Counted from the stretch's first letter, positions 1-64,000 are shown. The stretch: 64,000 nt of DNA from Fibrobacter sp. UWT2 (GCF_900142545.1 NZ_FRBF01000002.1:1-64000), one strand, 5' to 3'. The notes: generated by a model from the sequence alone, not told the origin. A program made the numbers and translations.

Positions 1-131
1 GTCATATTTTAGAAAACCTTGCAATATTTTCACAGGGTAGAAATCAGTTTTTCCCAATAGTTATGCGGGCTGGGCGGGATTTTAAGGGACGACTATATTA
101 AGCCCGACTTCTAAAAAACGAGGTTGGTTTG

Positions 132-3100
132 ATGGAAAAAAATATTCTCACGAATAGATTTTGTGGTGTACTTGTATGCACCATTATGTTGTTTGTAGCA
201 CAGGCTTTTGCCGCCGCCTGGGACGGAAAGTCTATGTCCCGTCCACAGCAAGATGAAAACGGTGTGTTTATCATTACGAGCGCAGAAGAACTAGCTTGGT
301 TCTCTGACTCTTCGAATAGTGGCTACAAAATTTGGGGTAAAGCTCAAGTGTATGTGATGAATGCTAGGCTTGATGCGGACCTTGATATGGGTAATGAACT
401 CTTTATCCCTATTTGTGGCGGTAGTGGTGATAAATTGTTCAACGGAACTTTTGATGGAAATGGTCATACCATTTCCAACCTGAGAATAGATGGTGCCGAA
501 ATTGCTAAAAAGGTTAACCAACCTAAATATGCTCAGAATGTGGGCCTTATTGCGGCAATGAGTGGTGGTACCGTCAAGAATCTGACTCTTGAAAATGTAG
601 ATATTCAAAGTTCTTCCAATATCGGCCTTGTGGGTTCTACGAATCAGATTTCTGTTGGCGCGGTTGTTGGTTGGCAACAGAATGGAACGATCGATGGTTG
701 TGCTGCTTCCGGTTCTATCCAGACTAGTGGAAAGGGACAAGGCGTCGGTGGCATTGTTGGAAACGTTCATGGGGGAACGATTTCAAATTGCCTGAGTGAA
801 GTGAATATCCGTGTTTCTGGTAACGACGCTCAAGTAGGTGGTATTGTTGGGCTTGTCAAGAAGAATAGTACGGTAACGGTTAAATCTTGTGTTTATGCAG
901 GCGAAACACTTGAAAGTATGGCAAATGGTGCTGTTGGTGCCATTGTAGGTAAACAGGTGGATGGTGATACCAAACTCAATGTTGAAGATTGTGTTTACGA
1001 TTCCGATGTTGCCAAGTCTGGTGTTGGAGCTGTTAAAAAAAGTGCTAATGTGAGCGATGAATCGGTTGGCGCTTCCAATGTGAATATGGAAGAACATATT
1101 TGCGCCTTGAATGGTGGCAAAATTGAAGATGGGGAATGCAGTGTAAGTTCTCCGTGGTCCGTGGGTGTGTCTGGTGTATCTTTAAACGGCTCTGATGGCT
1201 TTAAGGTTATCTTTAATGCCAAGAGCGGTGCATTTGGTGAAAATGCGAAGACGAAGAAAGTCCTTGCCAAGGGTGCAAAGATTACCGCTGAAGAAATTAG
1301 CGTTCCGTCTCATGCCGACAGTGCTTTTGCCGGTTGGTCTTTAGATAAAAACGCTACCAAACCCGATGAAGATTTGGGTGCTTTGAAGGGACAGACGACG
1401 GTTTATGCGGTGTGGTATCCGTATTTTGATATCACCTTTGATGCTGCAATGGGTGCTTTCGCTGATAGTTCCAAGACGATGACTATAAAGGTCGCCAAGG
1501 GTGATATGGTGTCTGCGGAAGGTTTCACCTCCTTTGACCCTGTTACCGATGAAAATGGCGATAAGTACTATTTTACAGGCTGGTCTACTGAATCTCATGT
1601 GTTTGGATCCGAAGATGAAATTTCGGATAAGGATACTCTGCATTTGGATGACTTGACTGCAACAGAAAACATGACTCTTTATGCTTCTTGGACGAAAGCA
1701 ATCACCTATACTGTTGTCTACGATGCAAATGGTCATGGCAAGACAAAGATTGATTTTGTCAACGTGAATAAGGGTGAAAAGTTGACCGAACCGCCTGCGC
1801 CGACACCGGATGACGGTTATAAGTATACGGGCTGGTGCAAGGATCCGTCATGCAAAGAAGCCTTTAAATTTGATACTGAAATTGATGACAACTATGTCCT
1901 GTATGCAAATTGGGCTGCGGTTGACTATGAAATCACTTATGAGTTGAACGGTGGTACTAATAACAAGGCTAATCCGGCACTATATAATGTGACTTCTGAA
2001 ACGATTGTACTTGCTGACCCTGCAATGGAAGGTGCTAAATTCATCGGTTGGTTCTATGACGAAGCCTTTACTGAAAAGGCTACGCAGATCACTCAAGGTT
2101 CGACCGGAAACAAGACTTTGTTTGCCAAGTGGGAAACCGAAGTCTATGTCATTACCTATGTGGCTGATAACAATTCTGATGGTACGGCCTCCAGTGACAA
2201 GAAGGCTTATAAAGAATCCGTCACCTTGAAGGGCGCAGGCTTCTTTACTCGCGAAGGTTATACTCAAAATGGTTGGTCTTTGACCCCTGATGGTGATAAG
2301 GCTTATGATTTTGGCGCAACCTATGCTGATAATGCAGATTTGAACCTGTATCCGCATTGGGTGAAGGATCCTGTGGTAAGACATTTTGGTGCAGTGACGA
2401 TTACTGAATATTCCGACAAGACTGTTGCTAAAATTGATGGTGAATACACGGATCCTGATACTATTGAAATTAAGAAGGATATCCTTGTGGATCAGGTGGT
2501 GTTCAATAGAAAGTTCACTATCGGTAAGATGTCCACGATTATGCTTCCGTTCTCGATTGATACTTCTAAAGTGAAGGGTGGAACGTTCTATAAATTCAAT
2601 AGAGTTGTTGAAGAAAATGGTGTTCGTAAAGTTAAGATTGGTTATGTGAAAACACAGAACCTTGGTGCAAATACACCGTATTTGGTGATGCCGACCGCAG
2701 AAACTCTCACGTTTAGTGGTAAGGTGACTTTTAACACGGATGTCAATCCTATCGAAGTATTGACAAATAATTCTTGGGAGTTCATTGGAACCAGGGCTTA
2801 CAAATTGTTTGATGATGATCCTGAATTGGGTGACATCTGGGGCTTTGCGGGAACCGCTCAGGAAGGCGTTAAAGTTGGTCAATTTGTAAGGGCTGGAAGT
2901 GATGTGAAGATTAAACCGTTGCGAGCCTATTTGGTGGAGCATAAGAATGTTGCTTTGGCTAAGTCTGCGGGAGAATCCTTGAATTCTGCAAGTTGGATTG
3001 TTTCAAATGAACTTGCTGTGGAAATTGTTGATGAAAACGATAACGTTATTGCAACCGGAAAAATGGATGCTACAACAGGCGAGATTCGTTTGAACAGCTG

Positions 3101-3188
3101 GTTTGATATGAGCGGTCGTAAATTGAATGCTAAGCCCACGACCCGTGGAACATATTACTATAATGGTAAACGAGTAATTATTAAGTAA
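132..3188 (+). CDS. Secreted GLUG / InlB B-repeat surface protein
   Basis: A secreted repeat protein of 1018 aa, probably a cell-surface adhesin or structural protein. Residues 1-27 form a signal peptide ending in AFA. Residues about 75-310 carry GLUG-type repeats (GGIVGNVHGG, GGIVGLVK). Residues about 355-745 hold about five InlB B-type repeats, each with an FxGW or YTGW core and ending in LYAxW or LFAKW. The last 30 residues contain FDMSGRKL and RGTYYYNGKR, a C-terminal module also seen in the GH43 protein here. I chose the ATG at 132 rather than an in-frame TTG at 129, because GAGG lies 8 nt upstream. The stop is 11 nt before the first small peptide gene and sits inside its ribosome-binding region, so co-transcription is likely. 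The gene is more AT-rich than its neighbours. The adhesin role is inference. Confidence 0.85.
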   Translation: MEKNILTNRFCGVLVCTIMLFVAQAFAAAWDGKSMSRPQQDENGVFIITSAEELAWFSDSSNSGYKIWGKAQVYVMNARLDADLDMGNELFIPICGGSGDKLFNGTFDGNGHTISNLRIDGAEIAKKVNQPKYAQNVGLIAAMSGGTVKNLTLENVDIQSSSNIGLVGSTNQISVGAVVGWQQNGTIDGCAASGSIQTSGKGQGVGGIVGNVHGGTISNCLSEVNIRVSGNDAQVGGIVGLVKKNSTVTVKSCVYAGETLESMANGAVGAIVGKQVDGDTKLNVEDCVYDSDVAKSGVGAVKKSANVSDESVGASNVNMEEHICALNGGKIEDGECSVSSPWSVGVSGVSLNGSDGFKVIFNAKSGAFGENAKTKKVLAKGAKITAEEISVPSHADSAFAGWSLDKNATKPDEDLGALKGQTTVYAVWYPYFDITFDAAMGAFADSSKTMTIKVAKGDMVSAEGFTSFDPVTDENGDKYYFTGWSTESHVFGSEDEISDKDTLHLDDLTATENMTLYASWTKAITYTVVYDANGHGKTKIDFVNVNKGEKLTEPPAPTPDDGYKYTGWCKDPSCKEAFKFDTEIDDNYVLYANWAAVDYEITYELNGGTNNKANPALYNVTSETIVLADPAMEGAKFIGWFYDEAFTEKATQITQGSTGNKTLFAKWETEVYVITYVADNNSDGTASSDKKAYKESVTLKGAGFFTREGYTQNGWSLTPDGDKAYDFGATYADNADLNLYPHWVKDPVVRHFGAVTITEYSDKTVAKIDGEYTDPDTIEIKKDILVDQVVFNRKFTIGKMSTIMLPFSIDTSKVKGGTFYKFNRVVEENGVRKVKIGYVKTQNLGANTPYLVMPTAETLTFSGKVTFNTDVNPIEVLTNNSWEFIGTRAYKLFDDDPELGDIWGFAGTAQEGVKVGQFVRAGSDVKIKPLRAYLVEHKNVALAKSAGESLNSASWIVSNELAVEIVDENDNVIATGKMDATTGEIRLNSWFDMSGRKLNAKPTTRGTYYYNGKRVIIK

Positions 3189-3199
3189 GGGAGTGCAAA

Positions 3200-3340
3200 A
3201 TGAATTCTGAAATGGTAGAAAAGAAAGCATACGTTTCTCCTTCTATGGAAGAAATTGATATAGCGTGTCAGAGCATTCTATGTGGCAGCTGTGATGGAAA
3301 TCCCGACTGTATGAGTACTGAAATTGAGGGGACACCCTAA
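3200..3340 (+). CDS. Candidate RiPP precursor peptide 1 (46 aa, four Cys)
   Basis: A 46-aa ORF with a good ribosome-binding site (AAGGGAG, 7 nt upstream). The N-terminal half carries KKAYVSPSME, residues 8-17, with Y11 and P14 forming a YxxP motif. The same motif in lasso-peptide leaders is bound by PqqD-like recognition proteins, and one is encoded 2.8 kb downstream. The C-terminal half has Cys at 23, 28, 31 and 37 and an acidic, Gly/Pro-containing tail (SCDGNPDC, then EIEGTP). The stop overlaps the start of the next peptide as TAATG, so the two are translationally coupled. The leader/core division is inference; there is no obvious TxG lasso cleavage signal. It could instead be a small regulatory protein, but the neighbourhood favours a modified, exported peptide. 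Confidence 0.7.
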   Translation: MNSEMVEKKAYVSPSMEEIDIACQSILCGSCDGNPDCMSTEIEGTP

Positions 3341-3483
3341 TGACGCAAAATAACATTAAAGAAAAAAAAGACTATTTGCCTCCTTCGATGGAAGTAGTTT
3401 CCCTTCGTGAGCAAATTCCGCTGATTGCTTTTAGCGGCGGTGAATTCAACTTAAACGAATCCGAAAAAAAATACTTCGCCTAA
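3340..3483 (+). CDS. Candidate RiPP precursor peptide 2 (47 aa, Cys-free)
   Basis: A 47-aa ORF starting inside the stop codon of peptide 1 (TAATG), with GAGGGG 8 nt upstream at 3326-3331. It shares the leader-like block with peptide 1: KKDYLPPSME, residues 9-18, with Y12 and P15. The C-terminal half is completely different: no Cys, a hydrophobic stretch IPLIAF, a Gly-Gly at 33-34, then EFNLNESEKKYFA. Conserved N-terminus plus divergent C-terminus is the usual signature of leader/core precursors matured by one enzyme set. The double Gly could be a leader-cleavage point (inference). An intrinsic terminator follows 7 nt after the stop. Confidence 0.7.
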   Translation: MTQNNIKEKKDYLPPSMEVVSLREQIPLIAFSGGEFNLNESEKKYFA

Positions 3484-3490
3484 TTTATCA

Positions 3491-3514
3491 GGGACCGAAT
3501 TCGGTCCCTTTTTT
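3491..3514 (+). terminator. Intrinsic terminator between the small peptides and the enzyme genes
   Basis: Perfect 18-nt palindrome GGGACCGAATTCGGTCCC followed by six T. It lies 7 nt after peptide 2 and 15 nt before the nucleotidyltransferase start. In peptide-maturation operons such an element keeps precursor mRNA in excess over enzyme mRNA. Confidence 0.9.
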
Positions 3515-3515
3515 C

Positions 3516-3523
3516 TATCTTTG
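3516..3523 (+). promoter_or_regulatory. TAnnTTTG promoter-like element, 5 nt before the start codon
   Basis: TATCTTTG matches the -7 box TAnnTTTG known from Bacteroidota promoters. It lies 5 nt before the nucleotidyltransferase ATG, which has no Shine-Dalgarno sequence, so a leaderless transcript restarting after the terminator is plausible. No clear -33 TTTG is visible. Confidence 0.45.
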
Positions 3524-3528
3524 CGGCC

Positions 3529-4647
3529 ATGGGTTTGGCTTTGAAAAAGACGGATTTGCTCCTGTTTGAACTTTTGCGGTTTGCGCTCGATACGACCGGC
3601 GAGTTAAAGGGGCTAGAAAAGGCGCCTTCGGAAGAAGATTGGAAGGCTGTATATAAACTGGCAAAGCGCCAGTCGGTATTGTCGATTGCGTTTTTGGGAA
3701 TCAAGAAACTTCCTGAAAATTTTCGTCCAGAAAGAAAGATGCTTTTGCGCTGGTCCCTCGATGCCGAGGGTACTGCGGGCATGAATGCTCTTTTGAACCA
3801 AGAGGCTGCCCGCCTGACGCAGATTTTTGACGGTGCTGGCCGTAAGAATGCGGTGCTCAAGGGCCCTGCCAATGCAAGGCTTTATCCGGATCCGCTGAGT
3901 AGGCAGTGCGGCGATATCGACATCTGGGTCGAAGGTGGTCGCGACAGCGTGTCTAAATTGCTTTATGAACAGAATCTGCTAAATGCCGATACCGACGACC
4001 ATGCCTATTCCCAACATCATATCCATTTGCCCAAGAATAAAGATGGCGTTACGGTGGAGGTGCATTTCAAGCCTGCATCGGGAATCCCGTTCCGCAATGG
4101 ATCGTTGCAAAAGTTCCTGAACGAAGAAATCCGTAAGGCTGAAAAGGTACCCGAGGGCTTTTATTCACCGTCGGTCAAGTTTGCGCTCGTGATGCAAATG
4201 GCGCACTTGCAACAGCATTTTTTGAGTCGCGGGCTTGGTCTTAGGCAGTATATGGATTACCTGATGCTGCTTAGGCATTCTACCGAAAGCGACCGCAGCG
4301 CCGCGTTAGCTGTCATGAAACGTTTGAGCATGATGCGTGCCTGTGGTGCCGTGATGTGGGTGCTGCAGGAGGTTCTCGGACTTGAACGAGACTTGATGCT
4401 TTGTGCTCCCGATGCCGTCCGCGGTAGGCGCTTATTGAAGTTGGCGCTTGAGGGTGGAAATTTTGGCCAGTATGCGTTGGAACCTAAACCCCGCAATGTT
4501 TTTGTTCGTTGGTTCAAGGATCGCATGAATGCCTTGTCTTGGCTTACCTTTGACCCGGTGAATGCCATCTTTAAGGAACTCAAGTACTGGCGTGCAACGA
4601 TTTCGCTGATTCCTTTGCGTATTAAGCGCAGGAGAATTGCCCTATGA
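3529..4647 (+). CDS. Nucleotidyltransferase family protein (NTP_transf_5-like) of the peptide cluster
   Basis: A 372-aa protein of the uncharacterised nucleotidyltransferase family seen in lasso and other RiPP clusters. The diagnostic segment is at about 109-133: VLKGPANARLYPDP, then a conserved Arg and GDIDIWV, whose DxD pair would bind metal. A second region, VEVHFKP, follows. The family is thought to modify a small molecule or peptide by nucleotidyl transfer; its exact chemistry is unproven. The 3' end overlaps the kinase gene as ATGA, so the two are coupled. There is no ribosome-binding site, and a promoter-like box sits just upstream. The substrate here is probably the peptide or its phosphorylated form (inference). 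Confidence 0.8.
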   Translation: MGLALKKTDLLLFELLRFALDTTGELKGLEKAPSEEDWKAVYKLAKRQSVLSIAFLGIKKLPENFRPERKMLLRWSLDAEGTAGMNALLNQEAARLTQIFDGAGRKNAVLKGPANARLYPDPLSRQCGDIDIWVEGGRDSVSKLLYEQNLLNADTDDHAYSQHHIHLPKNKDGVTVEVHFKPASGIPFRNGSLQKFLNEEIRKAEKVPEGFYSPSVKFALVMQMAHLQQHFLSRGLGLRQYMDYLMLLRHSTESDRSAALAVMKRLSMMRACGAVMWVLQEVLGLERDLMLCAPDAVRGRRLLKLALEGGNFGQYALEPKPRNVFVRWFKDRMNALSWLTFDPVNAIFKELKYWRATISLIPLRIKRRRIAL

Positions 4648-5570
4648 TTTCTTCTGGAACTTACAAGGTTGCGGAACATGTGTTTAAGGTGTCCGCAGCT
4701 GCTGACCTTTGCGATAGTTTGTTTAGCGAATGCATGGACAACTACGAACCGTTTGCGGTTCCTGCGGCGCAAAATTCCGAATATCTTTTTAAAGTAAATG
4801 TGGAATGCGGCGAAGCTCCGGAGTACACCGAAGAATTGTGCCAAGATGAAGAAGGCCAGCAGATTATTTGTGGGCTTACTGCTGGTAAAAAATCTGTTTT
4901 TGATTTTCGCCTGCAACATAAGTTGACGGGTGTCCTGGTTTGCTCCGAGGATTACAGAATGGCCACGTTGTTTGTCCCGAGGGATGAACCGTTGGCTTTG
5001 CTCCGGTTTGCGGTGAACAACGCCATGATGGTCTTGTATGCCATTGCGACGGCCCCTTACAATACGGCTCTGTTCCATGCAGCTGTCGTGAGTTATGATG
5101 GTAAGGGCTATATGTTCCTGGGCAAGAGCGGCACTGGCAAGAGTACGCATGCAAGGCTTTGGCTAAAGTATAACGAAGGCTCGGAACTTTTGAATGACGA
5201 CAACCCGGTGGTTCGCATTTTTGATGGCGCACGAGCGGTTGTCTACGGCTCGCCATGGAGCGGCAAGACGCCTTGCTACAAGAATCAGGAATTTGCACTG
5301 GGCGGTTTTGTGATGCTTTCGCAGGCTCCGTACAACAAGATCGAACGCTTGCGTGGCGTGCGCGCCTATGCGGCCTTGGTCCCTTGCATTTCGGGCAAAC
5401 GCTGGGAGGCTGTCATTGCTGATGGCTTGCACAAAACCGAAAACGCTCTTGCGATGAATGTCCCTGTGTGGTATTTGGAATGCTTGCCCGACGAAGAGGC
5501 GGCGAAGTTATGCTGTGCTTCTGTCAGTGAAAGCCGATCCCGGATCAAGTCCGGAATGACATGCGGATAA
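4644..5570 (+). CDS. HPr-kinase-like (HprK/PadeK-type) peptide kinase
   Basis: A 308-aa HprK-related kinase. The P-loop GKSGTGKST lies at about 159-167, preceded by FHAAVV and followed by LNDDNPVV at about 181-189, the HprK acidic motif, and then GSPWSGKT. It lacks the N-terminal HPr-kinase domain, like kinases that phosphorylate lasso peptides on the C-terminal Ser (paeninodin-type). It overlaps the nucleotidyltransferase by 4 nt and precedes the S26 peptidase by 4 nt. Its last 12 or so residues are encoded by a palindromic REP-like sequence (5534-5562), so the C-terminus looks recently extended. Peptide 1 has Ser and Thr near its C-terminus. The target is inferred. Confidence 0.8.
   Translation: MISSGTYKVAEHVFKVSAAADLCDSLFSECMDNYEPFAVPAAQNSEYLFKVNVECGEAPEYTEELCQDEEGQQIICGLTAGKKSVFDFRLQHKLTGVLVCSEDYRMATLFVPRDEPLALLRFAVNNAMMVLYAIATAPYNTALFHAAVVSYDGKGYMFLGKSGTGKSTHARLWLKYNEGSELLNDDNPVVRIFDGARAVVYGSPWSGKTPCYKNQEFALGGFVMLSQAPYNKIERLRGVRAYAALVPCISGKRWEAVIADGLHKTENALAMNVPVWYLECLPDEEAAKLCCASVSESRSRIKSGMTCG
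5534..5562. repeat. REP-like palindrome embedded in the 3' end of the kinase gene
   Basis: Contains CCGGATCAAGTCCGG (5540-5554), a 5-bp stem with a 5-nt loop, flanked by GATCC and AATGACA. Sequences of this kind are familiar as dispersed intergenic repeats in many bacterial genomes. Here it is read in frame and ends the coding region. Confidence 0.6.
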
Positions 5571-5574
5571 GGAA

Positions 5575-6027
5575 ATGCAGAAGAAAGACGATGAGTTGAT
5601 TCTTTCGGAAGCCATTCGCCTAGTGGGCGAGGGCGTCGAGGTGATTTTCCCGGTGAACGGGAGAAGCATGCGCCCCTTTATTGAAGGTGGCCGTGACAGT
5701 GTTCTTCTGGTCAAGCCCGTTGACGTGAAGCCTATGGACATTGTGCTTGCCCGCGTCATCGGCGGAAATTATGTTGTTCATAGAGTCCTTTCGATAGAGG
5801 ACGGGTGTGCAACGCTTATGGGTGACGGCAATTTGCAGGGACGAGAAATTTGCGAATGTAAACAAATTTATGCTAAAGTAACGCATGTTGTGCATCCAAA
5901 TGGTTACAAAAGATCTCTTTACACGCCTTTTATACAATTTGTCCAAAAATTGTGGGTCAAATTTTTACCTTTGCGTCGTTATTTGCTTAAATTATATAGA
6001 GTCTACATTCGAATCCGGAATTTCTAG
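5575..6027 (+). CDS. S24/S26-family peptidase (signal-peptidase-like), possible leader protease
   Basis: A 150-aa protease-like protein. GRSMRPF places a nucleophilic Ser at 31. VVHRV places His69 where most bacterial type I signal peptidases have Lys, as in the SipW/archaeal Ser-His type. GDGN at 83-86 matches the conserved GD(G/A)N box. There is no N-terminal membrane anchor; the basic, aromatic C-terminus (about 112-150) may associate with membrane. Related proteins occur next to PqqD-like genes in Bacteroidota peptide clusters. It may cut the leader from the two precursor peptides, a role otherwise unfilled because the exporter lacks a C39 domain and no transglutaminase-like protease is present (inference). 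It starts 4 nt after the kinase gene, with GGAAA as a weak ribosome site. Confidence 0.75.
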   Translation: MQKKDDELILSEAIRLVGEGVEVIFPVNGRSMRPFIEGGRDSVLLVKPVDVKPMDIVLARVIGGNYVVHRVLSIEDGCATLMGDGNLQGREICECKQIYAKVTHVVHPNGYKRSLYTPFIQFVQKLWVKFLPLRRYLLKLYRVYIRIRNF

Positions 6028-6041
6028 AAGGAGAGTACACC

Positions 6042-6311
6042 ATGCACATCAAAAAAGGATTTGTTCTGCGCGAAGTTTGCGGTGAACAGGTGATTATGGG
6101 CGAAGGCGTTGGCGCTCTCGATTTCGGGAAGCTCCTTTGCCTCAACGAAACGGCGTCTTGGCTTTGGAAGCGCGCAAGCGAACTCGGCGAATTCACGATA
6201 GTGGCTTTGGCCGAAGCTCTGTGCGACGAATATGATGTTGCTCCGGATGATGCGCTGACCGATGTGATGAGCATTGTCGAGCAGTGGAAAAACGTGAACG
6301 TTGTTGAATGA
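6042..6311 (+). CDS. PqqD-like RiPP recognition element (lasso B1-type)
   Basis: An 89-aa stand-alone PqqD-fold protein, the usual length for lasso B1 proteins. Visible features are an N-terminal beta hairpin (FVLREVCGEQVIMGEG), the LNETASWLWKRA helix typical of the family, and a C-terminal helical pair ending in IVEQWKNVNVVE. PqqD-like proteins bind leader peptides and present them to modifying enzymes, commonly through a YxxP motif like that in the two upstream peptides. It has a strong ribosome site (AAGGAGAG, 7 nt upstream) and overlaps the exporter gene by 4 nt (ATGA). This is the strongest single indicator that the cluster makes a RiPP. Confidence 0.85.
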   Translation: MHIKKGFVLREVCGEQVIMGEGVGALDFGKLLCLNETASWLWKRASELGEFTIVALAEALCDEYDVAPDDALTDVMSIVEQWKNVNVVE

Positions 6312-7930
6312 GATACCTTTCGTGGCTGTGGAATAAAACCGGCGGTTTCCGCCTGAATATTGCGCTCCGCATTGTATTTGGCGTGGGGCGAATCTCGCTT
6401 GGGCTGTTAATGGTATGGCTCAGCAAGCGTTTTATAGATGAAACAATTCGCACGGGTAGTCAAGACGACATCGTGCAAATGATTGCACTGCTTGTGGCAA
6501 CGGTCGTGGGCGCGATTGTTTTGCGTATCCTGTTTTATTATATGACGAATGTGGCAATGGTTCGTCAGTCGAATCGCTTGCGCCTGCAGGTCTTTGAAGG
6601 CTTGTTCCTGCGTAAGCTTTACGCGGGAGTGGAACTGCATTCGGGTGATGTGGCGTCTAGGCTTTCGAAAGATATCGAGTCGGTGTCGACCACAACCATG
6701 GAAACTTTGCCGCAAATGATTGTGACGGCGATACAGCTGGTGGGCGCGTTCCTTTTGATGCGCTGGTTTGATCCGCGGCTCGCTTGGGCGTTGCTGTTGC
6801 TTACGCCGGTGGCGATTGTGCTCGGTAAGCTGGTGTCTCGCAAGCTCAGGAACATGACGCTTGCGATTCGTGAGCGCGAATCCAAAATCCAGATGCAGGT
6901 GCAAGAGGGTGTAGAACACAACGTGCTCATGCGTTCGCTCGAAAGCGAAAACTGGGTGGCGGACCGCCTGAGTGACATGCAACAACACTTGGAAAGCGAT
7001 GTGTTGCGCCGTACGCGGTTTACCACGCTTTCCCGTTTTGCGCTCGGGTCTGCCTTTGGGCTGGGCTATTTGCTCGCCTTTATTTGGGGCGGCCTCGGGC
7101 TGCGCGATGGGGCGATTACCTTCGGTATGATGACGTCCTTCTTGCAGCTGGTGGGCCAGATTCAGCACCCGATTCTTTCGATTTTGAACATGGTGCCGCA
7201 AGTGGTGCATACTACGGCGAGCATTGACCGCTTGGAAGATCTTGAAAAATCCAAGGAACCCGAAGTGGACGGAACGCCTGTGGCGCTTGAAGGCTCGCTC
7301 GGGGTTCGACTCGAGAACCTGCATTTTGGCTATGCGGCGGGCCGGCACGAGGTTTTGGAAGAATTCAGTCACGATTTTGAGCCTGGCTCCAAAACGGCGA
7401 TTATGGGCAAGACTGGTGCCGGAAAGACGACTTTGTTCCGGCTGCTGCTCGGCTTTGTAAGGCCTGATAGCGGGCGAATGCTAATTTATTCAAATTCCGA
7501 GGTGTGCGCGATTGGCAAAGAGACCCGCACGAACTTTGTGTACGTACCGCAGGGCAATACTTTGCTGAGCGGGAGTGTTCGCCTGAATTTGCAGTTGGCT
7601 AAGCCCGATGCGAGCGAACATGAAATGATGCAGGCGTTGCACGCGGCGTGCGCTGACTTTGTGCTTGATTTGCCCGATGGCTTGGATACAGAAATCGGCG
7701 AGCGCGGTCGCGGCTTGAGTGAGGGCCAGGCGCAGCGAATCGGAATTGCCCGCGGTCTATTGCGGCGCGGGAACGTTTGGCTTTTTGACGAGGTGAGTTC
7801 TTCGCTTGACGAATCGACGGAGCGCGAATTGTTCGAAAGACTTTTTGCGACTTACCCCGACAAGACCATGATTTTTGTGACGCACCGTTCGGCCATGTCC
7901 GAAATTTGCGACGAAGTCGTTAGATTATAA
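6308..7930 (+). CDS. ABC exporter of the peptide cluster (fused membrane and ATPase domains)
   Basis: A 540-aa half-transporter with an N-terminal six-helix membrane domain (about 15-300) and a C-terminal nucleotide-binding domain. Walker A GKTGAGKTT is at about 367-375, signature LSEGQAQRIGIARG at about 469, Walker B VWLFDEVSSSLDE at about 490, and switch His in FVTHRS. All catalytic motifs are intact. There is no C39 peptidase domain, so leader removal must be done by another protein, possibly the S26 enzyme. It is the last gene of the operon; about 200 nt separate it from the GH74 gene. It most likely exports the matured peptide and may also give self-protection. Confidence 0.85.
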   Translation: MRYLSWLWNKTGGFRLNIALRIVFGVGRISLGLLMVWLSKRFIDETIRTGSQDDIVQMIALLVATVVGAIVLRILFYYMTNVAMVRQSNRLRLQVFEGLFLRKLYAGVELHSGDVASRLSKDIESVSTTTMETLPQMIVTAIQLVGAFLLMRWFDPRLAWALLLLTPVAIVLGKLVSRKLRNMTLAIRERESKIQMQVQEGVEHNVLMRSLESENWVADRLSDMQQHLESDVLRRTRFTTLSRFALGSAFGLGYLLAFIWGGLGLRDGAITFGMMTSFLQLVGQIQHPILSILNMVPQVVHTTASIDRLEDLEKSKEPEVDGTPVALEGSLGVRLENLHFGYAAGRHEVLEEFSHDFEPGSKTAIMGKTGAGKTTLFRLLLGFVRPDSGRMLIYSNSEVCAIGKETRTNFVYVPQGNTLLSGSVRLNLQLAKPDASEHEMMQALHAACADFVLDLPDGLDTEIGERGRGLSEGQAQRIGIARGLLRRGNVWLFDEVSSSLDESTERELFERLFATYPDKTMIFVTHRSAMSEICDEVVRL

Positions 7931-8132
7931 GAGATACATTCGAATTCCCTGACGCTCGTTGTATACTGAGAAATCGGTAAAGGGGCGTTTTTGGGGGAAT
8001 TTTAAGGGTGTTGAAAAGCTAAAAACGGATTTTTGCCGCATAAAGTGATTTTTTCGCCGTTTTTTGCCCCTGAAATATATTTTTGAATTGGATGCATGGG
8101 CCTGTTGTCCATGGTTGTTTAGGGATGAATTT

Positions 8133-11006
8133 ATGAAAAAAGGATTGTTTGGTGCTTTTGGACTTAGCCTGGCCGCTATCATCGGCATGCAGGCGACTGC
8201 CGCATACTCTGCCGAAAAGGCGGCCGATTTCAGCTGGAGCAACGTGAGCATGGGCGGGGGCGGATTCGTCTCCGCCGTGATAGCGTCTCCGGTCGACAAG
8301 GGACTTTTCTATGCCCGCACGGACGTGGGCGGCGCGTACCGCTGGAACGAATCGACTGCCCGCTGGGAATCGATGATGGACTGGGTCGATGTTTCCGAGC
8401 GCGGCCTTTTGGGAATCGAGGCCATTGCCGTTGATCCGGTCGAGTCGGGCGTTGTGTATATGGTGGCGGGTACCAGTTACTGGAACAACGGCCGCACGGC
8501 GTTTCTCCGCAGTAGCGACAAGGGCGAATCCTGGGAAGTGATTTACACCTGGGACGAAGACGGTACCAAGGGGGCGAAAGTGGCGCGCTTTGGTGCACAC
8601 GGCAACGGCATGGGCCGCGGAAACGGCGAAGCCTTGGCGGTCGACCCCAACGATTCCAAGATTATGTTCTACGGCTCCAAGAACAAGGGCCTCTGGAAAT
8701 CGACGGATAACGGTTCGAGCTGGAGCCATGTGGATGCCTGGACCAAGGCGGCCGGGAGCGATACGACTTGGAATGGTTCGGGCTTCAGCTTTGTGCAGTA
8801 CGCTCCGGGCAGCTCCAAGGTGCTTTACGCCGGATTCTTGCGCGAAGGGACGACGGCCAAGGGCACATTCGAAAACGTGTTTACCTCGACCGACGGCGGT
8901 GCAAGCTGGAAGGCGCTCCCGATTCCGGATTCGCTGCGCAGCACGGCCGGCGGGAGCATTGTGCGCTTGATGCCGCAGCGTGCGGTGATTTCGGGCGACG
9001 GAAAAACGATGACGGTGACTTTTGCCGATGGTGCGGGTCCGCATTCCATGATGTGGGACGAAGGCTGGGGCATGATTTATGACGGCTTTGGCCGCGGTGC
9101 GGTGCTGCAGCTTGATGTGGCTTCGGCGACTTGGTCCGACGTTTCTCCGGAAAACTTCCTGGACGAAGGCGGCGATGCCAAGTACGACAAGGTGGACGTG
9201 AAAGGCATGGTCGACTGCGAGGCTGCTGGCGGTACCGGCAAGACTTGCGAAGAATATTACCCCTACATTGCCCCTTATGGCGGTATTGCTATCAATCCGA
9301 AAAATGCCAACGAAATGGTCGTGACGACCGAAGGCTATCGTGGACCGCAGTTCTGGTACACGGCCACGAGCGATACCAGCGGCAAGTGGAGCGACCAGTG
9401 GGGTACTAACATTTACCACACGACCGATGGCGGCAAAACCTGGATTGCAAGCTTCAAGTATTACTGGATGGAAGGCGGTGTGTATCCGACGACCAAGCAG
9501 ATGGATGCCAATGGAATTGGCTGGATGCATAACGGTTCTATTCACTGGTCCGGAAGCGTTGCCATGGATCCGTTCGACAACAACCGCGTCTTTGTGACTT
9601 CGGGTAACGGCATTTTCCGCTGCGACAACCTGAGCGATTATGTGTATAAGGAAGCGGAGAATTCTTGGGAAGAACCGCAGCTCACGATGAATCAGGTGTG
9701 GCATTTCTCGGCGCATGGCGTCGAAGAAACTGTGCCTTTTGAAGTAGTGAGTATTCCGGGCGGCCCGATGGTTTCGATTATCGGCGACTACGACGGATTC
9801 CGTCACGATGACATCGCAAAATATCCCGCCTTTAGGCACCAGACGAATGTGGGTGGCTCTAATGTATCGCTGGGCACGACGCAGGGCCTTGCTTATGCTC
9901 CCAAGAGTGGCAAATTGGCCAAGGTGGCTGACAAGCGAGCCTACGAGGGCCAGTACAATGCAATTCCCATTGCCCCGGTGCAGTATTCCCTTGACTCGGG
10001 TAAGACTTGGACTGTTGAGACCTATACAGGGCCTGACGAAAAAGCCGCTAAGGGCACGGTAGCTCTTTCGGCAAAAGGTACTTACACCATCTGGGTTCCG
10101 ATGGAAGGAACGACCGATGTCTATCGCAATTACAACGGCACGACTTGGGAAAAGGTTTCAGGAATCGATAATTCTGCCTACGTGGTGGGTGACCCTGAAA
10201 ATGATGACGTGTTCTACGCTTACACTAAGGCTGACGGCAAGTTCTACAAGAGTGCCGATGCGGGCGCAAGCTTCAAGGCTGTGAGTACGCCTGGTGAAAG
10301 CGCGTTCAAGAAGTTCCGTGCCATTCCGGGCTTTGAGGGCGATTTGTGGTTGCCAGTCGCTATTCAGGATCCGTCGAACGGTACGCCGGCAAGCGGAAAG
10401 CTGTTGCATTCAACCGATGGAGGTGCCACTTGGGTTGCGGTTGAAGGTGTCGGTTACTGCGAAGCGGTGGGTTATGGCGCTCCCAAGGAAAAGGGCGGCT
10501 ATCCGGCGATTTACGTTTTCGCAACAGTCGGTAAAGTGACGGGCGTATTCGGCTCCGACGACAAGGGTAAAACTTGGACTCGCGTGAACGATGACGGTCA
10601 TGAATATGGCGGCCTTGCCAACGGTGAATTCGTGATGGGCGACATGAATACCTACGGCGTGGTGTACATGAGTACGGCGGGCCGCGGCATTGCTGCCCGC
10701 GTGCCGAGCGATTGGAACATGGGAACTTCGAGTTCCGAAGGGACAACGAAGGTTGCTCCGTCTGCAAAGGCGATTGCTTCGGCCTCGGTAACCTATGCGA
10801 ACGGTAACCTGGAACTGCACTTGAATGCAACCGTTGCCCGAGTTAGCGTGTTCGACATGAAGGGCAAGAAGATTTCTAGCCGCTATTACAGCAGCTCTGC
10901 CTCGGTGCCGCTGCGCGAATTGGTGCGCGCCAAGGGCAGCTATTTTGTTCGAGTCGATAACGGCAAGAAGGTGCTGTTTGCAAACCGCGTGATTGTGACG
11001 CGATAA
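8133..11006 (+). CDS. GH74 family secreted xyloglucanase
   Basis: A 957-aa secreted enzyme. Residues 1-27 are a signal peptide (cleavage near AYSA). The start of the mature part, WSNVSMGGGGFVSAVIAS then YARTDVGGAYRW, is the GH74 signature; Asp64 is the expected catalytic Asp. Many Asp-box/BNR-like repeats (TDGGATWV, SDKGESW, TDNGSSW) mark the two seven-bladed propellers. The C-terminal 80 residues (VSVFDMKGKKISSR to the end) form a T9SS-like/Fibrobacter tail. Endo-xyloglucanase activity fits a plant-fibre degrader. I chose the ATG at 8133 with AGGGA 8 nt upstream; an upstream in-frame start at 8064 would add 23 non-signal residues. A TATATT box lies at about 8076. A terminator follows. Confidence 0.92.
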   Translation: MKKGLFGAFGLSLAAIIGMQATAAYSAEKAADFSWSNVSMGGGGFVSAVIASPVDKGLFYARTDVGGAYRWNESTARWESMMDWVDVSERGLLGIEAIAVDPVESGVVYMVAGTSYWNNGRTAFLRSSDKGESWEVIYTWDEDGTKGAKVARFGAHGNGMGRGNGEALAVDPNDSKIMFYGSKNKGLWKSTDNGSSWSHVDAWTKAAGSDTTWNGSGFSFVQYAPGSSKVLYAGFLREGTTAKGTFENVFTSTDGGASWKALPIPDSLRSTAGGSIVRLMPQRAVISGDGKTMTVTFADGAGPHSMMWDEGWGMIYDGFGRGAVLQLDVASATWSDVSPENFLDEGGDAKYDKVDVKGMVDCEAAGGTGKTCEEYYPYIAPYGGIAINPKNANEMVVTTEGYRGPQFWYTATSDTSGKWSDQWGTNIYHTTDGGKTWIASFKYYWMEGGVYPTTKQMDANGIGWMHNGSIHWSGSVAMDPFDNNRVFVTSGNGIFRCDNLSDYVYKEAENSWEEPQLTMNQVWHFSAHGVEETVPFEVVSIPGGPMVSIIGDYDGFRHDDIAKYPAFRHQTNVGGSNVSLGTTQGLAYAPKSGKLAKVADKRAYEGQYNAIPIAPVQYSLDSGKTWTVETYTGPDEKAAKGTVALSAKGTYTIWVPMEGTTDVYRNYNGTTWEKVSGIDNSAYVVGDPENDDVFYAYTKADGKFYKSADAGASFKAVSTPGESAFKKFRAIPGFEGDLWLPVAIQDPSNGTPASGKLLHSTDGGATWVAVEGVGYCEAVGYGAPKEKGGYPAIYVFATVGKVTGVFGSDDKGKTWTRVNDDGHEYGGLANGEFVMGDMNTYGVVYMSTAGRGIAARVPSDWNMGTSSSEGTTKVAPSAKAIASASVTYANGNLELHLNATVARVSVFDMKGKKISSRYYSSSASVPLRELVRAKGSYFVRVDNGKKVLFANRVIVTR

Positions 11007-11029
11007 TGAATTTCAGAATGAAAATGAAA

Positions 11030-11060
11030 GAAACCCTGCCGTCGGCAGGGTTTCTTGTTT
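11030..11060 (+). terminator. Intrinsic terminator after GH74
   Basis: An 11-bp perfect stem (GAAACCCTGCC, loop GTC, GGCAGGGTTTC at 11030-11054) followed by TTGTTT, 23 nt after the GH74 stop. It also has an A-rich flank on the other side, so it may serve the minus-strand ABC-F gene. Confidence 0.85.
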
Positions 11061-11108
11061 AAAGTTGTAAATCTTCGTATCTTGTAGAATAGCAGATTCT
11101 ATAACTGT

Positions 11109-12704
11109 CTACTTCTTACTCTTCTTCTTGGTTTCAAGCCATTCGTCGAAGGTGATGCTGCGGTCGATGACGCCGTTCGGAGTCAGTTCGAGCACGCGGT
11201 TTGCAATCGTCTGCACGAATTCGTGGTCCTGAGAGCAGAAGATTATCGGGCCCTGGAATGCGGTAAGGCCGTTGTTGAGGGCCGTGATGGCTTCCAAGTC
11301 GAGGTGAGCGGTCGGTTCATCGAGGAGCAGGCAGTTTGCGTTTGCAAGCATCATCTTGGAGAGCATGCAACGCACCTTTTCACCACCGGAGAGCACGTTT
11401 GCGCTCTTGAGGGCTTCTTCGCCGGTAAAGAGCATACGGCCGAGGAAGCCACGGATGAACGTCTCATCCTGTTCTTTGCTGTACTGGCGCAGCCAATCCA
11501 CGAGGGAGAGGTCCGTGCCGAAGTAGGCGTCGTTGTTTTTGGGGAAGTAGCTGTAGCTAATGGTGTTGCCCCACTTGAGCACGCCTTCGTCGGCCTTGGT
11601 TTCTTCGGCGATGAACTGGAAGAATGCCGTCTTGAGCGTGTCGTATTCACCGACGAGAGCGACCTTGTCGCCGCTATTGAGGCTGAAGTTCAGGTTCTTG
11701 CAGATAATGCCGTCGCCGCCATCGATGGTGGCGTTCTTGACTTCGAGCACGATCTTACCCGGTTCGCGGTCCATCTTGAAGTTGACCCACGGGAACTTAC
11801 GGCTGGAAGCCGGCATTTCTTCGACGGTCATCTTGTCGAGGAGCTTCTTACGGCTGGTAGCCTGCTTGGCCTTGGCTGCGTTAGAAGCGAAGCGGCGGAT
11901 GAACGCCTTCAATTCTTCAATCTTTTCTTCGGCGCGGCGGTTCTGGTCCTTGCGCTGCTTCTGGGCGAGCTGGCTAGCTGCATACCAGAATTCGTAGTTA
12001 CCACCGTAGATGTTGATCTTGCCGTAGTCGATATCGCAAGTGTGGGTGCAGACTGCATTGAGGAAGTGACGGTCGTGGCTCACCACGATCACGATGTTTT
12101 CGAAGCGTTCGAGGTAGTCTTCGAGCCAGCCGACGGTTTCCAAATCCAAGTGGTTCGTCGGTTCGTCAAGCAGAAGAATGTCCGGGTTGCCAAACAGAGC
12201 CTGGGCGAGGAGCACGCGGATTTTTTGGCCACCATCGAGGTCTGCCATCAGGCTGTAGTGGAATTCTTCGGGAATGCCGAGACCCTTCAAAAGCACGGCA
12301 GCATTGGAGTCAGCTTCGTAACCGCCGATTTCACCGAAACGGGTTTCGATTTCCATGGCCTGCATGCCCTGTTCTTCGGTCATTTCGGGGAGCGCATAGA
12401 GTTCGTCGCGCTTCTTGCCGAGCTCATAGAGTTCGGGGTAGCCCATCATCACCGTTTCGAGAACAGTGTTCTGTTCGTAGGCGAAGTGGTCCTGCTTAAG
12501 GACGGCGATACGTTCGCCCGGGTCCTTGCTGACTTCACCGGTGTTGGGTTCAAGTTCGCCCGAAAGGATTTTCAGGAACGTAGATTTTCCGGCGCCGTTG
12601 GCACCGATGACTCCGTAGCAGTTGCCGCGCTTGAAGGAAAGGTTCACTTCCTTGAAAAGAACGCGGCTACCGTATTGAAGACTGACATTGGAAACGTTGA
12701 GCAT
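11109..12704 (-). CDS. YbiT-like ABC-F ATPase with a degenerate second ATP site
   Basis: A 531-aa ABC-F protein, the same length as YbiT, with no membrane domain; ABC-F proteins act on ribosomes. The first ATPase domain is complete: Walker A GANGAGKST, an unusual signature LDGGQK instead of LSGGQ, Walker B ILLLDEPTNHLD, switch SHDRH. The linker is basic and helical (about 235-320). The second domain has a broken Walker A (GEYDTLKTAF, having lost both central Gly) and SQDHEF in place of SHDREF, while the signature LSGGEK and Walker B LLLDEPTAHLD persist. ATP hydrolysis is therefore probably asymmetric. It lies 114 nt downstream of the activase gene on the same strand, across a hairpin-forming repeat. 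Confidence 0.88.
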   Translation of the reverse strand: MLNVSNVSLQYGSRVLFKEVNLSFKRGNCYGVIGANGAGKSTFLKILSGELEPNTGEVSKDPGERIAVLKQDHFAYEQNTVLETVMMGYPELYELGKKRDELYALPEMTEEQGMQAMEIETRFGEIGGYEADSNAAVLLKGLGIPEEFHYSLMADLDGGQKIRVLLAQALFGNPDILLLDEPTNHLDLETVGWLEDYLERFENIVIVVSHDRHFLNAVCTHTCDIDYGKINIYGGNYEFWYAASQLAQKQRKDQNRRAEEKIEELKAFIRRFASNAAKAKQATSRKKLLDKMTVEEMPASSRKFPWVNFKMDREPGKIVLEVKNATIDGGDGIICKNLNFSLNSGDKVALVGEYDTLKTAFFQFIAEETKADEGVLKWGNTISYSYFPKNNDAYFGTDLSLVDWLRQYSKEQDETFIRGFLGRMLFTGEEALKSANVLSGGEKVRCMLSKMMLANANCLLLDEPTAHLDLEAITALNNGLTAFQGPIIFCSQDHEFVQTIANRVLELTPNGVIDRSITFDEWLETKKKSKK

Positions 12705-12710
12705 ATTGTT

Positions 12711-12810
12711 TAGTAGGAAGTTAGAAGTAGGAAGTAGACAGGTTTGTTGGAAGTAGGTAGTAGGAAGTTAGAAGTTTCTGTCTACTGTTTACTTCCTACT
12801 GTCTACTCTC
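12711..12810. repeat. GGAAGTA-type hairpin repeat, copy A
   Basis: A purine-rich arm (12711-12775) built from reiterated TAGGAAGT and TAGAAGT words is followed by a pyrimidine-rich arm (12776-12810) of ACTTCCTACT and GTCTACT words, so the transcript can fold into a long imperfect hairpin. TACTGTTTACTTCCTAC (12783-12799) recurs exactly, inverted, at 43121-43137. It lies between the activase stop and the ABC-F start. Confidence 0.75.
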
Positions 12811-12818
12811 CGCCGAAG

Positions 12819-15800
12819 CTATGCTTCGGCGTTCGCTTTTTCTAGTTCACGTGCGTTGATGATGAGCATCTGCAGGCGGTTTTCGATGTTCGCGAAGCTC
12901 GTATCCGGGTCGTAGTCGAGGCTGAGAACCTGGATGTGCGGGCAACGTTCCTTCACAGCCTTGGTGAGGCCGCGGCCAGAGATGTGGTTGGCAAGGCAGG
13001 CGAACGGCTGCAGAATGATGTAGCTGTTGATTCCGTGCTTCGAGTTGTACAGGATTTCGCCCGGAATCATCCAACCTTCACCCGTGTTGTAGGTGGGGTC
13101 GATGATGTCGGACACGTAGTCCTTGAGTTCAACGCAGTCGGCGTGGTGTTCGTACAGCTTGAACTTGTGCATGGACTTGCGGGCGGTTTCTACAGCGTGC
13201 GTGTAGACCTTGGAGGTCACGCCGCCTTCGAGTCGGTCCATCACCGGGTTTGCCGAGAATCCGCGCTTCAGCTTTTCTTCGCGTACCACTTCGTCGACGC
13301 GGAAGAAGTCCGTCATACCCGGCAGGTAGACTTCCATGCCGTTGTTCATCAGGTAGTTTTCTACAAAGCCGTTTGCACTCGGGTGGTAGTTCATCAAGAT
13401 TTCGCCAAGTACGGCAACGCGCGGCTTGCGGATGCCCTTCTTGCGTTCTTCGGTGATTTCGATACCGTTGAATGCTTCGATGCACTGTTCAAAGACTTCG
13501 ATGAGCTTGGAGGGGCGCACCAGCTGAACGGTGGAGAGGTGACCAGCAACAGCAATCACCTTCGGCATCCATTCGTCATAAACTTTCTGGGTGTCGCCGG
13601 CGTTCACTTCGTACGGGCGAACGGCGCGGTACATGGTTTCGATGGCGTCCATGGTGACAAGGCCCCACAGCATGTGGAGACGGAAGTCAAGACCCAGCTG
13701 GAAGCCGGGGTGCATACCCTTGTAGTCGACACCGGTCGTAATGATGGTGACGTCCTTGAAGCCTGCTTCGTCAAGAGCCTTACGGGCGAGCACGGCATAC
13801 TGCACGGCGCGGCAGTTTTCGCAGTTCTTGGCAAGGCACATGGAAACCTGGTTTTGCGGAACATCGGGGTGTTCGACGAGCCAGCGGAGGGCTTCACCGA
13901 TGTTCACCTGGCAGGGGAAGCAGATGTCGTTATGCACATACTTCTTGCCGAGCTCGATTGCCTTCTTGTCTGCCACGGGCAGGTATTCGGCAATGTAGCC
14001 TTCGCGCTTCATGTATTCGCTGGCGAGCACGGTGAAGGCGGGGGAGAGGTTCGGCGTCAGAATGCGACGACGCTTCTTGTCCTCGGCCACAAACGGCGTG
14101 TGGAACAGCGGTTCGTGGCTTTCGGGCTTGTCGGGCAAGTTTGCTGCGCGACGAGCCTTCACCGTTTCGATAAAGCTCTTGATACGGATGCCAACCGGGC
14201 CGCGGGCGTCGCCTTCGTCGAGCTTGAGCATGAGCATTTCCTTGTTAGAATCAAGGTGCAGCATGCGCATCATTTCGTCGGTCAAAATCGAGTCGTGTCC
14301 GCAACCGAAGCTCACGATCTGGGCAAGTTCGATGTTGGGATCCTTCGCAGCAATCATGGTAGCGCCAATCATGCGCAAGTGGAAGGTATTCTTGATTTCG
14401 ATACGGGTGTGGCTCGGCACATCCTGGTCGTAGACGCCCGGGAGCGATTCGGTGGTAAGCACCGGAATGCCCATGGCGGTAAAGTGGCTTGCGATGTTGT
14501 GGTTGATGAGCGTGTCCGCGTGGTACGGGCGGCCTGCGATCACCACGGCAAAGCTGTTCTTTGCGCGTACATCGTCCAAAATCTTCTGGCCTTCTTCAAG
14601 GAGCGTGGTGCGGTAGTTGTTGAGCGCCTTTTCGCCTTCGGTAACGGCCTTGTCCAAAAGCTTCTTGTCGAGCTTCCAGTGTTCGTGGAACCAATCAATT
14701 GTCTGGTTGCGACGGAGCTTAGCGTTGAACCAGTGGAAAATCGGCTGGTCCATGGGAACGCCGTAATTCTTTTCGGGCTCGTCGGTATTCTTGCACACGT
14801 TCGGGTAGGCCTGCACCACCGGGCAAACGGACGTTGCCGTGAATTTGGTGTGGTCACTCGGGATGGCAACCATCATCGGGAAGAAGATGCGGTCGACCTT
14901 CTTTTCAATGAGGCTGAGCACATGGCCGTGCACAAGCTTTGCCGGGAAGCAAACCGTGTCAGACGGCACGCTGTGGAGGCCCGCTTCGAACATCTTGTAG
15001 TCGCTCTGGCGGCTTACCACGACGGTGTAGCCGAGGCTGGTGAAGAATGCCTTCCAGAAGGGGAGGCTTGCCCAGAATTCGAGCACGCGCGGAATACCGA
15101 TGGTCTTGCCGTTGTTCTCCACAAGCTTTGCGGGGGCATAGTCCTTCACAAGCAGCTGGTTCGTGCGCTTGATCATGTCGGGCACGGACTGCATCTTCTT
15201 GTTGATTTCGGCGATGAGAGCCTTGGTTTTCGGATCGTTCGGGTCGGCAGTGACTTCTCCGCGTTCGCAGCGGTTGCCGGTCACGAAGCTCTGGCCATCG
15301 CTAAAGGTCACGATGGTACGGGAGCAATGGTTGGTGCAGTACTGGCAGAGCTGACCCGGCTGGTTGTGCCAGCTGAAGGTCTTCATGGCATCAAGGCCGA
15401 TGAACTTGGTCTTGAGTTCCGGTTCGGTCTTGCGCTTTTCTTCCATGAACTTCTTGGTAAGGAGTGCAATACCGATAGCGCCCATTTCGCCCGGACGTTC
15501 TGGGCGAATCGGCTTGAGACCGGTGTACTGTTCGAAGGCGCGGAGAACGGCGTTGTTCTTGAACGTTCCGCCCTGCACCACGACCTTCTTGCCGAGGGTG
15601 TTGAGGTTGCGGATACGAATCACCTTCGTAAACACGTTGTTGATGATGGAGCGGCAGATACCTGCGATAATGTCTTCGGGCTGCTTGCCGTCGCGCTGTT
15701 CGGTGATGATGGAGCTGTTCATGAACACCGTGCAACGGGAACCCAGCTGAGAGGGGCTCTTCGCGTTGAAGGCAAGTTCTGCAATCTTTTCCATCGGAAT

Positions 15801-17255
15801 GCCGAGGCTGCGGGCATAGGTTTCGATAAAGGATCCGCAACCCGAGGAGCAGGCTTCGTTCAGAATGATACCCGTAACCACGCCGTCCTGCACGGAGATG
15901 GCCTTCATGTCCTGACCACCGATGTCCAAGATGAAGCTTACGTCGGGGCAAATCTTCTGGGCGGCGTTGGCGTGAGCTACCGTTTCCACCGTGTGGAAGT
16001 CGGCATGCACGGCCTTAGCAAACAGCTGTTCGCCGTAGCCGGTTGTACCTACGCCCAAGATGTTGAGCTTACAGCCGTATTCTTCGTAGCGGTCTGAAAG
16101 TTCATTGAGGGCGTTCTTGAGCACGGCGAGCGGTTCGCCGTTGTTGCTTGCGTAGAAACCGTCCACGATGTTTTCTTGTTCGTCCATGAGCACGAACTTC
16201 GTAGTGGTCGAGCCCGCGTCGATACCCAGGTACACGTTGAGCGTGGAGCCCGAAACAGGCTGCGGGTAGTGGTTTCCGGCCATCTTGTGTTCTTCGAGGA
16301 ACATCTGGTATTCAGCGTCGTTCTTGAAGAACAAGTCTGCAGCGGCCTTGGCCTTGTTTTCGGCCTGGCGGGTTTCGTTAAAGTGGATGAGTGCGTCCAG
16401 CGAACCGTCTTTGCGGTAGAAGCATTCCTGGTCGGCAAACATGGAGCCCAAGGAGAGGGCTGCACCCATGGCTACGAGCACTTCGGAGTGTTCCGGCACA
16501 ATGGCCTGTTCGTCAGAAATTCCAAGGCGTTCCTTGAAAGCGCGAACAAGCGTCGGGTTAAAGGTCAGCGGGCCACCTTCGAAAATCACGGGCGGCTTGA
16601 TTTCCATACCCTGGGCAAGACCACCGATGGTTTGCTTGGCAATAGCATGGAAGCTGGAAAGGGCGATGTCTTCCTTGGCGATACCGTTGTTCAGCATCGG
16701 CTGGATGTCGGTCTTGGCGAACACGCCGCAACGGCCCGAAATTTCGTAGACCTTTTGGCCACGCTTGGCAAAGCCTTCGAAGGCTTCGGTCTTGATGCGC
16801 AAAAGTTCGGCAACCTGGTCGATAAATGCACCGGTACCGCCGGCGCACACGCCGTTCATACGCATGTCAGAGGCAATGAGCTTGCCAGTGGTCTTGTCTT
16901 TTTCGAAGAAGACGACCTTGGCGTCCTGGCCGCCGAGTTCAATAGCGACCCTAGATTCTGGGTAGGTGGCGCGCACCGCGAGTGCGTTTGCGACGACTTC
17001 TTGTACAAAGAAGGCGTGGGTAGCTTCGGCGAAGGGCTGACCGCCACTTCCGCAGAAGGCGACTCTAAAATTCTTATCGGGGAAAAGTCCGTGGGCCTCA
17101 CGCAGCACCTCGAAAACCTTCTGTGCCTGCATGGCATTGTGGCGCTGGTAAGTATAGTGCAAAAGCTTGTTGGTCTCTGGATCGACAACCGCGATCTTCA
17201 CGGTGGTGGAACCAACGTCCACGCCGACCCATAAATCGTTCTTCATATTGCTCAT
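12819..17255 (-). CDS. Tandem-domain 2-hydroxyacyl-CoA dehydratase activase (BcrA/BadF ATPase + DUF2229)
   Basis: A very large (1478 aa) activase-type protein. Domain 1 (about 1-285) is an ASKHA ATPase with VDVGSTTVK and iron-sulfur ligand Cys in NGVCAGGTGAF and SGRCGVFAK. Domain 2 (about 340-610) repeats this with IDAGSTTTKF, EACSSGCGSF and GSRCTVF. Then comes a DUF2229-type segment with CQYCTNHCSR and ERG motifs, and a C-terminal region (about 1060-1478) resembling the dehydratase D component, with NDICFPCQVN and CENCRAV. Activases use ATP to push one electron onto a partner dehydratase. No separate dehydratase subunits are encoded here, so the fused C-terminal part may be the partner; the substrate is unknown. 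There is no Shine-Dalgarno sequence; TAAATTTA lies 8 nt upstream. Confidence 0.85.
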   Translation of the reverse strand: MSNMKNDLWVGVDVGSTTVKIAVVDPETNKLLHYTYQRHNAMQAQKVFEVLREAHGLFPDKNFRVAFCGSGGQPFAEATHAFFVQEVVANALAVRATYPESRVAIELGGQDAKVVFFEKDKTTGKLIASDMRMNGVCAGGTGAFIDQVAELLRIKTEAFEGFAKRGQKVYEISGRCGVFAKTDIQPMLNNGIAKEDIALSSFHAIAKQTIGGLAQGMEIKPPVIFEGGPLTFNPTLVRAFKERLGISDEQAIVPEHSEVLVAMGAALSLGSMFADQECFYRKDGSLDALIHFNETRQAENKAKAAADLFFKNDAEYQMFLEEHKMAGNHYPQPVSGSTLNVYLGIDAGSTTTKFVLMDEQENIVDGFYASNNGEPLAVLKNALNELSDRYEEYGCKLNILGVGTTGYGEQLFAKAVHADFHTVETVAHANAAQKICPDVSFILDIGGQDMKAISVQDGVVTGIILNEACSSGCGSFIETYARSLGIPMEKIAELAFNAKSPSQLGSRCTVFMNSSIITEQRDGKQPEDIIAGICRSIINNVFTKVIRIRNLNTLGKKVVVQGGTFKNNAVLRAFEQYTGLKPIRPERPGEMGAIGIALLTKKFMEEKRKTEPELKTKFIGLDAMKTFSWHNQPGQLCQYCTNHCSRTIVTFSDGQSFVTGNRCERGEVTADPNDPKTKALIAEINKKMQSVPDMIKRTNQLLVKDYAPAKLVENNGKTIGIPRVLEFWASLPFWKAFFTSLGYTVVVSRQSDYKMFEAGLHSVPSDTVCFPAKLVHGHVLSLIEKKVDRIFFPMMVAIPSDHTKFTATSVCPVVQAYPNVCKNTDEPEKNYGVPMDQPIFHWFNAKLRRNQTIDWFHEHWKLDKKLLDKAVTEGEKALNNYRTTLLEEGQKILDDVRAKNSFAVVIAGRPYHADTLINHNIASHFTAMGIPVLTTESLPGVYDQDVPSHTRIEIKNTFHLRMIGATMIAAKDPNIELAQIVSFGCGHDSILTDEMMRMLHLDSNKEMLMLKLDEGDARGPVGIRIKSFIETVKARRAANLPDKPESHEPLFHTPFVAEDKKRRRILTPNLSPAFTVLASEYMKREGYIAEYLPVADKKAIELGKKYVHNDICFPCQVNIGEALRWLVEHPDVPQNQVSMCLAKNCENCRAVQYAVLARKALDEAGFKDVTIITTGVDYKGMHPGFQLGLDFRLHMLWGLVTMDAIETMYRAVRPYEVNAGDTQKVYDEWMPKVIAVAGHLSTVQLVRPSKLIEVFEQCIEAFNGIEITEERKKGIRKPRVAVLGEILMNYHPSANGFVENYLMNNGMEVYLPGMTDFFRVDEVVREEKLKRGFSANPVMDRLEGGVTSKVYTHAVETARKSMHKFKLYEHHADCVELKDYVSDIIDPTYNTGEGWMIPGEILYNSKHGINSYIILQPFACLANHISGRGLTKAVKERCPHIQVLSLDYDPDTSFANIENRLQMLIINARELEKANAEA

Positions 17256-17263
17256 AGTGGGCG

Positions 17264-17271
17264 TAAATTTA
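17264..17271 (-). promoter_or_regulatory. TAnnTTT element, 8 nt before the activase start
   Basis: TAAATTTA on the minus strand, 8 nt before the ATG of a gene without a ribosome-binding site. It is one of eleven such elements in the window. Confidence 0.35.
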
Positions 17272-17373
17272 GAAATTTGGGTTGTTTCTGTAAGTAAATT
17301 TTAGGGACTTTTCGACGAAAACTGTAAAAAAGAGGATAAATGTTTTTCCTCACCCAAAAAAGGTGCGAAATGT

Positions 17374-17381
17374 TATATTTC
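17374..17381 (+). promoter_or_regulatory. TAnnTTT element directly before the TenI-like gene
   Basis: TATATTTC followed by GGCC and the ATG at 17386. The arrangement closely matches the TATCTTTG-CGGCC-ATG context at 3516-3531. No Shine-Dalgarno sequence is present. Confidence 0.4.
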
Positions 17382-17385
17382 GGCC

Positions 17386-18018
17386 ATGCGATTGTGGCTT
17401 ACGACATCTCCAGACGATTTTGCTTCGGAATTTGACGACATAGAACAGATGTTTTCCCGCGGGCTTTCGCGCCTGATTCTTTCGAAGCGGGGAAGAGGCG
17501 GTTCGCCATATGCAACGGAAAACGATTACGAGCGCTGGCTCATGGCGCTCCCGATGGATTGCCGCGACCGCATTTGGGTGCGTGGCACTCCCGATTTGGC
17601 GGAACGCCTGGATGTTCGTGGTTGCGTCGCCGAGGCAGGCTCGCTGCTGGGTGATGTTCCCGAAAGTTGGAAACGCGTGAATACAATTGCCTTTTGCCGC
17701 AGCTTGGATCAGCTGGAACAGCTGCCGGAATGGGTGGCGGGTGCGCTCGTCGGTCCGGTATTCCAGCCACAATCAGTCTTTGAACCGGTCCAGTTCCACG
17801 GAATTGAACTTGTTGCGAATAAATTAAATGATTTGTCCGGAACGGACGCTCCTAAGATCCCGCAAGTAATTGCCTTTGGCGGCATTGACCACGAAACGCT
17901 GGATGAAATCAAAAAACTCCCAGTGCAGGGAGTCTCTGTTCTCGGGGGCATCTGGAATTATGCCGACCCGGTAAATGCGTTTATTAAATTAAGTCGTGCG
18001 GTAAATTCAAATGTGTAA
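17386..18018 (+). CDS. ThiE/TenI-like (beta/alpha)8 barrel protein
   Basis: A 210-aa protein resembling the thiamine-phosphate synthase/TenI family: N-terminal LWLTTSP strand, LILSKRG in place of the usual LRLRxK, GALVGPVFQPQS for the phosphate-binding region, IAFGGID, and GVSVLGGIWNYADPV near the C-terminus. Several catalytic positions of true ThiE look changed, so it may be a TenI-like regulator or a divergent synthase. No other thiamine gene is nearby. The start has no ribosome site but a TATATTTC box 4 nt upstream. The stop lies inside an imperfect inverted repeat that separates it from the convergent GH43 gene. Confidence 0.7.
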   Translation: MRLWLTTSPDDFASEFDDIEQMFSRGLSRLILSKRGRGGSPYATENDYERWLMALPMDCRDRIWVRGTPDLAERLDVRGCVAEAGSLLGDVPESWKRVNTIAFCRSLDQLEQLPEWVAGALVGPVFQPQSVFEPVQFHGIELVANKLNDLSGTDAPKIPQVIAFGGIDHETLDEIKKLPVQGVSVLGGIWNYADPVNAFIKLSRAVNSNV

Positions 18019-18072
18019 TGTGTGATGTGTAGTTGTTAATTACTCATCTCACATCCCACATTTCACATCATC
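18011..18072. repeat. Imperfect inverted repeat between convergent genes (GTGTGATGTG type)
   Basis: The left arm ATGTGTAATGTGTGATGTGT (18011-18030) is followed by a right arm built of CACATC and CACAT words (18048-18070). Architecture resembles the GGAAGTA repeats: low-complexity words whose reverse complement follows. The stop codon of the upstream gene lies inside it. It could act as a bidirectional terminator, although no T tract follows. Confidence 0.55.
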
Positions 18073-18078
18073 TCTAGT

Positions 18079-19878
18079 CTACTTCTGGACATAAACGCCA
18101 TTTCTCGGCTTATTCTTGAGCCTGTTGCCAAGCAAGTCAAAGTAAACTGGGTTGCGGTTCAAACGCATGGGCTTGGTGTAGTCGCGTTGATTCCTAGAAA
18201 CGATGGTTGTCGTGGTGTCCGGTTCCTTGTAGGGCTTATCGGGGTCGTCTACGACCATCTTGATTTTGGCTTGGCTCTTGCATCCGGTTTCGTTGGTGTA
18301 GGTTACGGTGTAGTAGCCGCTAAAGTCGCCGTCCACATTCTTGAGGGTGTTTTCGCGGTCGGTCGATTTAAATCCGTTCGGACCTTCCCAGCTCCAGATT
18401 TTGCCGTCCCATGGGTGCGGGCCGAATGTAACTGTAGCGCCTTTCGCTACCTTCAAGTCAAGCGATTCGTTCCAACCGCCATCGCCGACTTTGCTGTACG
18501 GGATAATCTTGGTGCCGCTGCACGGGGCGACAACCTTCTTCCCGTCGCAAACGCCGATAGAATCGGGTTCTTCGATGACTCTCGGCTCAAAGTCCGGAGT
18601 GGGGAATGCTTTCATGAGGGCTGCGGTTTCTGCTGCTGTAATGGGGATGACCGTTCCGTGGCGGGGCGTGAATGCTCCCTTCATTTCGGTATTTTGGACG
18701 AACGTGAAGTTTTCGAGGTCAGTACTGCTGGTGAATTGGTAATGTCCGTTCATGTAGCAGTCGTACATTAAAATCCAAGTTCCCTGGTTAATTAGCTTGA
18801 AGATGCCTGCACCTTCCACGGCTTCGGTTGTTTGCTGCAGGCCGTCCTTTTTCCGGTACCAGTTGGCAGGCTTAGTGCCGTTCGACTTGGTCAGTTCAAG
18901 GGCTCTTACCTTGCTGATGCCGCCGTCGCCCTCGTTCTTGTAGAAGGCGTGGTAGTATTTATCGGCCGGATTATAGACGATATCCATGTCGATGGTTGAC
19001 TTGCCTCGGCTATAGTAGTAGATGGGGTCGCTTTCGAGGTCGGTAAAGTCTTTGTTGGCGTATGCAAAGAAGACTTGGTCATATTCAATGGTGCCGTCGT
19101 TGGTCAGCAGCGAGAAATACACGAGCGGACGGCCCTTGGTTCCGTCGCCGTTGTCGTAGGTGTCGTCCCAGATGGTTTCCGGGGCCCACACGCGGGTCAC
19201 ATTTGCAAAGTTCTTGCCCTTGTAGCGATCGGGGAAGTGTACCGTACTGTGTTTCCAGTTGATTAAGTCCTTGGACTTCATGAGTACCATGCCGCGGTTG
19301 CTGGACCAGCCTTCGGAGCTCTTCATGTCGGTATTCACCATGTAGAACCAACCGTCGGGGCCGCGCATCACGTGCGGGTCGCGGAGTCCCTTCTTGACGC
19401 TCACCGTATCGGCGGCCACAACGCGCTTGCCCCCGTTCATCGCCGTATAGTTGAATCCGTCGTTGCTCAGCGCGTAGTAGATGTTCTCGTTGTCGTTTGC
19501 CGGGAAATACACGAAAAGATAGTTGGAATACGGTTCGAACCCATGGATCGAGATGGTGAATTCCTTCTTTTCGGTTTGTCCGGAGGCTGATTCAAGGTTC
19601 TTCATGGTCGCCGTCAGGGTGACTTCCTTGTTTTCGCCAAGGAGACGGCCCTTGATTTTTCCGTCGTGTCCGAGGAATAGCGTATCGCTGCTTTCCCAGG
19701 TGGCAGGGACTCGGGTATACTGCCTGATGGTATCGGGGAGGTTCAAGTCGTTGTAGAGGTCGTTGGCGTTGGAATCGACTTCATAGTAGAAGACTGTTTG
19801 CCAAAACGGGGCTATTACGGGTTCTTGTGCAAAAACAGCCCCTGCTAAAGCGATAGCCAGTGGTAAAATGCGCTTCAT
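18079..19878 (-). CDS. Secreted GH43-family glycoside hydrolase with Ig-like modules
   Basis: A 599-aa secreted hydrolase, probably an arabinofuranosidase or xylosidase acting on hemicellulose side chains. Signal peptide 1-17 (cut after VFA). Residues about 30-110 resemble the atrophied bacterial Ig domain. The five-bladed GH43 propeller spans about 120-410: GLRDPHVMRGPDG (base Asp), TIDMDIVYN (second Asp) and EAVEGAGIFKL (acid Glu). A PKD/CBM-like module follows (about 440-555: SWEGPNGFKS, YTVTYTNETGCKS). The tail NPVYFDLLGNRLKNKP then GVYVQK is the Fibrobacter C-terminal module. Ribosome site GGAG lies 8 nt upstream. Substrate is not certain from sequence alone. Confidence 0.85.
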   Translation of the reverse strand: MKRILPLAIALAGAVFAQEPVIAPFWQTVFYYEVDSNANDLYNDLNLPDTIRQYTRVPATWESSDTLFLGHDGKIKGRLLGENKEVTLTATMKNLESASGQTEKKEFTISIHGFEPYSNYLFVYFPANDNENIYYALSNDGFNYTAMNGGKRVVAADTVSVKKGLRDPHVMRGPDGWFYMVNTDMKSSEGWSSNRGMVLMKSKDLINWKHSTVHFPDRYKGKNFANVTRVWAPETIWDDTYDNGDGTKGRPLVYFSLLTNDGTIEYDQVFFAYANKDFTDLESDPIYYYSRGKSTIDMDIVYNPADKYYHAFYKNEGDGGISKVRALELTKSNGTKPANWYRKKDGLQQTTEAVEGAGIFKLINQGTWILMYDCYMNGHYQFTSSTDLENFTFVQNTEMKGAFTPRHGTVIPITAAETAALMKAFPTPDFEPRVIEEPDSIGVCDGKKVVAPCSGTKIIPYSKVGDGGWNESLDLKVAKGATVTFGPHPWDGKIWSWEGPNGFKSTDRENTLKNVDGDFSGYYTVTYTNETGCKSQAKIKMVVDDPDKPYKEPDTTTTIVSRNQRDYTKPMRLNRNPVYFDLLGNRLKNKPRNGVYVQK

Positions 19879-20075
19879 ACTTAAATCTCCGAACCTCTAA
19901 ATTGATGGACTAATGACCTGTTATAAATATAACTCCACTTTGGCGGGCTTTTTTGTCAACTTTAATAAGAATATTGACATTTTTTCCATGGTTATAATGT
20001 ACTTTATATCACATGTTGTAAGGGGGAAAACATATAAATATGTTGCAAAAGGGCTTTTTCTCCAAAAAAAAGGCA

Positions 20076-20102
20076 TATTCCAAGTTGGAATAAGTCAAGT
20101 TG
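20076..20102 (+). promoter_or_regulatory. 27-bp palindromic operator-like element, copy 1
   Basis: TATTCCAA-G-TTGGAATA is a perfect 8-bp inverted repeat with a 1-nt centre, followed by AGTCAAGTTG. It ends 36 nt before the HD-GYP regulator start and about 22 nt before a TATATT box (20125-20130), an ideal place for a regulator to act. It matches 23 of 27 positions with the element at 45816-45842. The cognate regulator is unknown. Confidence 0.6.
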
Positions 20103-20138
20103 GTCTATTTTGGCCATTAAGCATTATATTAGGGTTAT

Positions 20139-21206
20139 ATGGAACGGAAGCGCGCAAAGATTTTAGTCATTGACGACACCAAGACGAATATTGAAGTGCT
20201 CGAGGGAATTTTGTCCAACGAGTACGATGTTTTTGTGGCTTTAGATGGCAAAAAAGGCCTCGCCTTGACAGAAAAGGTCAAACCGGACCTTATTTTGCTT
20301 GACGTGATGATGCCAGAAATGGATGGTTACGAAACGCTTCGTCAAATGAACGAGAAAAAACTGGTCGAAAATACGCCGGTGCTGTTCCTGACGGCCAAAG
20401 CAGATTCCAAGAGTGAACAGACTGGCCTTGACCTTGGCGCGGTGGATTACATTACTAAACCGTTCCACCCGAATTTGGTGCAGCTGCGCATTAAAAACCA
20501 GTTGGAATTCAAGCACCAGCGAGACCATTTGCAGGAACTGGTGGAAGAAAAGACCCTGGATTTGCGTAAGACCTTGAAGGTGATGCTGACTAGTCTCGGT
20601 GCGCTTGCGGAATACCGTGACCCAGAAACCGGTGCCCACATTAAGCGTACCCAGGTGCTGGTGCAGATGCTTGCCGAAACCCTCCGCGAACATCCTCGCT
20701 TTAAGGATGCGATTCCGAACAACGAATTTATTGATTACTATGCGACTGCCGCTCCCTTGCACGATATCGGCAAGGTGGGCATTCCCGATGAAATTTTGCG
20801 TAAGCCGGCCCGCCTGAACGAAGAAGAGTGGGCGGTCATGAGTACCCATGCCCAGATGGGCTACGATGTGTTGGTGAATGCGACCCATGAACTCAAGGAC
20901 CATCCGCTGGTGCGTATTTCGGCAGAAATCATTTTGAATCACCACGAACGCTTTGATGGCGCGGGTTATCCGAATGGCCTTAAGGGGGATGATATCCCCG
21001 TGGGAGCCCGCTTGATGGCTGTGGCCGACGTGTACGACGCTCTAGTTTCGAAGCGCCCGTATAAAGAAGCTTACCCCCATGAAGTGGCGGTGAAGGAAAT
21101 CCTGGAAGGCAGAGGTACTCAGTTTGACCCCGATGTGGTGGATGCCTTTATGTCCTTTGAATCCAAGTTGCCCGAAATATACGAGCACTATAAGGAAAGT
21201 CCGTAA
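20139..21206 (+). CDS. Response regulator with HD-GYP c-di-GMP phosphodiesterase domain
   Basis: A 355-aa two-domain regulator. The receiver (about 5-120) has acidic pair D12/D13, phospho-acceptor D55 in LILLDVMMPEMDGYE, and Lys in ITKPF. A helical linker leads to an intact HD-GYP domain: APLHDIGKVGIP (HD at about 207-208), HHERFDGAGYPNGL (GYP present), and VADVYDAL. HD-GYP domains hydrolyse cyclic di-GMP, so this couples a signal to c-di-GMP turnover. The histidine kinase gene begins 10 nt downstream, giving a cognate pair in one operon. A palindromic element lies at 20076-20102. No strong ribosome site (AGGG only). Confidence 0.92.
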   Translation: MERKRAKILVIDDTKTNIEVLEGILSNEYDVFVALDGKKGLALTEKVKPDLILLDVMMPEMDGYETLRQMNEKKLVENTPVLFLTAKADSKSEQTGLDLGAVDYITKPFHPNLVQLRIKNQLEFKHQRDHLQELVEEKTLDLRKTLKVMLTSLGALAEYRDPETGAHIKRTQVLVQMLAETLREHPRFKDAIPNNEFIDYYATAAPLHDIGKVGIPDEILRKPARLNEEEWAVMSTHAQMGYDVLVNATHELKDHPLVRISAEIILNHHERFDGAGYPNGLKGDDIPVGARLMAVADVYDALVSKRPYKEAYPHEVAVKEILEGRGTQFDPDVVDAFMSFESKLPEIYEHYKESP

Positions 21207-21215
21207 GGAGCCGTT

Positions 21216-25180
<3,965 letters not shown>

Positions 25181-25184
<4 letters not shown>

Positions 25185-25420
25185 TGTAGGACCATTGCTG
25201 CGATAAACGCGAGCGCCACAATCACTGCCGCCGCGATGGCGAGCGGGTTCGCCTTGTTCTTCTTTTCGCCGAATTCATTCTCGACAATTTCGTCGTAATC
25301 CGGTGTCTCGAGGTCGGTAAATTCCGCACCCTCGGACCAGCCGGTATTCTTGTCGCTTCCGCAATGCGGGCAGAACGTGGCGTTGTCTTTAATTTCTGAA
25401 TGGCAATGAGGACAGAGCAT
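25181..25420 (-). CDS. Zinc-ribbon protein with one C-terminal membrane helix
   Basis: A 79-aa protein. Residues 3-19 form a zinc ribbon (CPHCHSEIKDNATFCPHCG, CxxC-x11-CxxC). An acidic linker follows, then one hydrophobic helix at about 58-78, so a tail-anchored cytoplasmic zinc-ribbon protein is likely. Function unknown. It overlaps the histidine kinase gene at the 3' ends, and its start lies 27 nt from the divergent lipoprotein start. Confidence 0.75.
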
Positions 25421-25433
25421 AGAAAAAAGATAG

Positions 25434-25441
25434 TATATTTG
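25434..25441 (+). promoter_or_regulatory. TAnnTTTG element, 6 nt before the lipoprotein start
   Basis: TATATTTG, then GTGGAT, then ATG at 25448. It lies within the 27-nt space between two divergent start codons. No Shine-Dalgarno sequence is present. Confidence 0.4.
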
Positions 25442-25447
25442 GTGGAT

Positions 25448-26623
25448 ATGAAACAGATTACTTTGTGCGCTTTGTTATTTTCCTTGATGATTGTTTTTAC
25501 TGCATGCTTTGACGAAGACAGTGCTTCTCCGGCAAAAAGCGACGAAAACATTGATTTGTACACCGATCCGGACGATAAGAACAATAAAGATAACGACGAA
25601 ACGGTCCGTAAGAACGATTCTTCCGGTAAAAGCATTCAAGAACTCAAAAGAATGTTCGAAGACAAAAGCGTGTCCTATTCAATTCGTGTGGATTCTTCAG
25701 TTAACGAGGCTGCCGGAACGATTGCGTTTTTTGTCCCGACAATACAGAAAATGTGTGTGACTCAAGAAAATGAACGTGTTTTCAAGAATGTAGTCTTGGA
25801 AAAGGATTTTGTAAAAAGCGAGACTTCAATTTCTAAAGCTCGCTATGAAGTCTTTAATGATACGCTCATTCTTTACGGCAAAATGTATATGTTTACAGAT
25901 TACGCAACACAGGGCGATTTGTATGTGAGCGATCATCACGACGGCATTTATGGTACTTGGTATAGCACTGGCTGTTCGGGTGGGCGTCATTCGAAACTTT
26001 ATTGCAACGATGATGAAGATAAGTCTTATACCTATCTAAAACTTGATATCGGCAAAGACTATATCGAAGTGGATGGGCGACACGTTGTTGGACGTTTGCA
26101 TAAATACTGCGGTGGATGCAATGTTCCTGTTGCCAATTCAGCTTTTCTCGGGGCCTTTGGCAAATTTATGGAAGATACGATAAGCTATTCCTTTGAACCT
26201 TCTTTGGTTGAAGGGCGTCTTTCTGATATACCATATTGGATAACTTATAGCGTTTTGGATTCATTAGTGCTCTTTGAATACCCTGAACGCACGGTGTCAA
26301 TCAGGCAAGATATTGAAGTAGAAACGAGAATAAAGATTTCTTTAACGGTTTCTAGCGGAGATTTTAACTGCCATGCGACTACTTATATGTATGATTTTGA
26401 ACGGATTCCTGATGAATTTTGCGAAGAATCTAGACCCGAAGAGGTATCGGGAATACGCAAGAATGTTTATACCACTGACTATTATCGTTTTCGTTCAAAT
26501 GGTGTTTGGTATAATTATGTCGCAGAGCTGTATTATATTCCGGTAGACGAGAAGAAAGAATTTAACGACTGCTTGGAAGAACTTCGCGCCGCCTACAAAA
26601 AAGAAAAAAAGCCTATTGAGTAA
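25448..26623 (+). CDS. Lipoprotein of unknown function
   Basis: A 391-aa predicted lipoprotein. The start at 25448 gives a clear lipobox signal (MKQITLCALLF, then VFTAC, Cys at about 20); the longer frame from 25400 would put 16 charged residues before the signal. An acidic, Asp/Lys-rich linker follows (about 22-60), then a globular region rich in beta-strand patterns with several Cys, including YCGGC, that could form disulfides. No family recognised. It is AT-richer than its neighbours, as is common for Fibrobacter surface lipoproteins. A strong terminator follows. Confidence 0.75.
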   Translation: MKQITLCALLFSLMIVFTACFDEDSASPAKSDENIDLYTDPDDKNNKDNDETVRKNDSSGKSIQELKRMFEDKSVSYSIRVDSSVNEAAGTIAFFVPTIQKMCVTQENERVFKNVVLEKDFVKSETSISKARYEVFNDTLILYGKMYMFTDYATQGDLYVSDHHDGIYGTWYSTGCSGGRHSKLYCNDDEDKSYTYLKLDIGKDYIEVDGRHVVGRLHKYCGGCNVPVANSAFLGAFGKFMEDTISYSFEPSLVEGRLSDIPYWITYSVLDSLVLFEYPERTVSIRQDIEVETRIKISLTVSSGDFNCHATTYMYDFERIPDEFCEESRPEEVSGIRKNVYTTDYYRFRSNGVWYNYVAELYYIPVDEKKEFNDCLEELRAAYKKEKKPIE

Positions 26624-26640
26624 TTGTTCGTTGTAAAAAA

Positions 26641-26672
26641 ACACCTCGGAAAAATCCGAGGTGTTTTTTTTT
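26641..26672 (+). terminator. Strong intrinsic terminator after the lipoprotein gene
   Basis: ACACCTCGGA-AAAA-TCCGAGGTGT (10-bp perfect stem) followed by eight T; an A run precedes it. Confidence 0.92.
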
Positions 26673-26721
26673 AAGCTTTTGGCTTATGCCGCTAAGCGGC
26701 AAAGCCGCATTTCATCCGTGA

Positions 26722-26752
26722 GCAACAAAGCCCTCGGGTGTTAACCGAGGGC
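26722..26752 (-). terminator. Probable terminator of the aldolase gene
   Basis: On the minus strand, GCCCTCGG, a 7-nt loop, CCGAGGGC, then TTTGTTGC, about 60 nt after the aldolase stop. The 26688-26707 stretch nearby holds two overlapping, mutually exclusive 5-3-5 hairpins (GCCGCTAAGCGGC and GCGGCAAAGCCGC). Confidence 0.6.
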
Positions 26753-26810
26753 GGTTGCGAGAGCGAGGCGATATCACATTTTTAATCTGCGATAGAGCCG
26801 AGCGGTCTCA

Positions 26811-27812
26811 TTAGAGCTTGTTGTTAGAACCAAGAACGTCGACGATCTTGTGTTCGTACATCTTCTGCATGTTTTCGCGAGCCGGCTTGAGGTACTGGCG
26901 CGGGTCGAAGTGTTCCGGATGTTCGTCGAAATACTTACGGATAGCGGCAGTCATGGCGAGACGGCTGTCAGAGTCGATGTTGATCTTGCAAACAGCGGAC
27001 TTGGAAGCTTCGCGGAGCTGTTCTTCCGGAATACCGACGGCATCCGGGAGCTTGCCACCGTGGGCGTTGATGGTATCGACTTCGTCCTGCGGAACAGAAG
27101 AAGAACCGTGGAGAACGATCGGGAAGCCCGGGAGCTTCTGTTCGATGGCGTGGAGCACGTCGAATGCCAGGGGAGGCGGAACGAGCTTGCCAGTCTTCGG
27201 GTCGCGAGTGCACTGTTCCGGCTTGAACTTGTAAGCACCGTGGCTGGTACCGATGGAGATAGCGAGGGAGTCGCAGCCCGTACGGGTAGCGAAGTCGATC
27301 ACTTCTTCCGGCTTGGTGTAGTGAGATTCTTCAGCCTGGACTTCGTCTTCCACACCGGCGAGCACGCCGAGTTCAGCTTCGACGGTCACGTCGTGCTGGT
27401 GAGCGTATTCAACAACCTTCTTGGTGAGGGCGATGTTGTCTTCGTACGGAAGAGCGGAACCGTCGATCATCACGGAAGAGAAACCGTTGTCGATGCAGTC
27501 CTTGCAGAGTTCGAAAGAGTCACCGTGGTCGAGGTGGAGCACGATCTGCGGATTGGCGCAGCCGAGTTCCTTGGCGTATTCAACAGCACCCTGAGCCATG
27601 TAGCGGAGGATGGTGCCGTTTGCGTAGTTACGAGCACCCTTAGAGACCTGCATGATCACCGGAGACTTCTGCTTCACAGCAGCCTGCACGATGGCCTGCA
27701 TCTGTTCCATGGTGTTGAAGTTGAAAGCCGGGATAGCGTAGCCACCCTTAACAGCCTTTGCAAACATTTCCCTGGTGTTCACCAGGCCGAGTTCCTTGTA
27801 AGAAACTGCCAT
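26811..27812 (-). CDS. fba: Class II fructose-bisphosphate aldolase
   Basis: A 333-aa class II (zinc) aldolase of glycolysis/gluconeogenesis, splitting fructose 1,6-bisphosphate. Metal ligands are visible in IVLHLDHGDSF, ISIGTSHGAYKF and IVLHGSSSV; AEEAEL-type segments around VEAELGVLAG are typical. Length and motif order fit the long class IIB-like enzymes. Ribosome site AGAGG lies 9 nt upstream. Strong codon bias suggests high expression. Confidence 0.95.
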   Translation of the reverse strand: MAVSYKELGLVNTREMFAKAVKGGYAIPAFNFNTMEQMQAIVQAAVKQKSPVIMQVSKGARNYANGTILRYMAQGAVEYAKELGCANPQIVLHLDHGDSFELCKDCIDNGFSSVMIDGSALPYEDNIALTKKVVEYAHQHDVTVEAELGVLAGVEDEVQAEESHYTKPEEVIDFATRTGCDSLAISIGTSHGAYKFKPEQCTRDPKTGKLVPPPLAFDVLHAIEQKLPGFPIVLHGSSSVPQDEVDTINAHGGKLPDAVGIPEEQLREASKSAVCKINIDSDSRLAMTAAIRKYFDEHPEHFDPRQYLKPARENMQKMYEHKIVDVLGSNNKL

Positions 27813-27909
27813 TTGTTTTACCTCTTGATTTGATTGGCGACTTGCATCGCCGGTTAAAAGTTACGGGGCTAAAAATAGCAAATTTAAACTGCTTTGTCAC
27901 GCAAAATGC

Positions 27910-27940
27910 AAAAAAAGAAACCCCGCACCAAGTGCGGGGT
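27910..27940 (-). terminator. Terminator of the OmpA/DUF4398 operon
   Basis: On the minus strand, ACCCCGCAC-TTG-GTGCGGGGT (9-bp stem) followed by TTTCTTTTTT, 30 nt past the OmpA-family stop. Confidence 0.88.
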
Positions 27941-27969
27941 GACTTTAGTGGAAAAGTATTCCGTTAGGC

Positions 27970-28995
27970 TTACTTAGCTTCCTGCTGCTGAAGAGCCTTG
28001 TCCTGGATCACGAGGTCCACGCGACGGTTCTTCTGGCGGCCTTCCTTGGTGGAGTTGTCAGCGACCGGCATGGTCATACCGAGACCCTTGGCCGTGAGTC
28101 GATCTTCAGCGATACCCTGTTCCACAAGGAATGCCTTCACGTTATCGGCACGCTGCTGGGAAAGCTTCATGTTGTGTTCTTCGGAACCGGTGTTGTCGGT
28201 GTTACCTTCGATGGACACGTTGAACTGCTGGTACACGGAAAGAATACCGGCCACCTTGGCGAGGCTCGTCTTCAAGTCGGCCTTGAGGTCGGCCTTGTTC
28301 ACGGCGAACAAGATGTCGGACATGGAAAGGATAATGCCGCGAGCGGACTTGGTCACCTGAATCATCTGGGACTGCAGTTCGTTCAGCTTGTTCATGGCTT
28401 CCTGCTGGCGAACTTCAGCCTTGGCGCGTTCTTCGGCGAGTTCCTTCTGGAGGTCGGCTTCACGCTGGTTGGCAGCCTTCAAAGCGGCTTCCTGGGCGGC
28501 TGCTTCGGCCTGGAACTTTTCCTGGTTCTGCTGCATTTCGGCCTGGAGGCGGGCTTCCTGGTCCTTCATCTTGGCCTTTTCAGCTTCGAGGTCGTTCACC
28601 TTACCGGTGCGGGCCTTGTTGATCTGTTCCTGAATAGCTTCGATAGAACGAGCGGTGGCGGCGCGCTTTTCCCACTTTTCAGCGGTGCTGTTGCGGTATT
28701 TCTGGGTTTCGGCCTGGGCGGCGATCGTCTTGGCGTAAGTGTCGCACTTGGTGGCGAGAGCCTTGGTTTCGTCAGATTCTGCGTCGTCATTGTAGGCGGC
28801 GTCGAGGGCGATGAGGTTGTTCTTGGCGGCGGCAAGTGTGTATTTGGCAGAGGTGGCGTTGGCCGGAATATCCTTGGCGGCTTTGTCAATTGCAGTCTGG
28901 CAGGCTTCCACGGCGTTCGGGCCAGAAACTTCTTCGGCAGCGAAGGAGAGAGCGGCTGCCATGGCGCTAATCATCAAAAGGTTTCTCGTTTTCAT
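27970..28995 (-). CDS. OmpA-family protein with coiled coil (peptidoglycan-binding)
   Basis: A 341-aa secreted envelope protein. Signal peptide about 1-19 (cut after SFA). A long helical/coiled-coil part (about 95-215, rich in Glu, Ala, Lys) precedes a C-terminal OmpA domain (about 225-335) with SIEGNTDNTGSEEHNMKLS and KNRRVDLVI, the residues that bind diaminopimelate in peptidoglycan. It probably bridges outer membrane or lipoprotein complexes to the wall. The start overlaps the stop of the DUF4398 lipoprotein gene (TAATG), so the two are coupled and likely interact. Confidence 0.88.
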   Translation of the reverse strand: MKTRNLLMISAMAAALSFAAEEVSGPNAVEACQTAIDKAAKDIPANATSAKYTLAAAKNNLIALDAAYNDDAESDETKALATKCDTYAKTIAAQAETQKYRNSTAEKWEKRAATARSIEAIQEQINKARTGKVNDLEAEKAKMKDQEARLQAEMQQNQEKFQAEAAAQEAALKAANQREADLQKELAEERAKAEVRQQEAMNKLNELQSQMIQVTKSARGIILSMSDILFAVNKADLKADLKTSLAKVAGILSVYQQFNVSIEGNTDNTGSEEHNMKLSQQRADNVKAFLVEQGIAEDRLTAKGLGMTMPVADNSTKEGRQKNRRVDLVIQDKALQQQEAK

Positions 28996-29390
28996 TACTT
29001 GGCACCTCCGTTCTTGGTTTCCTGGTCAAGGATGCTCTGGTAAAGGAGCTTGCGTTCGACATCGCCTCTCAGTTCTTTTTCGACTTTTTCGTCTTCTTTC
29101 TTGGCGGCGTCAAGTTCGGCGTTTGCGACAGCGAGTCTGTATTCAAGAGAGCTCTGTTCGGCAAGGGCGGCGGCTTCTTCTTCGTCACCGTCGGCCTGCA
29201 GGGCCTTGGCGGAGTCGAGCTTTGCATTGGCAGATTCGAGCTGGGCGGCATCGACCTTGGCTTCTTGTGCAATAGTCTTGTTGGAGTCTGCAAATTCGAT
29301 AGACTTGGCTGCGTTTACGCTACCGGCACAGCCGGAAAGGGAGGCGAGGGCCAGGGCGGCCATACCCGCAACGAGTATTCTGGATTTCAT
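28995..29390 (-). CDS. DUF4398-like alpha-helical lipoprotein
   Basis: A 131-aa lipoprotein: MKSRILVAGMAALALAS then LSGC gives a lipobox with Cys at 21. The mature part is almost entirely helical and heptad-like (SANAKLDSAKALQADGDEEE, then repeated Ala/Glu/Lys), as in DUF4398 proteins, which usually sit beside OmpA genes. Ribosome site AAGGAG lies 7 nt upstream. First gene of a two-gene operon with the OmpA-family gene. Confidence 0.8.
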   Translation of the reverse strand: MKSRILVAGMAALALASLSGCAGSVNAAKSIEFADSNKTIAQEAKVDAAQLESANAKLDSAKALQADGDEEEAAALAEQSSLEYRLAVANAELDAAKKEDEKVEKELRGDVERKLLYQSILDQETKNGGAK

Positions 29391-29615
29391 TAAAATCTCC
29401 TTTTGGGGTTAAAAGTCGTGAGGTAATATATAAAAATTGTAAGTTCGAGTAGTAATTGCTTGTTCCTTATATATAGTAAGCGTACATAAAGGGCCTAGTT
29501 TTGTTAACAACTTTTTTCAATCCCTTTTAAAACATACAACGTTGTGGGAATAGGGCTCATTGGGATGGATTTTCCTATATTTTCACTCGCAAAAATTTTT
29601 AACAAGGACATTGTT

Positions 29616-30599
29616 ATGGCAAAGATTGCTATTCTCGGTTACGGTAACCTGGGCCGCGGTGTGGAATGCGCCGTGAAGCAGGCTCCGGATATGGAACTCG
29701 TCGCTGTTTTCACTCGTCGTGACCCCTCTACGGTCAAGATTCAGACGGCTGGCGTTCCGGTGTTGAACGTTTCTGAAATGGAAGCCTGGAAGGACAAGGT
29801 GGACGTGCTCATCATTTGCGGTGGCTCTGCTACGGACCTGCCGGTGCTCACCCCGAAGTACGCCTCCATGTTCAACGTGATCGACTCCTTCGACACCCAC
29901 GCCAAGATTCCGCAGCACTTCGCTGCCGTTGACGCTGCTGCCAAGGGCGCAAACAAGATCGCCATGATCTCTGTCGGTTGGGACCCGGGTATGTTCAGCC
30001 TGAACCGTGTGTACGCTCAGTCTATCCTTCCGGAAGGCAAGGACTACACGTTCTGGGGCAAGGGCGTTAGCCAGGGCCACAGCGACGCTGTCCGCCGCAT
30101 CAAGGGTGTGAAGAATGCCAAGCAGTACACCTGCCCGGTCGAAGCTGCTCTCGAAGCCGTGCGTAGCGGCTCCATGCCGGAACTCACCACTCGCCAGAAG
30201 CACACTCGTCTCGTTTACGTGGTTGCCGAAGAAGGTGCCGACAAGGCCTACATCGAAAACGCCATCAAGACGATGCCGAACTACTTCGACGAATACGACA
30301 CTACCGTCAACTTCATCAGCGAAGAAGAATTCAACAAGAACCACAGCGGCCTCGCTCACGGTGGTTTCGTAATCCGTACCGGCAAGACCGGCATGAACAA
30401 GGAACACACGCACGTGATTGAATACAGCCTCAAGCTCGATTCCAACCCGGAATTCACGACGAGCGTTCTCGTGGCTTACGCCCGCGCCGCTCTCCGCATG
30501 AAGGCTAATGGCCAGACCGGTTGCAAGACCGTTCTCGACGTGCCGCCTGCATACCTCAGCACCTTGAGCGACGAAGAATTAAGGGCTCATTGTCTGTAG
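29616..30599 (+). CDS. ddh: meso-Diaminopimelate dehydrogenase
   Basis: A 327-aa NADP-dependent dehydrogenase that makes meso-DAP in one step from tetrahydrodipicolinate, feeding lysine and peptidoglycan synthesis. N-terminal Rossmann motif ILGYGNLGRGVE, FTRRDP, ICGGSATDLP, SFDTHAKIP, ISVGWDPGMFSLNRV and FWGKGVSQGHSDAVRRI are all characteristic. I chose the ATG at 29616 with AAGGAC upstream; a longer frame from 29544 adds an unlikely hydrophobic stretch. With asd (50883-51905) and alr, it gives this window several steps of the cell-wall precursor pathway. A terminator follows. Confidence 0.95.
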   Translation: MAKIAILGYGNLGRGVECAVKQAPDMELVAVFTRRDPSTVKIQTAGVPVLNVSEMEAWKDKVDVLIICGGSATDLPVLTPKYASMFNVIDSFDTHAKIPQHFAAVDAAAKGANKIAMISVGWDPGMFSLNRVYAQSILPEGKDYTFWGKGVSQGHSDAVRRIKGVKNAKQYTCPVEAALEAVRSGSMPELTTRQKHTRLVYVVAEEGADKAYIENAIKTMPNYFDEYDTTVNFISEEEFNKNHSGLAHGGFVIRTGKTGMNKEHTHVIEYSLKLDSNPEFTTSVLVAYARAALRMKANGQTGCKTVLDVPPAYLSTLSDEELRAHCL

Positions 30600-30623
30600 T
30601 GCAACGCTCGCAATTGAAAAAAT

Positions 30624-30655
30624 AGTCTCGGATGAAAAATTCCGGGGCTTTTTTG
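30624..30655 (+). terminator. Terminator after ddh
   Basis: AGTCTCGGA, a 7-nt loop, then TCCGGGGCT region (9-bp stem with two G-T pairs) and TTTTTT. Confidence 0.75.
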
Positions 30656-30701
30656 CTTGAGTATATTTTTTTATCTTGTATGCAAAATGGATAGGTTGTT
30701 T

Positions 30702-31493
30702 ATGAAAATGTATCAAATGCTTTTTGGGATCGCTGCTTTAGGCGTATCCTGTTTTAATGCTGCATGTAGCTTTGATGATAGCTCGTCATCGGCAGTCAAG
30801 CCCGATTATACCGTTTATGAAGGAACCTTGGTTGATGAACGGGACGGTCAGGTCTATAAAACAGTAACCATCGTTGATAAGTACGACGATTCTGTCACTT
30901 GGATGGCTGAAAACCTGAATTTTGAGCCTAAGATCGGGAAAAGTTTCTGCCATGAATGCGAAAAATATGGTCGACTCTATACGTGGGCGGCGGCCGTGGA
31001 TTCGGCGGCGGAATTCAGTGATGAAGCCAAGGGGTTTGGTTTTCATAATTTCATGTTGTCAGGGTACATAGAATTAGAGGGACATGTTCGAGGGGTGTGC
31101 CCTGAAGGTTGGCGCCTGATTGATTACAATGATTTCGATTGGTTTAGGATGCTTACCAAAAGCGGTGATCCCGTTAATTATGCGGTAAAAATGATGAAGT
31201 CCGCAACGGACTGGAACGGAATCGATGAATTCGGTTTGAATATCCTTCCTGCTGGATACCATTATGAAGGTACTTATTACGCAACTCCTTCTGCAGAGCC
31301 TGAACATGTGGTTGAATGGCGTGAAGGTGGCGAGGCGGCCTATTTTTGGACATCGAATGACCATGGTAATGCGGATGGTGCTTTTGCGGAGTATTTTGCC
31401 CCGGAGAATTATGATCCTGTGTTTCCAGATGTCCAGAAGTCCAAGGTCTTAACCAAATTTTACGGGCTTTCGGTACGTTGTATAAAACGGTAG
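30702..31493 (+). CDS. FISUMP-domain lipoprotein
   Basis: A lipoprotein of 263 aa with the F. succinogenes major paralogous domain. The signal runs MKMYQMLFGIAALG with lipobox NAAC; a Ser-rich linker (SFDDSSSSAV) follows. The domain is marked by VDERDGQVYKTVTI, TWMAENLN, YGRLYTWAAAVDS, VCPEGWRLIDYNDF and the final LSVRCIKR. An ATG at 30687 is a possible alternative start (5 more residues; TATCTTGT 7 nt before it); AGG lies 8 nt before 30702. Related proteins are abundant only in Fibrobacter-like genomes; their role is unknown. A second copy is at 62115-63053. Confidence 0.85.
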   Translation: MKMYQMLFGIAALGVSCFNAACSFDDSSSSAVKPDYTVYEGTLVDERDGQVYKTVTIVDKYDDSVTWMAENLNFEPKIGKSFCHECEKYGRLYTWAAAVDSAAEFSDEAKGFGFHNFMLSGYIELEGHVRGVCPEGWRLIDYNDFDWFRMLTKSGDPVNYAVKMMKSATDWNGIDEFGLNILPAGYHYEGTYYATPSAEPEHVVEWREGGEAAYFWTSNDHGNADGAFAEYFAPENYDPVFPDVQKSKVLTKFYGLSVRCIKR

Positions 31494-31526
31494 CTCGATA
31501 TCTGTGGCGCAGTTATTTGGTGGTTG

Positions 31527-32150
31527 CTACCGAAAAAATTTCTGGTTGATTTCGATTTCAAGGCCTGCGTAACGCGGGCCTAATTTTTTGCGTAGGGTCG
31601 TGGTAAGTCCGTCAGAAGTGCCTTTGTAGGGGTAGTTGAATCGCACCTTCATTTCGGGGTGTAGACGCTTAATTTCGGCCTTGATGACTTGGGCGAGTTC
31701 GCATTCCTTAGGGCGACTCGGGTCGTAGAGAATTCCGATGTCAGTGTTGCGGACTTTGCCGTTCAATTCGGGCGTAAAACTGTGGATGCCGAGATGAATG
31801 ATTTCTTTCTTGGCGTTTGCTTTCACGAATTTTTCAATGGCGGCGCGGTATTCGTTCCAATAGGCGGTGGCTTGCGGTTTCGCCTTTGCGACCGTCGCTT
31901 TATCGAGCGCTTCGTAGTATTCGCTAAACGCACTCTTGTTGGTGATGGTGCGGTTCAGGTCCACGAACAGACGCGAATACTTTCCTTCGCAACTAAATTC
32001 CGGCTTTGCGAATTTCACCAGCTTGCGGAATACTTGTGCAGCTCCGATGTCGTAGGCACGGTGAGTCTTTAAGACTTCAGCGGGAACGGCCTTCTTGAAG
32101 GCGGCGGGCAGGCGATTGCTCGCATGTTCGCAAGTAAGCATGAGTTTCAT
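31527..32150 (-). CDS. N-formylglutamate amidohydrolase family protein
   Basis: A 207-aa member of the N-formylglutamate amidohydrolase family (LTCEHASNRLP near the N-terminus, HRAYDIGA, RLFVDLNRT, HLGIHSFTPELNG, DIGILYDPSR, GTSDGLTTTLR, LEIEINQKF). The conserved Glu/His metal-ligand set appears intact. No histidine-degradation genes are near, so the classical Hut role is doubtful. In amidoligase neighbourhoods this family accompanies ATP-grasp and GCS2-like ligases, and may trim the product. Its start overlaps the stop of the phosphatase gene (TAATG). Confidence 0.82.
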   Translation of the reverse strand: MKLMLTCEHASNRLPAAFKKAVPAEVLKTHRAYDIGAAQVFRKLVKFAKPEFSCEGKYSRLFVDLNRTITNKSAFSEYYEALDKATVAKAKPQATAYWNEYRAAIEKFVKANAKKEIIHLGIHSFTPELNGKVRNTDIGILYDPSRPKECELAQVIKAEIKRLHPEMKVRFNYPYKGTSDGLTTTLRKKLGPRYAGLEIEINQKFFR

Positions 32151-33493
32151 TATTTCAACCGATCCTTCAAAGCGGAAATTTCCTTTTGGCTCATACCCAA
32201 TTTTTCCAGGTATTTTTCTGTGGCCGTGACCCAGTCGGCGTTTCGGGTGTCAGAAATGTTGACGCCTTCGGCGTGATACACCGCCTTCAGATTCCTGAGA
32301 ACGACGGCCTTGAAGAAATCGATTTGTTGTTCATTCAAGGCGACCTGTATGTCGTTGATTACGGTGAAGTAGTTGCTGAATGTTTTTGCGTAATCAGCCT
32401 GGATTTCTTCAGCGGTAGCGCCCATTAAGGCTTCCAAGACGGCGATTGTAAAACCGGTACGGTCCATGCCGTAGGTGCAATGTACCAGATACGGACCTTC
32501 GTGCTCAATCATGTAGCGGAACCCTGCCACAAGTCCTTCCTTGAAAGACCTAGAAAAGAATTCAGGGGGAATATCCAAAAAGATGACGTTTTGCGTTGAA
32601 TAATAAGTGGTTTCGTAACCCTTGTTGGAGTATGCTCCGTTCTCCGAATCGGCTAGGTTGATGAAGGTGGCTACGCCAGCTTCTTTTGCCAGGGAATCTG
32701 CGTAGTAATTGCGGCCGAGATAAAGGTAGATGGGACTGGAAGAACGGTAAAGTTTGTTTGCGCCCATGCCTGTGGTATGAACTTCTCTGAAGTTTGCGAA
32801 ATCTTCAATGGAAAGGTCTGGGTAGCTTTCTGCGTAGGCTCCCATGTATTGGGTGTTGCGCATGATGTCAAGACCCAATAGATAGCCGCCTTGTTCTTTC
32901 ATGGATATAGAAACTTCTAGGGGCGCGTTTACGGCCGTTATTCTGAGGACTTCTGCCATTTTGGCGTAATGGGCGGTCAAGACAAGTTGATCAGAACCTT
33001 TGTTTGCTGCGACGAGGAATCCAGCGATAGGCACGTCGCCAGAGTATTCTGCTACAGGCATTTCAAGAGTGTCGTAACCGTTGATGGCAACGGTTACAAT
33101 ATCGCCAATTTCAAACCGCGTCAAGAAAGAATCTGCCGGATAGTCTAGATACAAGTTGCCGGATGTAATTCCTTCTTCATTGAGGATTAAATGAAGTACG
33201 CTAGTATCTTCAATGACAGCTTCGTAAGTGGTTGTGTCGACAGGGATTGTGTCTACCGGTGCCGTAGTGTCAGAGCTTGTAGCTGTGTCTGGAACTACGA
33301 TTTCTTCGGGAATTGTAGTGTCAGGCTTAGCTGGTTCTTCGGCAACTGTAGTGTCCGCAGCTGCGATTTCTTCTCGTGTTGCTTGAGGTTCTTCAGCCTC
33401 GTTTGCAACAAAAGTTGAAACGGAATTGCTACAGGCTATAAAAGCCTGCGTGCAGATAAGGAGTCCCGCAAGAATCGACCAGTTCTTTCTCAT
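32150..33493 (-). CDS. Tyrosine-phosphatase-like lipoprotein
   Basis: A 447-aa exported phosphatase of the Y_phosphatase3 type. MRKNWSILAGLLICTQ then AFIAC is a lipobox signal. Residues about 30-90 are a low-complexity Thr/Asp/Pro linker with repeated DTT and VPDT words. The catalytic loop is HCTYGMDRTG, matching HCxxGxxR(T/S)G with the nucleophile Cys at about residue 338; the usual upstream Asp region and YRSSSP motif are present. Such enzymes may dephosphorylate protein Tyr or phosphoinositide-like substrates. It has its own TATATTTA box 6 nt before the ATG. It sits inside the amidoligase neighbourhood and is coupled to the amidohydrolase. Confidence 0.82.
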   Translation of the reverse strand: MRKNWSILAGLLICTQAFIACSNSVSTFVANEAEEPQATREEIAAADTTVAEEPAKPDTTIPEEIVVPDTATSSDTTAPVDTIPVDTTTYEAVIEDTSVLHLILNEEGITSGNLYLDYPADSFLTRFEIGDIVTVAINGYDTLEMPVAEYSGDVPIAGFLVAANKGSDQLVLTAHYAKMAEVLRITAVNAPLEVSISMKEQGGYLLGLDIMRNTQYMGAYAESYPDLSIEDFANFREVHTTGMGANKLYRSSSPIYLYLGRNYYADSLAKEAGVATFINLADSENGAYSNKGYETTYYSTQNVIFLDIPPEFFSRSFKEGLVAGFRYMIEHEGPYLVHCTYGMDRTGFTIAVLEALMGATAEEIQADYAKTFSNYFTVINDIQVALNEQQIDFFKAVVLRNLKAVYHAEGVNISDTRNADWVTATEKYLEKLGMSQKEISALKDRLK

Positions 33494-33499
33494 TAGGGA

Positions 33500-33507
33500 T
33501 AAATATA
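33500..33507 (-). promoter_or_regulatory. TAnnTTT element before the phosphatase lipoprotein
   Basis: TATATTTA on the minus strand, 6 nt before the ATG and 5 nt beyond the stop of the preceding ligase gene. It may give the phosphatase and amidohydrolase a separate transcript. Confidence 0.4.
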
Positions 33508-33512
33508 TTCTT

Positions 33513-34736
33513 TTAAATTCCGTATAGTCTATTTTCTGCTAGACATTTCGCCAATTTGCCGTATTCGTATACAAAATCGTCGCGGTCAGGATCTGCGCCG
33601 ACAGCTTTCACGAGGGCACTTGCGAGTGTGCCGCGTTTGAACATTTCAATAAGCAACGCCTGCGAATGGGCACTGATTTTAGATTTTACGCATTCTGTGA
33701 TTTTCTGGATGAGTTCGCCGGCGGTGATTTCGCTGGCGTCAAATCCCCAAATCTTCAGATAATCGCGGTCGCTAATCACCGTCTTCTCGGCGGCATGAGT
33801 CGTGTCTAGTAGAATCTTGGCGAGTGCGTCTGTATCGAGGGCGCGAATTTCAGCTTCGCTTGCGAAAGCGCCTTCTGCAAGGCCCTTGAGTACAGCGACT
33901 TCCCATTCGGCAATCGCAATGTCGGCATCAGGGCATTCCTGAATGTCGACCAGACGAATTTCTACGGCACCGCGGTCAAAGCGGGCGATGGCACCACGGC
34001 TGTTCAAGAAGAAATGGTTCAGCAAATGTTCCGGATCGTAAGGCGCAATGTCTGCCTTCACACGGTTGAAAATCTGCTCTTCGTAATCCTTGTAAGTAAA
34101 GACCGCTTCCGGAATCACCTTGCCTGTAATACTCGGGATTTTCTCTTGATTGTGGCGGTAAGTTTCGATTCGTCCATCCAAGAATCCGCAGTACTTGCTG
34201 TCCAAAAACGGGCTGGAGGCTGCTACGGCAGGAATTAGCGGCAGCAGTGCACGAATGGCGGCGTGCAACTTACCGAATTCCTCGTCGCCGTTAAAGGAAA
34301 GGTTGATGTGTGTGGATTGCAGATTCGCCCAACCGTGGCCTTTACAGTTAAAGATACGGTCGTAGGCCTGGTAAATGTCCAAGCAATCGTAGGGCCAAAG
34401 CTGCATTACGGCCGGGTCCATAAAGGGGTGTGCCGCCGTCGGCAAGAGCATCGCATTAATGCTCTTGAGCGATTCGTTTGCCTTCAAGATTTCGTGATGG
34501 AATGTCTTGCCCAAATGCTTCAGGCTGTCGACAGGCTGTGCGCACTTGAATTCCAGCACATGGCTCACGAGCTCGTTAGAAAGGCCGATGGGTCCGTGTT
34601 CTACGTCCGAAAGCTGTTCGCCGTTCTTGTCTTTTCCAAGCGGTACATCAGCGCGGGGGAGTACATCAAGAGTATCACGATCCACGATCATGTACTCCAT
34701 CTCGATGCCGTAACGTTGCCATAACTTATAATTCAT
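33513..34736 (-). CDS. GCS2-family carboxylate-amine ligase
   Basis: A 407-aa ligase of the glutamate-cysteine ligase 2 / COOH-NH2 ligase family. YGIEMEYMIVD at the start carries the metal-binding Glu pair; STHINLSFNGDEEF, GAVEIRLVDIQECPD and the Arg/His-rich YRHNQEKIP match the ATP/glutamate site. It should join an amine to a glutamate-like carboxylate using ATP. It lies in a minus-strand series with an RLAN/RimK-type ATP-grasp ligase and a C39-like peptidase, so the product is probably a small peptide or amide rather than glutathione. Ribosome site GAGG. The upstream gap (34737-34804) holds tandem hairpin repeats. Confidence 0.85.
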   Translation of the reverse strand: MNYKLWQRYGIEMEYMIVDRDTLDVLPRADVPLGKDKNGEQLSDVEHGPIGLSNELVSHVLEFKCAQPVDSLKHLGKTFHHEILKANESLKSINAMLLPTAAHPFMDPAVMQLWPYDCLDIYQAYDRIFNCKGHGWANLQSTHINLSFNGDEEFGKLHAAIRALLPLIPAVAASSPFLDSKYCGFLDGRIETYRHNQEKIPSITGKVIPEAVFTYKDYEEQIFNRVKADIAPYDPEHLLNHFFLNSRGAIARFDRGAVEIRLVDIQECPDADIAIAEWEVAVLKGLAEGAFASEAEIRALDTDALAKILLDTTHAAEKTVISDRDYLKIWGFDASEITAGELIQKITECVKSKISAHSQALLIEMFKRGTLASALVKAVGADPDRDDFVYEYGKLAKCLAENRLYGI

Positions 34737-34742
34737 ATAAAA

Positions 34743-34805
34743 ACCTCAAAGCACCGTAGGTGCGTACTCATACCTCAAAGGCACGAAGTGCCGACCTCAT
34801 ACCTC
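34743..34805. repeat. Two 29-bp tandem repeats, each with a 5-3-5 micro-hairpin
   Basis: Unit 1 (34743-34771) and unit 2 (34772-34800) both start ACCTCAAA and end CTCAT; a third begins ACCTC at 34801. Each contains a small hairpin: GCACC-GTA-GGTGC (34751-34763) and GGCAC-GAA-GTGCC (34780-34792). The hairpin arms differ but remain self-complementary, so structure is conserved rather than sequence. They occupy the mRNA between the ATP-grasp and GCS2 genes. Confidence 0.75.
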
Positions 34806-36310
34806 TAGAACCATTCCCTTTCGTGCTGTTGCAATTTATGTTGTGCGGCGTTCATGCGGTCTTCGATGCGGTGGCGCAGCGATCTCATGATGGCGAGATA
34901 AACCTTGCTCTTGCCCACGCCATCTTCAATTCCCGCGTCAATACTCGGGTTGTCGTTCACTTCGATGACAATCGGGTGACCATGCCATTCTTTCAAATCT
35001 ACGCCGTAAAGCCCGTTGCCAATCAAGCTGCAAATACGGAGTGCTGTCTTCACGATTCCATGCGGAACCATCTCGATAGGAATACTTTCACACTTGCCCG
35101 AAAATTCTTCGCTCTGCTTGTCGTTGCTTTCCCAGTTGTAGATTTGCCAGTGGCCCTTGGCCATGTGGTATTTGCAAGCATAAAGCGGCTTGCCGTCAAG
35201 AACGCCCACGCGCCAGTCAAATTCCGTCGGCGTAAATTCCTGCGCAATCAAAAGATCGCTGTGCTGGAACATTTCGTCGAGAATCTGTTCGAGTTCTTCC
35301 TTGTTGGTTGCCTTCTTCACGCCCATGGAGAAACTCGAATCCGGCGACTTGATTACCATCGGGAATCCGATTTCCTTGGCGAGCGTGTGGCGGTTTTCGG
35401 CGTGCGCGATAATCGTCTTCGGCGAATGAATCTTGGCCGCCTGCATCAGTTCTTGCAGGTACACTTTGTTGGAACAGCGCAGGATGCTGTCCGGATCGTC
35501 AATCACTGCAATACCCTGCGACTGCGCACGGCGAGCGAAACTGTAAGTGTAATGGTTTACGTTCGTGGTTTCGCGGATAAAAATGGCGTCGAATTCGCCT
35601 ACGCGCGGGTAGTCCTTCTTGGTAATCATCTCCACGCGGAAACCCGTTTCTTCGGCGGCCTTGATAAAGTTCTGAATGGCCTGCGCATTGCTCGGCGGCT
35701 CCACTTCGTCAGGGTTCGTGAGAATGCCCAAGTCGTACAGGTAATCTTCTTCCTTGCTGGAAGCATAGCGCGTTTTCTCAAAGTATTCTTGCGCAAACTT
35801 ATCGACGAATTCCATGTGCGATTCGGGAATTTCATCCACGCAAATCGGGCGAATACTCTGGATAAACCACTTCTGCTTGAACACGAATTTCGCGCGCAGG
35901 AGCGGGGCCTGGAACAGGCGGTAAAGTTCCTGCGAAAGCTCCAAATATTGCGGGCTCACGTTCTGACCGAAGTAAATCGAAAGCACGAATTCCGTACCGG
36001 TGAGTTTGTGCAGACTCTTTTGGATCAGGTTGTCGATTTCATCGGAAATGTGCTTGATGACCGCCGGGGCCTTGAAGTCGCGCATGTTCTTGACGCCCGG
36101 AATTACCTTGTGCCCGCGAGCCTCGGCCAGCAGCGACACGTAGTAGCCTTTGCTTTGGTAGTTGTAATCGCGGCAGAGGTTGAATACACGCAGGTTGCGT
36201 TCGTTAGTGTATTTGCTCGAAATCAGGTAGTCCTGTGCCGAAATGATGTCGATGCCAGGAACGTGCAATTTCCAGTGCTTGGGATTGTTCACCACAATCA
36301 GTTTTTTCAT
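34805..36310 (-). CDS. RLAN-type RimK-like ATP-grasp ligase
   Basis: A 501-aa ATP-grasp enzyme. The N-terminal half (about 1-190: IVVNNPKHWKLHVPG, DYLISSKYT, VFNLCRDYNYQSKGYYVSL) is the RLAN domain found ahead of RimK-like ATP-grasp modules. The C-terminal half has FIRETTNVNHYTYSFARRA, GFPMVIKSPDSSFSMGV for nucleotide binding, and VIEVNDNPSIDAGIEDG with the metal-binding Glu/Asn. It should form a peptide bond between an acyl phosphate and an amine. It follows the C39-like peptidase gene by 12 nt and precedes the GCS2 ligase. The joint product is unknown. Confidence 0.88.
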   Translation of the reverse strand: MKKLIVVNNPKHWKLHVPGIDIISAQDYLISSKYTNERNLRVFNLCRDYNYQSKGYYVSLLAEARGHKVIPGVKNMRDFKAPAVIKHISDEIDNLIQKSLHKLTGTEFVLSIYFGQNVSPQYLELSQELYRLFQAPLLRAKFVFKQKWFIQSIRPICVDEIPESHMEFVDKFAQEYFEKTRYASSKEEDYLYDLGILTNPDEVEPPSNAQAIQNFIKAAEETGFRVEMITKKDYPRVGEFDAIFIRETTNVNHYTYSFARRAQSQGIAVIDDPDSILRCSNKVYLQELMQAAKIHSPKTIIAHAENRHTLAKEIGFPMVIKSPDSSFSMGVKKATNKEELEQILDEMFQHSDLLIAQEFTPTEFDWRVGVLDGKPLYACKYHMAKGHWQIYNWESNDKQSEEFSGKCESIPIEMVPHGIVKTALRICSLIGNGLYGVDLKEWHGHPIVIEVNDNPSIDAGIEDGVGKSKVYLAIMRSLRHRIEDRMNAAQHKLQQHEREWF

Positions 36311-36322
36311 GATTTTATGCCG

Positions 36323-37021
36323 TTATTTCTTATTCTCAATAACAAGCACGTTGCCGTCGTAAGTCATAACGCCGAGCAAAATGCTGTGGATTAATCTAAA
36401 CTTGTCTACTTTGTAGTAAGGCATCTTGTGCAGCGGGTTGGTGCCGTCGGGGTCGGCGACCATGAACTGGTTCTTGTCGTCGATTCCATAAACCACGACG
36501 AAGTGCCCCATGGGTTCGCCGTGAATGTCGTCGAAGACGGACTTGTCATCGGCACCGGTGAATTCGCGCATGCTGCGGTACAGGTAGGTAGCCGAAAGTC
36601 CGCAAAGAACGGGTACTCCCTTCTTGAAGTATTTTTCGAACATGGCCGCGCGGAGGTCGGAGAAAGCCACGGTTCCGCCCAAATCAATAAAGCGGATGTA
36701 AGCTTCAATGGCCTTGCGGAGCTTGGGGGCGTGTTTTGCCTTGTGCAAGAGTTCAAGCTTTGCCTTCAATTCCGGCATACTGAGCTCGCTCCAAGTGGGG
36801 TCCAAAAGCGTCAGGTTGTACGAATGAATAGTCGCCTTGAATCCACGCTTTAAGGCGTCGATTCCCAGGAACACGCCGAGGGTGCCGCCGTCTTCCAAAA
36901 ATTCAATTTCAGAAATCAGTTGCTTTAGAGAAATCTTGTAGCCAAGGTGGTTGTACACCGCCTGTAGGCTGGTCGGCCCGCAAGTAACGTCGTCGGGCTG
37001 CTGCAAAATCTTAATGTCCAT
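36323..37021 (-). CDS. C39-like cysteine peptidase of the amidoligase operon
   Basis: A 232-aa papain-fold protein. C14 lies in DDVTCGPTSLQAVYNHLG, the C39 active-site motif; His is in MGHFVVVYGID (about 178) and Asp in VADPDG (about 193). It has no signal peptide or transmembrane domain and no exporter nearby, so it acts in the cytoplasm, presumably hydrolysing or transferring the peptide product of the two downstream ligases. First gene of the operon; a TATCTTTG box (37110-37117) lies about 90 nt upstream. Ribosome site AAGGCA. Confidence 0.82.
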   Translation of the reverse strand: MDIKILQQPDDVTCGPTSLQAVYNHLGYKISLKQLISEIEFLEDGGTLGVFLGIDALKRGFKATIHSYNLTLLDPTWSELSMPELKAKLELLHKAKHAPKLRKAIEAYIRFIDLGGTVAFSDLRAAMFEKYFKKGVPVLCGLSATYLYRSMREFTGADDKSVFDDIHGEPMGHFVVVYGIDDKNQFMVADPDGTNPLHKMPYYKVDKFRLIHSILLGVMTYDGNVLVIENKK

Positions 37022-37109
37022 CGTTGTGCCTTTTTAAAAGCTCGCCGGTTGTCCGGTGCTCGTCGTGGCGGCTATCGGAAGGTTTTTCCGGGTCGTCGAT
37101 GGCGTGCCT

Positions 37110-37117
37110 CAAAGATA
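37110..37117 (-). promoter_or_regulatory. TAnnTTTG promoter of the amidoligase operon
   Basis: On the minus strand TATCTTTG, with TTG 20 nt upstream, fits the Bacteroidota -33/-7 spacing. It would give a leader of about 85 nt. It is the best-formed promoter of this type in the window. Confidence 0.5.
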
Positions 37118-37220
37118 CCAAAAATTGTAAAAATGGGCAAGAGGATAGAATCAAGGCCGAAACTTGCGTCAAATAGATGCGTGTAAACTAAAATTACAAG
37201 ACAAATTGCCTGTATAAATA

Positions 37221-37228
37221 TAGATTTG
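37221..37228 (+). promoter_or_regulatory. TAnnTTTG element, 7 nt before the start codon
   Basis: TAGATTTG, then CCGTTGT, then ATG at 37236. No Shine-Dalgarno sequence; overlapping TATAAATA just upstream. Confidence 0.45.
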
Positions 37229-37235
37229 CCGTTGT

Positions 37236-39134
37236 ATGAAGAGATCTTTTGTGAAATTTGCCTTCGCGGTACTGTTCCTAGTGTCCGCGTCATTTGCCGA
37301 TGATTTTGAAGATGCTCTTGCTGCGGTGGATTCTGCCGAAGCTGCCAATATGCCGGGCATGTATGATGTCAACCATTTTGAATACCTCGACTGCTGGGTG
37401 GAGTCTGCCGCAAATATCGTTGCGAGAGAACGAAACCGTATCGGGGCCATTCGTGACGAAGCCAAGGTGTGCGGCTGCTATACCATTCGTGAAAAGGGTG
37501 GTTATGGTTGGCGTGCCACGGACGAAGGCAAAAAGATCGTGAAGGTCTGGGATATTCCGAAGCCTCGTCTCTTGACTTGCCCCAAGGGCATGACCTGTTC
37601 CGATGAATTCTTTATCGAACAGTGTGTGGACCATATCAAGCAGTCTGTCCCCATGCTTAGCGATTATGCAAAGGGTGCACCCCTGGAAGGTGCCATTGCC
37701 CTTACGTTTGAAGATAAGACGAAGACTCCGTTTGGTGAATATTTGGAATCCCACAAGGCTGCTGCCGATTCCATCAACTGCTTTATCAACGTCCATAACA
37801 GACCCGATGCTGCTTTTGATTCCGATAACCGTAACCCGTTCCTGTTCCATCTTTCGGGTATGCCCAGGAAGTTGATTCCCTCCGCAGTGGGGCGTTTTAC
37901 CGATTACAGTGACGTTCGTTGTTTGGATAGAGGCATTTTGACGGGTTTTGCTAATAACGGCTATGTCGAAAATGTGCGCCATGTGGATGCTAACGGTCTT
38001 CTTTATGGCGAAGAAATCGGCTATATGAACGACCCGACATACCCCAAGAAGCAGGGCCCTGAATGGGGTGGCATTCTCTGGAAGTCTAACTACAGAATGG
38101 GTATGCGCGAAGGTATTTCTACCTTCTATCGCTCCAGCGTCTTGGACCAGAAGGTTTATGGAACCGTCGATAGCTCTTACTACTTCCAGTTCCTGGAAGT
38201 GCCTTATACCCAGGGATACGTGAACGGTACAGCCCGTATGTTCTCGGATAAGGGCTTTGTAATGGCAGAAATCCCGTATAAGCGTAACGCCATGCATGGC
38301 CGTATGACGGTGTACAACCCCTTTAAGAAGAAACCGGTTGCTCTGACCTTCAATGCCAACAGCCTCGAAGGCTTTGTGGACTTTGGCGAATTTGGCGGCG
38401 TGTTCCACAAGGGTCTTCCGAACGGCGTCATTACCTTCTGGACGGTCAAGGATACTTGCTACCAGTGGATGCCGGGCGAAACGGTTTGCTACTCGGAACG
38501 CATTACCAAGAAGCAGTGGGGCACCTACAAGATGGGTGAATTCCAGGGCGTTATGGAATGTGCCGACGGAACCAAGGGTGGCAAGGATTTGATTTGCCCC
38601 GATTTGGATTCTGCCGCTGTGAAAAAGATTGCGATTAATGCCGATATCGCTGTCAAGGAAAAGGAACGCGCCAAGGCAGAAGCCTTGATGAAGGATGCCG
38701 AAGAAGACCTTGCAAAGCAGAAAGAAGCGGATTCTCTGAAGGCTGCTGAAGCTGCCGCCGCGGATTCTGCTGCACAACAACAGGCTGCTCCGGCTCCGCA
38801 GAAATCTTCCGAAGAAGAAATGGCTGACGCCATTCAAAAGGGCAAGAGTGCTCTTGCCGCCAAGAAGTCTGCAAAGGCTGAACCCGCACCGGCCCCTGCC
38901 GCTGAAGAGCCGCATGAACCGACCGCTCTCGAAAAGGCGGAAAAGGCCAAGCTTGAAGCCCAGAAGGCTTTGCAGGAAGCTGAAAAGGCTCTTGCCGAAG
39001 CTAAGAAGGCTGAACGTGAAGCCATCATGGCTGAACAGAAGGCTCTCAAGGCAGAACGCCAGGCCAAGAAGGCGAAGGCGGGCAAGAAAAAAGATGCTGC
39101 CAAGCCGAAAAAGTCGAGCAAGAAAAAGAAATAA
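37236..39134 (+). CDS. Secreted MORN-like protein with Ala/Lys/Glu-rich coiled-coil tail
   Basis: A 632-aa secreted protein of unknown function. Signal peptide 1-21 (cut near SFA). The central part (about 200-440) has MORN-variant features: GYVNGTARMFSDKG, MHGRMTVYNP, GLPNGVITFW and KMGEFQGVMEC, each a G-x-x-x-G-turn hairpin. Eight or more Cys in the first half suggest disulfides. The last 170 residues are a charged helix rich in Ala, Lys and Glu (KEKERAKAEAL, then EKAEKAKLEAQKALQEAEKA), ending in a very basic KKSSKKKK. The basic helical end may bind polyanions such as cell-wall polymers (inference). A perfect terminator follows. Confidence 0.75.
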   Translation: MKRSFVKFAFAVLFLVSASFADDFEDALAAVDSAEAANMPGMYDVNHFEYLDCWVESAANIVARERNRIGAIRDEAKVCGCYTIREKGGYGWRATDEGKKIVKVWDIPKPRLLTCPKGMTCSDEFFIEQCVDHIKQSVPMLSDYAKGAPLEGAIALTFEDKTKTPFGEYLESHKAAADSINCFINVHNRPDAAFDSDNRNPFLFHLSGMPRKLIPSAVGRFTDYSDVRCLDRGILTGFANNGYVENVRHVDANGLLYGEEIGYMNDPTYPKKQGPEWGGILWKSNYRMGMREGISTFYRSSVLDQKVYGTVDSSYYFQFLEVPYTQGYVNGTARMFSDKGFVMAEIPYKRNAMHGRMTVYNPFKKKPVALTFNANSLEGFVDFGEFGGVFHKGLPNGVITFWTVKDTCYQWMPGETVCYSERITKKQWGTYKMGEFQGVMECADGTKGGKDLICPDLDSAAVKKIAINADIAVKEKERAKAEALMKDAEEDLAKQKEADSLKAAEAAAADSAAQQQAAPAPQKSSEEEMADAIQKGKSALAAKKSAKAEPAPAPAAEEPHEPTALEKAEKAKLEAQKALQEAEKALAEAKKAEREAIMAEQKALKAERQAKKAKAGKKKDAAKPKKSSKKKK

Positions 39135-39156
39135 GCGATAAGCTGTAAAAAAATCG

Positions 39157-39186
39157 CCCGGTTCTATAGAACCGGGTTTCTTTTTT
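39157..39186. terminator. Bidirectional intrinsic terminator (MORN-like gene / dnaA)
   Basis: Perfect 20-nt palindrome CCCGGTTCTATAGAACCGGG followed by TTTCTTTTTT, with A7 on the other side. It sits between the stop at 39134 and the convergent dnaA stop at 39213. Confidence 0.92.
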
Positions 39187-39212
39187 ATGCCAGACTCTGT
39201 CGGGCCTGGATA

Positions 39213-40538
39213 TTAGTCGTGAATCGAGTTCTTGAGGCTTTCGATGAGTCGTGCGAAGCTCGGATCGGTTTCCATTTCTTTCTTGATGCTCTTGATGGCG
39301 TGAACCACGGTGGAGTGGTCCTTGCCGCCAAAGCGTGAACCGATGCTCTGCAAGCTAATGGGCGAGCATTCGCGCATCAGGTACATAGCGACCTGACGTG
39401 CCTTGGAAATTTCCTTGGTGCCTCGGCCCAATTCAGTGAGCTTGGCTTCGGGCACTTCGTAGTGCTTCGAAACAGTGTGGAGCACGGCGTCGAGGCTTAC
39501 GCGGCGGCGGAGTGTCGGAGCGATTTCGGCCACGACTTTCTGAGCGATGCTCATGTCGATGTCGTGGTGCATCAGGCTCGACTGCAAGGTGAGCTTGATG
39601 ATAGCGCTTTCGAGGCTGCGCACGTTGCTTGCGATGTTTTCGGCCAGGTAGTGCAGAACGTCGTCGCTGATTTCCAGGTGGCGTTCTTCGGCCTTCTTGT
39701 GCAAAATGGCTTCGCGGGTTTCTACATCGGGCGGCTGGATATCGACCGTGAGGCCCCAGGCAAAGCGGCTGACCAAGCGGTCAGACAGGTTCTTGACTTC
39801 GGCTGCAGGAGCATCAGAGGTCAGCACAATCTGCTTGCCGGCCTGGTGCAGGGCGTTAAAGATCAAGAAGAATTCGTTCTGGGTTTCGTACTTGCCGGTC
39901 CAGTTCTGGATGTCGTCAATCAGCAAGATATCGACTTCGTTTCTGTAGAAGTCGGACATTTCGGTGATGCGCTGTTCGCGCAGGCACTTCATGTACTGCT
40001 GCGAAAAATCTTCGGAGGTCAGGTAGCACACGCGCTTGGTCGGATCTTCTTCGAGAATGTAGTTGCCGATAGCCTGCAAAAGGTGAGTCTTGCCAAGGCC
40101 CGAAGAACCGTAAATAAAGAGCGGGTTGTACTGCGTACCGTCGGGGTTGCGGGCGACTGCAAGGGCTGCGTTGAATGCAAGCTGAGCCTTGTCGCCAGGC
40201 ACAAAGTTTTCAAAGCGGAAAGAACCCGAAAGCGGAATGCTCGGCTTCAAGAAATCGCGGAAGCTGTTGTTGCTAGAAGGGGCAGCCTGTGCAACAGTTT
40301 CCTGCTGCTGGAATTCAAATTCAATAGCAGATTCGTCGTGAGTGACTTCACGCCAGGCGAGACGGATGAGTTCTTTGTAAGCAGAATAGACGGCGGTATC
40401 CAGTCCGGGCGGAACGGTGACGACTGCGTGACCGGTGGTAAGGCTAGTAAGCTTGGTCTGCGCAAAATAAGTCTTATAAACCGTGTCCGAAAGCATCCCA
40501 CGGAGGTAGTTCAAACATCTTTCCCATTCGGCTTGCAT
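39213..40538 (-). CDS. dnaA: Chromosomal replication initiator protein DnaA
   Basis: The replication initiator, 441 aa from the ATG at 40538 (AGAGGAAG just upstream; an in-frame GTG at 40553 would add MEEEE). Domain I about 1-75; domain III AAA+ with Walker A GSSGLGKTHLLQAIG, Walker B ILLIDDIQ, and arginine-finger region LVSRFAWG; domain IV about 340-441 with the DnaA-box-binding helix GGKDHSTVVHAIKSI. Domain II is very short. Neighbours are not dnaN, recF or gyrB, so the classical dnaA cluster is broken here. Near-matches to DnaA boxes lie 30-85 nt upstream. Confidence 0.96.
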   Translation of the reverse strand: MQAEWERCLNYLRGMLSDTVYKTYFAQTKLTSLTTGHAVVTVPPGLDTAVYSAYKELIRLAWREVTHDESAIEFEFQQQETVAQAAPSSNNSFRDFLKPSIPLSGSFRFENFVPGDKAQLAFNAALAVARNPDGTQYNPLFIYGSSGLGKTHLLQAIGNYILEEDPTKRVCYLTSEDFSQQYMKCLREQRITEMSDFYRNEVDILLIDDIQNWTGKYETQNEFFLIFNALHQAGKQIVLTSDAPAAEVKNLSDRLVSRFAWGLTVDIQPPDVETREAILHKKAEERHLEISDDVLHYLAENIASNVRSLESAIIKLTLQSSLMHHDIDMSIAQKVVAEIAPTLRRRVSLDAVLHTVSKHYEVPEAKLTELGRGTKEISKARQVAMYLMRECSPISLQSIGSRFGGKDHSTVVHAIKSIKKEMETDPSFARLIESLKNSIHD

Positions 40539-40569
40539 TTCTTCCTCTTCCACTAAGGGCGTACAAAAT

Positions 40570-40621
40570 CTATCAACAGGTAGGCCATATAATCTAGAAA
40601 AATACGCTGGGGTGTTGATAA
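40570..40621. promoter_or_regulatory. Two divergent DnaA-box-like sequences upstream of dnaA
   Basis: CTATCAACA (40570-40578; two mismatches to TTATCCACA) and, inverted, TGTTGATAA (40613-40621; one mismatch). They lie in the 290-nt gap before dnaA and could mediate autoregulation. The rest of the gap (to 40827) is AT-rich, with no gene seen and too few boxes to call an origin. Confidence 0.35.
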
Positions 40622-40811
40622 GTTTGGCTCCATGAAATCCGAAAAAAATGCTTTACGAGATAGGACTACCACCCTAAGTCATTGATTGTAAACAAGATAG
40701 CGTGATATTTTTACATAGGATTGCCTTGCATACAAATTAATTTAAAATGGGGGATTTCTTCTTTCGGAATGCTCTTTTTGCTTTAAAATCCTGAAAGAGC
40801 CCTTATTTTTC

Positions 40812-40819
40812 TACATTTA
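40812..40819 (+). promoter_or_regulatory. TAnnTTT element, 8 nt before the membrane-protein start
   Basis: TACATTTA, then GGCCCGTT, then ATG at 40828. No Shine-Dalgarno sequence. Confidence 0.35.
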
Positions 40820-40827
40820 GGCCCGTT

Positions 40828-41415
40828 ATGCAGATGTTTGATATTGATACCTTGATGCCGCTGTTGCTCAATACGTTGGATTACTGGTTTTGGGTCCCTC
40901 TTGTATTCTGGTTCTGGTTGTACAGATGGTTTTTTCGTGTATCGTACCCCATTTACTTCAAAAAATTGGCGAATAAAAGGGTAAAGTGGGCTTTCGTTCC
41001 TAAGTGGAAGTTCTATTGGAAGCCTTTGGACACCCTCTTTACGCTAATTCTTTCGATTGCGTCTGCCTTGCCGGCAATCTGGGCCGTGATGAAATGGCTC
41101 AGCATTTACCCCTGGTTCTACGGTTTTGCCGTTTCGCCTTTGTTTATTCTGTTTGGCCTGCTGCTTCGCCGTATTGCACGCGGCAAGACCGCTAAGCTTT
41201 ACCAGGCTGCCTATTTCTTGGAATACCGCAAGGCTTGCTACGAGTGCGATGTCAAGGGAGCTCTCAGGAATGAGTCCGATATTCAGAATCGCACTTTCTG
41301 GAGCTTTACCAAGAAGCTTAAGAATGCCGAAGCTCATGGACGTTTGTGGAAGTACGTGAACGCTATGGCAAAGAGCAAGAAGATTCCCCGCGACATTTAC
41401 GCGGAGATCAACTAG
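40828..41415 (+). CDS. Membrane protein of unknown function
   Basis: A 195-aa protein with three hydrophobic segments (about 17-37, 72-92 and 96-116) and a basic soluble C-terminal 75 residues (KLYQAAYFLEYRKACYECDV, then SKKIPRD). No family recognised. It is followed after 33 nt by the squalene/phytoene synthase gene and may be the first gene of a four-gene operon ending in the pseudouridine synthase. The start lacks a ribosome site but has a TACATTTA box. Confidence 0.7.
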   Translation: MQMFDIDTLMPLLLNTLDYWFWVPLVFWFWLYRWFFRVSYPIYFKKLANKRVKWAFVPKWKFYWKPLDTLFTLILSIASALPAIWAVMKWLSIYPWFYGFAVSPLFILFGLLLRRIARGKTAKLYQAAYFLEYRKACYECDVKGALRNESDIQNRTFWSFTKKLKNAEAHGRLWKYVNAMAKSKKIPRDIYAEIN

Positions 41416-41448
41416 TTTTTCGGCAAAAGGATGTGTTGAGGGTTTTGA

Positions 41449-42558
41449 ATGTCGAATATTCTTGATTCAATCGGAGTCGGTGAAAACGTCTTGGACGGTC
41501 GCGCCGCATGGAAGTATGCAGAAGAAATCCTTTTGCAGGTTTCAAGGACTTTTGCGCTCAATATCAACGTGCTCAAGGGCAAGCTCCACAAGAGCATTCT
41601 ACTAGCATACCTTTACCTGCGCATTGCCGATACGGTCGAAGACGACCCCGACATGAAGGCTTCTGAAAAAGAAGTGGTTCTGGGTAAGTTTGCCGATATC
41701 TTCAAGACTGCTGAACTTTCTGACGAACTGATTGCTGCTTTTGAACAGTCTCTCCCGGAAAGCTGGCATAAGTCTGAACACCCGTACATGAACCTTTGCT
41801 TGCATACTCATGTGGTCGTTCCGCTGTTACGCGAAATGCCCGAAACTTATGCGGCGCCGGTGCGTGCGGTGACCATCGAGATGTGCCATGGAATGGCGAA
41901 GTTTGCGCTTAGGCAAGAGGCTGCCCTCAGTTCCGGTTGGTTTACGCTTGAAAGCGTGGCCGACCTCGATGAATACTGCTACTATGTGGCAGGCATTGTC
42001 GGTAAACTCTTGACGAACCTCTTCGCGGCTGATACCTGCCTCATTAGTGATGCTCGCAAGGCCGAAATGCAAAAGCTGGATGTGAGCTTTGGGCTTGCAC
42101 TTCAGGTGGCAAACATCGTGAAGGACTGTGTCGAAGATTCCGGCCGCAGGGTCTGTTTTGTTCCCGAAGAAATTTGCCGCAAGCATGGGTTTGCGCATTC
42201 CTACGAAATGTTCGATGTCCCGGAGGACGCGAACACCCGTGCAGACTTTGACAAGCGCCGTGCCGCCGTGATGGGCGAACTCGTGAATAAGGCTTGGGGC
42301 CACCTGGATGATGCCATTGCTTACACCAAGCTCATTCCGAATGTCAAGATGCGTACCAGGTTGTTCTGCTTGTGGCCGCTCTTTATGGCCGCCGAGAACA
42401 TGAAGCTGATTGGCGATGGTGCAAGCCTATTTGCCTCCGAAAAGAAGGTGAAGATTACTCGCGACACCGTCAAGCGAATCGTTAAGCAGACGATGTTGCA
42501 TTTCTATTCGGATTCTTGGATCGAGAATTCTTACAATAAGTTGAAACAGGAAAGATAA
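41449..42558 (+). CDS. Squalene/phytoene synthase family protein
   Basis: A 369-aa head-to-head prenyl transferase. VSRTFALNINVL is the substrate-binding start, YLYLRIADTVEDDPDM gives the first Asp-rich motif (D at about 62, ED at 65-66), and LALQVANIVKDCVEDSGRRV gives the second. It would condense two farnesyl- or geranylgeranyl-diphosphates; the reductive part of squalene synthase cannot be judged by eye. No further carotenoid or hopanoid genes are present. Its stop overlaps the lspA start by 1 nt (TAATG). Ribosome site GAGGG. Confidence 0.85.
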   Translation: MSNILDSIGVGENVLDGRAAWKYAEEILLQVSRTFALNINVLKGKLHKSILLAYLYLRIADTVEDDPDMKASEKEVVLGKFADIFKTAELSDELIAAFEQSLPESWHKSEHPYMNLCLHTHVVVPLLREMPETYAAPVRAVTIEMCHGMAKFALRQEAALSSGWFTLESVADLDEYCYYVAGIVGKLLTNLFAADTCLISDARKAEMQKLDVSFGLALQVANIVKDCVEDSGRRVCFVPEEICRKHGFAHSYEMFDVPEDANTRADFDKRRAAVMGELVNKAWGHLDDAIAYTKLIPNVKMRTRLFCLWPLFMAAENMKLIGDGASLFASEKKVKITRDTVKRIVKQTMLHFYSDSWIENSYNKLKQER

Positions 42559-43124
42559 TGAAGTTTTATAATAAATGGCCGTTTCATTTGGGCTTGATTC
42601 TTTTTAGTATTGTGGCTGACCAGCTGACAAAGCTGTGGGCGCTTGTTCGTTTTACGAACGAAACGGGTGCGCCGAACCACGATATAATCAATGTCATTGG
42701 TGAATTGGTTCGTTTTCAGTTGGTATTCAATAAGGGTGCTGCTTTCAGTAGCCGTCCGCAAGACTTGATGCCGTTCTTGCCGCCTTGGCTGTTCTTTTTG
42801 CTGATTTCGATTGTGGCGACCATTGTGCTTTTGTGGTTCTACAAGTCCATCGACAAGCGCGATTGGATGAGCCGCCTTGGCGTGGTGATGATTCTCGGCG
42901 GTGCCGTGGGCAACTTTATTGACCGTATGCGCTTGCAGATGGTGGTGGATTTTATCGATTGCGATCTCCCGGACTTTATCATGACCCGTTTCCCGACATT
43001 CAATGTCGCGGACTCCTTTGTAACCGTGGGTGTTGCGATTGTGATTCTTTCGCCGATAATCCTGAAGAAAATCCATCAAGAAATTAAGAACGAAAAAAAT
43101 AAACAAGTGGACGTTAGTCCGTAG
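42558..43124 (+). CDS. lspA: Lipoprotein signal peptidase
   Basis: Signal peptidase II, 188 aa, four membrane helices, which removes signal peptides from lipoproteins, of which this window encodes many. Catalytic Asp residues are in GAVGNFIDRM and FNVADSFVTVG; VFNKGAAFS matches the conserved N(x)GxAFS region. It starts inside the stop of the squalene synthase gene (translational coupling). The C-terminal tail (NEKNKQVDVSP) is soluble. Its stop codon is part of a GGAAGTA repeat. Confidence 0.94.
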   Translation: MKFYNKWPFHLGLILFSIVADQLTKLWALVRFTNETGAPNHDIINVIGELVRFQLVFNKGAAFSSRPQDLMPFLPPWLFFLLISIVATIVLLWFYKSIDKRDWMSRLGVVMILGGAVGNFIDRMRLQMVVDFIDCDLPDFIMTRFPTFNVADSFVTVGVAIVILSPIILKKIHQEIKNEKNKQVDVSP

Positions 43125-43168
43125 GAAGTAAACAGTAACTTCCTACTTCCAACTTCCTACTTCCAACT
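43121..43168. repeat. GGAAGTA-type hairpin repeat, copy B
   Basis: GTAGGAAGTAAACAGTA (43121-43137) is the exact reverse complement of 12783-12799. It is followed by ACTTCCTACTTCC twice, so GTAGGAAGTA can pair with TAACTTCCTAC. It bridges the lspA stop codon and the pseudouridine synthase start and replaces a normal ribosome-binding region. Confidence 0.75.
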
Positions 43169-43172
43169 GCTT

Positions 43173-44447
43173 ATGAACTATATCGTTGAAGAAAAACATT
43201 CGGGTGAACGCATCGACAAGTTCCTTGTGGGTGTCATGGATAACGTGTCCCGCACGGACGTCCAGAAGTTGATTGCTGCTGGCGAAGTCAAGGTCGGCGG
43301 GGTAGTCACGCCCAAGAATTTCCGTGTCGAAACGGGCATGGTCGTGGTGGTGGACAAGGTCCCCGAAAAAGAAGCAAGCACCTTGGAACCCGAAAATATC
43401 CCGCTCGACATCGTTTACGAAGACGACGATATCGTGGTATTGAACAAGCCGCGCAACTTGGTGGTGCACCCGGGTAATGGCGTGCAGAACGGCACGCTTG
43501 CCGCAGGCCTTCTGTATCACTTTAAAGAAAATTTGTCTGCAGTGAACGGCCCGTTACGCCCGGGCATTGTCCATCGTCTGGACAAGGATACACCAGGGCT
43601 TATGGTGGTGGCGAAGAATGACGCTGCCCATAGGCATTTGGCACACCAGCTGGAAACCCGTACGCTGCACCGCACCTATAATGCCCTGGTGTGGGGGCAT
43701 CCCCGCGACTTGGAAGGTACTATTGATGCCCCCATCGGGCGTAACCCCAAGAATCGTTTGAAGATGGCTGTCGTCAAGGACGGCAAGCCGAGCCGCACGC
43801 ATTTTGTGGCGAAGAAATTTTTCGCATTCGCAACGCTTTTGGAATTGCAGTTGGAATCGGGTCGTACGCACCAGATTCGCGTGCATAGCCGCTATATGGG
43901 ACACCCGGTTGTCGGTGACCCGCTGTACGATGGCCGCGACGGATGCTTGAACCGCGTTTCTCCTTTGATGAAGGATATCGCGGCCAAGGTGCTGGAAATT
44001 GCTCCGGCGCAGCTCTTGCAGGCCGTAAAAATTGAACTGATTCACCCGACGACGGGCAAGAAGATGAAGTTCAAGGTCCCGCTTGAAAAGCCTTTTGATC
44101 AGGTTCTTAAACTTCTCAAAAAGGAATGTCCGGCAGATGCTCCTGTATTCGATGAAGATGACGGTTTCCGCGACTTCGATCCTGAAATGCGCTATACCGA
44201 AGAAGAGGAAGAATTCATCGACGAAGAACCGCTGGCTCTCTTCCCTGAAGAGGTGGCGCCTTACAAGGAACGTAAAACGCGTGCCCAGCGCTTTGCCGAA
44301 CGTGCTGCCAATGCCGCTAACCGTAAGGCCAAGGCTGCAGAACGCAAGCGAATCAAGCAGGAAAAGGCTGCCCGCAAGCGTGGCATTGCCCCTGAAGATT
44401 TCGTTCAGCCCGGTTACGAACCGACGATTGACCCTGATTTGCTCTAA
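43173..44447 (+). CDS. RluA-family 23S rRNA pseudouridine synthase with basic C-terminal extension
   Basis: A 424-aa pseudouridine synthase, likely RluD-type. N-terminal S4 domain (ERIDKFLVGVMDNVSRTDVQ, about 8-60), catalytic GIVHRLDKDTPGLMVVAKND with the active Asp (a Pro replaces the usual Ser/Thr after DKDT), and LELQLESGRTHQIRVHSR. The last 115 residues are an unusual extension, first acidic then Arg/Lys/Ala-rich (KTRAQRFAERAANAANRKAK). The start lacks a clear ribosome site and lies right after the repeat at 43121-43168. A strong terminator follows. Confidence 0.9.
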   Translation: MNYIVEEKHSGERIDKFLVGVMDNVSRTDVQKLIAAGEVKVGGVVTPKNFRVETGMVVVVDKVPEKEASTLEPENIPLDIVYEDDDIVVLNKPRNLVVHPGNGVQNGTLAAGLLYHFKENLSAVNGPLRPGIVHRLDKDTPGLMVVAKNDAAHRHLAHQLETRTLHRTYNALVWGHPRDLEGTIDAPIGRNPKNRLKMAVVKDGKPSRTHFVAKKFFAFATLLELQLESGRTHQIRVHSRYMGHPVVGDPLYDGRDGCLNRVSPLMKDIAAKVLEIAPAQLLQAVKIELIHPTTGKKMKFKVPLEKPFDQVLKLLKKECPADAPVFDEDDGFRDFDPEMRYTEEEEEFIDEEPLALFPEEVAPYKERKTRAQRFAERAANAANRKAKAAERKRIKQEKAARKRGIAPEDFVQPGYEPTIDPDLL

Positions 44448-44470
44448 TATAAATGCAACCAAAGATTAGA

Positions 44471-44498
44471 AAAGGCTCCCTTTAGGGAGCCTTTTTTA
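44471..44498. terminator. Bidirectional terminator (pseudouridine synthase / alr)
   Basis: GGCTCCC-TTTA-GGGAGCC (7-bp stem extended by AA/TT) followed by TTTTTT; AAAA on the other side. Confidence 0.92.
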
Positions 44499-44515
44499 GT
44501 TTATATAGATTTTAG

Positions 44516-45739
44516 CTATCGCAGCGGGTATTCCTTGAAGTCCTTGACGCCGAATTCCTTGCGCAGGTAATCCCAACGTACCAGGCGATTCTTCCAGTAA
44601 TACTTACGATACAGGCGGCGTGCGACGCGGCTTGTTAATTCGTACGGAATCGTATGGTGGTCGTCGGCGACGCTCTCCATCGAAATGCGGAAGTCCAGTT
44701 CGCCGTTCACGACGTCGACCGTTTCGCCGACTTGCACATCAGGAATGTGGCTCACGTCGACCATGGTGGCGTCCATACATACGCGGCCAAGAATCGGGCA
44801 GAGCTGTCCGCGGATGAATACGAATCCCTTGTTATATTCGCCACGCAGGTAACCGTCGCCGTAACCGATGGCGATCGTTGCGATGCGGGTTGGCTGCTGG
44901 GCCATCCAGTAACCGCCGTAGCTCACGGTTTCGCCGGGCTTTACATCGTGGATGTGACGAATGGTAGACTTGATTCGCATCACCGGCTTGATCGGCCAAG
45001 GGGAAGGTGCTGCACCCATGCAGTTGTAGCCGTAAAGGGCAAGTCCCGGGCGCACCATGTCAAAGTGGCTTTCAGGGTGGGTGAGGGTGCCTGCCGAGCT
45101 AGAGCAGTGGCAAATCTCGGGGCGAAGTCCTTCGGCTTCAAGCACGTCGACCAGGCGCGTAAAGCGCTGGATCTGGATTTCGGTCTTCGGGTTCCCCGGC
45201 ATATCGGCGGTGGCCAAGTGGGTGAACATGCCTTCGAAGTGCAGGTTCTTGAGGCTTAAAGCCGCACGGATATTGTTGAAGTCTTCGGCATCGAACCCGT
45301 AGCGGTTCATGCCGGTATCGATGGCCAAGTGAGCCTTGCAGGTGGTTCCTGTATCACGCAAGTACTGGTCGAATGCCATGGCGGTACGAATGTCTGTAAT
45401 GGCCGCGGTCAGCTGGAATTCTACGAAGTAGGCGAAATCAGCCGGAGTGCAGGGGCCAAGCACCAGAATCGGCAAGTCCATGCCGTACTGACGAAGCAAC
45501 ATGCCTTCGCTAATGTGGGCTACGCCCAGGTAGTCGGCACCGCCGAATTTGGCGGCAAAAGAGCAGGCGAGGCTTCCGTGACCGTAAGAGTCCGCCTTGA
45601 CGGGCAAAAGAATCTTCGTATTGGCCGGAATCTGGCTTCTGATAAATTGAATATTGTTGCAGAGTGCGTCTAAGTTGATTTCAATCCAGTTCGGGCGCGC
45701 TATCTTATTTAAATCGGGAGGAGTCGCTAAAAGTTTCAT
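44516..45739 (-). CDS. alr: Alanine racemase
   Basis: A 407-aa PLP enzyme that makes D-alanine for peptidoglycan. The PLP Lys is in LLPVKADSYGHGSLA (about 48); the catalytic Tyr region and LCPILGRVCMDATMVDVSH lie in the C-terminal beta domain, and YGDGYLRG follows the family. It is slightly longer than typical (about 370) because of C-terminal residues (NRLVRWDYLRKEFG). No Shine-Dalgarno sequence; TATATTTC lies 7 nt before the ATG. Confidence 0.95.
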   Translation of the reverse strand: MKLLATPPDLNKIARPNWIEINLDALCNNIQFIRSQIPANTKILLPVKADSYGHGSLACSFAAKFGGADYLGVAHISEGMLLRQYGMDLPILVLGPCTPADFAYFVEFQLTAAITDIRTAMAFDQYLRDTGTTCKAHLAIDTGMNRYGFDAEDFNNIRAALSLKNLHFEGMFTHLATADMPGNPKTEIQIQRFTRLVDVLEAEGLRPEICHCSSSAGTLTHPESHFDMVRPGLALYGYNCMGAAPSPWPIKPVMRIKSTIRHIHDVKPGETVSYGGYWMAQQPTRIATIAIGYGDGYLRGEYNKGFVFIRGQLCPILGRVCMDATMVDVSHIPDVQVGETVDVVNGELDFRISMESVADDHHTIPYELTSRVARRLYRKYYWKNRLVRWDYLRKEFGVKDFKEYPLR

Positions 45740-45746
45740 GATACGG

Positions 45747-45754
45747 GAAATATA
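45747..45754 (-). promoter_or_regulatory. TAnnTTT element, 7 nt before alr
   Basis: TATATTTC on the minus strand, then CCGTATC and the ATG at 45739. Confidence 0.4.
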
Positions 45755-45815
45755 GGTAAGTCCTTTTGATTTGGTTATATGTTTGTAAGAAAAATGTCCA
45801 TTTTTTTGGCGTTCT

Positions 45816-45842
45816 TATTCCAACGTGGAATAAATCAAATTG
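45816..45842 (+). promoter_or_regulatory. 27-bp palindromic operator-like element, copy 2
   Basis: An 8-bp perfect inverted repeat TTATTCCA-ACG-TGGAATAA (45815-45833), followed by ATCAAATTG. It shares 23 of 27 positions with 20076-20102. It lies 61 nt upstream of the alr promoter-like box and 418 nt before the AgmX-like gene. Confidence 0.6.
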
Positions 45843-46260
45843 AAATGTTTTTTGTAAATCCGCGGGTCGCGGGCGAAATCGGAATTTGCCTGCAATCCTA
45901 GTAACGGCGTGGGGTTTGTTATTTTGTATGAATTTACAATTCTGACGATGAAAATTTGTTTACCGATTGGGGTGAAACCTTTTTGTTTTTTTGTTTGTAG
46001 TTTTCTAGTGAAGAAAGAAAATATCTTGTTCTAATTCCGAGTAAAGGAACGGATATAGAATAAAATACAGATAAATTAATTCCTTTATTCTGTCGTTTTG
46101 ATTCCCTGACATATAAGGCTTTGTGTAATGGGCTTGCTTTTAAAGTCCCGTTCCGAAGTCTATCCCAAGGCAAGTACAAGGCCCCTGTCAAAAGGGGTGT
46201 GTCCCTGCCTATACCCTAAAACAACATCCATCTAAACCCTGTTAAAGGGAGGATAAAATC
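45843..46260. other. Gene-poor intergenic region upstream of the AgmX-like gene
   Basis: No convincing gene. A minus-strand frame at 45934-46191 lacks coding character. Visible elements are a small hairpin CCCCT-GTCAAA-AGGGG (46182-46197), a TATACC box at 46210, and CCCT-GTTAA-AGGG just before the start, which could partly mask the AAGGGAGG ribosome site. A long 5' leader or a small RNA is possible but unproven. Confidence 0.4.
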
Positions 46261-47199
46261 ATGACAGCAGTAATCCAAACACCGGAATCGTTCATCGCTT
46301 CCTTGTTGCCGGATTCCGACAAAAAGATGGTGCGCATTGCAGGCGTATCGCTTTTGGTTGCGATTCTCTTGTGCTTCTGGGCGGCGGCGTACGAGGTGGT
46401 TATTAACGATTCCATTTTTGTGGATACGCCAACCACCGAAATAACAGCAACCATGAACATCATCGACAAAAAGGAGGAAAAAAAGCCCGACAAGAAACCA
46501 GAACATAAACCTCAAAATATCCAAAGCAAAAGGCCTGGCACTGGCGGGAAACCCGTAGGGCAAGGTAATCCTCGAGCCCCTCTCAATCGTGGCGTTATCC
46601 ATGCGCTAGAAGCACAAACTGCAAATGCTTCGGCCGCCGCTTACGACTTGATCAAGCAAAGCTTTGCCAAGGATATCGACAAGGTCCTCAAGAATACGAA
46701 TGGTCTGCAGGTCACTGGTAAAACAAAAATTGGTGAAGTCCGCGATAAGATTCATGATGGATTCAACCAAGGCATGTTTGCCGGAGGCAGCGGCGGTATC
46801 GGCGATGATATCTCGAACCTGGTCAGTGGCTCCGCTGGAGCTATTTCGACCAAGGCGATGGGAAATATAAAGGCTCCCAAGGACACCGATATCGAGTGGG
46901 GATCTGGTCCCTCATCCCGTTCCGCTGCAGATATCATGAAGGTCGTTCGTCAGCGTACTCCGGGACTTCGGCACATCTACAATAAACACCTCAAAAAGAA
47001 GCCGGGGTTCCAGGGAAAGGTAACGCTCAAGTTCACGATTGCGCCGGGTGGCGAAATCATCAGCATTTCGCTGGTGTCGTCCACGACAGATTACAGCGAA
47101 TTCGACAATGAAATCAAGAAATCGGTCGGTCGCTGGACATTCAGCAAGGTGAAATCGGGCAATACTACCGTGACCATCCCGTTCACATTTACAGAATAA
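46261..47199 (+). CDS. AgmX/PglI-type TonB-like energy-transducing protein
   Basis: A 312-aa protein with a cytoplasmic N-terminus, one membrane helix (about 24-46), a Lys/Pro/Glu-rich periplasmic linker (about 68-105: KKEEKKPDKKPEHKPQ) and a C-terminal AgmX/TonB-like domain (about 215-312: IMKVVRQRTPGLRHIYNKHL, GKVTLKFTIAPGGEI, VGRWTFSKVKSGNTTVTIPF). This layout resembles TonB-family transducers and the AgmX proteins of gliding motility. No ExbB/ExbD genes are adjacent. Ribosome site AAGGGAGG is strong. A terminator follows. Confidence 0.82.
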   Translation: MTAVIQTPESFIASLLPDSDKKMVRIAGVSLLVAILLCFWAAAYEVVINDSIFVDTPTTEITATMNIIDKKEEKKPDKKPEHKPQNIQSKRPGTGGKPVGQGNPRAPLNRGVIHALEAQTANASAAAYDLIKQSFAKDIDKVLKNTNGLQVTGKTKIGEVRDKIHDGFNQGMFAGGSGGIGDDISNLVSGSAGAISTKAMGNIKAPKDTDIEWGSGPSSRSAADIMKVVRQRTPGLRHIYNKHLKKKPGFQGKVTLKFTIAPGGEIISISLVSSTTDYSEFDNEIKKSVGRWTFSKVKSGNTTVTIPFTFTE

Positions 47200-47219
47200 T
47201 TTCAGGTCCTTTTAATTAT

Positions 47220-47254
47220 CCTCGCTCCGTAAAGGGGCGGGGATTCTTTTTTTT
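47220..47254 (+). terminator. Terminator after the AgmX-like gene
   Basis: CCTCGCTCC-GTAAA-GGGGCGGGG (9 bp with two G-T pairs) followed by ATTC and eight T. Confidence 0.85.
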
Positions 47255-47304
47255 CTAGCGGAAATGGAGTTTACTATATTTTACATGTAAATAGGAGAAT
47301 AAAA

Positions 47305-48423
47305 ATGACTGATCCTCGCATTACAAAACTTGCTGAAAATTTGATTAATAATGCCATTGCCCTTAAGGCTGGCGAAAATATCCTTATCGAAACGACCGAC
47401 ACTCCCGACGAAGTCACGACTGAACTCGTGAAGGCTGTCGCCAAGGTGGGCGGTAACGCTTTCGTGCATAACTACCGCGGCCGTGTCCGTCGTGAAATGA
47501 TCAAGTCGGCATCCATCGAACAGATGCAGTTGCAGGCCGACCTTGCGATGGCCGAAATGCAAAAAATGCAGGCCTACATCGCCATTCGCGGCGCCGAGAA
47601 CGCTCTCGAAAACTGCGATATCGACGGCCGCCAGATGATGAATTACCGCAAGATTACGGAACCCGTGCTGAATTACCGTGTCGATAAGACCCGTTGGTGC
47701 GTGCTTCGCTGGCCGAACCCCTCTATGGCGCAGGGTGCCAAGATGAGTTCCGAGGCTTTCGAAGACTTCTACTTCGAAGCTTGCCTTGCCGATTATCCGA
47801 AAATGGCCAAGGCCGCGCAGAACCTCGTGGACCTCATGAACCGCACCGACAAGGTGCGCCTTGTGGCAAACGGAACCGATTTGACCTTCAGCATCAAGGA
47901 TATTCCGGCGATTCCGTGCTGCGGCAACATGAACATCCCCGACGGCGAAGTTTATACTGCACCGGTGCGTAATAGCGTGAACGGCGTGATTCACTACAAT
48001 ACGCCGACCCTTTACGATGGCAAGTACTTCAGCAATATCCGCTTGGAATTCAAGGACGGCAAGATTGTGAACGCCATTTGCGAATCCGGCGACAACGTGG
48101 CCCTCAACGCCCTCTTCGATACTGACGAAGGTGGCCGTTATGTGGGCGAGTTCGCCATCGGTTTCAATCCGTTCGTGAATGCTCCCATGTGCGACATTCT
48201 GTTCGACGAAAAAATTGCGGGCTCTATCCACTTTACGCCGGGTCGTTGCTACGAAGAAGCCCCGAACGGCAACATCAGCGCCATCCACTGGGATCTGGTG
48301 CTGATCATGCGTCCGGAATACGGTGGCGGTGAAATCTGGTTCGACGACAAGCTCATCCGCAAAGACGGCATCTTCGTTGTTGACGAACTTAAGTGCCTGA
48401 ACCCGGACCAGTTGGGAAAATAA
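47305..48423 (+). CDS. M29-family aminopeptidase
   Basis: A 372-aa thermophilic-type (M29/AmpS) aminopeptidase that removes N-terminal residues from peptides in the cytoplasm. The metal-ligand set is visible in NIPDGEVYTAP, GRYVGEFAIGF, AGSIHFTPGRCYEE and SAIHWDLVLI. No signal peptide. A strong ribosome site (AGGAG) lies upstream, with a TATATTTT box at about 47274. The GLUG gene follows 22 nt later and may be co-transcribed. Confidence 0.9.
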   Translation: MTDPRITKLAENLINNAIALKAGENILIETTDTPDEVTTELVKAVAKVGGNAFVHNYRGRVRREMIKSASIEQMQLQADLAMAEMQKMQAYIAIRGAENALENCDIDGRQMMNYRKITEPVLNYRVDKTRWCVLRWPNPSMAQGAKMSSEAFEDFYFEACLADYPKMAKAAQNLVDLMNRTDKVRLVANGTDLTFSIKDIPAIPCCGNMNIPDGEVYTAPVRNSVNGVIHYNTPTLYDGKYFSNIRLEFKDGKIVNAICESGDNVALNALFDTDEGGRYVGEFAIGFNPFVNAPMCDILFDEKIAGSIHFTPGRCYEEAPNGNISAIHWDLVLIMRPEYGGGEIWFDDKLIRKDGIFVVDELKCLNPDQLGK

Positions 48424-48445
48424 AAACTCATAAGGAGGAGAACTA

Positions 48446-50773
48446 ATGATTCGAAAATCATTGTTGATTGGTGCGTTACTCTCGATACCATGTCTTGCTG
48501 TGAATGGCAATATGGCTGGTGCGGGAACCGCTGAAAGTCCATGGCAGGTTGCCGATTACGAAGACCTTAAGGCCGTTGGTAATGGTAACTACAGCATGAG
48601 CGGTCACTATGTGCTGACGGCTGATATTGATGCGTCTGCTTCGCGGAATGAAACGAGCTCGACGGATTCTACGGCCGGTTTCCAGCCGATAGGTGTGGCG
48701 TACTACGGAACAGAACAGTCTTATTTTGACGGCGTATTTGACGGCGCGGACCATACGATATCGAATCTTTATTCGATGTCGAATAAAGAACGCTCGACCG
48801 CTATGTTCATGGCTGTAGGCCCTAATGGGGTCGTCAAGAACCTTAAAATGACGGATTGCCTGATTCAGGTTAAATATGTCTGGGCGGCAGGTTCCGTTGC
48901 CGTGATGAATTTTGGCCTGATAGAAAATATCGAGAATAAGCGCGATACGGTCAGTGCTCCGAGCAATACGGGTGGAATCGTTGGCATCAATGAAAACGGA
49001 ATCATTCGGGATGTGAGTTTCGAAGGCGTCGTTCTCGGCATTAACGACCGCGATTTTATTGGCGGTATCGTGGGTGCCAATTCCGGTGCCAAATCGGTGA
49101 TTCGCAATGTGAAGGTGAATGCCGATATGCGTTCTAGTTTCTACGGAAACAACCTCGGACTCGTTGCCGGAGTCAATGAAGGCTTGATTGTTTCTGCAGA
49201 AATTGACGGTATTCTCGAACATGGAAACCGCTTCCTTGGCGGCGTGACCGGAAAAAATTCGGGTACCATCGATTCATGCGTTTCTCGCGGTTCGATTTAC
49301 TCGATGCATGAAAATACGGCAGGCTTGGTCGGATACAACAGCGGAACGGTTAAGAATTCTATTGTCGAGGCTGATTCTGTTGTTTGTGAGTATCGAGGTG
49401 CTGCCGGCTTTGTCGGTACAAATGATACGACGGGTATCGTAGAAAACTGTGTCTCTAAAACGAATGTACAATCCGATAGTAGTGCCGGTTTCGCCTTGTA
49501 TAATGCTGGAATCATCAGGAATTCCCATGCGGAAGGTACCGTTGTCGGGGATTCGGCTCCTGGGAGATATGTTGCTGGCTTTATCGTGTATAACGTTGGT
49601 ACAATCTCAAATTCCTACACGACGGCTGATGTCGATGCCTTCTTCAGGTTGGCTGGTTTTGTTGTCCGCAATGGCGGTAAAATTGATAGCAGCTATGCAA
49701 CGGGCCATGTGCTTAACGGGGAACGTGCTTCTGGCGATACCTATGGTGGCTTTGTTGGCCAAAACGATAGCACCGGAATCATCACGAATAGCTATGCCAC
49801 CGGCGAGGTGGTTGGCGGAACGGAGGCCGGAGGCTTTGTAGGAGTCAATAGTGGAAAAATCCACAATTGCTACGCTACAGGCGATGTGCGCTCCTATTCC
49901 AAGTTCGGCGGCTTCGTTGCCGAGAACTTTGGTGAAATCCTCTATGCCTATTCCACGGGAAATCTTGGAAGCATTAAGGGCTATACGACTTCGTATAATG
50001 CAGGCGGCTTTGTCGGCGTCAATAATGGCTATATCAACAACGCCTATACCACCGGAAATGTCAATAGCGAATATACGCCGGGCGGATTTGTTTCGAGCAA
50101 TTCTGGAACGATCAAGAACGCCTATGCTTCGGGTGACGTTTCCGGAAAAGTTGAATTTGGCGGTTTTGCTTCTGCAAACAGGAAGTATCTCGAAAACGTC
50201 TTCTTTACAGGGAAACTGACTGCATCGGCTTCTGATTATCATGGCTCTGGTTGCTTTGTGGTGAATAATGCGGGTACTATAAAAGAGGCTCTCTATAATA
50301 AGGATGGCTGCGAATTCGAAGCGGACTCTGTGGCGAAGGAAGCTGCCTTTGCTGATATGAAGTCTCCGGCCCTTTACAAGTCCTGGAACGATTTCGATCG
50401 CTACTGGCTTGTGGGCGATACGCTCTCCTTCCCGCATCTGGTGTTTACGACAGGCGTGCTTCCTGAAATCATTGAAGACGGTCCTCCTATCGAAATTGCA
50501 AAGCCAAATATGGCTATCGCGAAGGTTGCCAATGGCCTGAAGCTGTATGGAAACCGCCAGAATCTGCAGGCGACGGTAACACTTTCCCGTTCGGGATTGA
50601 CAAGCGTCAAGGTCTACAACCTGAAGGGTGTGCTGCAGAAAACGGTGTCTTTGGGCAATCTTCACGAAGGCGTGCATCAAGTGAATTTGAGTGGTGCTGT
50701 TGATGCTCGTGGCGTGGCGCTGATCGTTCTAGAACAGAATGGCAAGGCTTTGTCGAGGTCCCTGCTTCGCTAG
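48446..50773 (+). CDS. Secreted GLUG-repeat surface protein
   Basis: A 775-aa secreted protein. Signal peptide 1-19 (cut near LAVNG). The first part (about 70-95) has FDGVFDGADHTISNLY, then about 14 GLUG repeats (GGFVGVNSGKIHNCYATG, GGFVSSNSGTIKNAYASG) form a likely right-handed beta-solenoid from about 165 to 610. The C-terminal 85 residues (VKVYNLKGVLQKTVSLGN to ALSRSLLR) are a T9SS-like/Fibrobacter tail. Probably an adhesin or surface structural protein. Very strong ribosome site (AAGGAGGAG). Confidence 0.88.
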   Translation: MIRKSLLIGALLSIPCLAVNGNMAGAGTAESPWQVADYEDLKAVGNGNYSMSGHYVLTADIDASASRNETSSTDSTAGFQPIGVAYYGTEQSYFDGVFDGADHTISNLYSMSNKERSTAMFMAVGPNGVVKNLKMTDCLIQVKYVWAAGSVAVMNFGLIENIENKRDTVSAPSNTGGIVGINENGIIRDVSFEGVVLGINDRDFIGGIVGANSGAKSVIRNVKVNADMRSSFYGNNLGLVAGVNEGLIVSAEIDGILEHGNRFLGGVTGKNSGTIDSCVSRGSIYSMHENTAGLVGYNSGTVKNSIVEADSVVCEYRGAAGFVGTNDTTGIVENCVSKTNVQSDSSAGFALYNAGIIRNSHAEGTVVGDSAPGRYVAGFIVYNVGTISNSYTTADVDAFFRLAGFVVRNGGKIDSSYATGHVLNGERASGDTYGGFVGQNDSTGIITNSYATGEVVGGTEAGGFVGVNSGKIHNCYATGDVRSYSKFGGFVAENFGEILYAYSTGNLGSIKGYTTSYNAGGFVGVNNGYINNAYTTGNVNSEYTPGGFVSSNSGTIKNAYASGDVSGKVEFGGFASANRKYLENVFFTGKLTASASDYHGSGCFVVNNAGTIKEALYNKDGCEFEADSVAKEAAFADMKSPALYKSWNDFDRYWLVGDTLSFPHLVFTTGVLPEIIEDGPPIEIAKPNMAIAKVANGLKLYGNRQNLQATVTLSRSGLTSVKVYNLKGVLQKTVSLGNLHEGVHQVNLSGAVDARGVALIVLEQNGKALSRSLLR

Positions 50774-50803
50774 TTCCGGCTAGTCGAAAATCTGCTGAAT
50801 ATC

Positions 50804-50835
50804 AAAAAGCCGTCCTTTTCGGGACGGCTTTTTAA
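50804..50835. terminator. Bidirectional terminator (GLUG gene / asd)
   Basis: AAAAAGCCGTCC-TTTTC-GGGACGGCTTTTT: a 12-bp stem including the A/T runs. Confidence 0.9.
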
Positions 50836-50840
50836 ATGTT

Positions 50841-50880
50841 TTTCGCTAAAGCGAAAGTTGCGCAGTCGCGCAATCTTTCG
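50841..50880. repeat. Overlapping alternative micro-hairpins before the asd stop
   Basis: TTTCGC-TAAA-GCGAAA (50841-50856) overlaps a longer hairpin, CGAAAGTTGCGC-AGTC-GCGCAA-T-CTTTCG (50852-50880). Only one can form at a time. Confidence 0.6.
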
Positions 50881-50882
50881 AA

Positions 50883-51905
50883 TTACACACCCTTAGCGAG
50901 AATCTCACCGATCTGCACGGCGTTGAGAGCAGCGCCCTTGCGGATCTGGTCACCGGTGAGCCACAGCGTGTTGCTGTTTTCATCGGCGAGGTCCTTGCGG
51001 ATACGGCCTACGAACACGTTGTCCTTGCCGGCGCTTTCGAGCGGCATCGGGTACACATAGTTCTGCGGATCGTCCTTGAGGGTCACGCCCGGAGCGTTCT
51101 TGAGAGCGTTGCGGATTTCTTCGACAGAAACCGGACGTTCGGTTTCGAACCACACGGATTCGGAGTGAGAACGGAGAGAGCTCACGCGCACGCAGGTGGC
51201 GCTCGTACGAACGTCAGAATGCATAATCTTGCGAGTTTCGTTGAACATCTTCATTTCTTCCTTCGTGTAGTCGTTTTCCGTCATCTTGTCGATCTGCGGA
51301 ATCACGTTGTAGGCGAGCTGGAAGGGGAACTTGCTGATGTGCGTCGTCGTACCGGTTTCGAGGATGTCCTTGTACTGTTGCTTGAGTTCTTCCATAGCAA
51401 TGGCACCTGCGCCACTTGCACTCTGGTAAGAAGAAATGTGGATCTTCTTGATGTGGGAAATCTTTTCGATCGGGTTCAGCACCACAACCATCATGATGGT
51501 CGTGCAGTTCGGGTTGGCGATGATGCCCTTACCGCCGTTTTCAGCCTTGTAGAGCTTGATGTCTTCGGGGTTCACTTCAGGCACGACCAGCGGGACCTTC
51601 GGGTCCATGCGGAAGAAGCTCGTGTTGTCGACAACCACGGCGCCGTTTTCGACGGCGATCGGGGCAAATTCCTGAGAAATAGCTGCGCCAGCGGAGCTGA
51701 GCACCAGGTCAACGCCCTTGAAAGAATCCTTGTTCAGAACTTCGCACTTGAGGGTTTCGCCCTTGAACTTGAATTCCTTACCGGCACTGCGTTCAGAAGC
51801 GAGGAGCTTCAGGCTCTGCAGCGGGAAGTTGCGTTCTTCGAGGATGGAGAGGATTTCTTGGCCTACGGCGCCGGTTGCGCCCATAATGGCTACGTTGCGA
51901 ATCAT
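50883..51905 (-). CDS. asd: Aspartate-semialdehyde dehydrogenase
   Basis: A 340-aa NADP enzyme that makes aspartate semialdehyde for lysine/DAP, threonine and methionine. GATGAVGQEILSILEER is the nucleotide-binding loop; the catalytic Cys is in IIANPNCTTIMMV; SYQSASGAGAIAMEEL and RVSSLRSHSESVWFE (catalytic His) follow. Last gene of a minus-strand set after ssb and a membrane protein. AAAGG ribosome site. Confidence 0.95.
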   Translation of the reverse strand: MIRNVAIMGATGAVGQEILSILEERNFPLQSLKLLASERSAGKEFKFKGETLKCEVLNKDSFKGVDLVLSSAGAAISQEFAPIAVENGAVVVDNTSFFRMDPKVPLVVPEVNPEDIKLYKAENGGKGIIANPNCTTIMMVVVLNPIEKISHIKKIHISSYQSASGAGAIAMEELKQQYKDILETGTTTHISKFPFQLAYNVIPQIDKMTENDYTKEEMKMFNETRKIMHSDVRTSATCVRVSSLRSHSESVWFETERPVSVEEIRNALKNAPGVTLKDDPQNYVYPMPLESAGKDNVFVGRIRKDLADENSNTLWLTGDQIRKGAALNAVQIGEILAKGV

Positions 51906-51914
51906 AATTAACCT

Positions 51915-52871
51915 TTATTGTTCGGTTGGTTGTTGATTGTTTGATTGTAAAGCTTCGGTGGCGTTCCAGAAACGCTTCAGGTAGATTTTCATCTGGCCGA
52001 TTTGGTCTCTGGACTGCTTATACTGGATCAGCTGTTGCTCCGGGTTTTCCTGGAGCGTGTAGCTGTAGAGCGCGTATGCGGCAAGACGCACGCATTCGCT
52101 GGCCTGAATCAGTTCCTTGTGCGCGTCGCTGGATTCATGCGGGTGGAAAAGCCCAAGAACCTTCTTGTTCAAAGCGACTGCATTGTTGTTGATGGCCAGT
52201 GCCTGGCTGCTGCGGGTTTCGCGTTCTGATTCCGAAATGTTAGATGGTAAAGTGCCAAATGCGTCAATCGCGTTCGTGATGTCGTACATGCGCTTGATGA
52301 CGGTTTCGGCGTCAATCAAGTAGCTGCCGAGTCTGCTCAGGTCCTTGTCGTCGTTGCTGGACTTGCTTGCCTGGCCGCCAGCCTGTGCCTTGTGACGGAC
52401 AATCTGGCTGGAGCTGGGCATCATCTGGCCGCTTTCACCGTTCTGGAAGGAAGCGATATAGTCCTGGTACTTGGTGTTCATCGCAGCGATTTCTTCGGCG
52501 GTATAGTCCGAAGTCGGAATGAACGTCGGGCGGTCCCAGTAGGCGATTCCCATGAAGGCCGACAGCATAAAGAAGGCGAGGAAAATGTTTCCGGCCTTGG
52601 CTGCACGGTCATCGAAACGGATAAAGCTAATGATGGCAAAGAAGAACAGGCTCGCGAACGAAAGCAACAATCCGCCGTCGCAGTTGTAGGCAATGAAGGA
52701 ATTCTTCGCGAAGAAGAATACGCAGTCCATAGCCACAATCAGGAACGACAAAAACGCACCCATCATCTTCTGGGTGCGGGTGTCCGCAGATGCGGACATG
52801 AGTATTGCCGTAAAGGTGATGCCCAAGGGGAGCACCATCATCAGTGCGATATCTGCAATTTGCTGGTTCAT
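51915..52871 (-). CDS. Membrane protein of unknown function, between ssb and asd
   Basis: A 318-aa protein. Four hydrophobic segments lie in the first 125 residues (about 8-26, 36-54, 66-84 and 94-112), followed by a soluble, mostly helical 190 residues with a Ser/Gln-rich stretch (about 150-172). No family recognised. Starts 3 nt after the ssb stop, with the ribosome site inside ssb; its stop is 9 nt before asd. Confidence 0.75.
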   Translation of the reverse strand: MNQQIADIALMMVLPLGITFTAILMSASADTRTQKMMGAFLSFLIVAMDCVFFFAKNSFIAYNCDGGLLLSFASLFFFAIISFIRFDDRAAKAGNIFLAFFMLSAFMGIAYWDRPTFIPTSDYTAEEIAAMNTKYQDYIASFQNGESGQMMPSSSQIVRHKAQAGGQASKSSNDDKDLSRLGSYLIDAETVIKRMYDITNAIDAFGTLPSNISESERETRSSQALAINNNAVALNKKVLGLFHPHESSDAHKELIQASECVRLAAYALYSYTLQENPEQQLIQYKQSRDQIGQMKIYLKRFWNATEALQSNNQQPTEQ

Positions 52872-52874
52872 TTT

Positions 52875-53336
52875 TTAGAAGGGCAGGTCGTCGTCTCCGC
52901 CTTCCGGTGCCGGAGCATCGTAAGCGGGTGCGCTTGCCTGGCTATAGTTGTTGGACTGGTTGTAGGTGTTGCCACTCTGGAAATTGCCACCGTTCTGTCC
53001 GCGCGGAGTCAAAAGCTGGAAGGTGTCCAGGTTGACTTCGGTGCTGTAACGCTTCTGACCGGTCGTCTGGTCGGTCCAGCTGCGGTTGGTGAGGGAGCCT
53101 TCCACATAAAGGGTCATGCCCTTGTGAACGCCGAGGGTTTCCATGGTGTCGGCAATTTTGCCCCAACCTACGATGTTGTGCCAGTCGGTCTGTTCCTTCT
53201 GTTCACCATTATTGTCACGGTAGCGACGGCTAGTGGCCAAGGAGAACGATACGCGCTTGCGACCTGCTGCGCTTGCACTAATGACGGGGTCCTTGCCGAT
53301 ATTGCCGATAAGCATCACTTTATTGAGATAAGCCAT
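52875..53336 (-). CDS. ssb: Single-stranded DNA-binding protein
   Basis: A 153-aa SSB. The OB fold (about 1-105) has LNKVMLIGNIGKDPV, VSFSLATSRRYRD, TDWHNIVGWGKIAD and GMTLYVEGSLTNRSW; a Gly/Asn/Gln/Pro-rich linker leads to the acidic tip DDDLPF that recruits replication and repair proteins. It heads a three-gene minus-strand set with a membrane protein and asd. GGACG is a weak ribosome site. Confidence 0.95.
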   Translation of the reverse strand: MAYLNKVMLIGNIGKDPVISASAAGRKRVSFSLATSRRYRDNNGEQKEQTDWHNIVGWGKIADTMETLGVHKGMTLYVEGSLTNRSWTDQTTGQKRYSTEVNLDTFQLLTPRGQNGGNFQSGNTYNQSNNYSQASAPAYDAPAPEGGDDDLPF

Positions 53337-53464
53337 ATTTCGTCCTATTTTATCTTTTTTTTGTTCTGGGCTAAAAATAAAAAATTCCTTCTGTCATTTT
53401 GTGCCAATTTGTGAAAATTTTGACCATTTGAAAAGATTTTCATGTTTTCCCCTGAAATTTCATT

Positions 53465-53472
53465 TATATTTT
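53465..53472 (+). promoter_or_regulatory. TAnnTTT element, 5 nt before the NamZ-like start
   Basis: TATATTTT, then GTGTC, then ATG at 53478; no ribosome site. It is 130 nt from the divergent ssb start. Confidence 0.4.
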
Positions 53473-53477
53473 GTGTC

Positions 53478-54575
53478 ATGGTATCACTCGCACTTTCACG
53501 TTTTGAAAAAGTTTTTCCTGCAAATCTCAAAGGTAAGCGCCTTGGCGCGGTTTTGCACCCTGCATCGGTTCTCCCGGATTTGCATTATACCCTCGATCTT
53601 TTGAAAGAATTCGATGGCAAATTGTTCAAGCTTTCGGCTCTTTTTGGCCCCCAGCATGGTATCAAGGGACATACCCAAGACAACATGATTGAATGGGAAG
53701 GTTATACCGACCCCGAACTGGGCATTCCCGTCTATAGCCTTTACGGCGAACACCGCGAACCCACTGCCGAAATGCTCAGTCATGTAGATGTAATGCTCGT
53801 TGACTTGCAAGACGTGGGCGCTCGCTACTATACCTTTATTTGGACACTGTTCCTTTGTATGAAAGCCTGTGAAAAGGCCGGCATCCCGGTGGTTGTCGTG
53901 GATCGTCCGAACCCCATCAACTGTATCGACGAAGAAGGCCCGGTTCTTGACCTGAATTACACGAGCTTCGTGGGACTTCATAGCATCCGTACACGCCATG
54001 CAAAGACTATCGGCGAATTGGCGGTACAGTTCAAGGAAGAACGTTTCCCCAAGTGCGAACTCTACGTGCTCGGTATGGAAGGCTACGACAAAAAAATGTG
54101 GTACGACCAGACGGGTCTCCCGTGGATTTTGCCGAGCCCGAACATGCCGACTCTCGATACCGCTATCGTTTATCCGGGAATGTGCCTGTTCGAGGCCACC
54201 AACGTGAGCGAAGGCCGCGGTACCACGCGTCCGTTCGAAATTTTCGGCGCTCCGTTTATCGATGCCGTCAAGCTTTGCAAGTACATGAATGGCCTTAAGC
54301 TTCCGGGCGTGTATTTCCGCGAAAACTACTTCCAGCCCACTTTCCACAAGGGTGCTGGCCAAATCTGTGGCGGTGCGCAGATTCATGTGCTCGACCGCGA
54401 CAAGTTCCGCAGTTTTGATATGGCGGTAAAGCTGTTGCAGTACATTTTCAACGAATATCCGAAGGATTTCGCCTGGAAACAGCCGCCTTACGAATACGAA
54501 TTCAAGAAGTTGCCTATCGACATTCTTCTCGGTAATGGCACGTTCCGTAAGGAATTTATCGAAAGTAGCATTTAA
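53478..54575 (+). CDS. NamZ-type (DUF1343) exo-beta-N-acetylmuramidase
   Basis: A 365-aa DUF1343 protein. The family founder NamZ releases MurNAc from peptidoglycan ends. Visible blocks are SALFGPQHGIKGH, PVYSLYGEHREPT, LVDLQDVGARYYTFIWT, VVVVDRPNPIN, SEGRGTTRPFEIFGAP and GAGQICGGAQIHV. No signal peptide is evident from the start at 53478, so it may act inside the cell in cell-wall recycling. An upstream ATG at 53442 would add 12 hydrophobic residues, which could instead be part of a signal; this is unresolved. Confidence 0.85.
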   Translation: MVSLALSRFEKVFPANLKGKRLGAVLHPASVLPDLHYTLDLLKEFDGKLFKLSALFGPQHGIKGHTQDNMIEWEGYTDPELGIPVYSLYGEHREPTAEMLSHVDVMLVDLQDVGARYYTFIWTLFLCMKACEKAGIPVVVVDRPNPINCIDEEGPVLDLNYTSFVGLHSIRTRHAKTIGELAVQFKEERFPKCELYVLGMEGYDKKMWYDQTGLPWILPSPNMPTLDTAIVYPGMCLFEATNVSEGRGTTRPFEIFGAPFIDAVKLCKYMNGLKLPGVYFRENYFQPTFHKGAGQICGGAQIHVLDRDKFRSFDMAVKLLQYIFNEYPKDFAWKQPPYEYEFKKLPIDILLGNGTFRKEFIESSI

Positions 54576-54596
54576 CCCACAAGAAGGAGACTCATA

Positions 54597-55196
54597 ATGA
54601 TTCAACAAGCTAACGGAAAATTTGAAATGCCGGCACTCCCGTATGCAGCGGGGGATCTTGCTCCGGTTCTCAGCCAGGAAACCATCGAGTTCCATTATGG
54701 CAAGCATCTGCAGACATATCTCAACAACCTGAACGCAGCCCTTCCGGGTAGCGCATTCGAAGGCAAGTCCATTGCCGAAATCGTTACCAAGGCCGAAGGT
54801 GGCGTGTTCAATAATGCAGGCCAGTTCCTGAATCACTACATGTATTTCATGCAGTTCAAGGCTCCTTCTGCAGGCAACATTCCGACGGGCAAAATTGCAG
54901 ACGCCATCGCTCGCGACTTTGGCTCCTTCGAAAAGTTCCAGGAAGAATTCCAGGCGAAGGGCGCGGGCCTCTTCGGTTCCGGCTGGGTGTGGCTCTCTGT
55001 CGATGCTTCGGGCAAGCTCGTGATTACGCAGGAAGGCAACGCCCAGAACCCGCTTACCAAGGGTCTCAAGCCGCTCCTCACGTTTGATGTGTGGGAACAT
55101 GCCTACTACATCGACTACCGCAACCGCCGTCCGGACTACCTCAAGGGACTCTGGCAGATTGTGGACTGGAACGTCATCAATAACCGCTTGGGATAG
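54597..55196 (+). CDS. Iron/manganese superoxide dismutase
   Basis: A 199-aa Fe/Mn-type superoxide dismutase. Metal ligands are His in EFHYGKHLQTYL (about 28), His in FLNHYMYFMQF (about 80), and Asp/His in TFDVWEHAYYIDY (about 162-166). The usual Trp before the second His (WNH) is Leu (LNH). Metal choice cannot be decided by eye. Strong AAGGAG ribosome site; 21 nt after the muramidase gene. A strictly anaerobic lineage keeping an SOD suggests transient oxygen exposure. Confidence 0.93.
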   Translation: MIQQANGKFEMPALPYAAGDLAPVLSQETIEFHYGKHLQTYLNNLNAALPGSAFEGKSIAEIVTKAEGGVFNNAGQFLNHYMYFMQFKAPSAGNIPTGKIADAIARDFGSFEKFQEEFQAKGAGLFGSGWVWLSVDASGKLVITQEGNAQNPLTKGLKPLLTFDVWEHAYYIDYRNRRPDYLKGLWQIVDWNVINNRLG

Positions 55197-55234
55197 TGCC
55201 TATTGTCCCATTTCGGCGATAGATTTAAATGAAA

Positions 55235-55268
55235 AAGACGCTCGGCAATGCCGGGCGTCTTAAATTTT
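55235..55268. terminator. Bidirectional terminator (superoxide dismutase / lipoprotein)
   Basis: AAGACGCTCGGC-AAT-GCCGGGCGTCTT (12-bp stem, one G-T), with AAAT/TTTT on one side and AAAA on the other. Confidence 0.88.
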
Positions 55269-55281
55269 AAGGCTGAATGGA

Positions 55282-55800
55282 TTACTTGTTTGCTTCGACA
55301 AATCCGTCGGCAACCAGCATTTCCATGGCGCTCTGGCGAGCGGCCGTCACGCCGGGACCGTTACCGATGGGCATGGGGTTTTCCCAAGTAACAGAGGCTT
55401 TCCAGACGGGCTTCTTTTCTTCGACAGAGAAGAGTACCAGTTCTTCTTCGAAGCTGGAAAGGGCGGCGTTGTAAATGTTCACCTTAGTGAAATTCTGGAC
55501 AAGGAGGAATTCAGCGTGCTGTTCCTTGGCGAAATCAGCCACAGGGCTTTCGCTCAACGAAAGCGAACTCTTTTCCTGGACAAAAGCCTTGGCTACAACA
55601 CCGTGGGTATTGAGGGTGTCTGCCATGGAGGTGGTTACCGAGTTTGCAAAATCGGTAACTTCCTTGTGCGATTCAGAAACCACGACGACAGTCTTGCCCT
55701 TCAGGGGGTACGCCTTGTCAAAATTAGACATCTTTTGAATTGCAGGTGCGCAAGAGCAGAGCAGGAGCGCTGCAAACAGAAGCGTGATTAACTTTTTCAT
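55282..55800 (-). CDS. Lipoprotein of unknown function
   Basis: A 172-aa lipoprotein (MKKLITLLFAALLLCSC lipobox). The mature part has KGKTVVVVSESHKEVTDFA, then STMADTL-like helices and VTWENPMPIGNGPG near the end. No family recognised. Its start overlaps the stop of the upstream lipoprotein gene (TAATG), so the two are coupled and may form a complex. Confidence 0.75.
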   Translation of the reverse strand: MKKLITLLFAALLLCSCAPAIQKMSNFDKAYPLKGKTVVVVSESHKEVTDFANSVTTSMADTLNTHGVVAKAFVQEKSSLSLSESPVADFAKEQHAEFLLVQNFTKVNIYNAALSSFEEELVLFSVEEKKPVWKASVTWENPMPIGNGPGVTAARQSAMEMLVADGFVEANK

Positions 55801-56360
55801 TATTTCTCCTCTTTTAAGATTGAATTTTCATGGAAATCTTTGATGATTCCTTTGACGAGTTCGCTCTGAGCCCAAAGTTCCATACCGGTGGTTTTTAAAA
55901 CGGCTTTCCAGACGACCTTTCCGTCGTTGCAGTCATACATGACAGAGGTATATTCGACTTCACTCGAACCGCCGACGACCATACCGGTGGCCGCATCGTA
56001 TTGGGTAGTTTCGGATTTGCCGGAAACTGCCGTTTGCATGAGGTAAGAACCGCGGCATTCTTCCATGAGAGCCTTGGGGCTTACGGGTTCCAGGGCCAGG
56101 GCGTCGTTCTTGCGGTATTCAATTTCAAGCTTGTTCTTTTCGCCGTAGGTTTTCCAAAGGGAATCGAGCTTGTTGGTGTAACCGGTGTAGGCTTTTTGCT
56201 CTTCAACGAGAACCCAGAGTTTCTTGCCGTTGATGTCGAGGCCGGGGATGGAGTTGCGTTCGATTTTTGTTCCTGCACAGGCGGTGAGAATCGCTGCGCA
56301 GCCAAAAGTCAAAAGGGTAGCTGCGGTCAATACTTTTTTCTTGTGTCTATTGATAGACAT
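55800..56360 (-). CDS. Lipoprotein of unknown function
   Basis: A 186-aa lipoprotein (basic start, hydrophobic helix, lipobox ILTAC). A GKKLWVLVEEQKAYTGY segment follows, then alternating strands with VEYTSVMYDCNDGKVVWKAV. First gene of a two-gene operon, with AAGGAGAAC ribosome site. No family recognised. Confidence 0.75.
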   Translation of the reverse strand: MSINRHKKKVLTAATLLTFGCAAILTACAGTKIERNSIPGLDINGKKLWVLVEEQKAYTGYTNKLDSLWKTYGEKNKLEIEYRKNDALALEPVSPKALMEECRGSYLMQTAVSGKSETTQYDAATGMVVGGSSEVEYTSVMYDCNDGKVVWKAVLKTTGMELWAQSELVKGIIKDFHENSILKEEK

Positions 56361-56470
56361 GTTGTTCTCCTTATTTATAGCTCAAAGCGAGCCAGTATAA
56401 CACTCGCTTATAATATATATTCTGAAATGTACGTTGTCTATCTTTTGTAGGAGAAAATTTGGATAAAATG

Positions 56471-57100
56471 TCAAACAGACGGGGTGCGTCTGTCTGTTTG
56501 ACGTCTCGCCAGCGGAATAAGTCCGCCGCCGATAGAGTTCCCGATGGTAATGACCACGAGGGACTTAAACATCAGTGCGGAAAAATCTCCGGCGAGCGAA
56601 AAGTAGAACATGTCTGCAATACAGTGCTCGAATCCGCTCAAGATAAAGACCATAACCGGGAGAAAAACGACGACGACTTTTCCGACCTGGTTCTCGATGC
56701 TCTTGTAACCGTCGGCGGCAATGAACATGAGCATACCGCAGAAAATGCCCAGTATGAGAAGGCTAACGATGCTGTCGCCGTCTTTGACGAGGCAGAGGGC
56801 GCTTGCTTTAGCTTGCAGGGGTGCTCCGTAGCGCGTGAGCGCGATCATTCTTGCAAAAAGGAATGTCCCGATAAAGTTGCCGAGCCATACGATTCCGAGG
56901 AATTCCCAGTAGCTAGGCTTGTTGTTGACGAAATAGCCGACTTTGCCCGTGAAAAGGTTGAAGCCGAAATTCAAGATGGTAAACAGCCCGAGTCCGAAAA
57001 GGAACGATCCTAGAACCTTGTTGTCGCAAGAAAGGTAGGCGGTGCCGCCAAGGCCGATGCATAGGCCAGAGTAAATCGATAGAATAAGATTTTTAATCAC
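56471..57100 (-). CDS. Formate/nitrite transporter family channel
   Basis: A 209-aa membrane protein of the FNT family, shorter than usual (about 260-280). Six hydrophobic helices; NLFTGKVGYFVN is the conserved motif after helix 2, and SGFEHCIADMFYFSLAG carries the central-pore His. FNT pentamers pass formate, nitrite or related anions; formate is a Fibrobacter fermentation product, making export plausible. I take the GTG at 57100 as the start, 6 nt after a TAAATTTG box; no ribosome site. Confidence 0.82.
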   Translation of the reverse strand: MIKNLILSIYSGLCIGLGGTAYLSCDNKVLGSFLFGLGLFTILNFGFNLFTGKVGYFVNNKPSYWEFLGIVWLGNFIGTFLFARMIALTRYGAPLQAKASALCLVKDGDSIVSLLILGIFCGMLMFIAADGYKSIENQVGKVVVVFLPVMVFILSGFEHCIADMFYFSLAGDFSALMFKSLVVITIGNSIGGGLIPLARRQTDRRTPSV

Positions 57101-57106
57101 GGGCGG

Positions 57107-57114
57107 CAAATTTA
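57107..57114 (-). promoter_or_regulatory. TAnnTTTG element before the FNT gene
   Basis: TAAATTTG on the minus strand, then CCGCCC, then GTG at 57100. Confidence 0.4.
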
Positions 57115-57160
57115 GAAAAATTTATACCCGCGTCTAACTTTTAAAAGAAATAATTTTTTC

Positions 57161-58267
57161 TTATTCCACGACCAGGGATTTATCGTAAATGAAATCGACT
57201 TCTTCGGGTGTGATTCCACCGGGGACGAGGTCGAGCTTGGATCGGTTCACCTTCATGGCGGCAGCGAATTGGTCGCGCATTTCGCGAGAAACCTTGCATT
57301 TTCCGATGAGCTTGTCAAGCATTGCAGTGAAATCGGCGGTGCTTTTGAGGCCTAAAAGAGCCAAAATGCGCTTGGCATCTTCGGGAACCTTCTTTTCGCA
57401 GACATCTACGTAGCCGCCCAGGAAGTAGCCGACGGCGGGGCCGTGCGGCACGCCCTGATGCAGCGTGAGGTCATAGCTCATCCCGTGCGGTACGGAGGTG
57501 CTTGTGTGCGCAATGGACATGCCCGCGATAGTTGAGGTGAGCATGAGTTTTTCGTAAAGGCTTTCGCTTACGGGCGCGTCGGAAAGAAGCGTGTCCTTGA
57601 ATTCTCCCCAGAGCTTGAGGCCGTATTCCGGGCACATTCGATTGAATGTGTTGGAATAGACATTCAGGATGCTTTCGACCATGTGGGCGAGCGCATCGAC
57701 CGCGGTATTGATAATCAGCGTTTTCTTGGCTGAAGCGAGGTACTTGCCATCGACAAGCGCGAGCGCCGGGAAAATGCGGTGCGGAATGCTCTTTTTCAGG
57801 TGAATCTTGTGGTTCGTGATGATGGAAACCGGTGTTGCCTCGGAGCCTGTTCCGCAGGTAGTCGGTACGGCGACGACAGGCACATGGCCGAATGGTTTTT
57901 CAGGAGCCTTGTGCAAGTTGTCCGCGATGAGATTCGGGTTCGCAAGGAGCAAGGCGACTGCTTTTGCTGCGTCGATGGCGGAACCACCCCCGATTCCGAT
58001 GATGTAATCGGCACCAAAATCGCGAGCTTGTTTGGCTGCGTTTCCCACGGTATCGGTTGACGGGTTTTCTTCGACTTGATCAAAAACCTGGTACGGCACG
58101 TGCCCCGCATCCAGAACTGCGGTAACATCGTCCAAGGAACCGTTCTTCTTGGCTGAAGTTCTGCCCGTCATGATGAATGCGCGCTTTCCAACCGCAAGCA
58201 AGTTTTGCGCGTGGTTCTTCACGCAGTCTTTTTCGACATAGATATCCGTGGGTACATAAAAACGCAT
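57161..58267 (-). CDS. Iron-containing alcohol dehydrogenase
   Basis: A 368-aa group III alcohol dehydrogenase. GADYIIGIGGGSAIDAAKA binds NAD(P); VAVPTTCGTGSEATP is conserved; the metal ligands come from AVDALAHMVES, TSVPHGMSYDL and GVPHGPAVG. It probably interconverts an aldehyde or ketone with an alcohol; the substrate cannot be assigned. The ribosome site is AGGACC. It follows the FNT gene on the same strand in reverse order, with 51 nt between, and appears separate. Confidence 0.9.
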   Translation of the reverse strand: MRFYVPTDIYVEKDCVKNHAQNLLAVGKRAFIMTGRTSAKKNGSLDDVTAVLDAGHVPYQVFDQVEENPSTDTVGNAAKQARDFGADYIIGIGGGSAIDAAKAVALLLANPNLIADNLHKAPEKPFGHVPVVAVPTTCGTGSEATPVSIITNHKIHLKKSIPHRIFPALALVDGKYLASAKKTLIINTAVDALAHMVESILNVYSNTFNRMCPEYGLKLWGEFKDTLLSDAPVSESLYEKLMLTSTIAGMSIAHTSTSVPHGMSYDLTLHQGVPHGPAVGYFLGGYVDVCEKKVPEDAKRILALLGLKSTADFTAMLDKLIGKCKVSREMRDQFAAAMKVNRSKLDLVPGGITPEEVDFIYDKSLVVE

Positions 58268-58333
58268 AGAATGGTCCTGAAGTTATGAGAGTATGCAAAA
58301 AAATAGTAAATCGAGGTTGGAAAATTTTGCCAG

Positions 58334-59260
58334 CTAGAATCTGCGCACCACAAGGATTTCGAAGGCCGCTACGTATTTTTGTTCCAGGTGCTCGCCAAAC
58401 GCGATGGCAGAATATCCGCTTTTAAGAACGATGTTCCAGGCCCATTTTTCCCCGATGTAGCCAAATGCGGTTTTTATGTCCGATTCGGGCAATAGCAGGT
58501 TGCCGTCATCAATGCGTTCGCGGCCGTACGCGATGCCTACAACGCCCCAGAGATTCCAGAAATACCCGTTGCTGAAAACAAAGGTGTAGGTGTACCCGAC
58601 GTCACCCCAGATGGAGGTGATGTCGCGCTTGTCGTTTTCGTAGCCGAGAACCCCGTCGTTGTCTTCGGCAATGTTTCGCTGCAGGCGCCCGCCGATAATC
58701 AAACTCCCGGCAGATTTCTTTTGACGGCGATCCAAAAAGTAGGCGCTCCTGGGTGCGAAATTTCCTTTCGCGGTCGCCATCCAGAGCATCGAAAAATACA
58801 TGTCCGCAAACCAGAGATCAATGAATTCTTGCTCCTTTTTGCCGTCGCGTTCGACTTCCGTGGTAAAGCCGCTGTAAAAGCGGAGCTTTGCCGCAAGCCA
58901 CCAGTTTCCCGGGAAAAAGTCAAGTCCCGTCTCGAAAGCCTGGGTGTCCGATTTTTCTTTTGAAGTGGTAAAAGGAAGACTGTATTTGAAATCGGCGGAC
59001 ACGTCCCACGAAATTCCGAATGTGGTAAACAGACTGTCGTAACCGACGCCGATGCCCACATCGACCGGGCGGTTTGAATTGAGCATCGAGTTGTTGTAGG
59101 CGGAATTCCAGATAGCCACGAAATTGTAATCGCACAAGAAACGCAACGAGAACCGTTCGCGGAACTTGGAAACCGAAGGCTCGTCGCTGTCTTGCGCTTC
59201 GGCAAAGGCAACCCCCGCGAACACCAGGGCAAACAGGAATATTTTCAGTACGCACTTCAT
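58334..59260 (-). CDS. Putative outer-membrane beta-barrel protein
   Basis: A 308-aa exported protein with a signal peptide (1-20, cut near AFA). Alternating hydrophobic/polar strands (FSLRFLCDYNFVAIW, DVGIGVGYDSLFTTFGISW, WLAAKLRFYSGFTTEV) and a C-terminal aromatic-basic ending (FEILVVRRF) suggest a small beta-barrel with DUF4421-like layout. Function unknown. Confidence 0.7.
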   Translation of the reverse strand: MKCVLKIFLFALVFAGVAFAEAQDSDEPSVSKFRERFSLRFLCDYNFVAIWNSAYNNSMLNSNRPVDVGIGVGYDSLFTTFGISWDVSADFKYSLPFTTSKEKSDTQAFETGLDFFPGNWWLAAKLRFYSGFTTEVERDGKKEQEFIDLWFADMYFSMLWMATAKGNFAPRSAYFLDRRQKKSAGSLIIGGRLQRNIAEDNDGVLGYENDKRDITSIWGDVGYTYTFVFSNGYFWNLWGVVGIAYGRERIDDGNLLLPESDIKTAFGYIGEKWAWNIVLKSGYSAIAFGEHLEQKYVAAFEILVVRRF

Positions 59261-59299
59261 CAGGGGTTTTGAAAAGATAATAATGCTTAAAAGCTAATG

Positions 59300-59746
59300 T
59301 TAAATTGAAATTTTGATTTCAAATAGTTGGTTCGCAAGCCCGACCGTTGGTTCGAAATCGGCAATCTTCTTGAACCCGTATTTTTCGTATAGGCCGTGGT
59401 GCTCGCTTTTGAGATAAATTTTTTTGTAGCCGAGCCTTTGGGCGTAATCAAGCGCCGCGTCAATTAAGCTTTTGGATAGCCGCTCTCCCCGGAATTTTTC
59501 GCTAACGTAAACGAGATTTATAAAAGGGCTGCAACTGAATTTTGCAGGAATGTTTCCGTTCTCCTCGAGAACGCAAAAGCCGACAACATCTTCACCGTGT
59601 ACAGCAACGAAAACTTTTTCCCAGTCTAGGAAATCGTTCTTTGACATTCGATCGGCTAAACGACGCCCCGGCAGCCATGGGCAATCTTTCGCGAAAGCGT
59701 GCGTCTTTTCCCACCATGGTTCATCTTTGTTGATCGCGATTATCAT
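59300..59746 (-). CDS. GNAT-family acetyltransferase
   Basis: A 148-aa GNAT. The acetyl-CoA site is in the central region, FINLVYVSEKFRGERLSKSL, followed by AQRLGYKKIYLKSEHHGLYEKYGF, typical of the fold. Substrate unknown. GAGG ribosome site. Next on the same strand after another GNAT (59784-60314). Confidence 0.82.
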   Translation of the reverse strand: MIIAINKDEPWWEKTHAFAKDCPWLPGRRLADRMSKNDFLDWEKVFVAVHGEDVVGFCVLEENGNIPAKFSCSPFINLVYVSEKFRGERLSKSLIDAALDYAQRLGYKKIYLKSEHHGLYEKYGFKKIADFEPTVGLANQLFEIKISI

Positions 59747-59783
59747 TGCTTTACCTCAGCTTATAAAAAGCCCTTATAAGATT

Positions 59784-60314
59784 TTACGGGTACTTCCCTC
59801 CGGGAATATCCTTCAAAATTTCTTTCCAGAAATCGCGGAATTCCTTTTCGGTGACGGTGCCGCCTGCGCTGAGTAGGCGGTAGTGCTCGCCTTGCCAGAT
59901 GTAATCGACGGGGGAGGAGTCAAATCCGTTGCGGGTGTAAAATTCGCGGCGTCGGTTCCTGCGTTCGAGTTCTTCGGCGTCCTTGGAATCTTCTTCGACT
60001 TCGATATCGACGACAATGCGGGAGTCGGGATGTTTTTCGCGGATGGCCTGCAAAATTTGCGAACCATACCCGCGAGAGTGTAACTCAGGCTCAACTGCAA
60101 AGTAGACGATGTTCGTGATGTCGCCGTGCGAAATGGAATTTGAAAATCCGCAGAAAGTATCTCTATCAAAAAACGCCCAGAATTCCCGCTTGATTTTATC
60201 GTCAAGCAAATGCTTTATTGGAATCCGCTCGTTGGCCGGAAACGCCGACTCGTACAGAGCCTTGACCTGTGGAAACCAGGGGACATCTCTTGTGACATCG
60301 AAAAAATGGAGCAT
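59784..60314 (-). CDS. GNAT-family acetyltransferase
   Basis: A 176-aa GNAT. IVYFAVEPELHSRGYGSQIL is the acetyl-CoA-binding strand and loop (RGYGS); YTRNGFDSSPVDYIWQGEHYRLL completes the fold. Substrate unknown. No ribosome site is apparent. It and the 59300-59746 gene are distinct rather than near-identical copies. Confidence 0.82.
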   Translation of the reverse strand: MLHFFDVTRDVPWFPQVKALYESAFPANERIPIKHLLDDKIKREFWAFFDRDTFCGFSNSISHGDITNIVYFAVEPELHSRGYGSQILQAIREKHPDSRIVVDIEVEEDSKDAEELERRNRRREFYTRNGFDSSPVDYIWQGEHYRLLSAGGTVTEKEFRDFWKEILKDIPGGKYP

Positions 60315-60332
60315 AAGAATTATTTATAAAGA

Positions 60333-60372
60333 ATAATAAAAAAGCCCAGGCAACGGTTGTGTTGCTTGGGCT
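60333..60372 (-). terminator. Terminator after the 132-aa protein
   Basis: On the minus strand AGCCCAAGCAAC, a 6-nt loop, GTTGCCTGGGCT, then TTTTTATTATT. It lies just beyond the stop at 60395. Confidence 0.85.
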
Positions 60373-60394
60373 CTTGTACCTGAAAGAGACTGTT

Positions 60395-60793
60395 TTACTT
60401 GATAAATGCGGTAAGCAGTTTCTTTGCCTCGTCACCGGTGGCAAAACGTATCTTGCCTACGGTGTGGTATTCGAATCCCTGGAACTGCTGCAAATGTAAT
60501 GCGGCAAATTCGTGGTCCTGCGAATAGCAAAGGTTCAAACGCAAATTCCCGTTGTCGCTAGTGGCCGGGCGTCCTTCCTTTTTGAGGATTGCGATGAGTT
60601 CGCTCTGGTCCGCTTCGAGAATCGCTTTGACTTTTTGACCTTCGGTGGGGTTGTAGTCTAAGGTGATGCCCACGACATTCGATTTGGTCGGTGCGTACGT
60701 TATTTTTGTCTTGAGTCCGAAAAAGCTTTTTTCGGTCTTGATGTAGATTTGATTGAAGAGGGCGCTTGCCATCTCCATTTTTGCGATATTCAT
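60395..60793 (-). CDS. Hypothetical 132-aa cytoplasmic protein
   Basis: A 132-aa protein without signal or membrane helix. Start at 60793 chosen (AAAGAGAAAG upstream). Contains alternating strands and helices (KTKITYAPTKSNVVGITLDY, AILEADQSELIAILKKEG, LHLQQFQGFEYHTVG). No family recognised. It has good codon use and its own terminator. Confidence 0.7.
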   Translation of the reverse strand: MNIAKMEMASALFNQIYIKTEKSFFGLKTKITYAPTKSNVVGITLDYNPTEGQKVKAILEADQSELIAILKKEGRPATSDNGNLRLNLCYSQDHEFAALHLQQFQGFEYHTVGKIRFATGDEAKKLLTAFIK

Positions 60794-60823
60794 AATCTTT
60801 CTCTTTTGTTCAATGAGTGAAAT

Positions 60824-60871
60824 GGTCCCTGAGTGGTACACTGAGCCTGTCGAAGTGCTTGTCAGGGGGCC
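60824..60871. repeat. Nested palindromic repeat (CCTGAGCCTGTCGAAG type)
   Basis: The outer arms GGTCCCTGA (60824-60832) and TCAGGGGGCC (60862-60871) enclose inner arms CACT (60839-60842) and AGTG (60854-60857). TGAGCCTGTCGAAG is a familiar dispersed intergenic word in many bacterial genomes. It lies between two minus-strand genes. Confidence 0.5.
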
Positions 60872-60901
60872 GATGTCTTGTGCATGCAGAGAAAGAATCG
60901 A

Positions 60902-61327
60902 TTAACAGAGAATTCGTTTCAGCGTAAATACGTAATAATCTTTTGACGCTTGGTAGGCGAGTGGGGTAGGGTATGCGCTGTATACGAGACCTTGTGCCGA
61001 GATTCTTTGTTGAATGTGCGTGGAGATTCGCTTGAATGCGCCGGCGTCACGTCCGCAGAATCCTTGAAAATTTCCGCTTCGCAAAGTGCGCGAAAGAGCT
61101 TGTTGCCCCGCGCGACGTGTCAGCAGGACCGCTTCTGAGGTGTTCTCACGTGAAAAGAAAAGCGGTTCGCTTGTAGAGCTTTGGTCAAAAGTAGCGTCGC
61201 TAAGTTCGCCCGCAGTTCTCAACTCAACGTCGTAATCGTAAACAAAAGACCCCTCGATAACGGCGGCGAATATCGCAAACACCGCGACCGCAATCATCGA
61301 AAGAACATTTTGCTTAAGGCGTTTCAT
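60902..61327 (-). CDS. Hypothetical secreted or membrane-anchored 141-aa protein
   Basis: A 141-aa protein beginning at 61327 with a basic start and one hydrophobic helix (about 8-28), then a polar region with two Cys (GFCGRD, and ILC at the end). A longer frame from 61840 overlaps the SDR gene and is not used. No ribosome site or family is recognised. It lies divergent to the SDR gene. Real but low-information. Confidence 0.5.
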   Translation of the reverse strand: MKRLKQNVLSMIAVAVFAIFAAVIEGSFVYDYDVELRTAGELSDATFDQSSTSEPLFFSRENTSEAVLLTRRAGQQALSRTLRSGNFQGFCGRDAGAFKRISTHIQQRISAQGLVYSAYPTPLAYQASKDYYVFTLKRILC

Positions 61328-61383
61328 TGAGCTATAAAATAGCAAGTTTGACCTATGACGACAACTTTTGGAACATTTTAGTG

Positions 61384-61391
61384 TATATTTA
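61384..61391 (+). promoter_or_regulatory. TAnnTTT element, 5 nt before the SDR start
   Basis: TATATTTA, then TTTCT, then ATG at 61397; no ribosome site. Confidence 0.4.
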
Positions 61392-61396
61392 TTTCT

Positions 61397-62107
61397 ATGA
61401 AATCGTTTGAAAACAAAGTGGTCGTAGTGACGGGCGGGGCGCACGGGATTGGTGCAACTGTTGTGAGTGAATTCGAGAAAGAGGGCGCGAAGGTTGCGTA
61501 CATCGACATTCGCGAGAATCCCTGCTTTGTGGGGGACCTCTCCAAGAAGGAAGTCCTCGAAAAATTTGCGCAGTTCGTCATCGAAAAATACGGGCACGTG
61601 GATGTGCTGGTCAATAATGCACTCCCGCTGATGAAGGGCATTGACGAATGTAGCTACGAAGAATTCAGCTATGCGCTCGCTGTCGGCGTGACTGCCCCGT
61701 TCTACCTCGCAAAACTTTTTGCGGCCCATTTTGCGAAGGGCGCAAGCATTATAAACATTTCTTCGAGTCGCGACCGCATGAGCCAACCGCAAACGGAAAG
61801 CTATACGGCGGCGAAGGGAGGGATCGCAGCCCTCACGCATGCGCTAGCCGTGAGTTTTGCAAGCCGCGTGCGTGTGAATTCAATTTCTCCGGGTTGGATT
61901 GATACGGATTTCAAGGTCTATGAAGGCCCCGATGCCACGCAACAGCCCGCAGGTCGCGTCGGCAATCCGCTTGACATCGCGAATATGGTACTTTTCCTCG
62001 CGAGCGAAAAAGCCGGCTTTATCACCGGCGAAAACATTTGCATTGATGGCGGCATGACCCGCCAGATGATTTACCACAACGATTGCGGCTGGAAATTGGA
62101 AGGGTAA
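61397..62107 (+). CDS. Short-chain dehydrogenase/reductase
   Basis: A 236-aa SDR. VVVTGGAHGIGATV is the cofactor loop; YIDIRE at the end of strand 2 (acidic) suggests NAD preference; VNNALP, INISSSRDR and the catalytic Ser-Tyr-Lys (SSS, then ESYTAAKGG) are intact; SPGWIDTDF follows. Substrate unknown. It converges on a FISUMP lipoprotein gene, with only 7 nt between the stops. Confidence 0.9.
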   Translation: MKSFENKVVVVTGGAHGIGATVVSEFEKEGAKVAYIDIRENPCFVGDLSKKEVLEKFAQFVIEKYGHVDVLVNNALPLMKGIDECSYEEFSYALAVGVTAPFYLAKLFAAHFAKGASIINISSSRDRMSQPQTESYTAAKGGIAALTHALAVSFASRVRVNSISPGWIDTDFKVYEGPDATQQPAGRVGNPLDIANMVLFLASEKAGFITGENICIDGGMTRQMIYHNDCGWKLEG

Positions 62108-62114
62108 ATAAAGG

Positions 62115-63053
62115 TTACATGTCCTTTATACAGCGGATAGAGAAAGATCCTTTTTTGGAATTTGCTCCCAAATGTCCAGCATCATTTTCCATTACATAAG
62201 CTGCATCAAAGACCGTTTCTGTGCTTCCCTCGTCCCATTCGTCGGTGCATATAAAGAATGCCCTCTCGCCCTGGCCCTTGCCTTTAGCATTTTCGTCAAG
62301 TAAAGGGAATCCTGCGGGAATAACAGAAAATCCGTAATCATCTGTGCCTGTGTGAATACCAAGCCACCCCTTGCTTGACTTTAATACTTTGCCGGCAACA
62401 TCTTCTCCAACAGCGTCATGCAGATCCCACCATTCGTCAAAGGATGGCAAATGCCAGCCTTCAGGGCAAATGCCTCGTATCGTGTCATCAGATAGAATGC
62501 ACGATGCCCCGTACCCGCAAGTTCGTGGATTTTCTTCGTCATTGGCCAAAGCAACGGAATCTATTGCCGCCGCCCAAGTGTAAAAGCGTCCGACGATATC
62601 GCATTTTGCTTCGTCATTATCGATGCACCAGTTATTTCCTTTAATACTTGGCGTTAAATTGGTGTCGGCGTAATTCAGGTTTTCCGCCATCCAAGTTTGA
62701 TCCCCGATTTTTACCGTCTTGTATTTTTTTCCGTCGCGTTCATCCGTTATTTCTCCATATTCAATATCTGGATTAAGGTAAGCCGTCTTAGGGAGGCTCC
62801 AGTCAAATTCATTGTTACTGCTGGAACTTTTCGCTTGACTGCTGCTTGAATTTTCTGTTTCGCTGCTACTTGAACTTTTGGCTTCGCTGCAACTAGAAAC
62901 GGTGGATTTGCTATCGCTAGATGTTAAGTTGCCGGATTTGTGGGACGAATTGTCTTCGTCGCTATATTCTTCAACAGCTGGCCCTGACGCTTCCTGCGAA
63001 CAAGCCCAGCAAAGAATAAGGGAAAAACAGACTAAAAGTTTTTTGTACATCAT
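62115..63053 (-). CDS. FISUMP-domain lipoprotein with Ser-rich linker
   Basis: A 312-aa lipoprotein (lipobox CWAC after MMYKKLLVCFSLIL). A Ser/Asp/Lys-rich linker (about 35-80, repeated SSSS words) leads to the FISUMP domain: TDERDGKKYKTVKI, TWMAENLNYAD, CDIVGRFYTWAAAIDS, CPEGWHLPSFDEWWDL, GFSVIPAGFPL and SFSIRCIKDM. Same family as 30702-31493. Strong AAGGAGGTG ribosome site. Role unknown; probably surface-exposed. Confidence 0.88.
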   Translation of the reverse strand: MMYKKLLVCFSLILCWACSQEASGPAVEEYSDEDNSSHKSGNLTSSDSKSTVSSCSEAKSSSSSETENSSSSQAKSSSSNNEFDWSLPKTAYLNPDIEYGEITDERDGKKYKTVKIGDQTWMAENLNYADTNLTPSIKGNNWCIDNDEAKCDIVGRFYTWAAAIDSVALANDEENPRTCGYGASCILSDDTIRGICPEGWHLPSFDEWWDLHDAVGEDVAGKVLKSSKGWLGIHTGTDDYGFSVIPAGFPLLDENAKGKGQGERAFFICTDEWDEGSTETVFDAAYVMENDAGHLGANSKKGSFSIRCIKDM

Positions 63054-63180
63054 ATGACACCTCCTTATAGAAAATAACTAAAAATGTGCCAAAACGCATA
63101 GATTACGTAAAAAAATTGAGAAAAGTGCTTTTATTTGGTTATATTAAAAGGGGAATGTTTACGCGTTTTGAGATGTGGCT

Positions 63181-63813
63181 ATGGACAACGAATTGACGCT
63201 TTTGATAGGGAAGGGGGAAAAGATCCTTTATGCCGGAAAGCCGGACAAAAGGTGTTTCATTTTCGAATGCATTTTCAATCCGCTGCTCGCGTTTGCTCTC
63301 GTCTGGGGACTTTTTGACATGTTCTTTATCGGGGCGGCTTTCTCTTCGGACAAGGCGGACGAGGCGGCCTTCTTTATCATCCCGTTCATGGCGCTGCACA
63401 TGATGCCGGTTTGGCTTTACCTGGGCGGGGCGCTCCTTTCGTTCAGGCGGTACCGCAACACGGCCTACATCGTCACCGACAAGGGAATCTACGCCTCTGG
63501 CGGTATCTTTGGGAGAACTTACAAGTCAAAGCCGTTCGCGGAACTTTCCCATGTGGACCTGCATCGCGGCATTTTCGATCAGTGGTTTGGCGTGGGCGAC
63601 ATCATTACGACCTCTGCTCAGGCTAATCCCGCTACAATGAACGGCCGCAGGACTTCTACCAACGCGGGCATTTCCATTGACAGCATTGCCAATTACGCAG
63701 AAGTGTACAAGCTTGTGAAGCAACTGCAAGAGGACATCTACACCGACGTGATGTACCCCAATGACCTTCGTCCCTCCGAAAATCACGGGTATAAGTCGAA
63801 GTATAAAGGCTAG
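63181..63813 (+). CDS. PH-domain (bPH_2-type) membrane protein
   Basis: A 210-aa protein with two hydrophobic segments (about 32-53 and 67-90), followed by a bacterial PH-like domain (about 95-165: YIVTDKGIYASGGIFGRTYK, PFAELSHVDLHRG, GVGDIITTSAQ). A GTG two codons upstream (63175) is a possible alternative start. Such proteins are membrane components of unknown role. Its stop overlaps that of the convergent L,D-transpeptidase gene. Confidence 0.8.
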   Translation: MDNELTLLIGKGEKILYAGKPDKRCFIFECIFNPLLAFALVWGLFDMFFIGAAFSSDKADEAAFFIIPFMALHMMPVWLYLGGALLSFRRYRNTAYIVTDKGIYASGGIFGRTYKSKPFAELSHVDLHRGIFDQWFGVGDIITTSAQANPATMNGRRTSTNAGISIDSIANYAEVYKLVKQLQEDIYTDVMYPNDLRPSENHGYKSKYKG

Positions 63814-64000
63814 GGCTTGATGGTTATCGGTGTTCCGTCTTTGACGGCGTCGTAGATTTCTTCGATTTCGTCGTTCGTGACGGCGATACAGCCGGCGGTC
63901 CAGTCTTTCCACCGGTGCCAGAATTTAAAGAGGAATGCCGGAACTTTGTTCGGGTAGCCGTGAATCATGATGTCGCCCCCAGGCTCGTAATAGCCTTCTT
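63810..64000 (-). CDS. L,D-transpeptidase (YkuD-type) C-terminal part, truncated by the window edge
   Basis: The last 62 codons of a gene continuing beyond 64000. The visible part has IMIHGYPNKV, where His belongs to the HG motif, and WTAGCIAVTNDEIEEIY, where Cys is the nucleophile (S/T-x-GC-I-x-V-x-N). YkuD enzymes form 3-3 cross-links in peptidoglycan or attach lipoproteins to the wall. It converges on the PH-domain gene with a 3-nt overlap. Confidence 0.88.
   Translation of the reverse strand, partial: EGYYEPGGDIMIHGYPNKVPAFLFKFWHRWKDWTAGCIAVTNDEIEEIYDAVKDGTPITIKP

Follow-up and report, generated by a model that had tools for sequence, protein, structure and literature searches.

LPP-like peptide machinery in Fibrobacter and Bacteroidota and its probable surface-protein partners

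A gene cassette that joins small peptide genes with a YxxP leader to a kinase, a nucleotidyltransferase, a peptidase, a leader-binding protein and an exporter, and that carries no cyclase, raises the question of what its product is and with what that product acts. Such a cassette is found in Fibrobacter sp. UWT2, the genome of which (3.49 Mb) is 100% complete. The window analyzed here is a stretch of 64,000 nucleotides (NZ_FRBF01000002.1:1-64000), which is the start of one contig. An earlier note had described seven open reading frames (ORFs) between positions 3200 and 7930, and all of them are present. The real start of the unit lies earlier, however, at the gene of a secreted protein (129-3188) that the note had left out. 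The features of the locus are as follows.

129..3188, + strand: gene of a secreted surface-type protein ('c0' family), 1019 aa, with GLUG motifs, List_Bact/InlB repeats and an unannotated C-terminal module; the sequence runs out in ..GRKLNAKPTTRGTYYYNGKRVIIK
2460..3188, + strand: c0 C-terminal module, a beta-rich domain followed by a ~62-residue tail; the family consensus of the first strand is LPETIDVVI
2460..3480, strand not applicable: module and both peptide genes, the block that differs from the close relative G029
3200..3340, + strand: YxxP precursor peptide A, 46 aa, predicted leader/core junction between ..SILCG and SCDG..
3340..3483, + strand: YxxP precursor peptide B, 47 aa, predicted junction between ..LIAF and SGG..
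3490..3515, + strand: intrinsic terminator (-15 kcal/mol, z -4.1) between the peptide genes and the enzyme genes
3529..4647, + strand: NTP transferase (LppN-like), PF14907 with E=6e-45
4644..5570, + strand: HprK-like kinase (LppK-like), weak HprK-related profile matches, conserved motifs
5575..6027, + strand: archaeal-type signal peptidase (S26, LppS-like), best match TIGR02228 with E=3e-5, which falls under the curated cut-off
6042..6311, + strand: discrete PqqD-like RRE (LppB-like), PqqD (PF05402) with E=5e-12
6308..7930, + strand: MsbA-type ABC exporter (LppD-like), ABC exporter profile

The profile identifications are firm for the NTP transferase (NTP_transf_5), the PqqD-like protein and the ABC exporter, moderate for the signal peptidase and weak for the HprK-related kinase. 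A profile search found no C39 peptidase domain in the exporter. The stop codon of the c0 gene is 11 bp ahead of the first peptide gene, and the start codon of peptide B overlaps the stop codon of peptide A (TAATG). Although the genes described previously are present in their order, not all of them overlap; the terminator parts the peptides from the enzymes. Similar terminators occur in the close relative and in several other loci, so the peptide and enzyme genes are probably expressed at unequal levels.

The cassette and its relation to known peptide families

The family of linear polyphosphorylated peptides (LPPs) was described by Popov et al. in May 2026 and stated to be restricted to Bacillota (PMC13381572). 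Its core set consists of an NTP transferase, an HprK-like kinase, an archaeal-type signal peptidase of the Ser-His-Asp type, a PqqD/RRE protein and an MsbA-like exporter (PMC13381572). The five enzyme types recur gene for gene in Fibrobacter, where the kinase, the NTP transferase and the exporter are likewise within the cluster, the RRE is discrete and the leader peptidase is again a Ser-His-Asp archaeal-type signal peptidase. Both systems have one or more YxxP precursors with variable C-termini, and both lack a cyclase. Since the same gene set has already been described as that of LPPs, the cassette cannot be called uncharacterised, as it was in the earlier note; the tailoring by a kinase and a nucleotidyltransferase that the note had proposed would match the LPP set. 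The LPP kinase phosphorylates Ser3 of the core multiple times, and the leader is removed in an RRE-dependent manner by a peptidase with Ser29, His68 and Asp93, whereas no activity of the NTP transferase was found in the authors' host (PMC13381572).

The differences from the LPP family are also considerable. The system occurs in Fibrobacter and Bacteroidota instead of Bacillota, and is nearly universal in the genus Fibrobacter. A Fibrobacter genome has one machine and many dispersed precursors, which are paired with surface-protein genes, and it encodes several NTP transferases, some of them alone with a precursor. The precursor consensus is YxxPxVLxHQxIxFETxxS in Bacillota (PMC13381572) and KKxYxxPxMxVVxLx5LLxGS, for the leader, in Fibrobacter. 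The junction is thus LLxGS instead of FETxxS, and HQxIxFET is absent from the Fibrobacter precursors. Because the Bacillota junction motif is lacking, the Fibrobacter system is called 'LPP-like' and not a strict member of the family.

The leader was found as 133 distinct sequences in Fibrobacter. In 116 of them (87%) a Ser is located 20 residues past the Tyr of YxxP (the 21st position counting the Tyr), compared to a Ser frequency of 5% in the rest of the core, and a further 13 have a Ser within one residue of that position. Peptide A belongs to the displaced kind, by one position. The recurrence of the leader and the fixed Ser indicate that the YxxP ORFs are not due to chance. The cores are otherwise highly variable, and the conservation of the Ser is as would be expected of a phosphosite.

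The enzymes retain their putative functional residues. The NTP transferase has invariant K111-G112, G128-D129-x-D131, E177 and H179, and the kinase has conserved H145, SGTGKST (162-168), NDDNP (184-188) and PWSGKTPCY (204-212). The peptidase had been described as a Ser-His S26 enzyme, in agreement with the invariance of Ser31, His69 and Asp84 in 108 relatives (30 from Fibrobacter and 78 from Bacteroidota). Residues N35 and D74 of the RRE, invariant or nearly so, are putatively equivalent to N33 and D70 of LppB, as judged by position. Their retention and the recurrence of the leader are consistent with the pairing of a PqqD-like protein with YxxP leaders that had been proposed. The kinase and the peptidase are a single fused protein at two loci (L074 and L036), as are the peptidase and the NTP transferase in a member of the Paludibacteraceae (L171); gene fusions thus link the three enzymes. 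The RRE, peptidase, kinase and NTP transferase had no significant match among the sequences of the Protein Data Bank (PDB).

The locus could also be a lasso peptide cluster relying on a cyclase and a B2 protease located elsewhere, because an HprK-like kinase, an NTP transferase, a discrete RRE and [Y/W]xxP leaders recur in paeninodin-like lasso clusters. Unlike these, the Fibrobacter cassette has neither a macrolactam synthetase nor a B2 cysteine protease. The B2 protease profile (PF13471) had no match in 61 Fibrobacter genomes, although it was positive in the controls, Bacteroides ihuae and Haloferax volcanii. The same 61 genomes have no full-length asparagine-synthetase domain (PF00733); all matches were partial, mostly to positions 13-82 of the 354 of the model, and the simplest assumption is that they represent other enzymes of the ATP-pyrophosphatase type. 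Furthermore, a Ser-His-Asp leader peptidase is part of the cassette, so that a B2 protease is not needed. The lasso explanation, which would now require a cyclase of an unrelated family, is largely refuted for Fibrobacter and is considered extremely improbable. The suggestion that a cyclase is encoded elsewhere was therefore rejected for this genus, and the search among relatives for a co-occurring cyclase or B2 protease, which the earlier note had called for, found none in the 61 genomes. The product is predicted to be linear, as the note had supposed.

Distribution of the machinery and its precursors

PF14907 is present in 57 of the 61 Fibrobacter genomes in 1-5 copies each. The kinase is present in 55, in one of them as a fragment, and is a single-copy gene if split copies are set aside. 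A profile of the YxxP precursors has matches in 56 genomes, with 0-13 mostly dispersed precursors per genome. The NTP transferase, the kinase and the precursors are jointly absent from two genomes (G001 and G013), each at least 94% complete. The presence of the NTP transferase and that of precursors are associated (Fisher p=0.001, the kinship of the genomes being uncorrected).

Eighty NTP transferase neighborhoods, together with the window and one further locus (L003), were scored with profiles made from the window proteins. Part or all of the cassette, as judged by the kinase and/or the RRE, is found at 34 of 81 NTP transferase loci, most commonly in the order NTP transferase, kinase, peptidase, RRE and exporter. 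The other 47 have an NTP transferase without the remaining cassette genes. YxxP ORFs are located within 2.5 kb at 49 of the 81 loci. Neither a precursor nor a partner is found at 21, which counts against the explanation favored below. Twelve of the 34 cassettes have no adjoining YxxP ORF, but all 12 genomes contain 1-9 precursors elsewhere, which suggests that the machinery acts in trans on distant precursors. The pairing of cassette and YxxP peptides thus survives the finding of relatives that lack a local precursor, which the note had named as a check. In each genome a single machine appears to process many small peptides.

Outside Fibrobacter, the kinase profile detects over 500 relatives. 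The 80 best-matching loci are nearly all from Prevotellaceae and other Bacteroidales, and almost all of these 80 have the order kinase-peptidase-RRE, a triad that is conserved in Prevotellaceae. PF14907 was found in 20 of 20 Bacteroidota genomes tested, and YxxP ORFs were found with the Fibrobacter profile in 17 of the 20, several of them matching weakly. These ORFs occur in two contexts. In the first, the ORF is directly 3' of the gene of a secreted protein that has a ..KGIYIVNGKKVIVK-type tail and BspA-type leucine-rich or InlB repeats. In the second, it is directly 5' of a lipoprotein gene; one of these lipoproteins is fimbrillin-like and most are without a family. In Bacteroidales KHT7 (L283/L316) a c0-like protein, a YxxP ORF and an NTP transferase are arranged as in Fibrobacter. 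Judging from gene content and conservation, LPP-like machinery probably operates outside Bacillota, in Fibrobacter and Bacteroidota.

The surface proteins and their peptides

The repeat protein encoded upstream of the peptides, c0, clearly has a signal peptide. A module of ~230 residues at its C-terminus is common to proteins of ~185-1345 aa, some of which are cut by locus ends, with differing N-terminal parts (GLUG/InlB repeats, an esterase and others). Single-linkage clustering had suggested that c0 mixes long proteins with short ones; the alignment shows that the C-terminal module is the part that they share. No Pfam or NCBIfam family covers the module. AlphaFold2 predicts an almost entirely β-structure for the last 262 residues (pLDDT 82.7), and a structure search of the PDB gave no match with E<0.2.

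Six module genes were found in the host genome by single-sequence and profile searches alike, and each of the six is followed by a YxxP ORF 10-17 bp past its stop codon. The one other precursor locus of this genome adjoins a PA14/C25-type secreted protein upstream. Forty further precursor loci from 15 genomes were picked away from NTP transferase loci, and at least 28 of them have a module gene upstream, mostly 4-39 bp off. For about one quarter of the precursors sampled, a module gene was not detected immediately upstream, which counts against a general pairing. The neighboring c0-module protein is most likely the partner with which the mature peptides act.

The tails of many first-position peptides, such as DDLPESLDVIII and DPDSFEVIIKDRP, resemble LPETIDVVI, the first strand of the module tail. 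Because this mimicry was first spotted by eye, each of the 242 nine-column windows in the module was compared to 129 distinct cores against a background of shuffled cores. The LPETIDVVI window ranked first, with 17 of the 129 cores at p<0.01; over all windows the median was 1 core and the 95th percentile was 5. Partial relatedness among the cores lowers the count of independent cases, to about ten by eye. Second-position peptides mostly lack the motif.

A comparison with the close relative G029, the kinase of which is 99% identical, provided a further clue. DNA identity is ~100% up to position ~2400, falls to 37-87% at 2460-3480 and is 80-95% and rising past 3480, the flanks being mostly 90-100% identical. 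The module has thus been swapped together with the two peptide genes as one ~1-kb block. No localized block replacement was seen at the other orthologous pairs that the two genomes share, and the co-divergence of module and peptide over 23 loci, with the divergence of the NTP transferase allowed for, was non-significant (permutation p=0.12). Co-replacement thus rests on one case.

A swap of a C-terminal module and small ORFs behind a retained, repeat-rich stalk is also what polymorphic surface proteins with a fixed N-terminal stalk would display if the small ORFs were their toxin- or immunity-type partners. This is quite improbable because the modules all belong to a single conserved family instead of being a series of unrelated toxin domains, and because the small ORFs have the conserved Ser and a YxxP leader of the RRE-binding kind.

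Alternatively, the product might be an ordinary secreted LPP peptide, a bacteriocin or a signal, which never meets the surface protein, the adjacency of their genes being an operon convenience. The Bacillota LPPs are of unknown function and have no described protein partner (PMC13381572), and the wide variation of the cores and the non-significant co-divergence also speak for such a peptide. The pairing of all six module genes and of most dispersed precursors, the strand mimicry and the joint replacement argue against it. This explanation is possible, but doubtful.

The mimicry, confined as it is to the first strand of the tail, could also mean that the peptide is a chaperone or competitor of a secretion tail, its strand sitting in the partner site while type IX-type export takes place. 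Such a role is a specific form of the action of the peptide with its surface protein. A type IX system has been proposed for Fibrobacter in the literature, and the host genome encodes a PorU-like protein as a candidate sortase (359 bits, under the curated cut-off of 420). The basic c0 tail, with its DLKGRKL..KGxYYxNGKKVIVK pattern, resembles the C-terminal domains of type IX cargo (TIGR04183/PF18962), which are likewise found in secreted surface proteins. Unlike these, it follows a further conserved domain, one without a known fold, and TIGR04183 matched neither the c0 protein of the window nor nine other c0 proteins. Since, moreover, only the subset of peptides counted above has the strand motif, a chaperone function is unlikely.

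Proposed pathway and its meaning

The explanation in which an LPP-like pathway yields peptides that act with surface proteins is considered probable, and its chemistry and the contact between peptide and protein are proposed as follows. The PqqD-like RRE would capture the YxxP leader, and the HprK-like kinase would phosphorylate the Ser that is conserved where leader and core meet. Removal of the leader would fall to the signal-peptidase-like enzyme, with cleavage predicted between LL-x-small and Ser, so that the Ser is at +1. This point is favored over LL|xGS, which would leave the Ser at +3 like that of LppA, because positions -3 and -1 are then hydrophobic and small, respectively, with the conserved Leu at -10, as in LppA. 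The phosphorylated peptide probably receives another group from the NTP transferase, and the ABC exporter would move the product into the periplasm. A single machine would process every YxxP precursor in the genome. The mature peptide would work with the secreted c0-module protein and, in Bacteroidota, in a related or different surface-protein context. Leader capture, phosphorylation and leader removal are modeled on the work in Bacillota and on conservation; the action with a partner is a new proposal.

A bolder extension, which is put forward tentatively and may well be wrong, is that surface proteins of the FCB group own phosphorylated ribosomal peptide ligands as a recognition or assembly system, in which some ligands copy the tail strand of the protein, one machine makes them all, and module and ligand are exchanged jointly between strains.

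What is new compared to the LPP family is the presence of LPP-like machinery beyond Bacillota, the dispersal of the precursors served by a single machine and their pairing with surface proteins. As almost all Fibrobacter genomes have the machinery, which is also common among Prevotellaceae, the restriction to Bacillota is removed. The hosts play central roles in fiber digestion and in the gut and oral flora. A concrete lead on the function of the peptides comes from their pairing with surface proteins, and since one kinase would serve them all, the question of that function becomes testable.

NTP transferase genes and their surroundings

Among the 81 PF14907 (NTP transferase) loci surveyed in the genus Fibrobacter, 21 have neither a YxxP ORF, the small precursor-peptide gene, nor a partner gene. 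The genome of the window itself carries a second PF14907 copy (L003, G000:C5:201837-202580, - strand), around which no YxxP ORF and no partner gene was found. At six loci (L044, L054, L064, L037, L041 and L100) the cassette is preceded by NTP transferase genes in tandem, and at L037 the two copies are separated by a gene for c0, the secreted surface-type protein proposed as partner. At L081 the NTP transferase lies within a run of 13 genes, all on the same strand.

Other secreted proteins

The gene immediately downstream of the cassette encodes a secreted protein:

8064-11006, product with BNR/sortilin repeats and a tail of the Por secretion type (27 bits to TIGR04183)

This tail is unlike that of c0. 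The contig that contains the window also holds L206 (G000:C2:92945), where the place of the c0 gene is taken by a gene for a PA14 and C25-like secreted protein, followed after 32 bp by a YxxP ORF.

Prevotellaceae precursors

The YxxP peptides of four Prevotellaceae loci (L280, L282, L284 and L298) share an almost unchanged leader, ETTREKKQYVRPQITMIPMQAE, and have differing cores. In L280 and L282 the peptide gene is followed by a related lipoprotein gene. The four peptides possibly constitute an exchangeable series.
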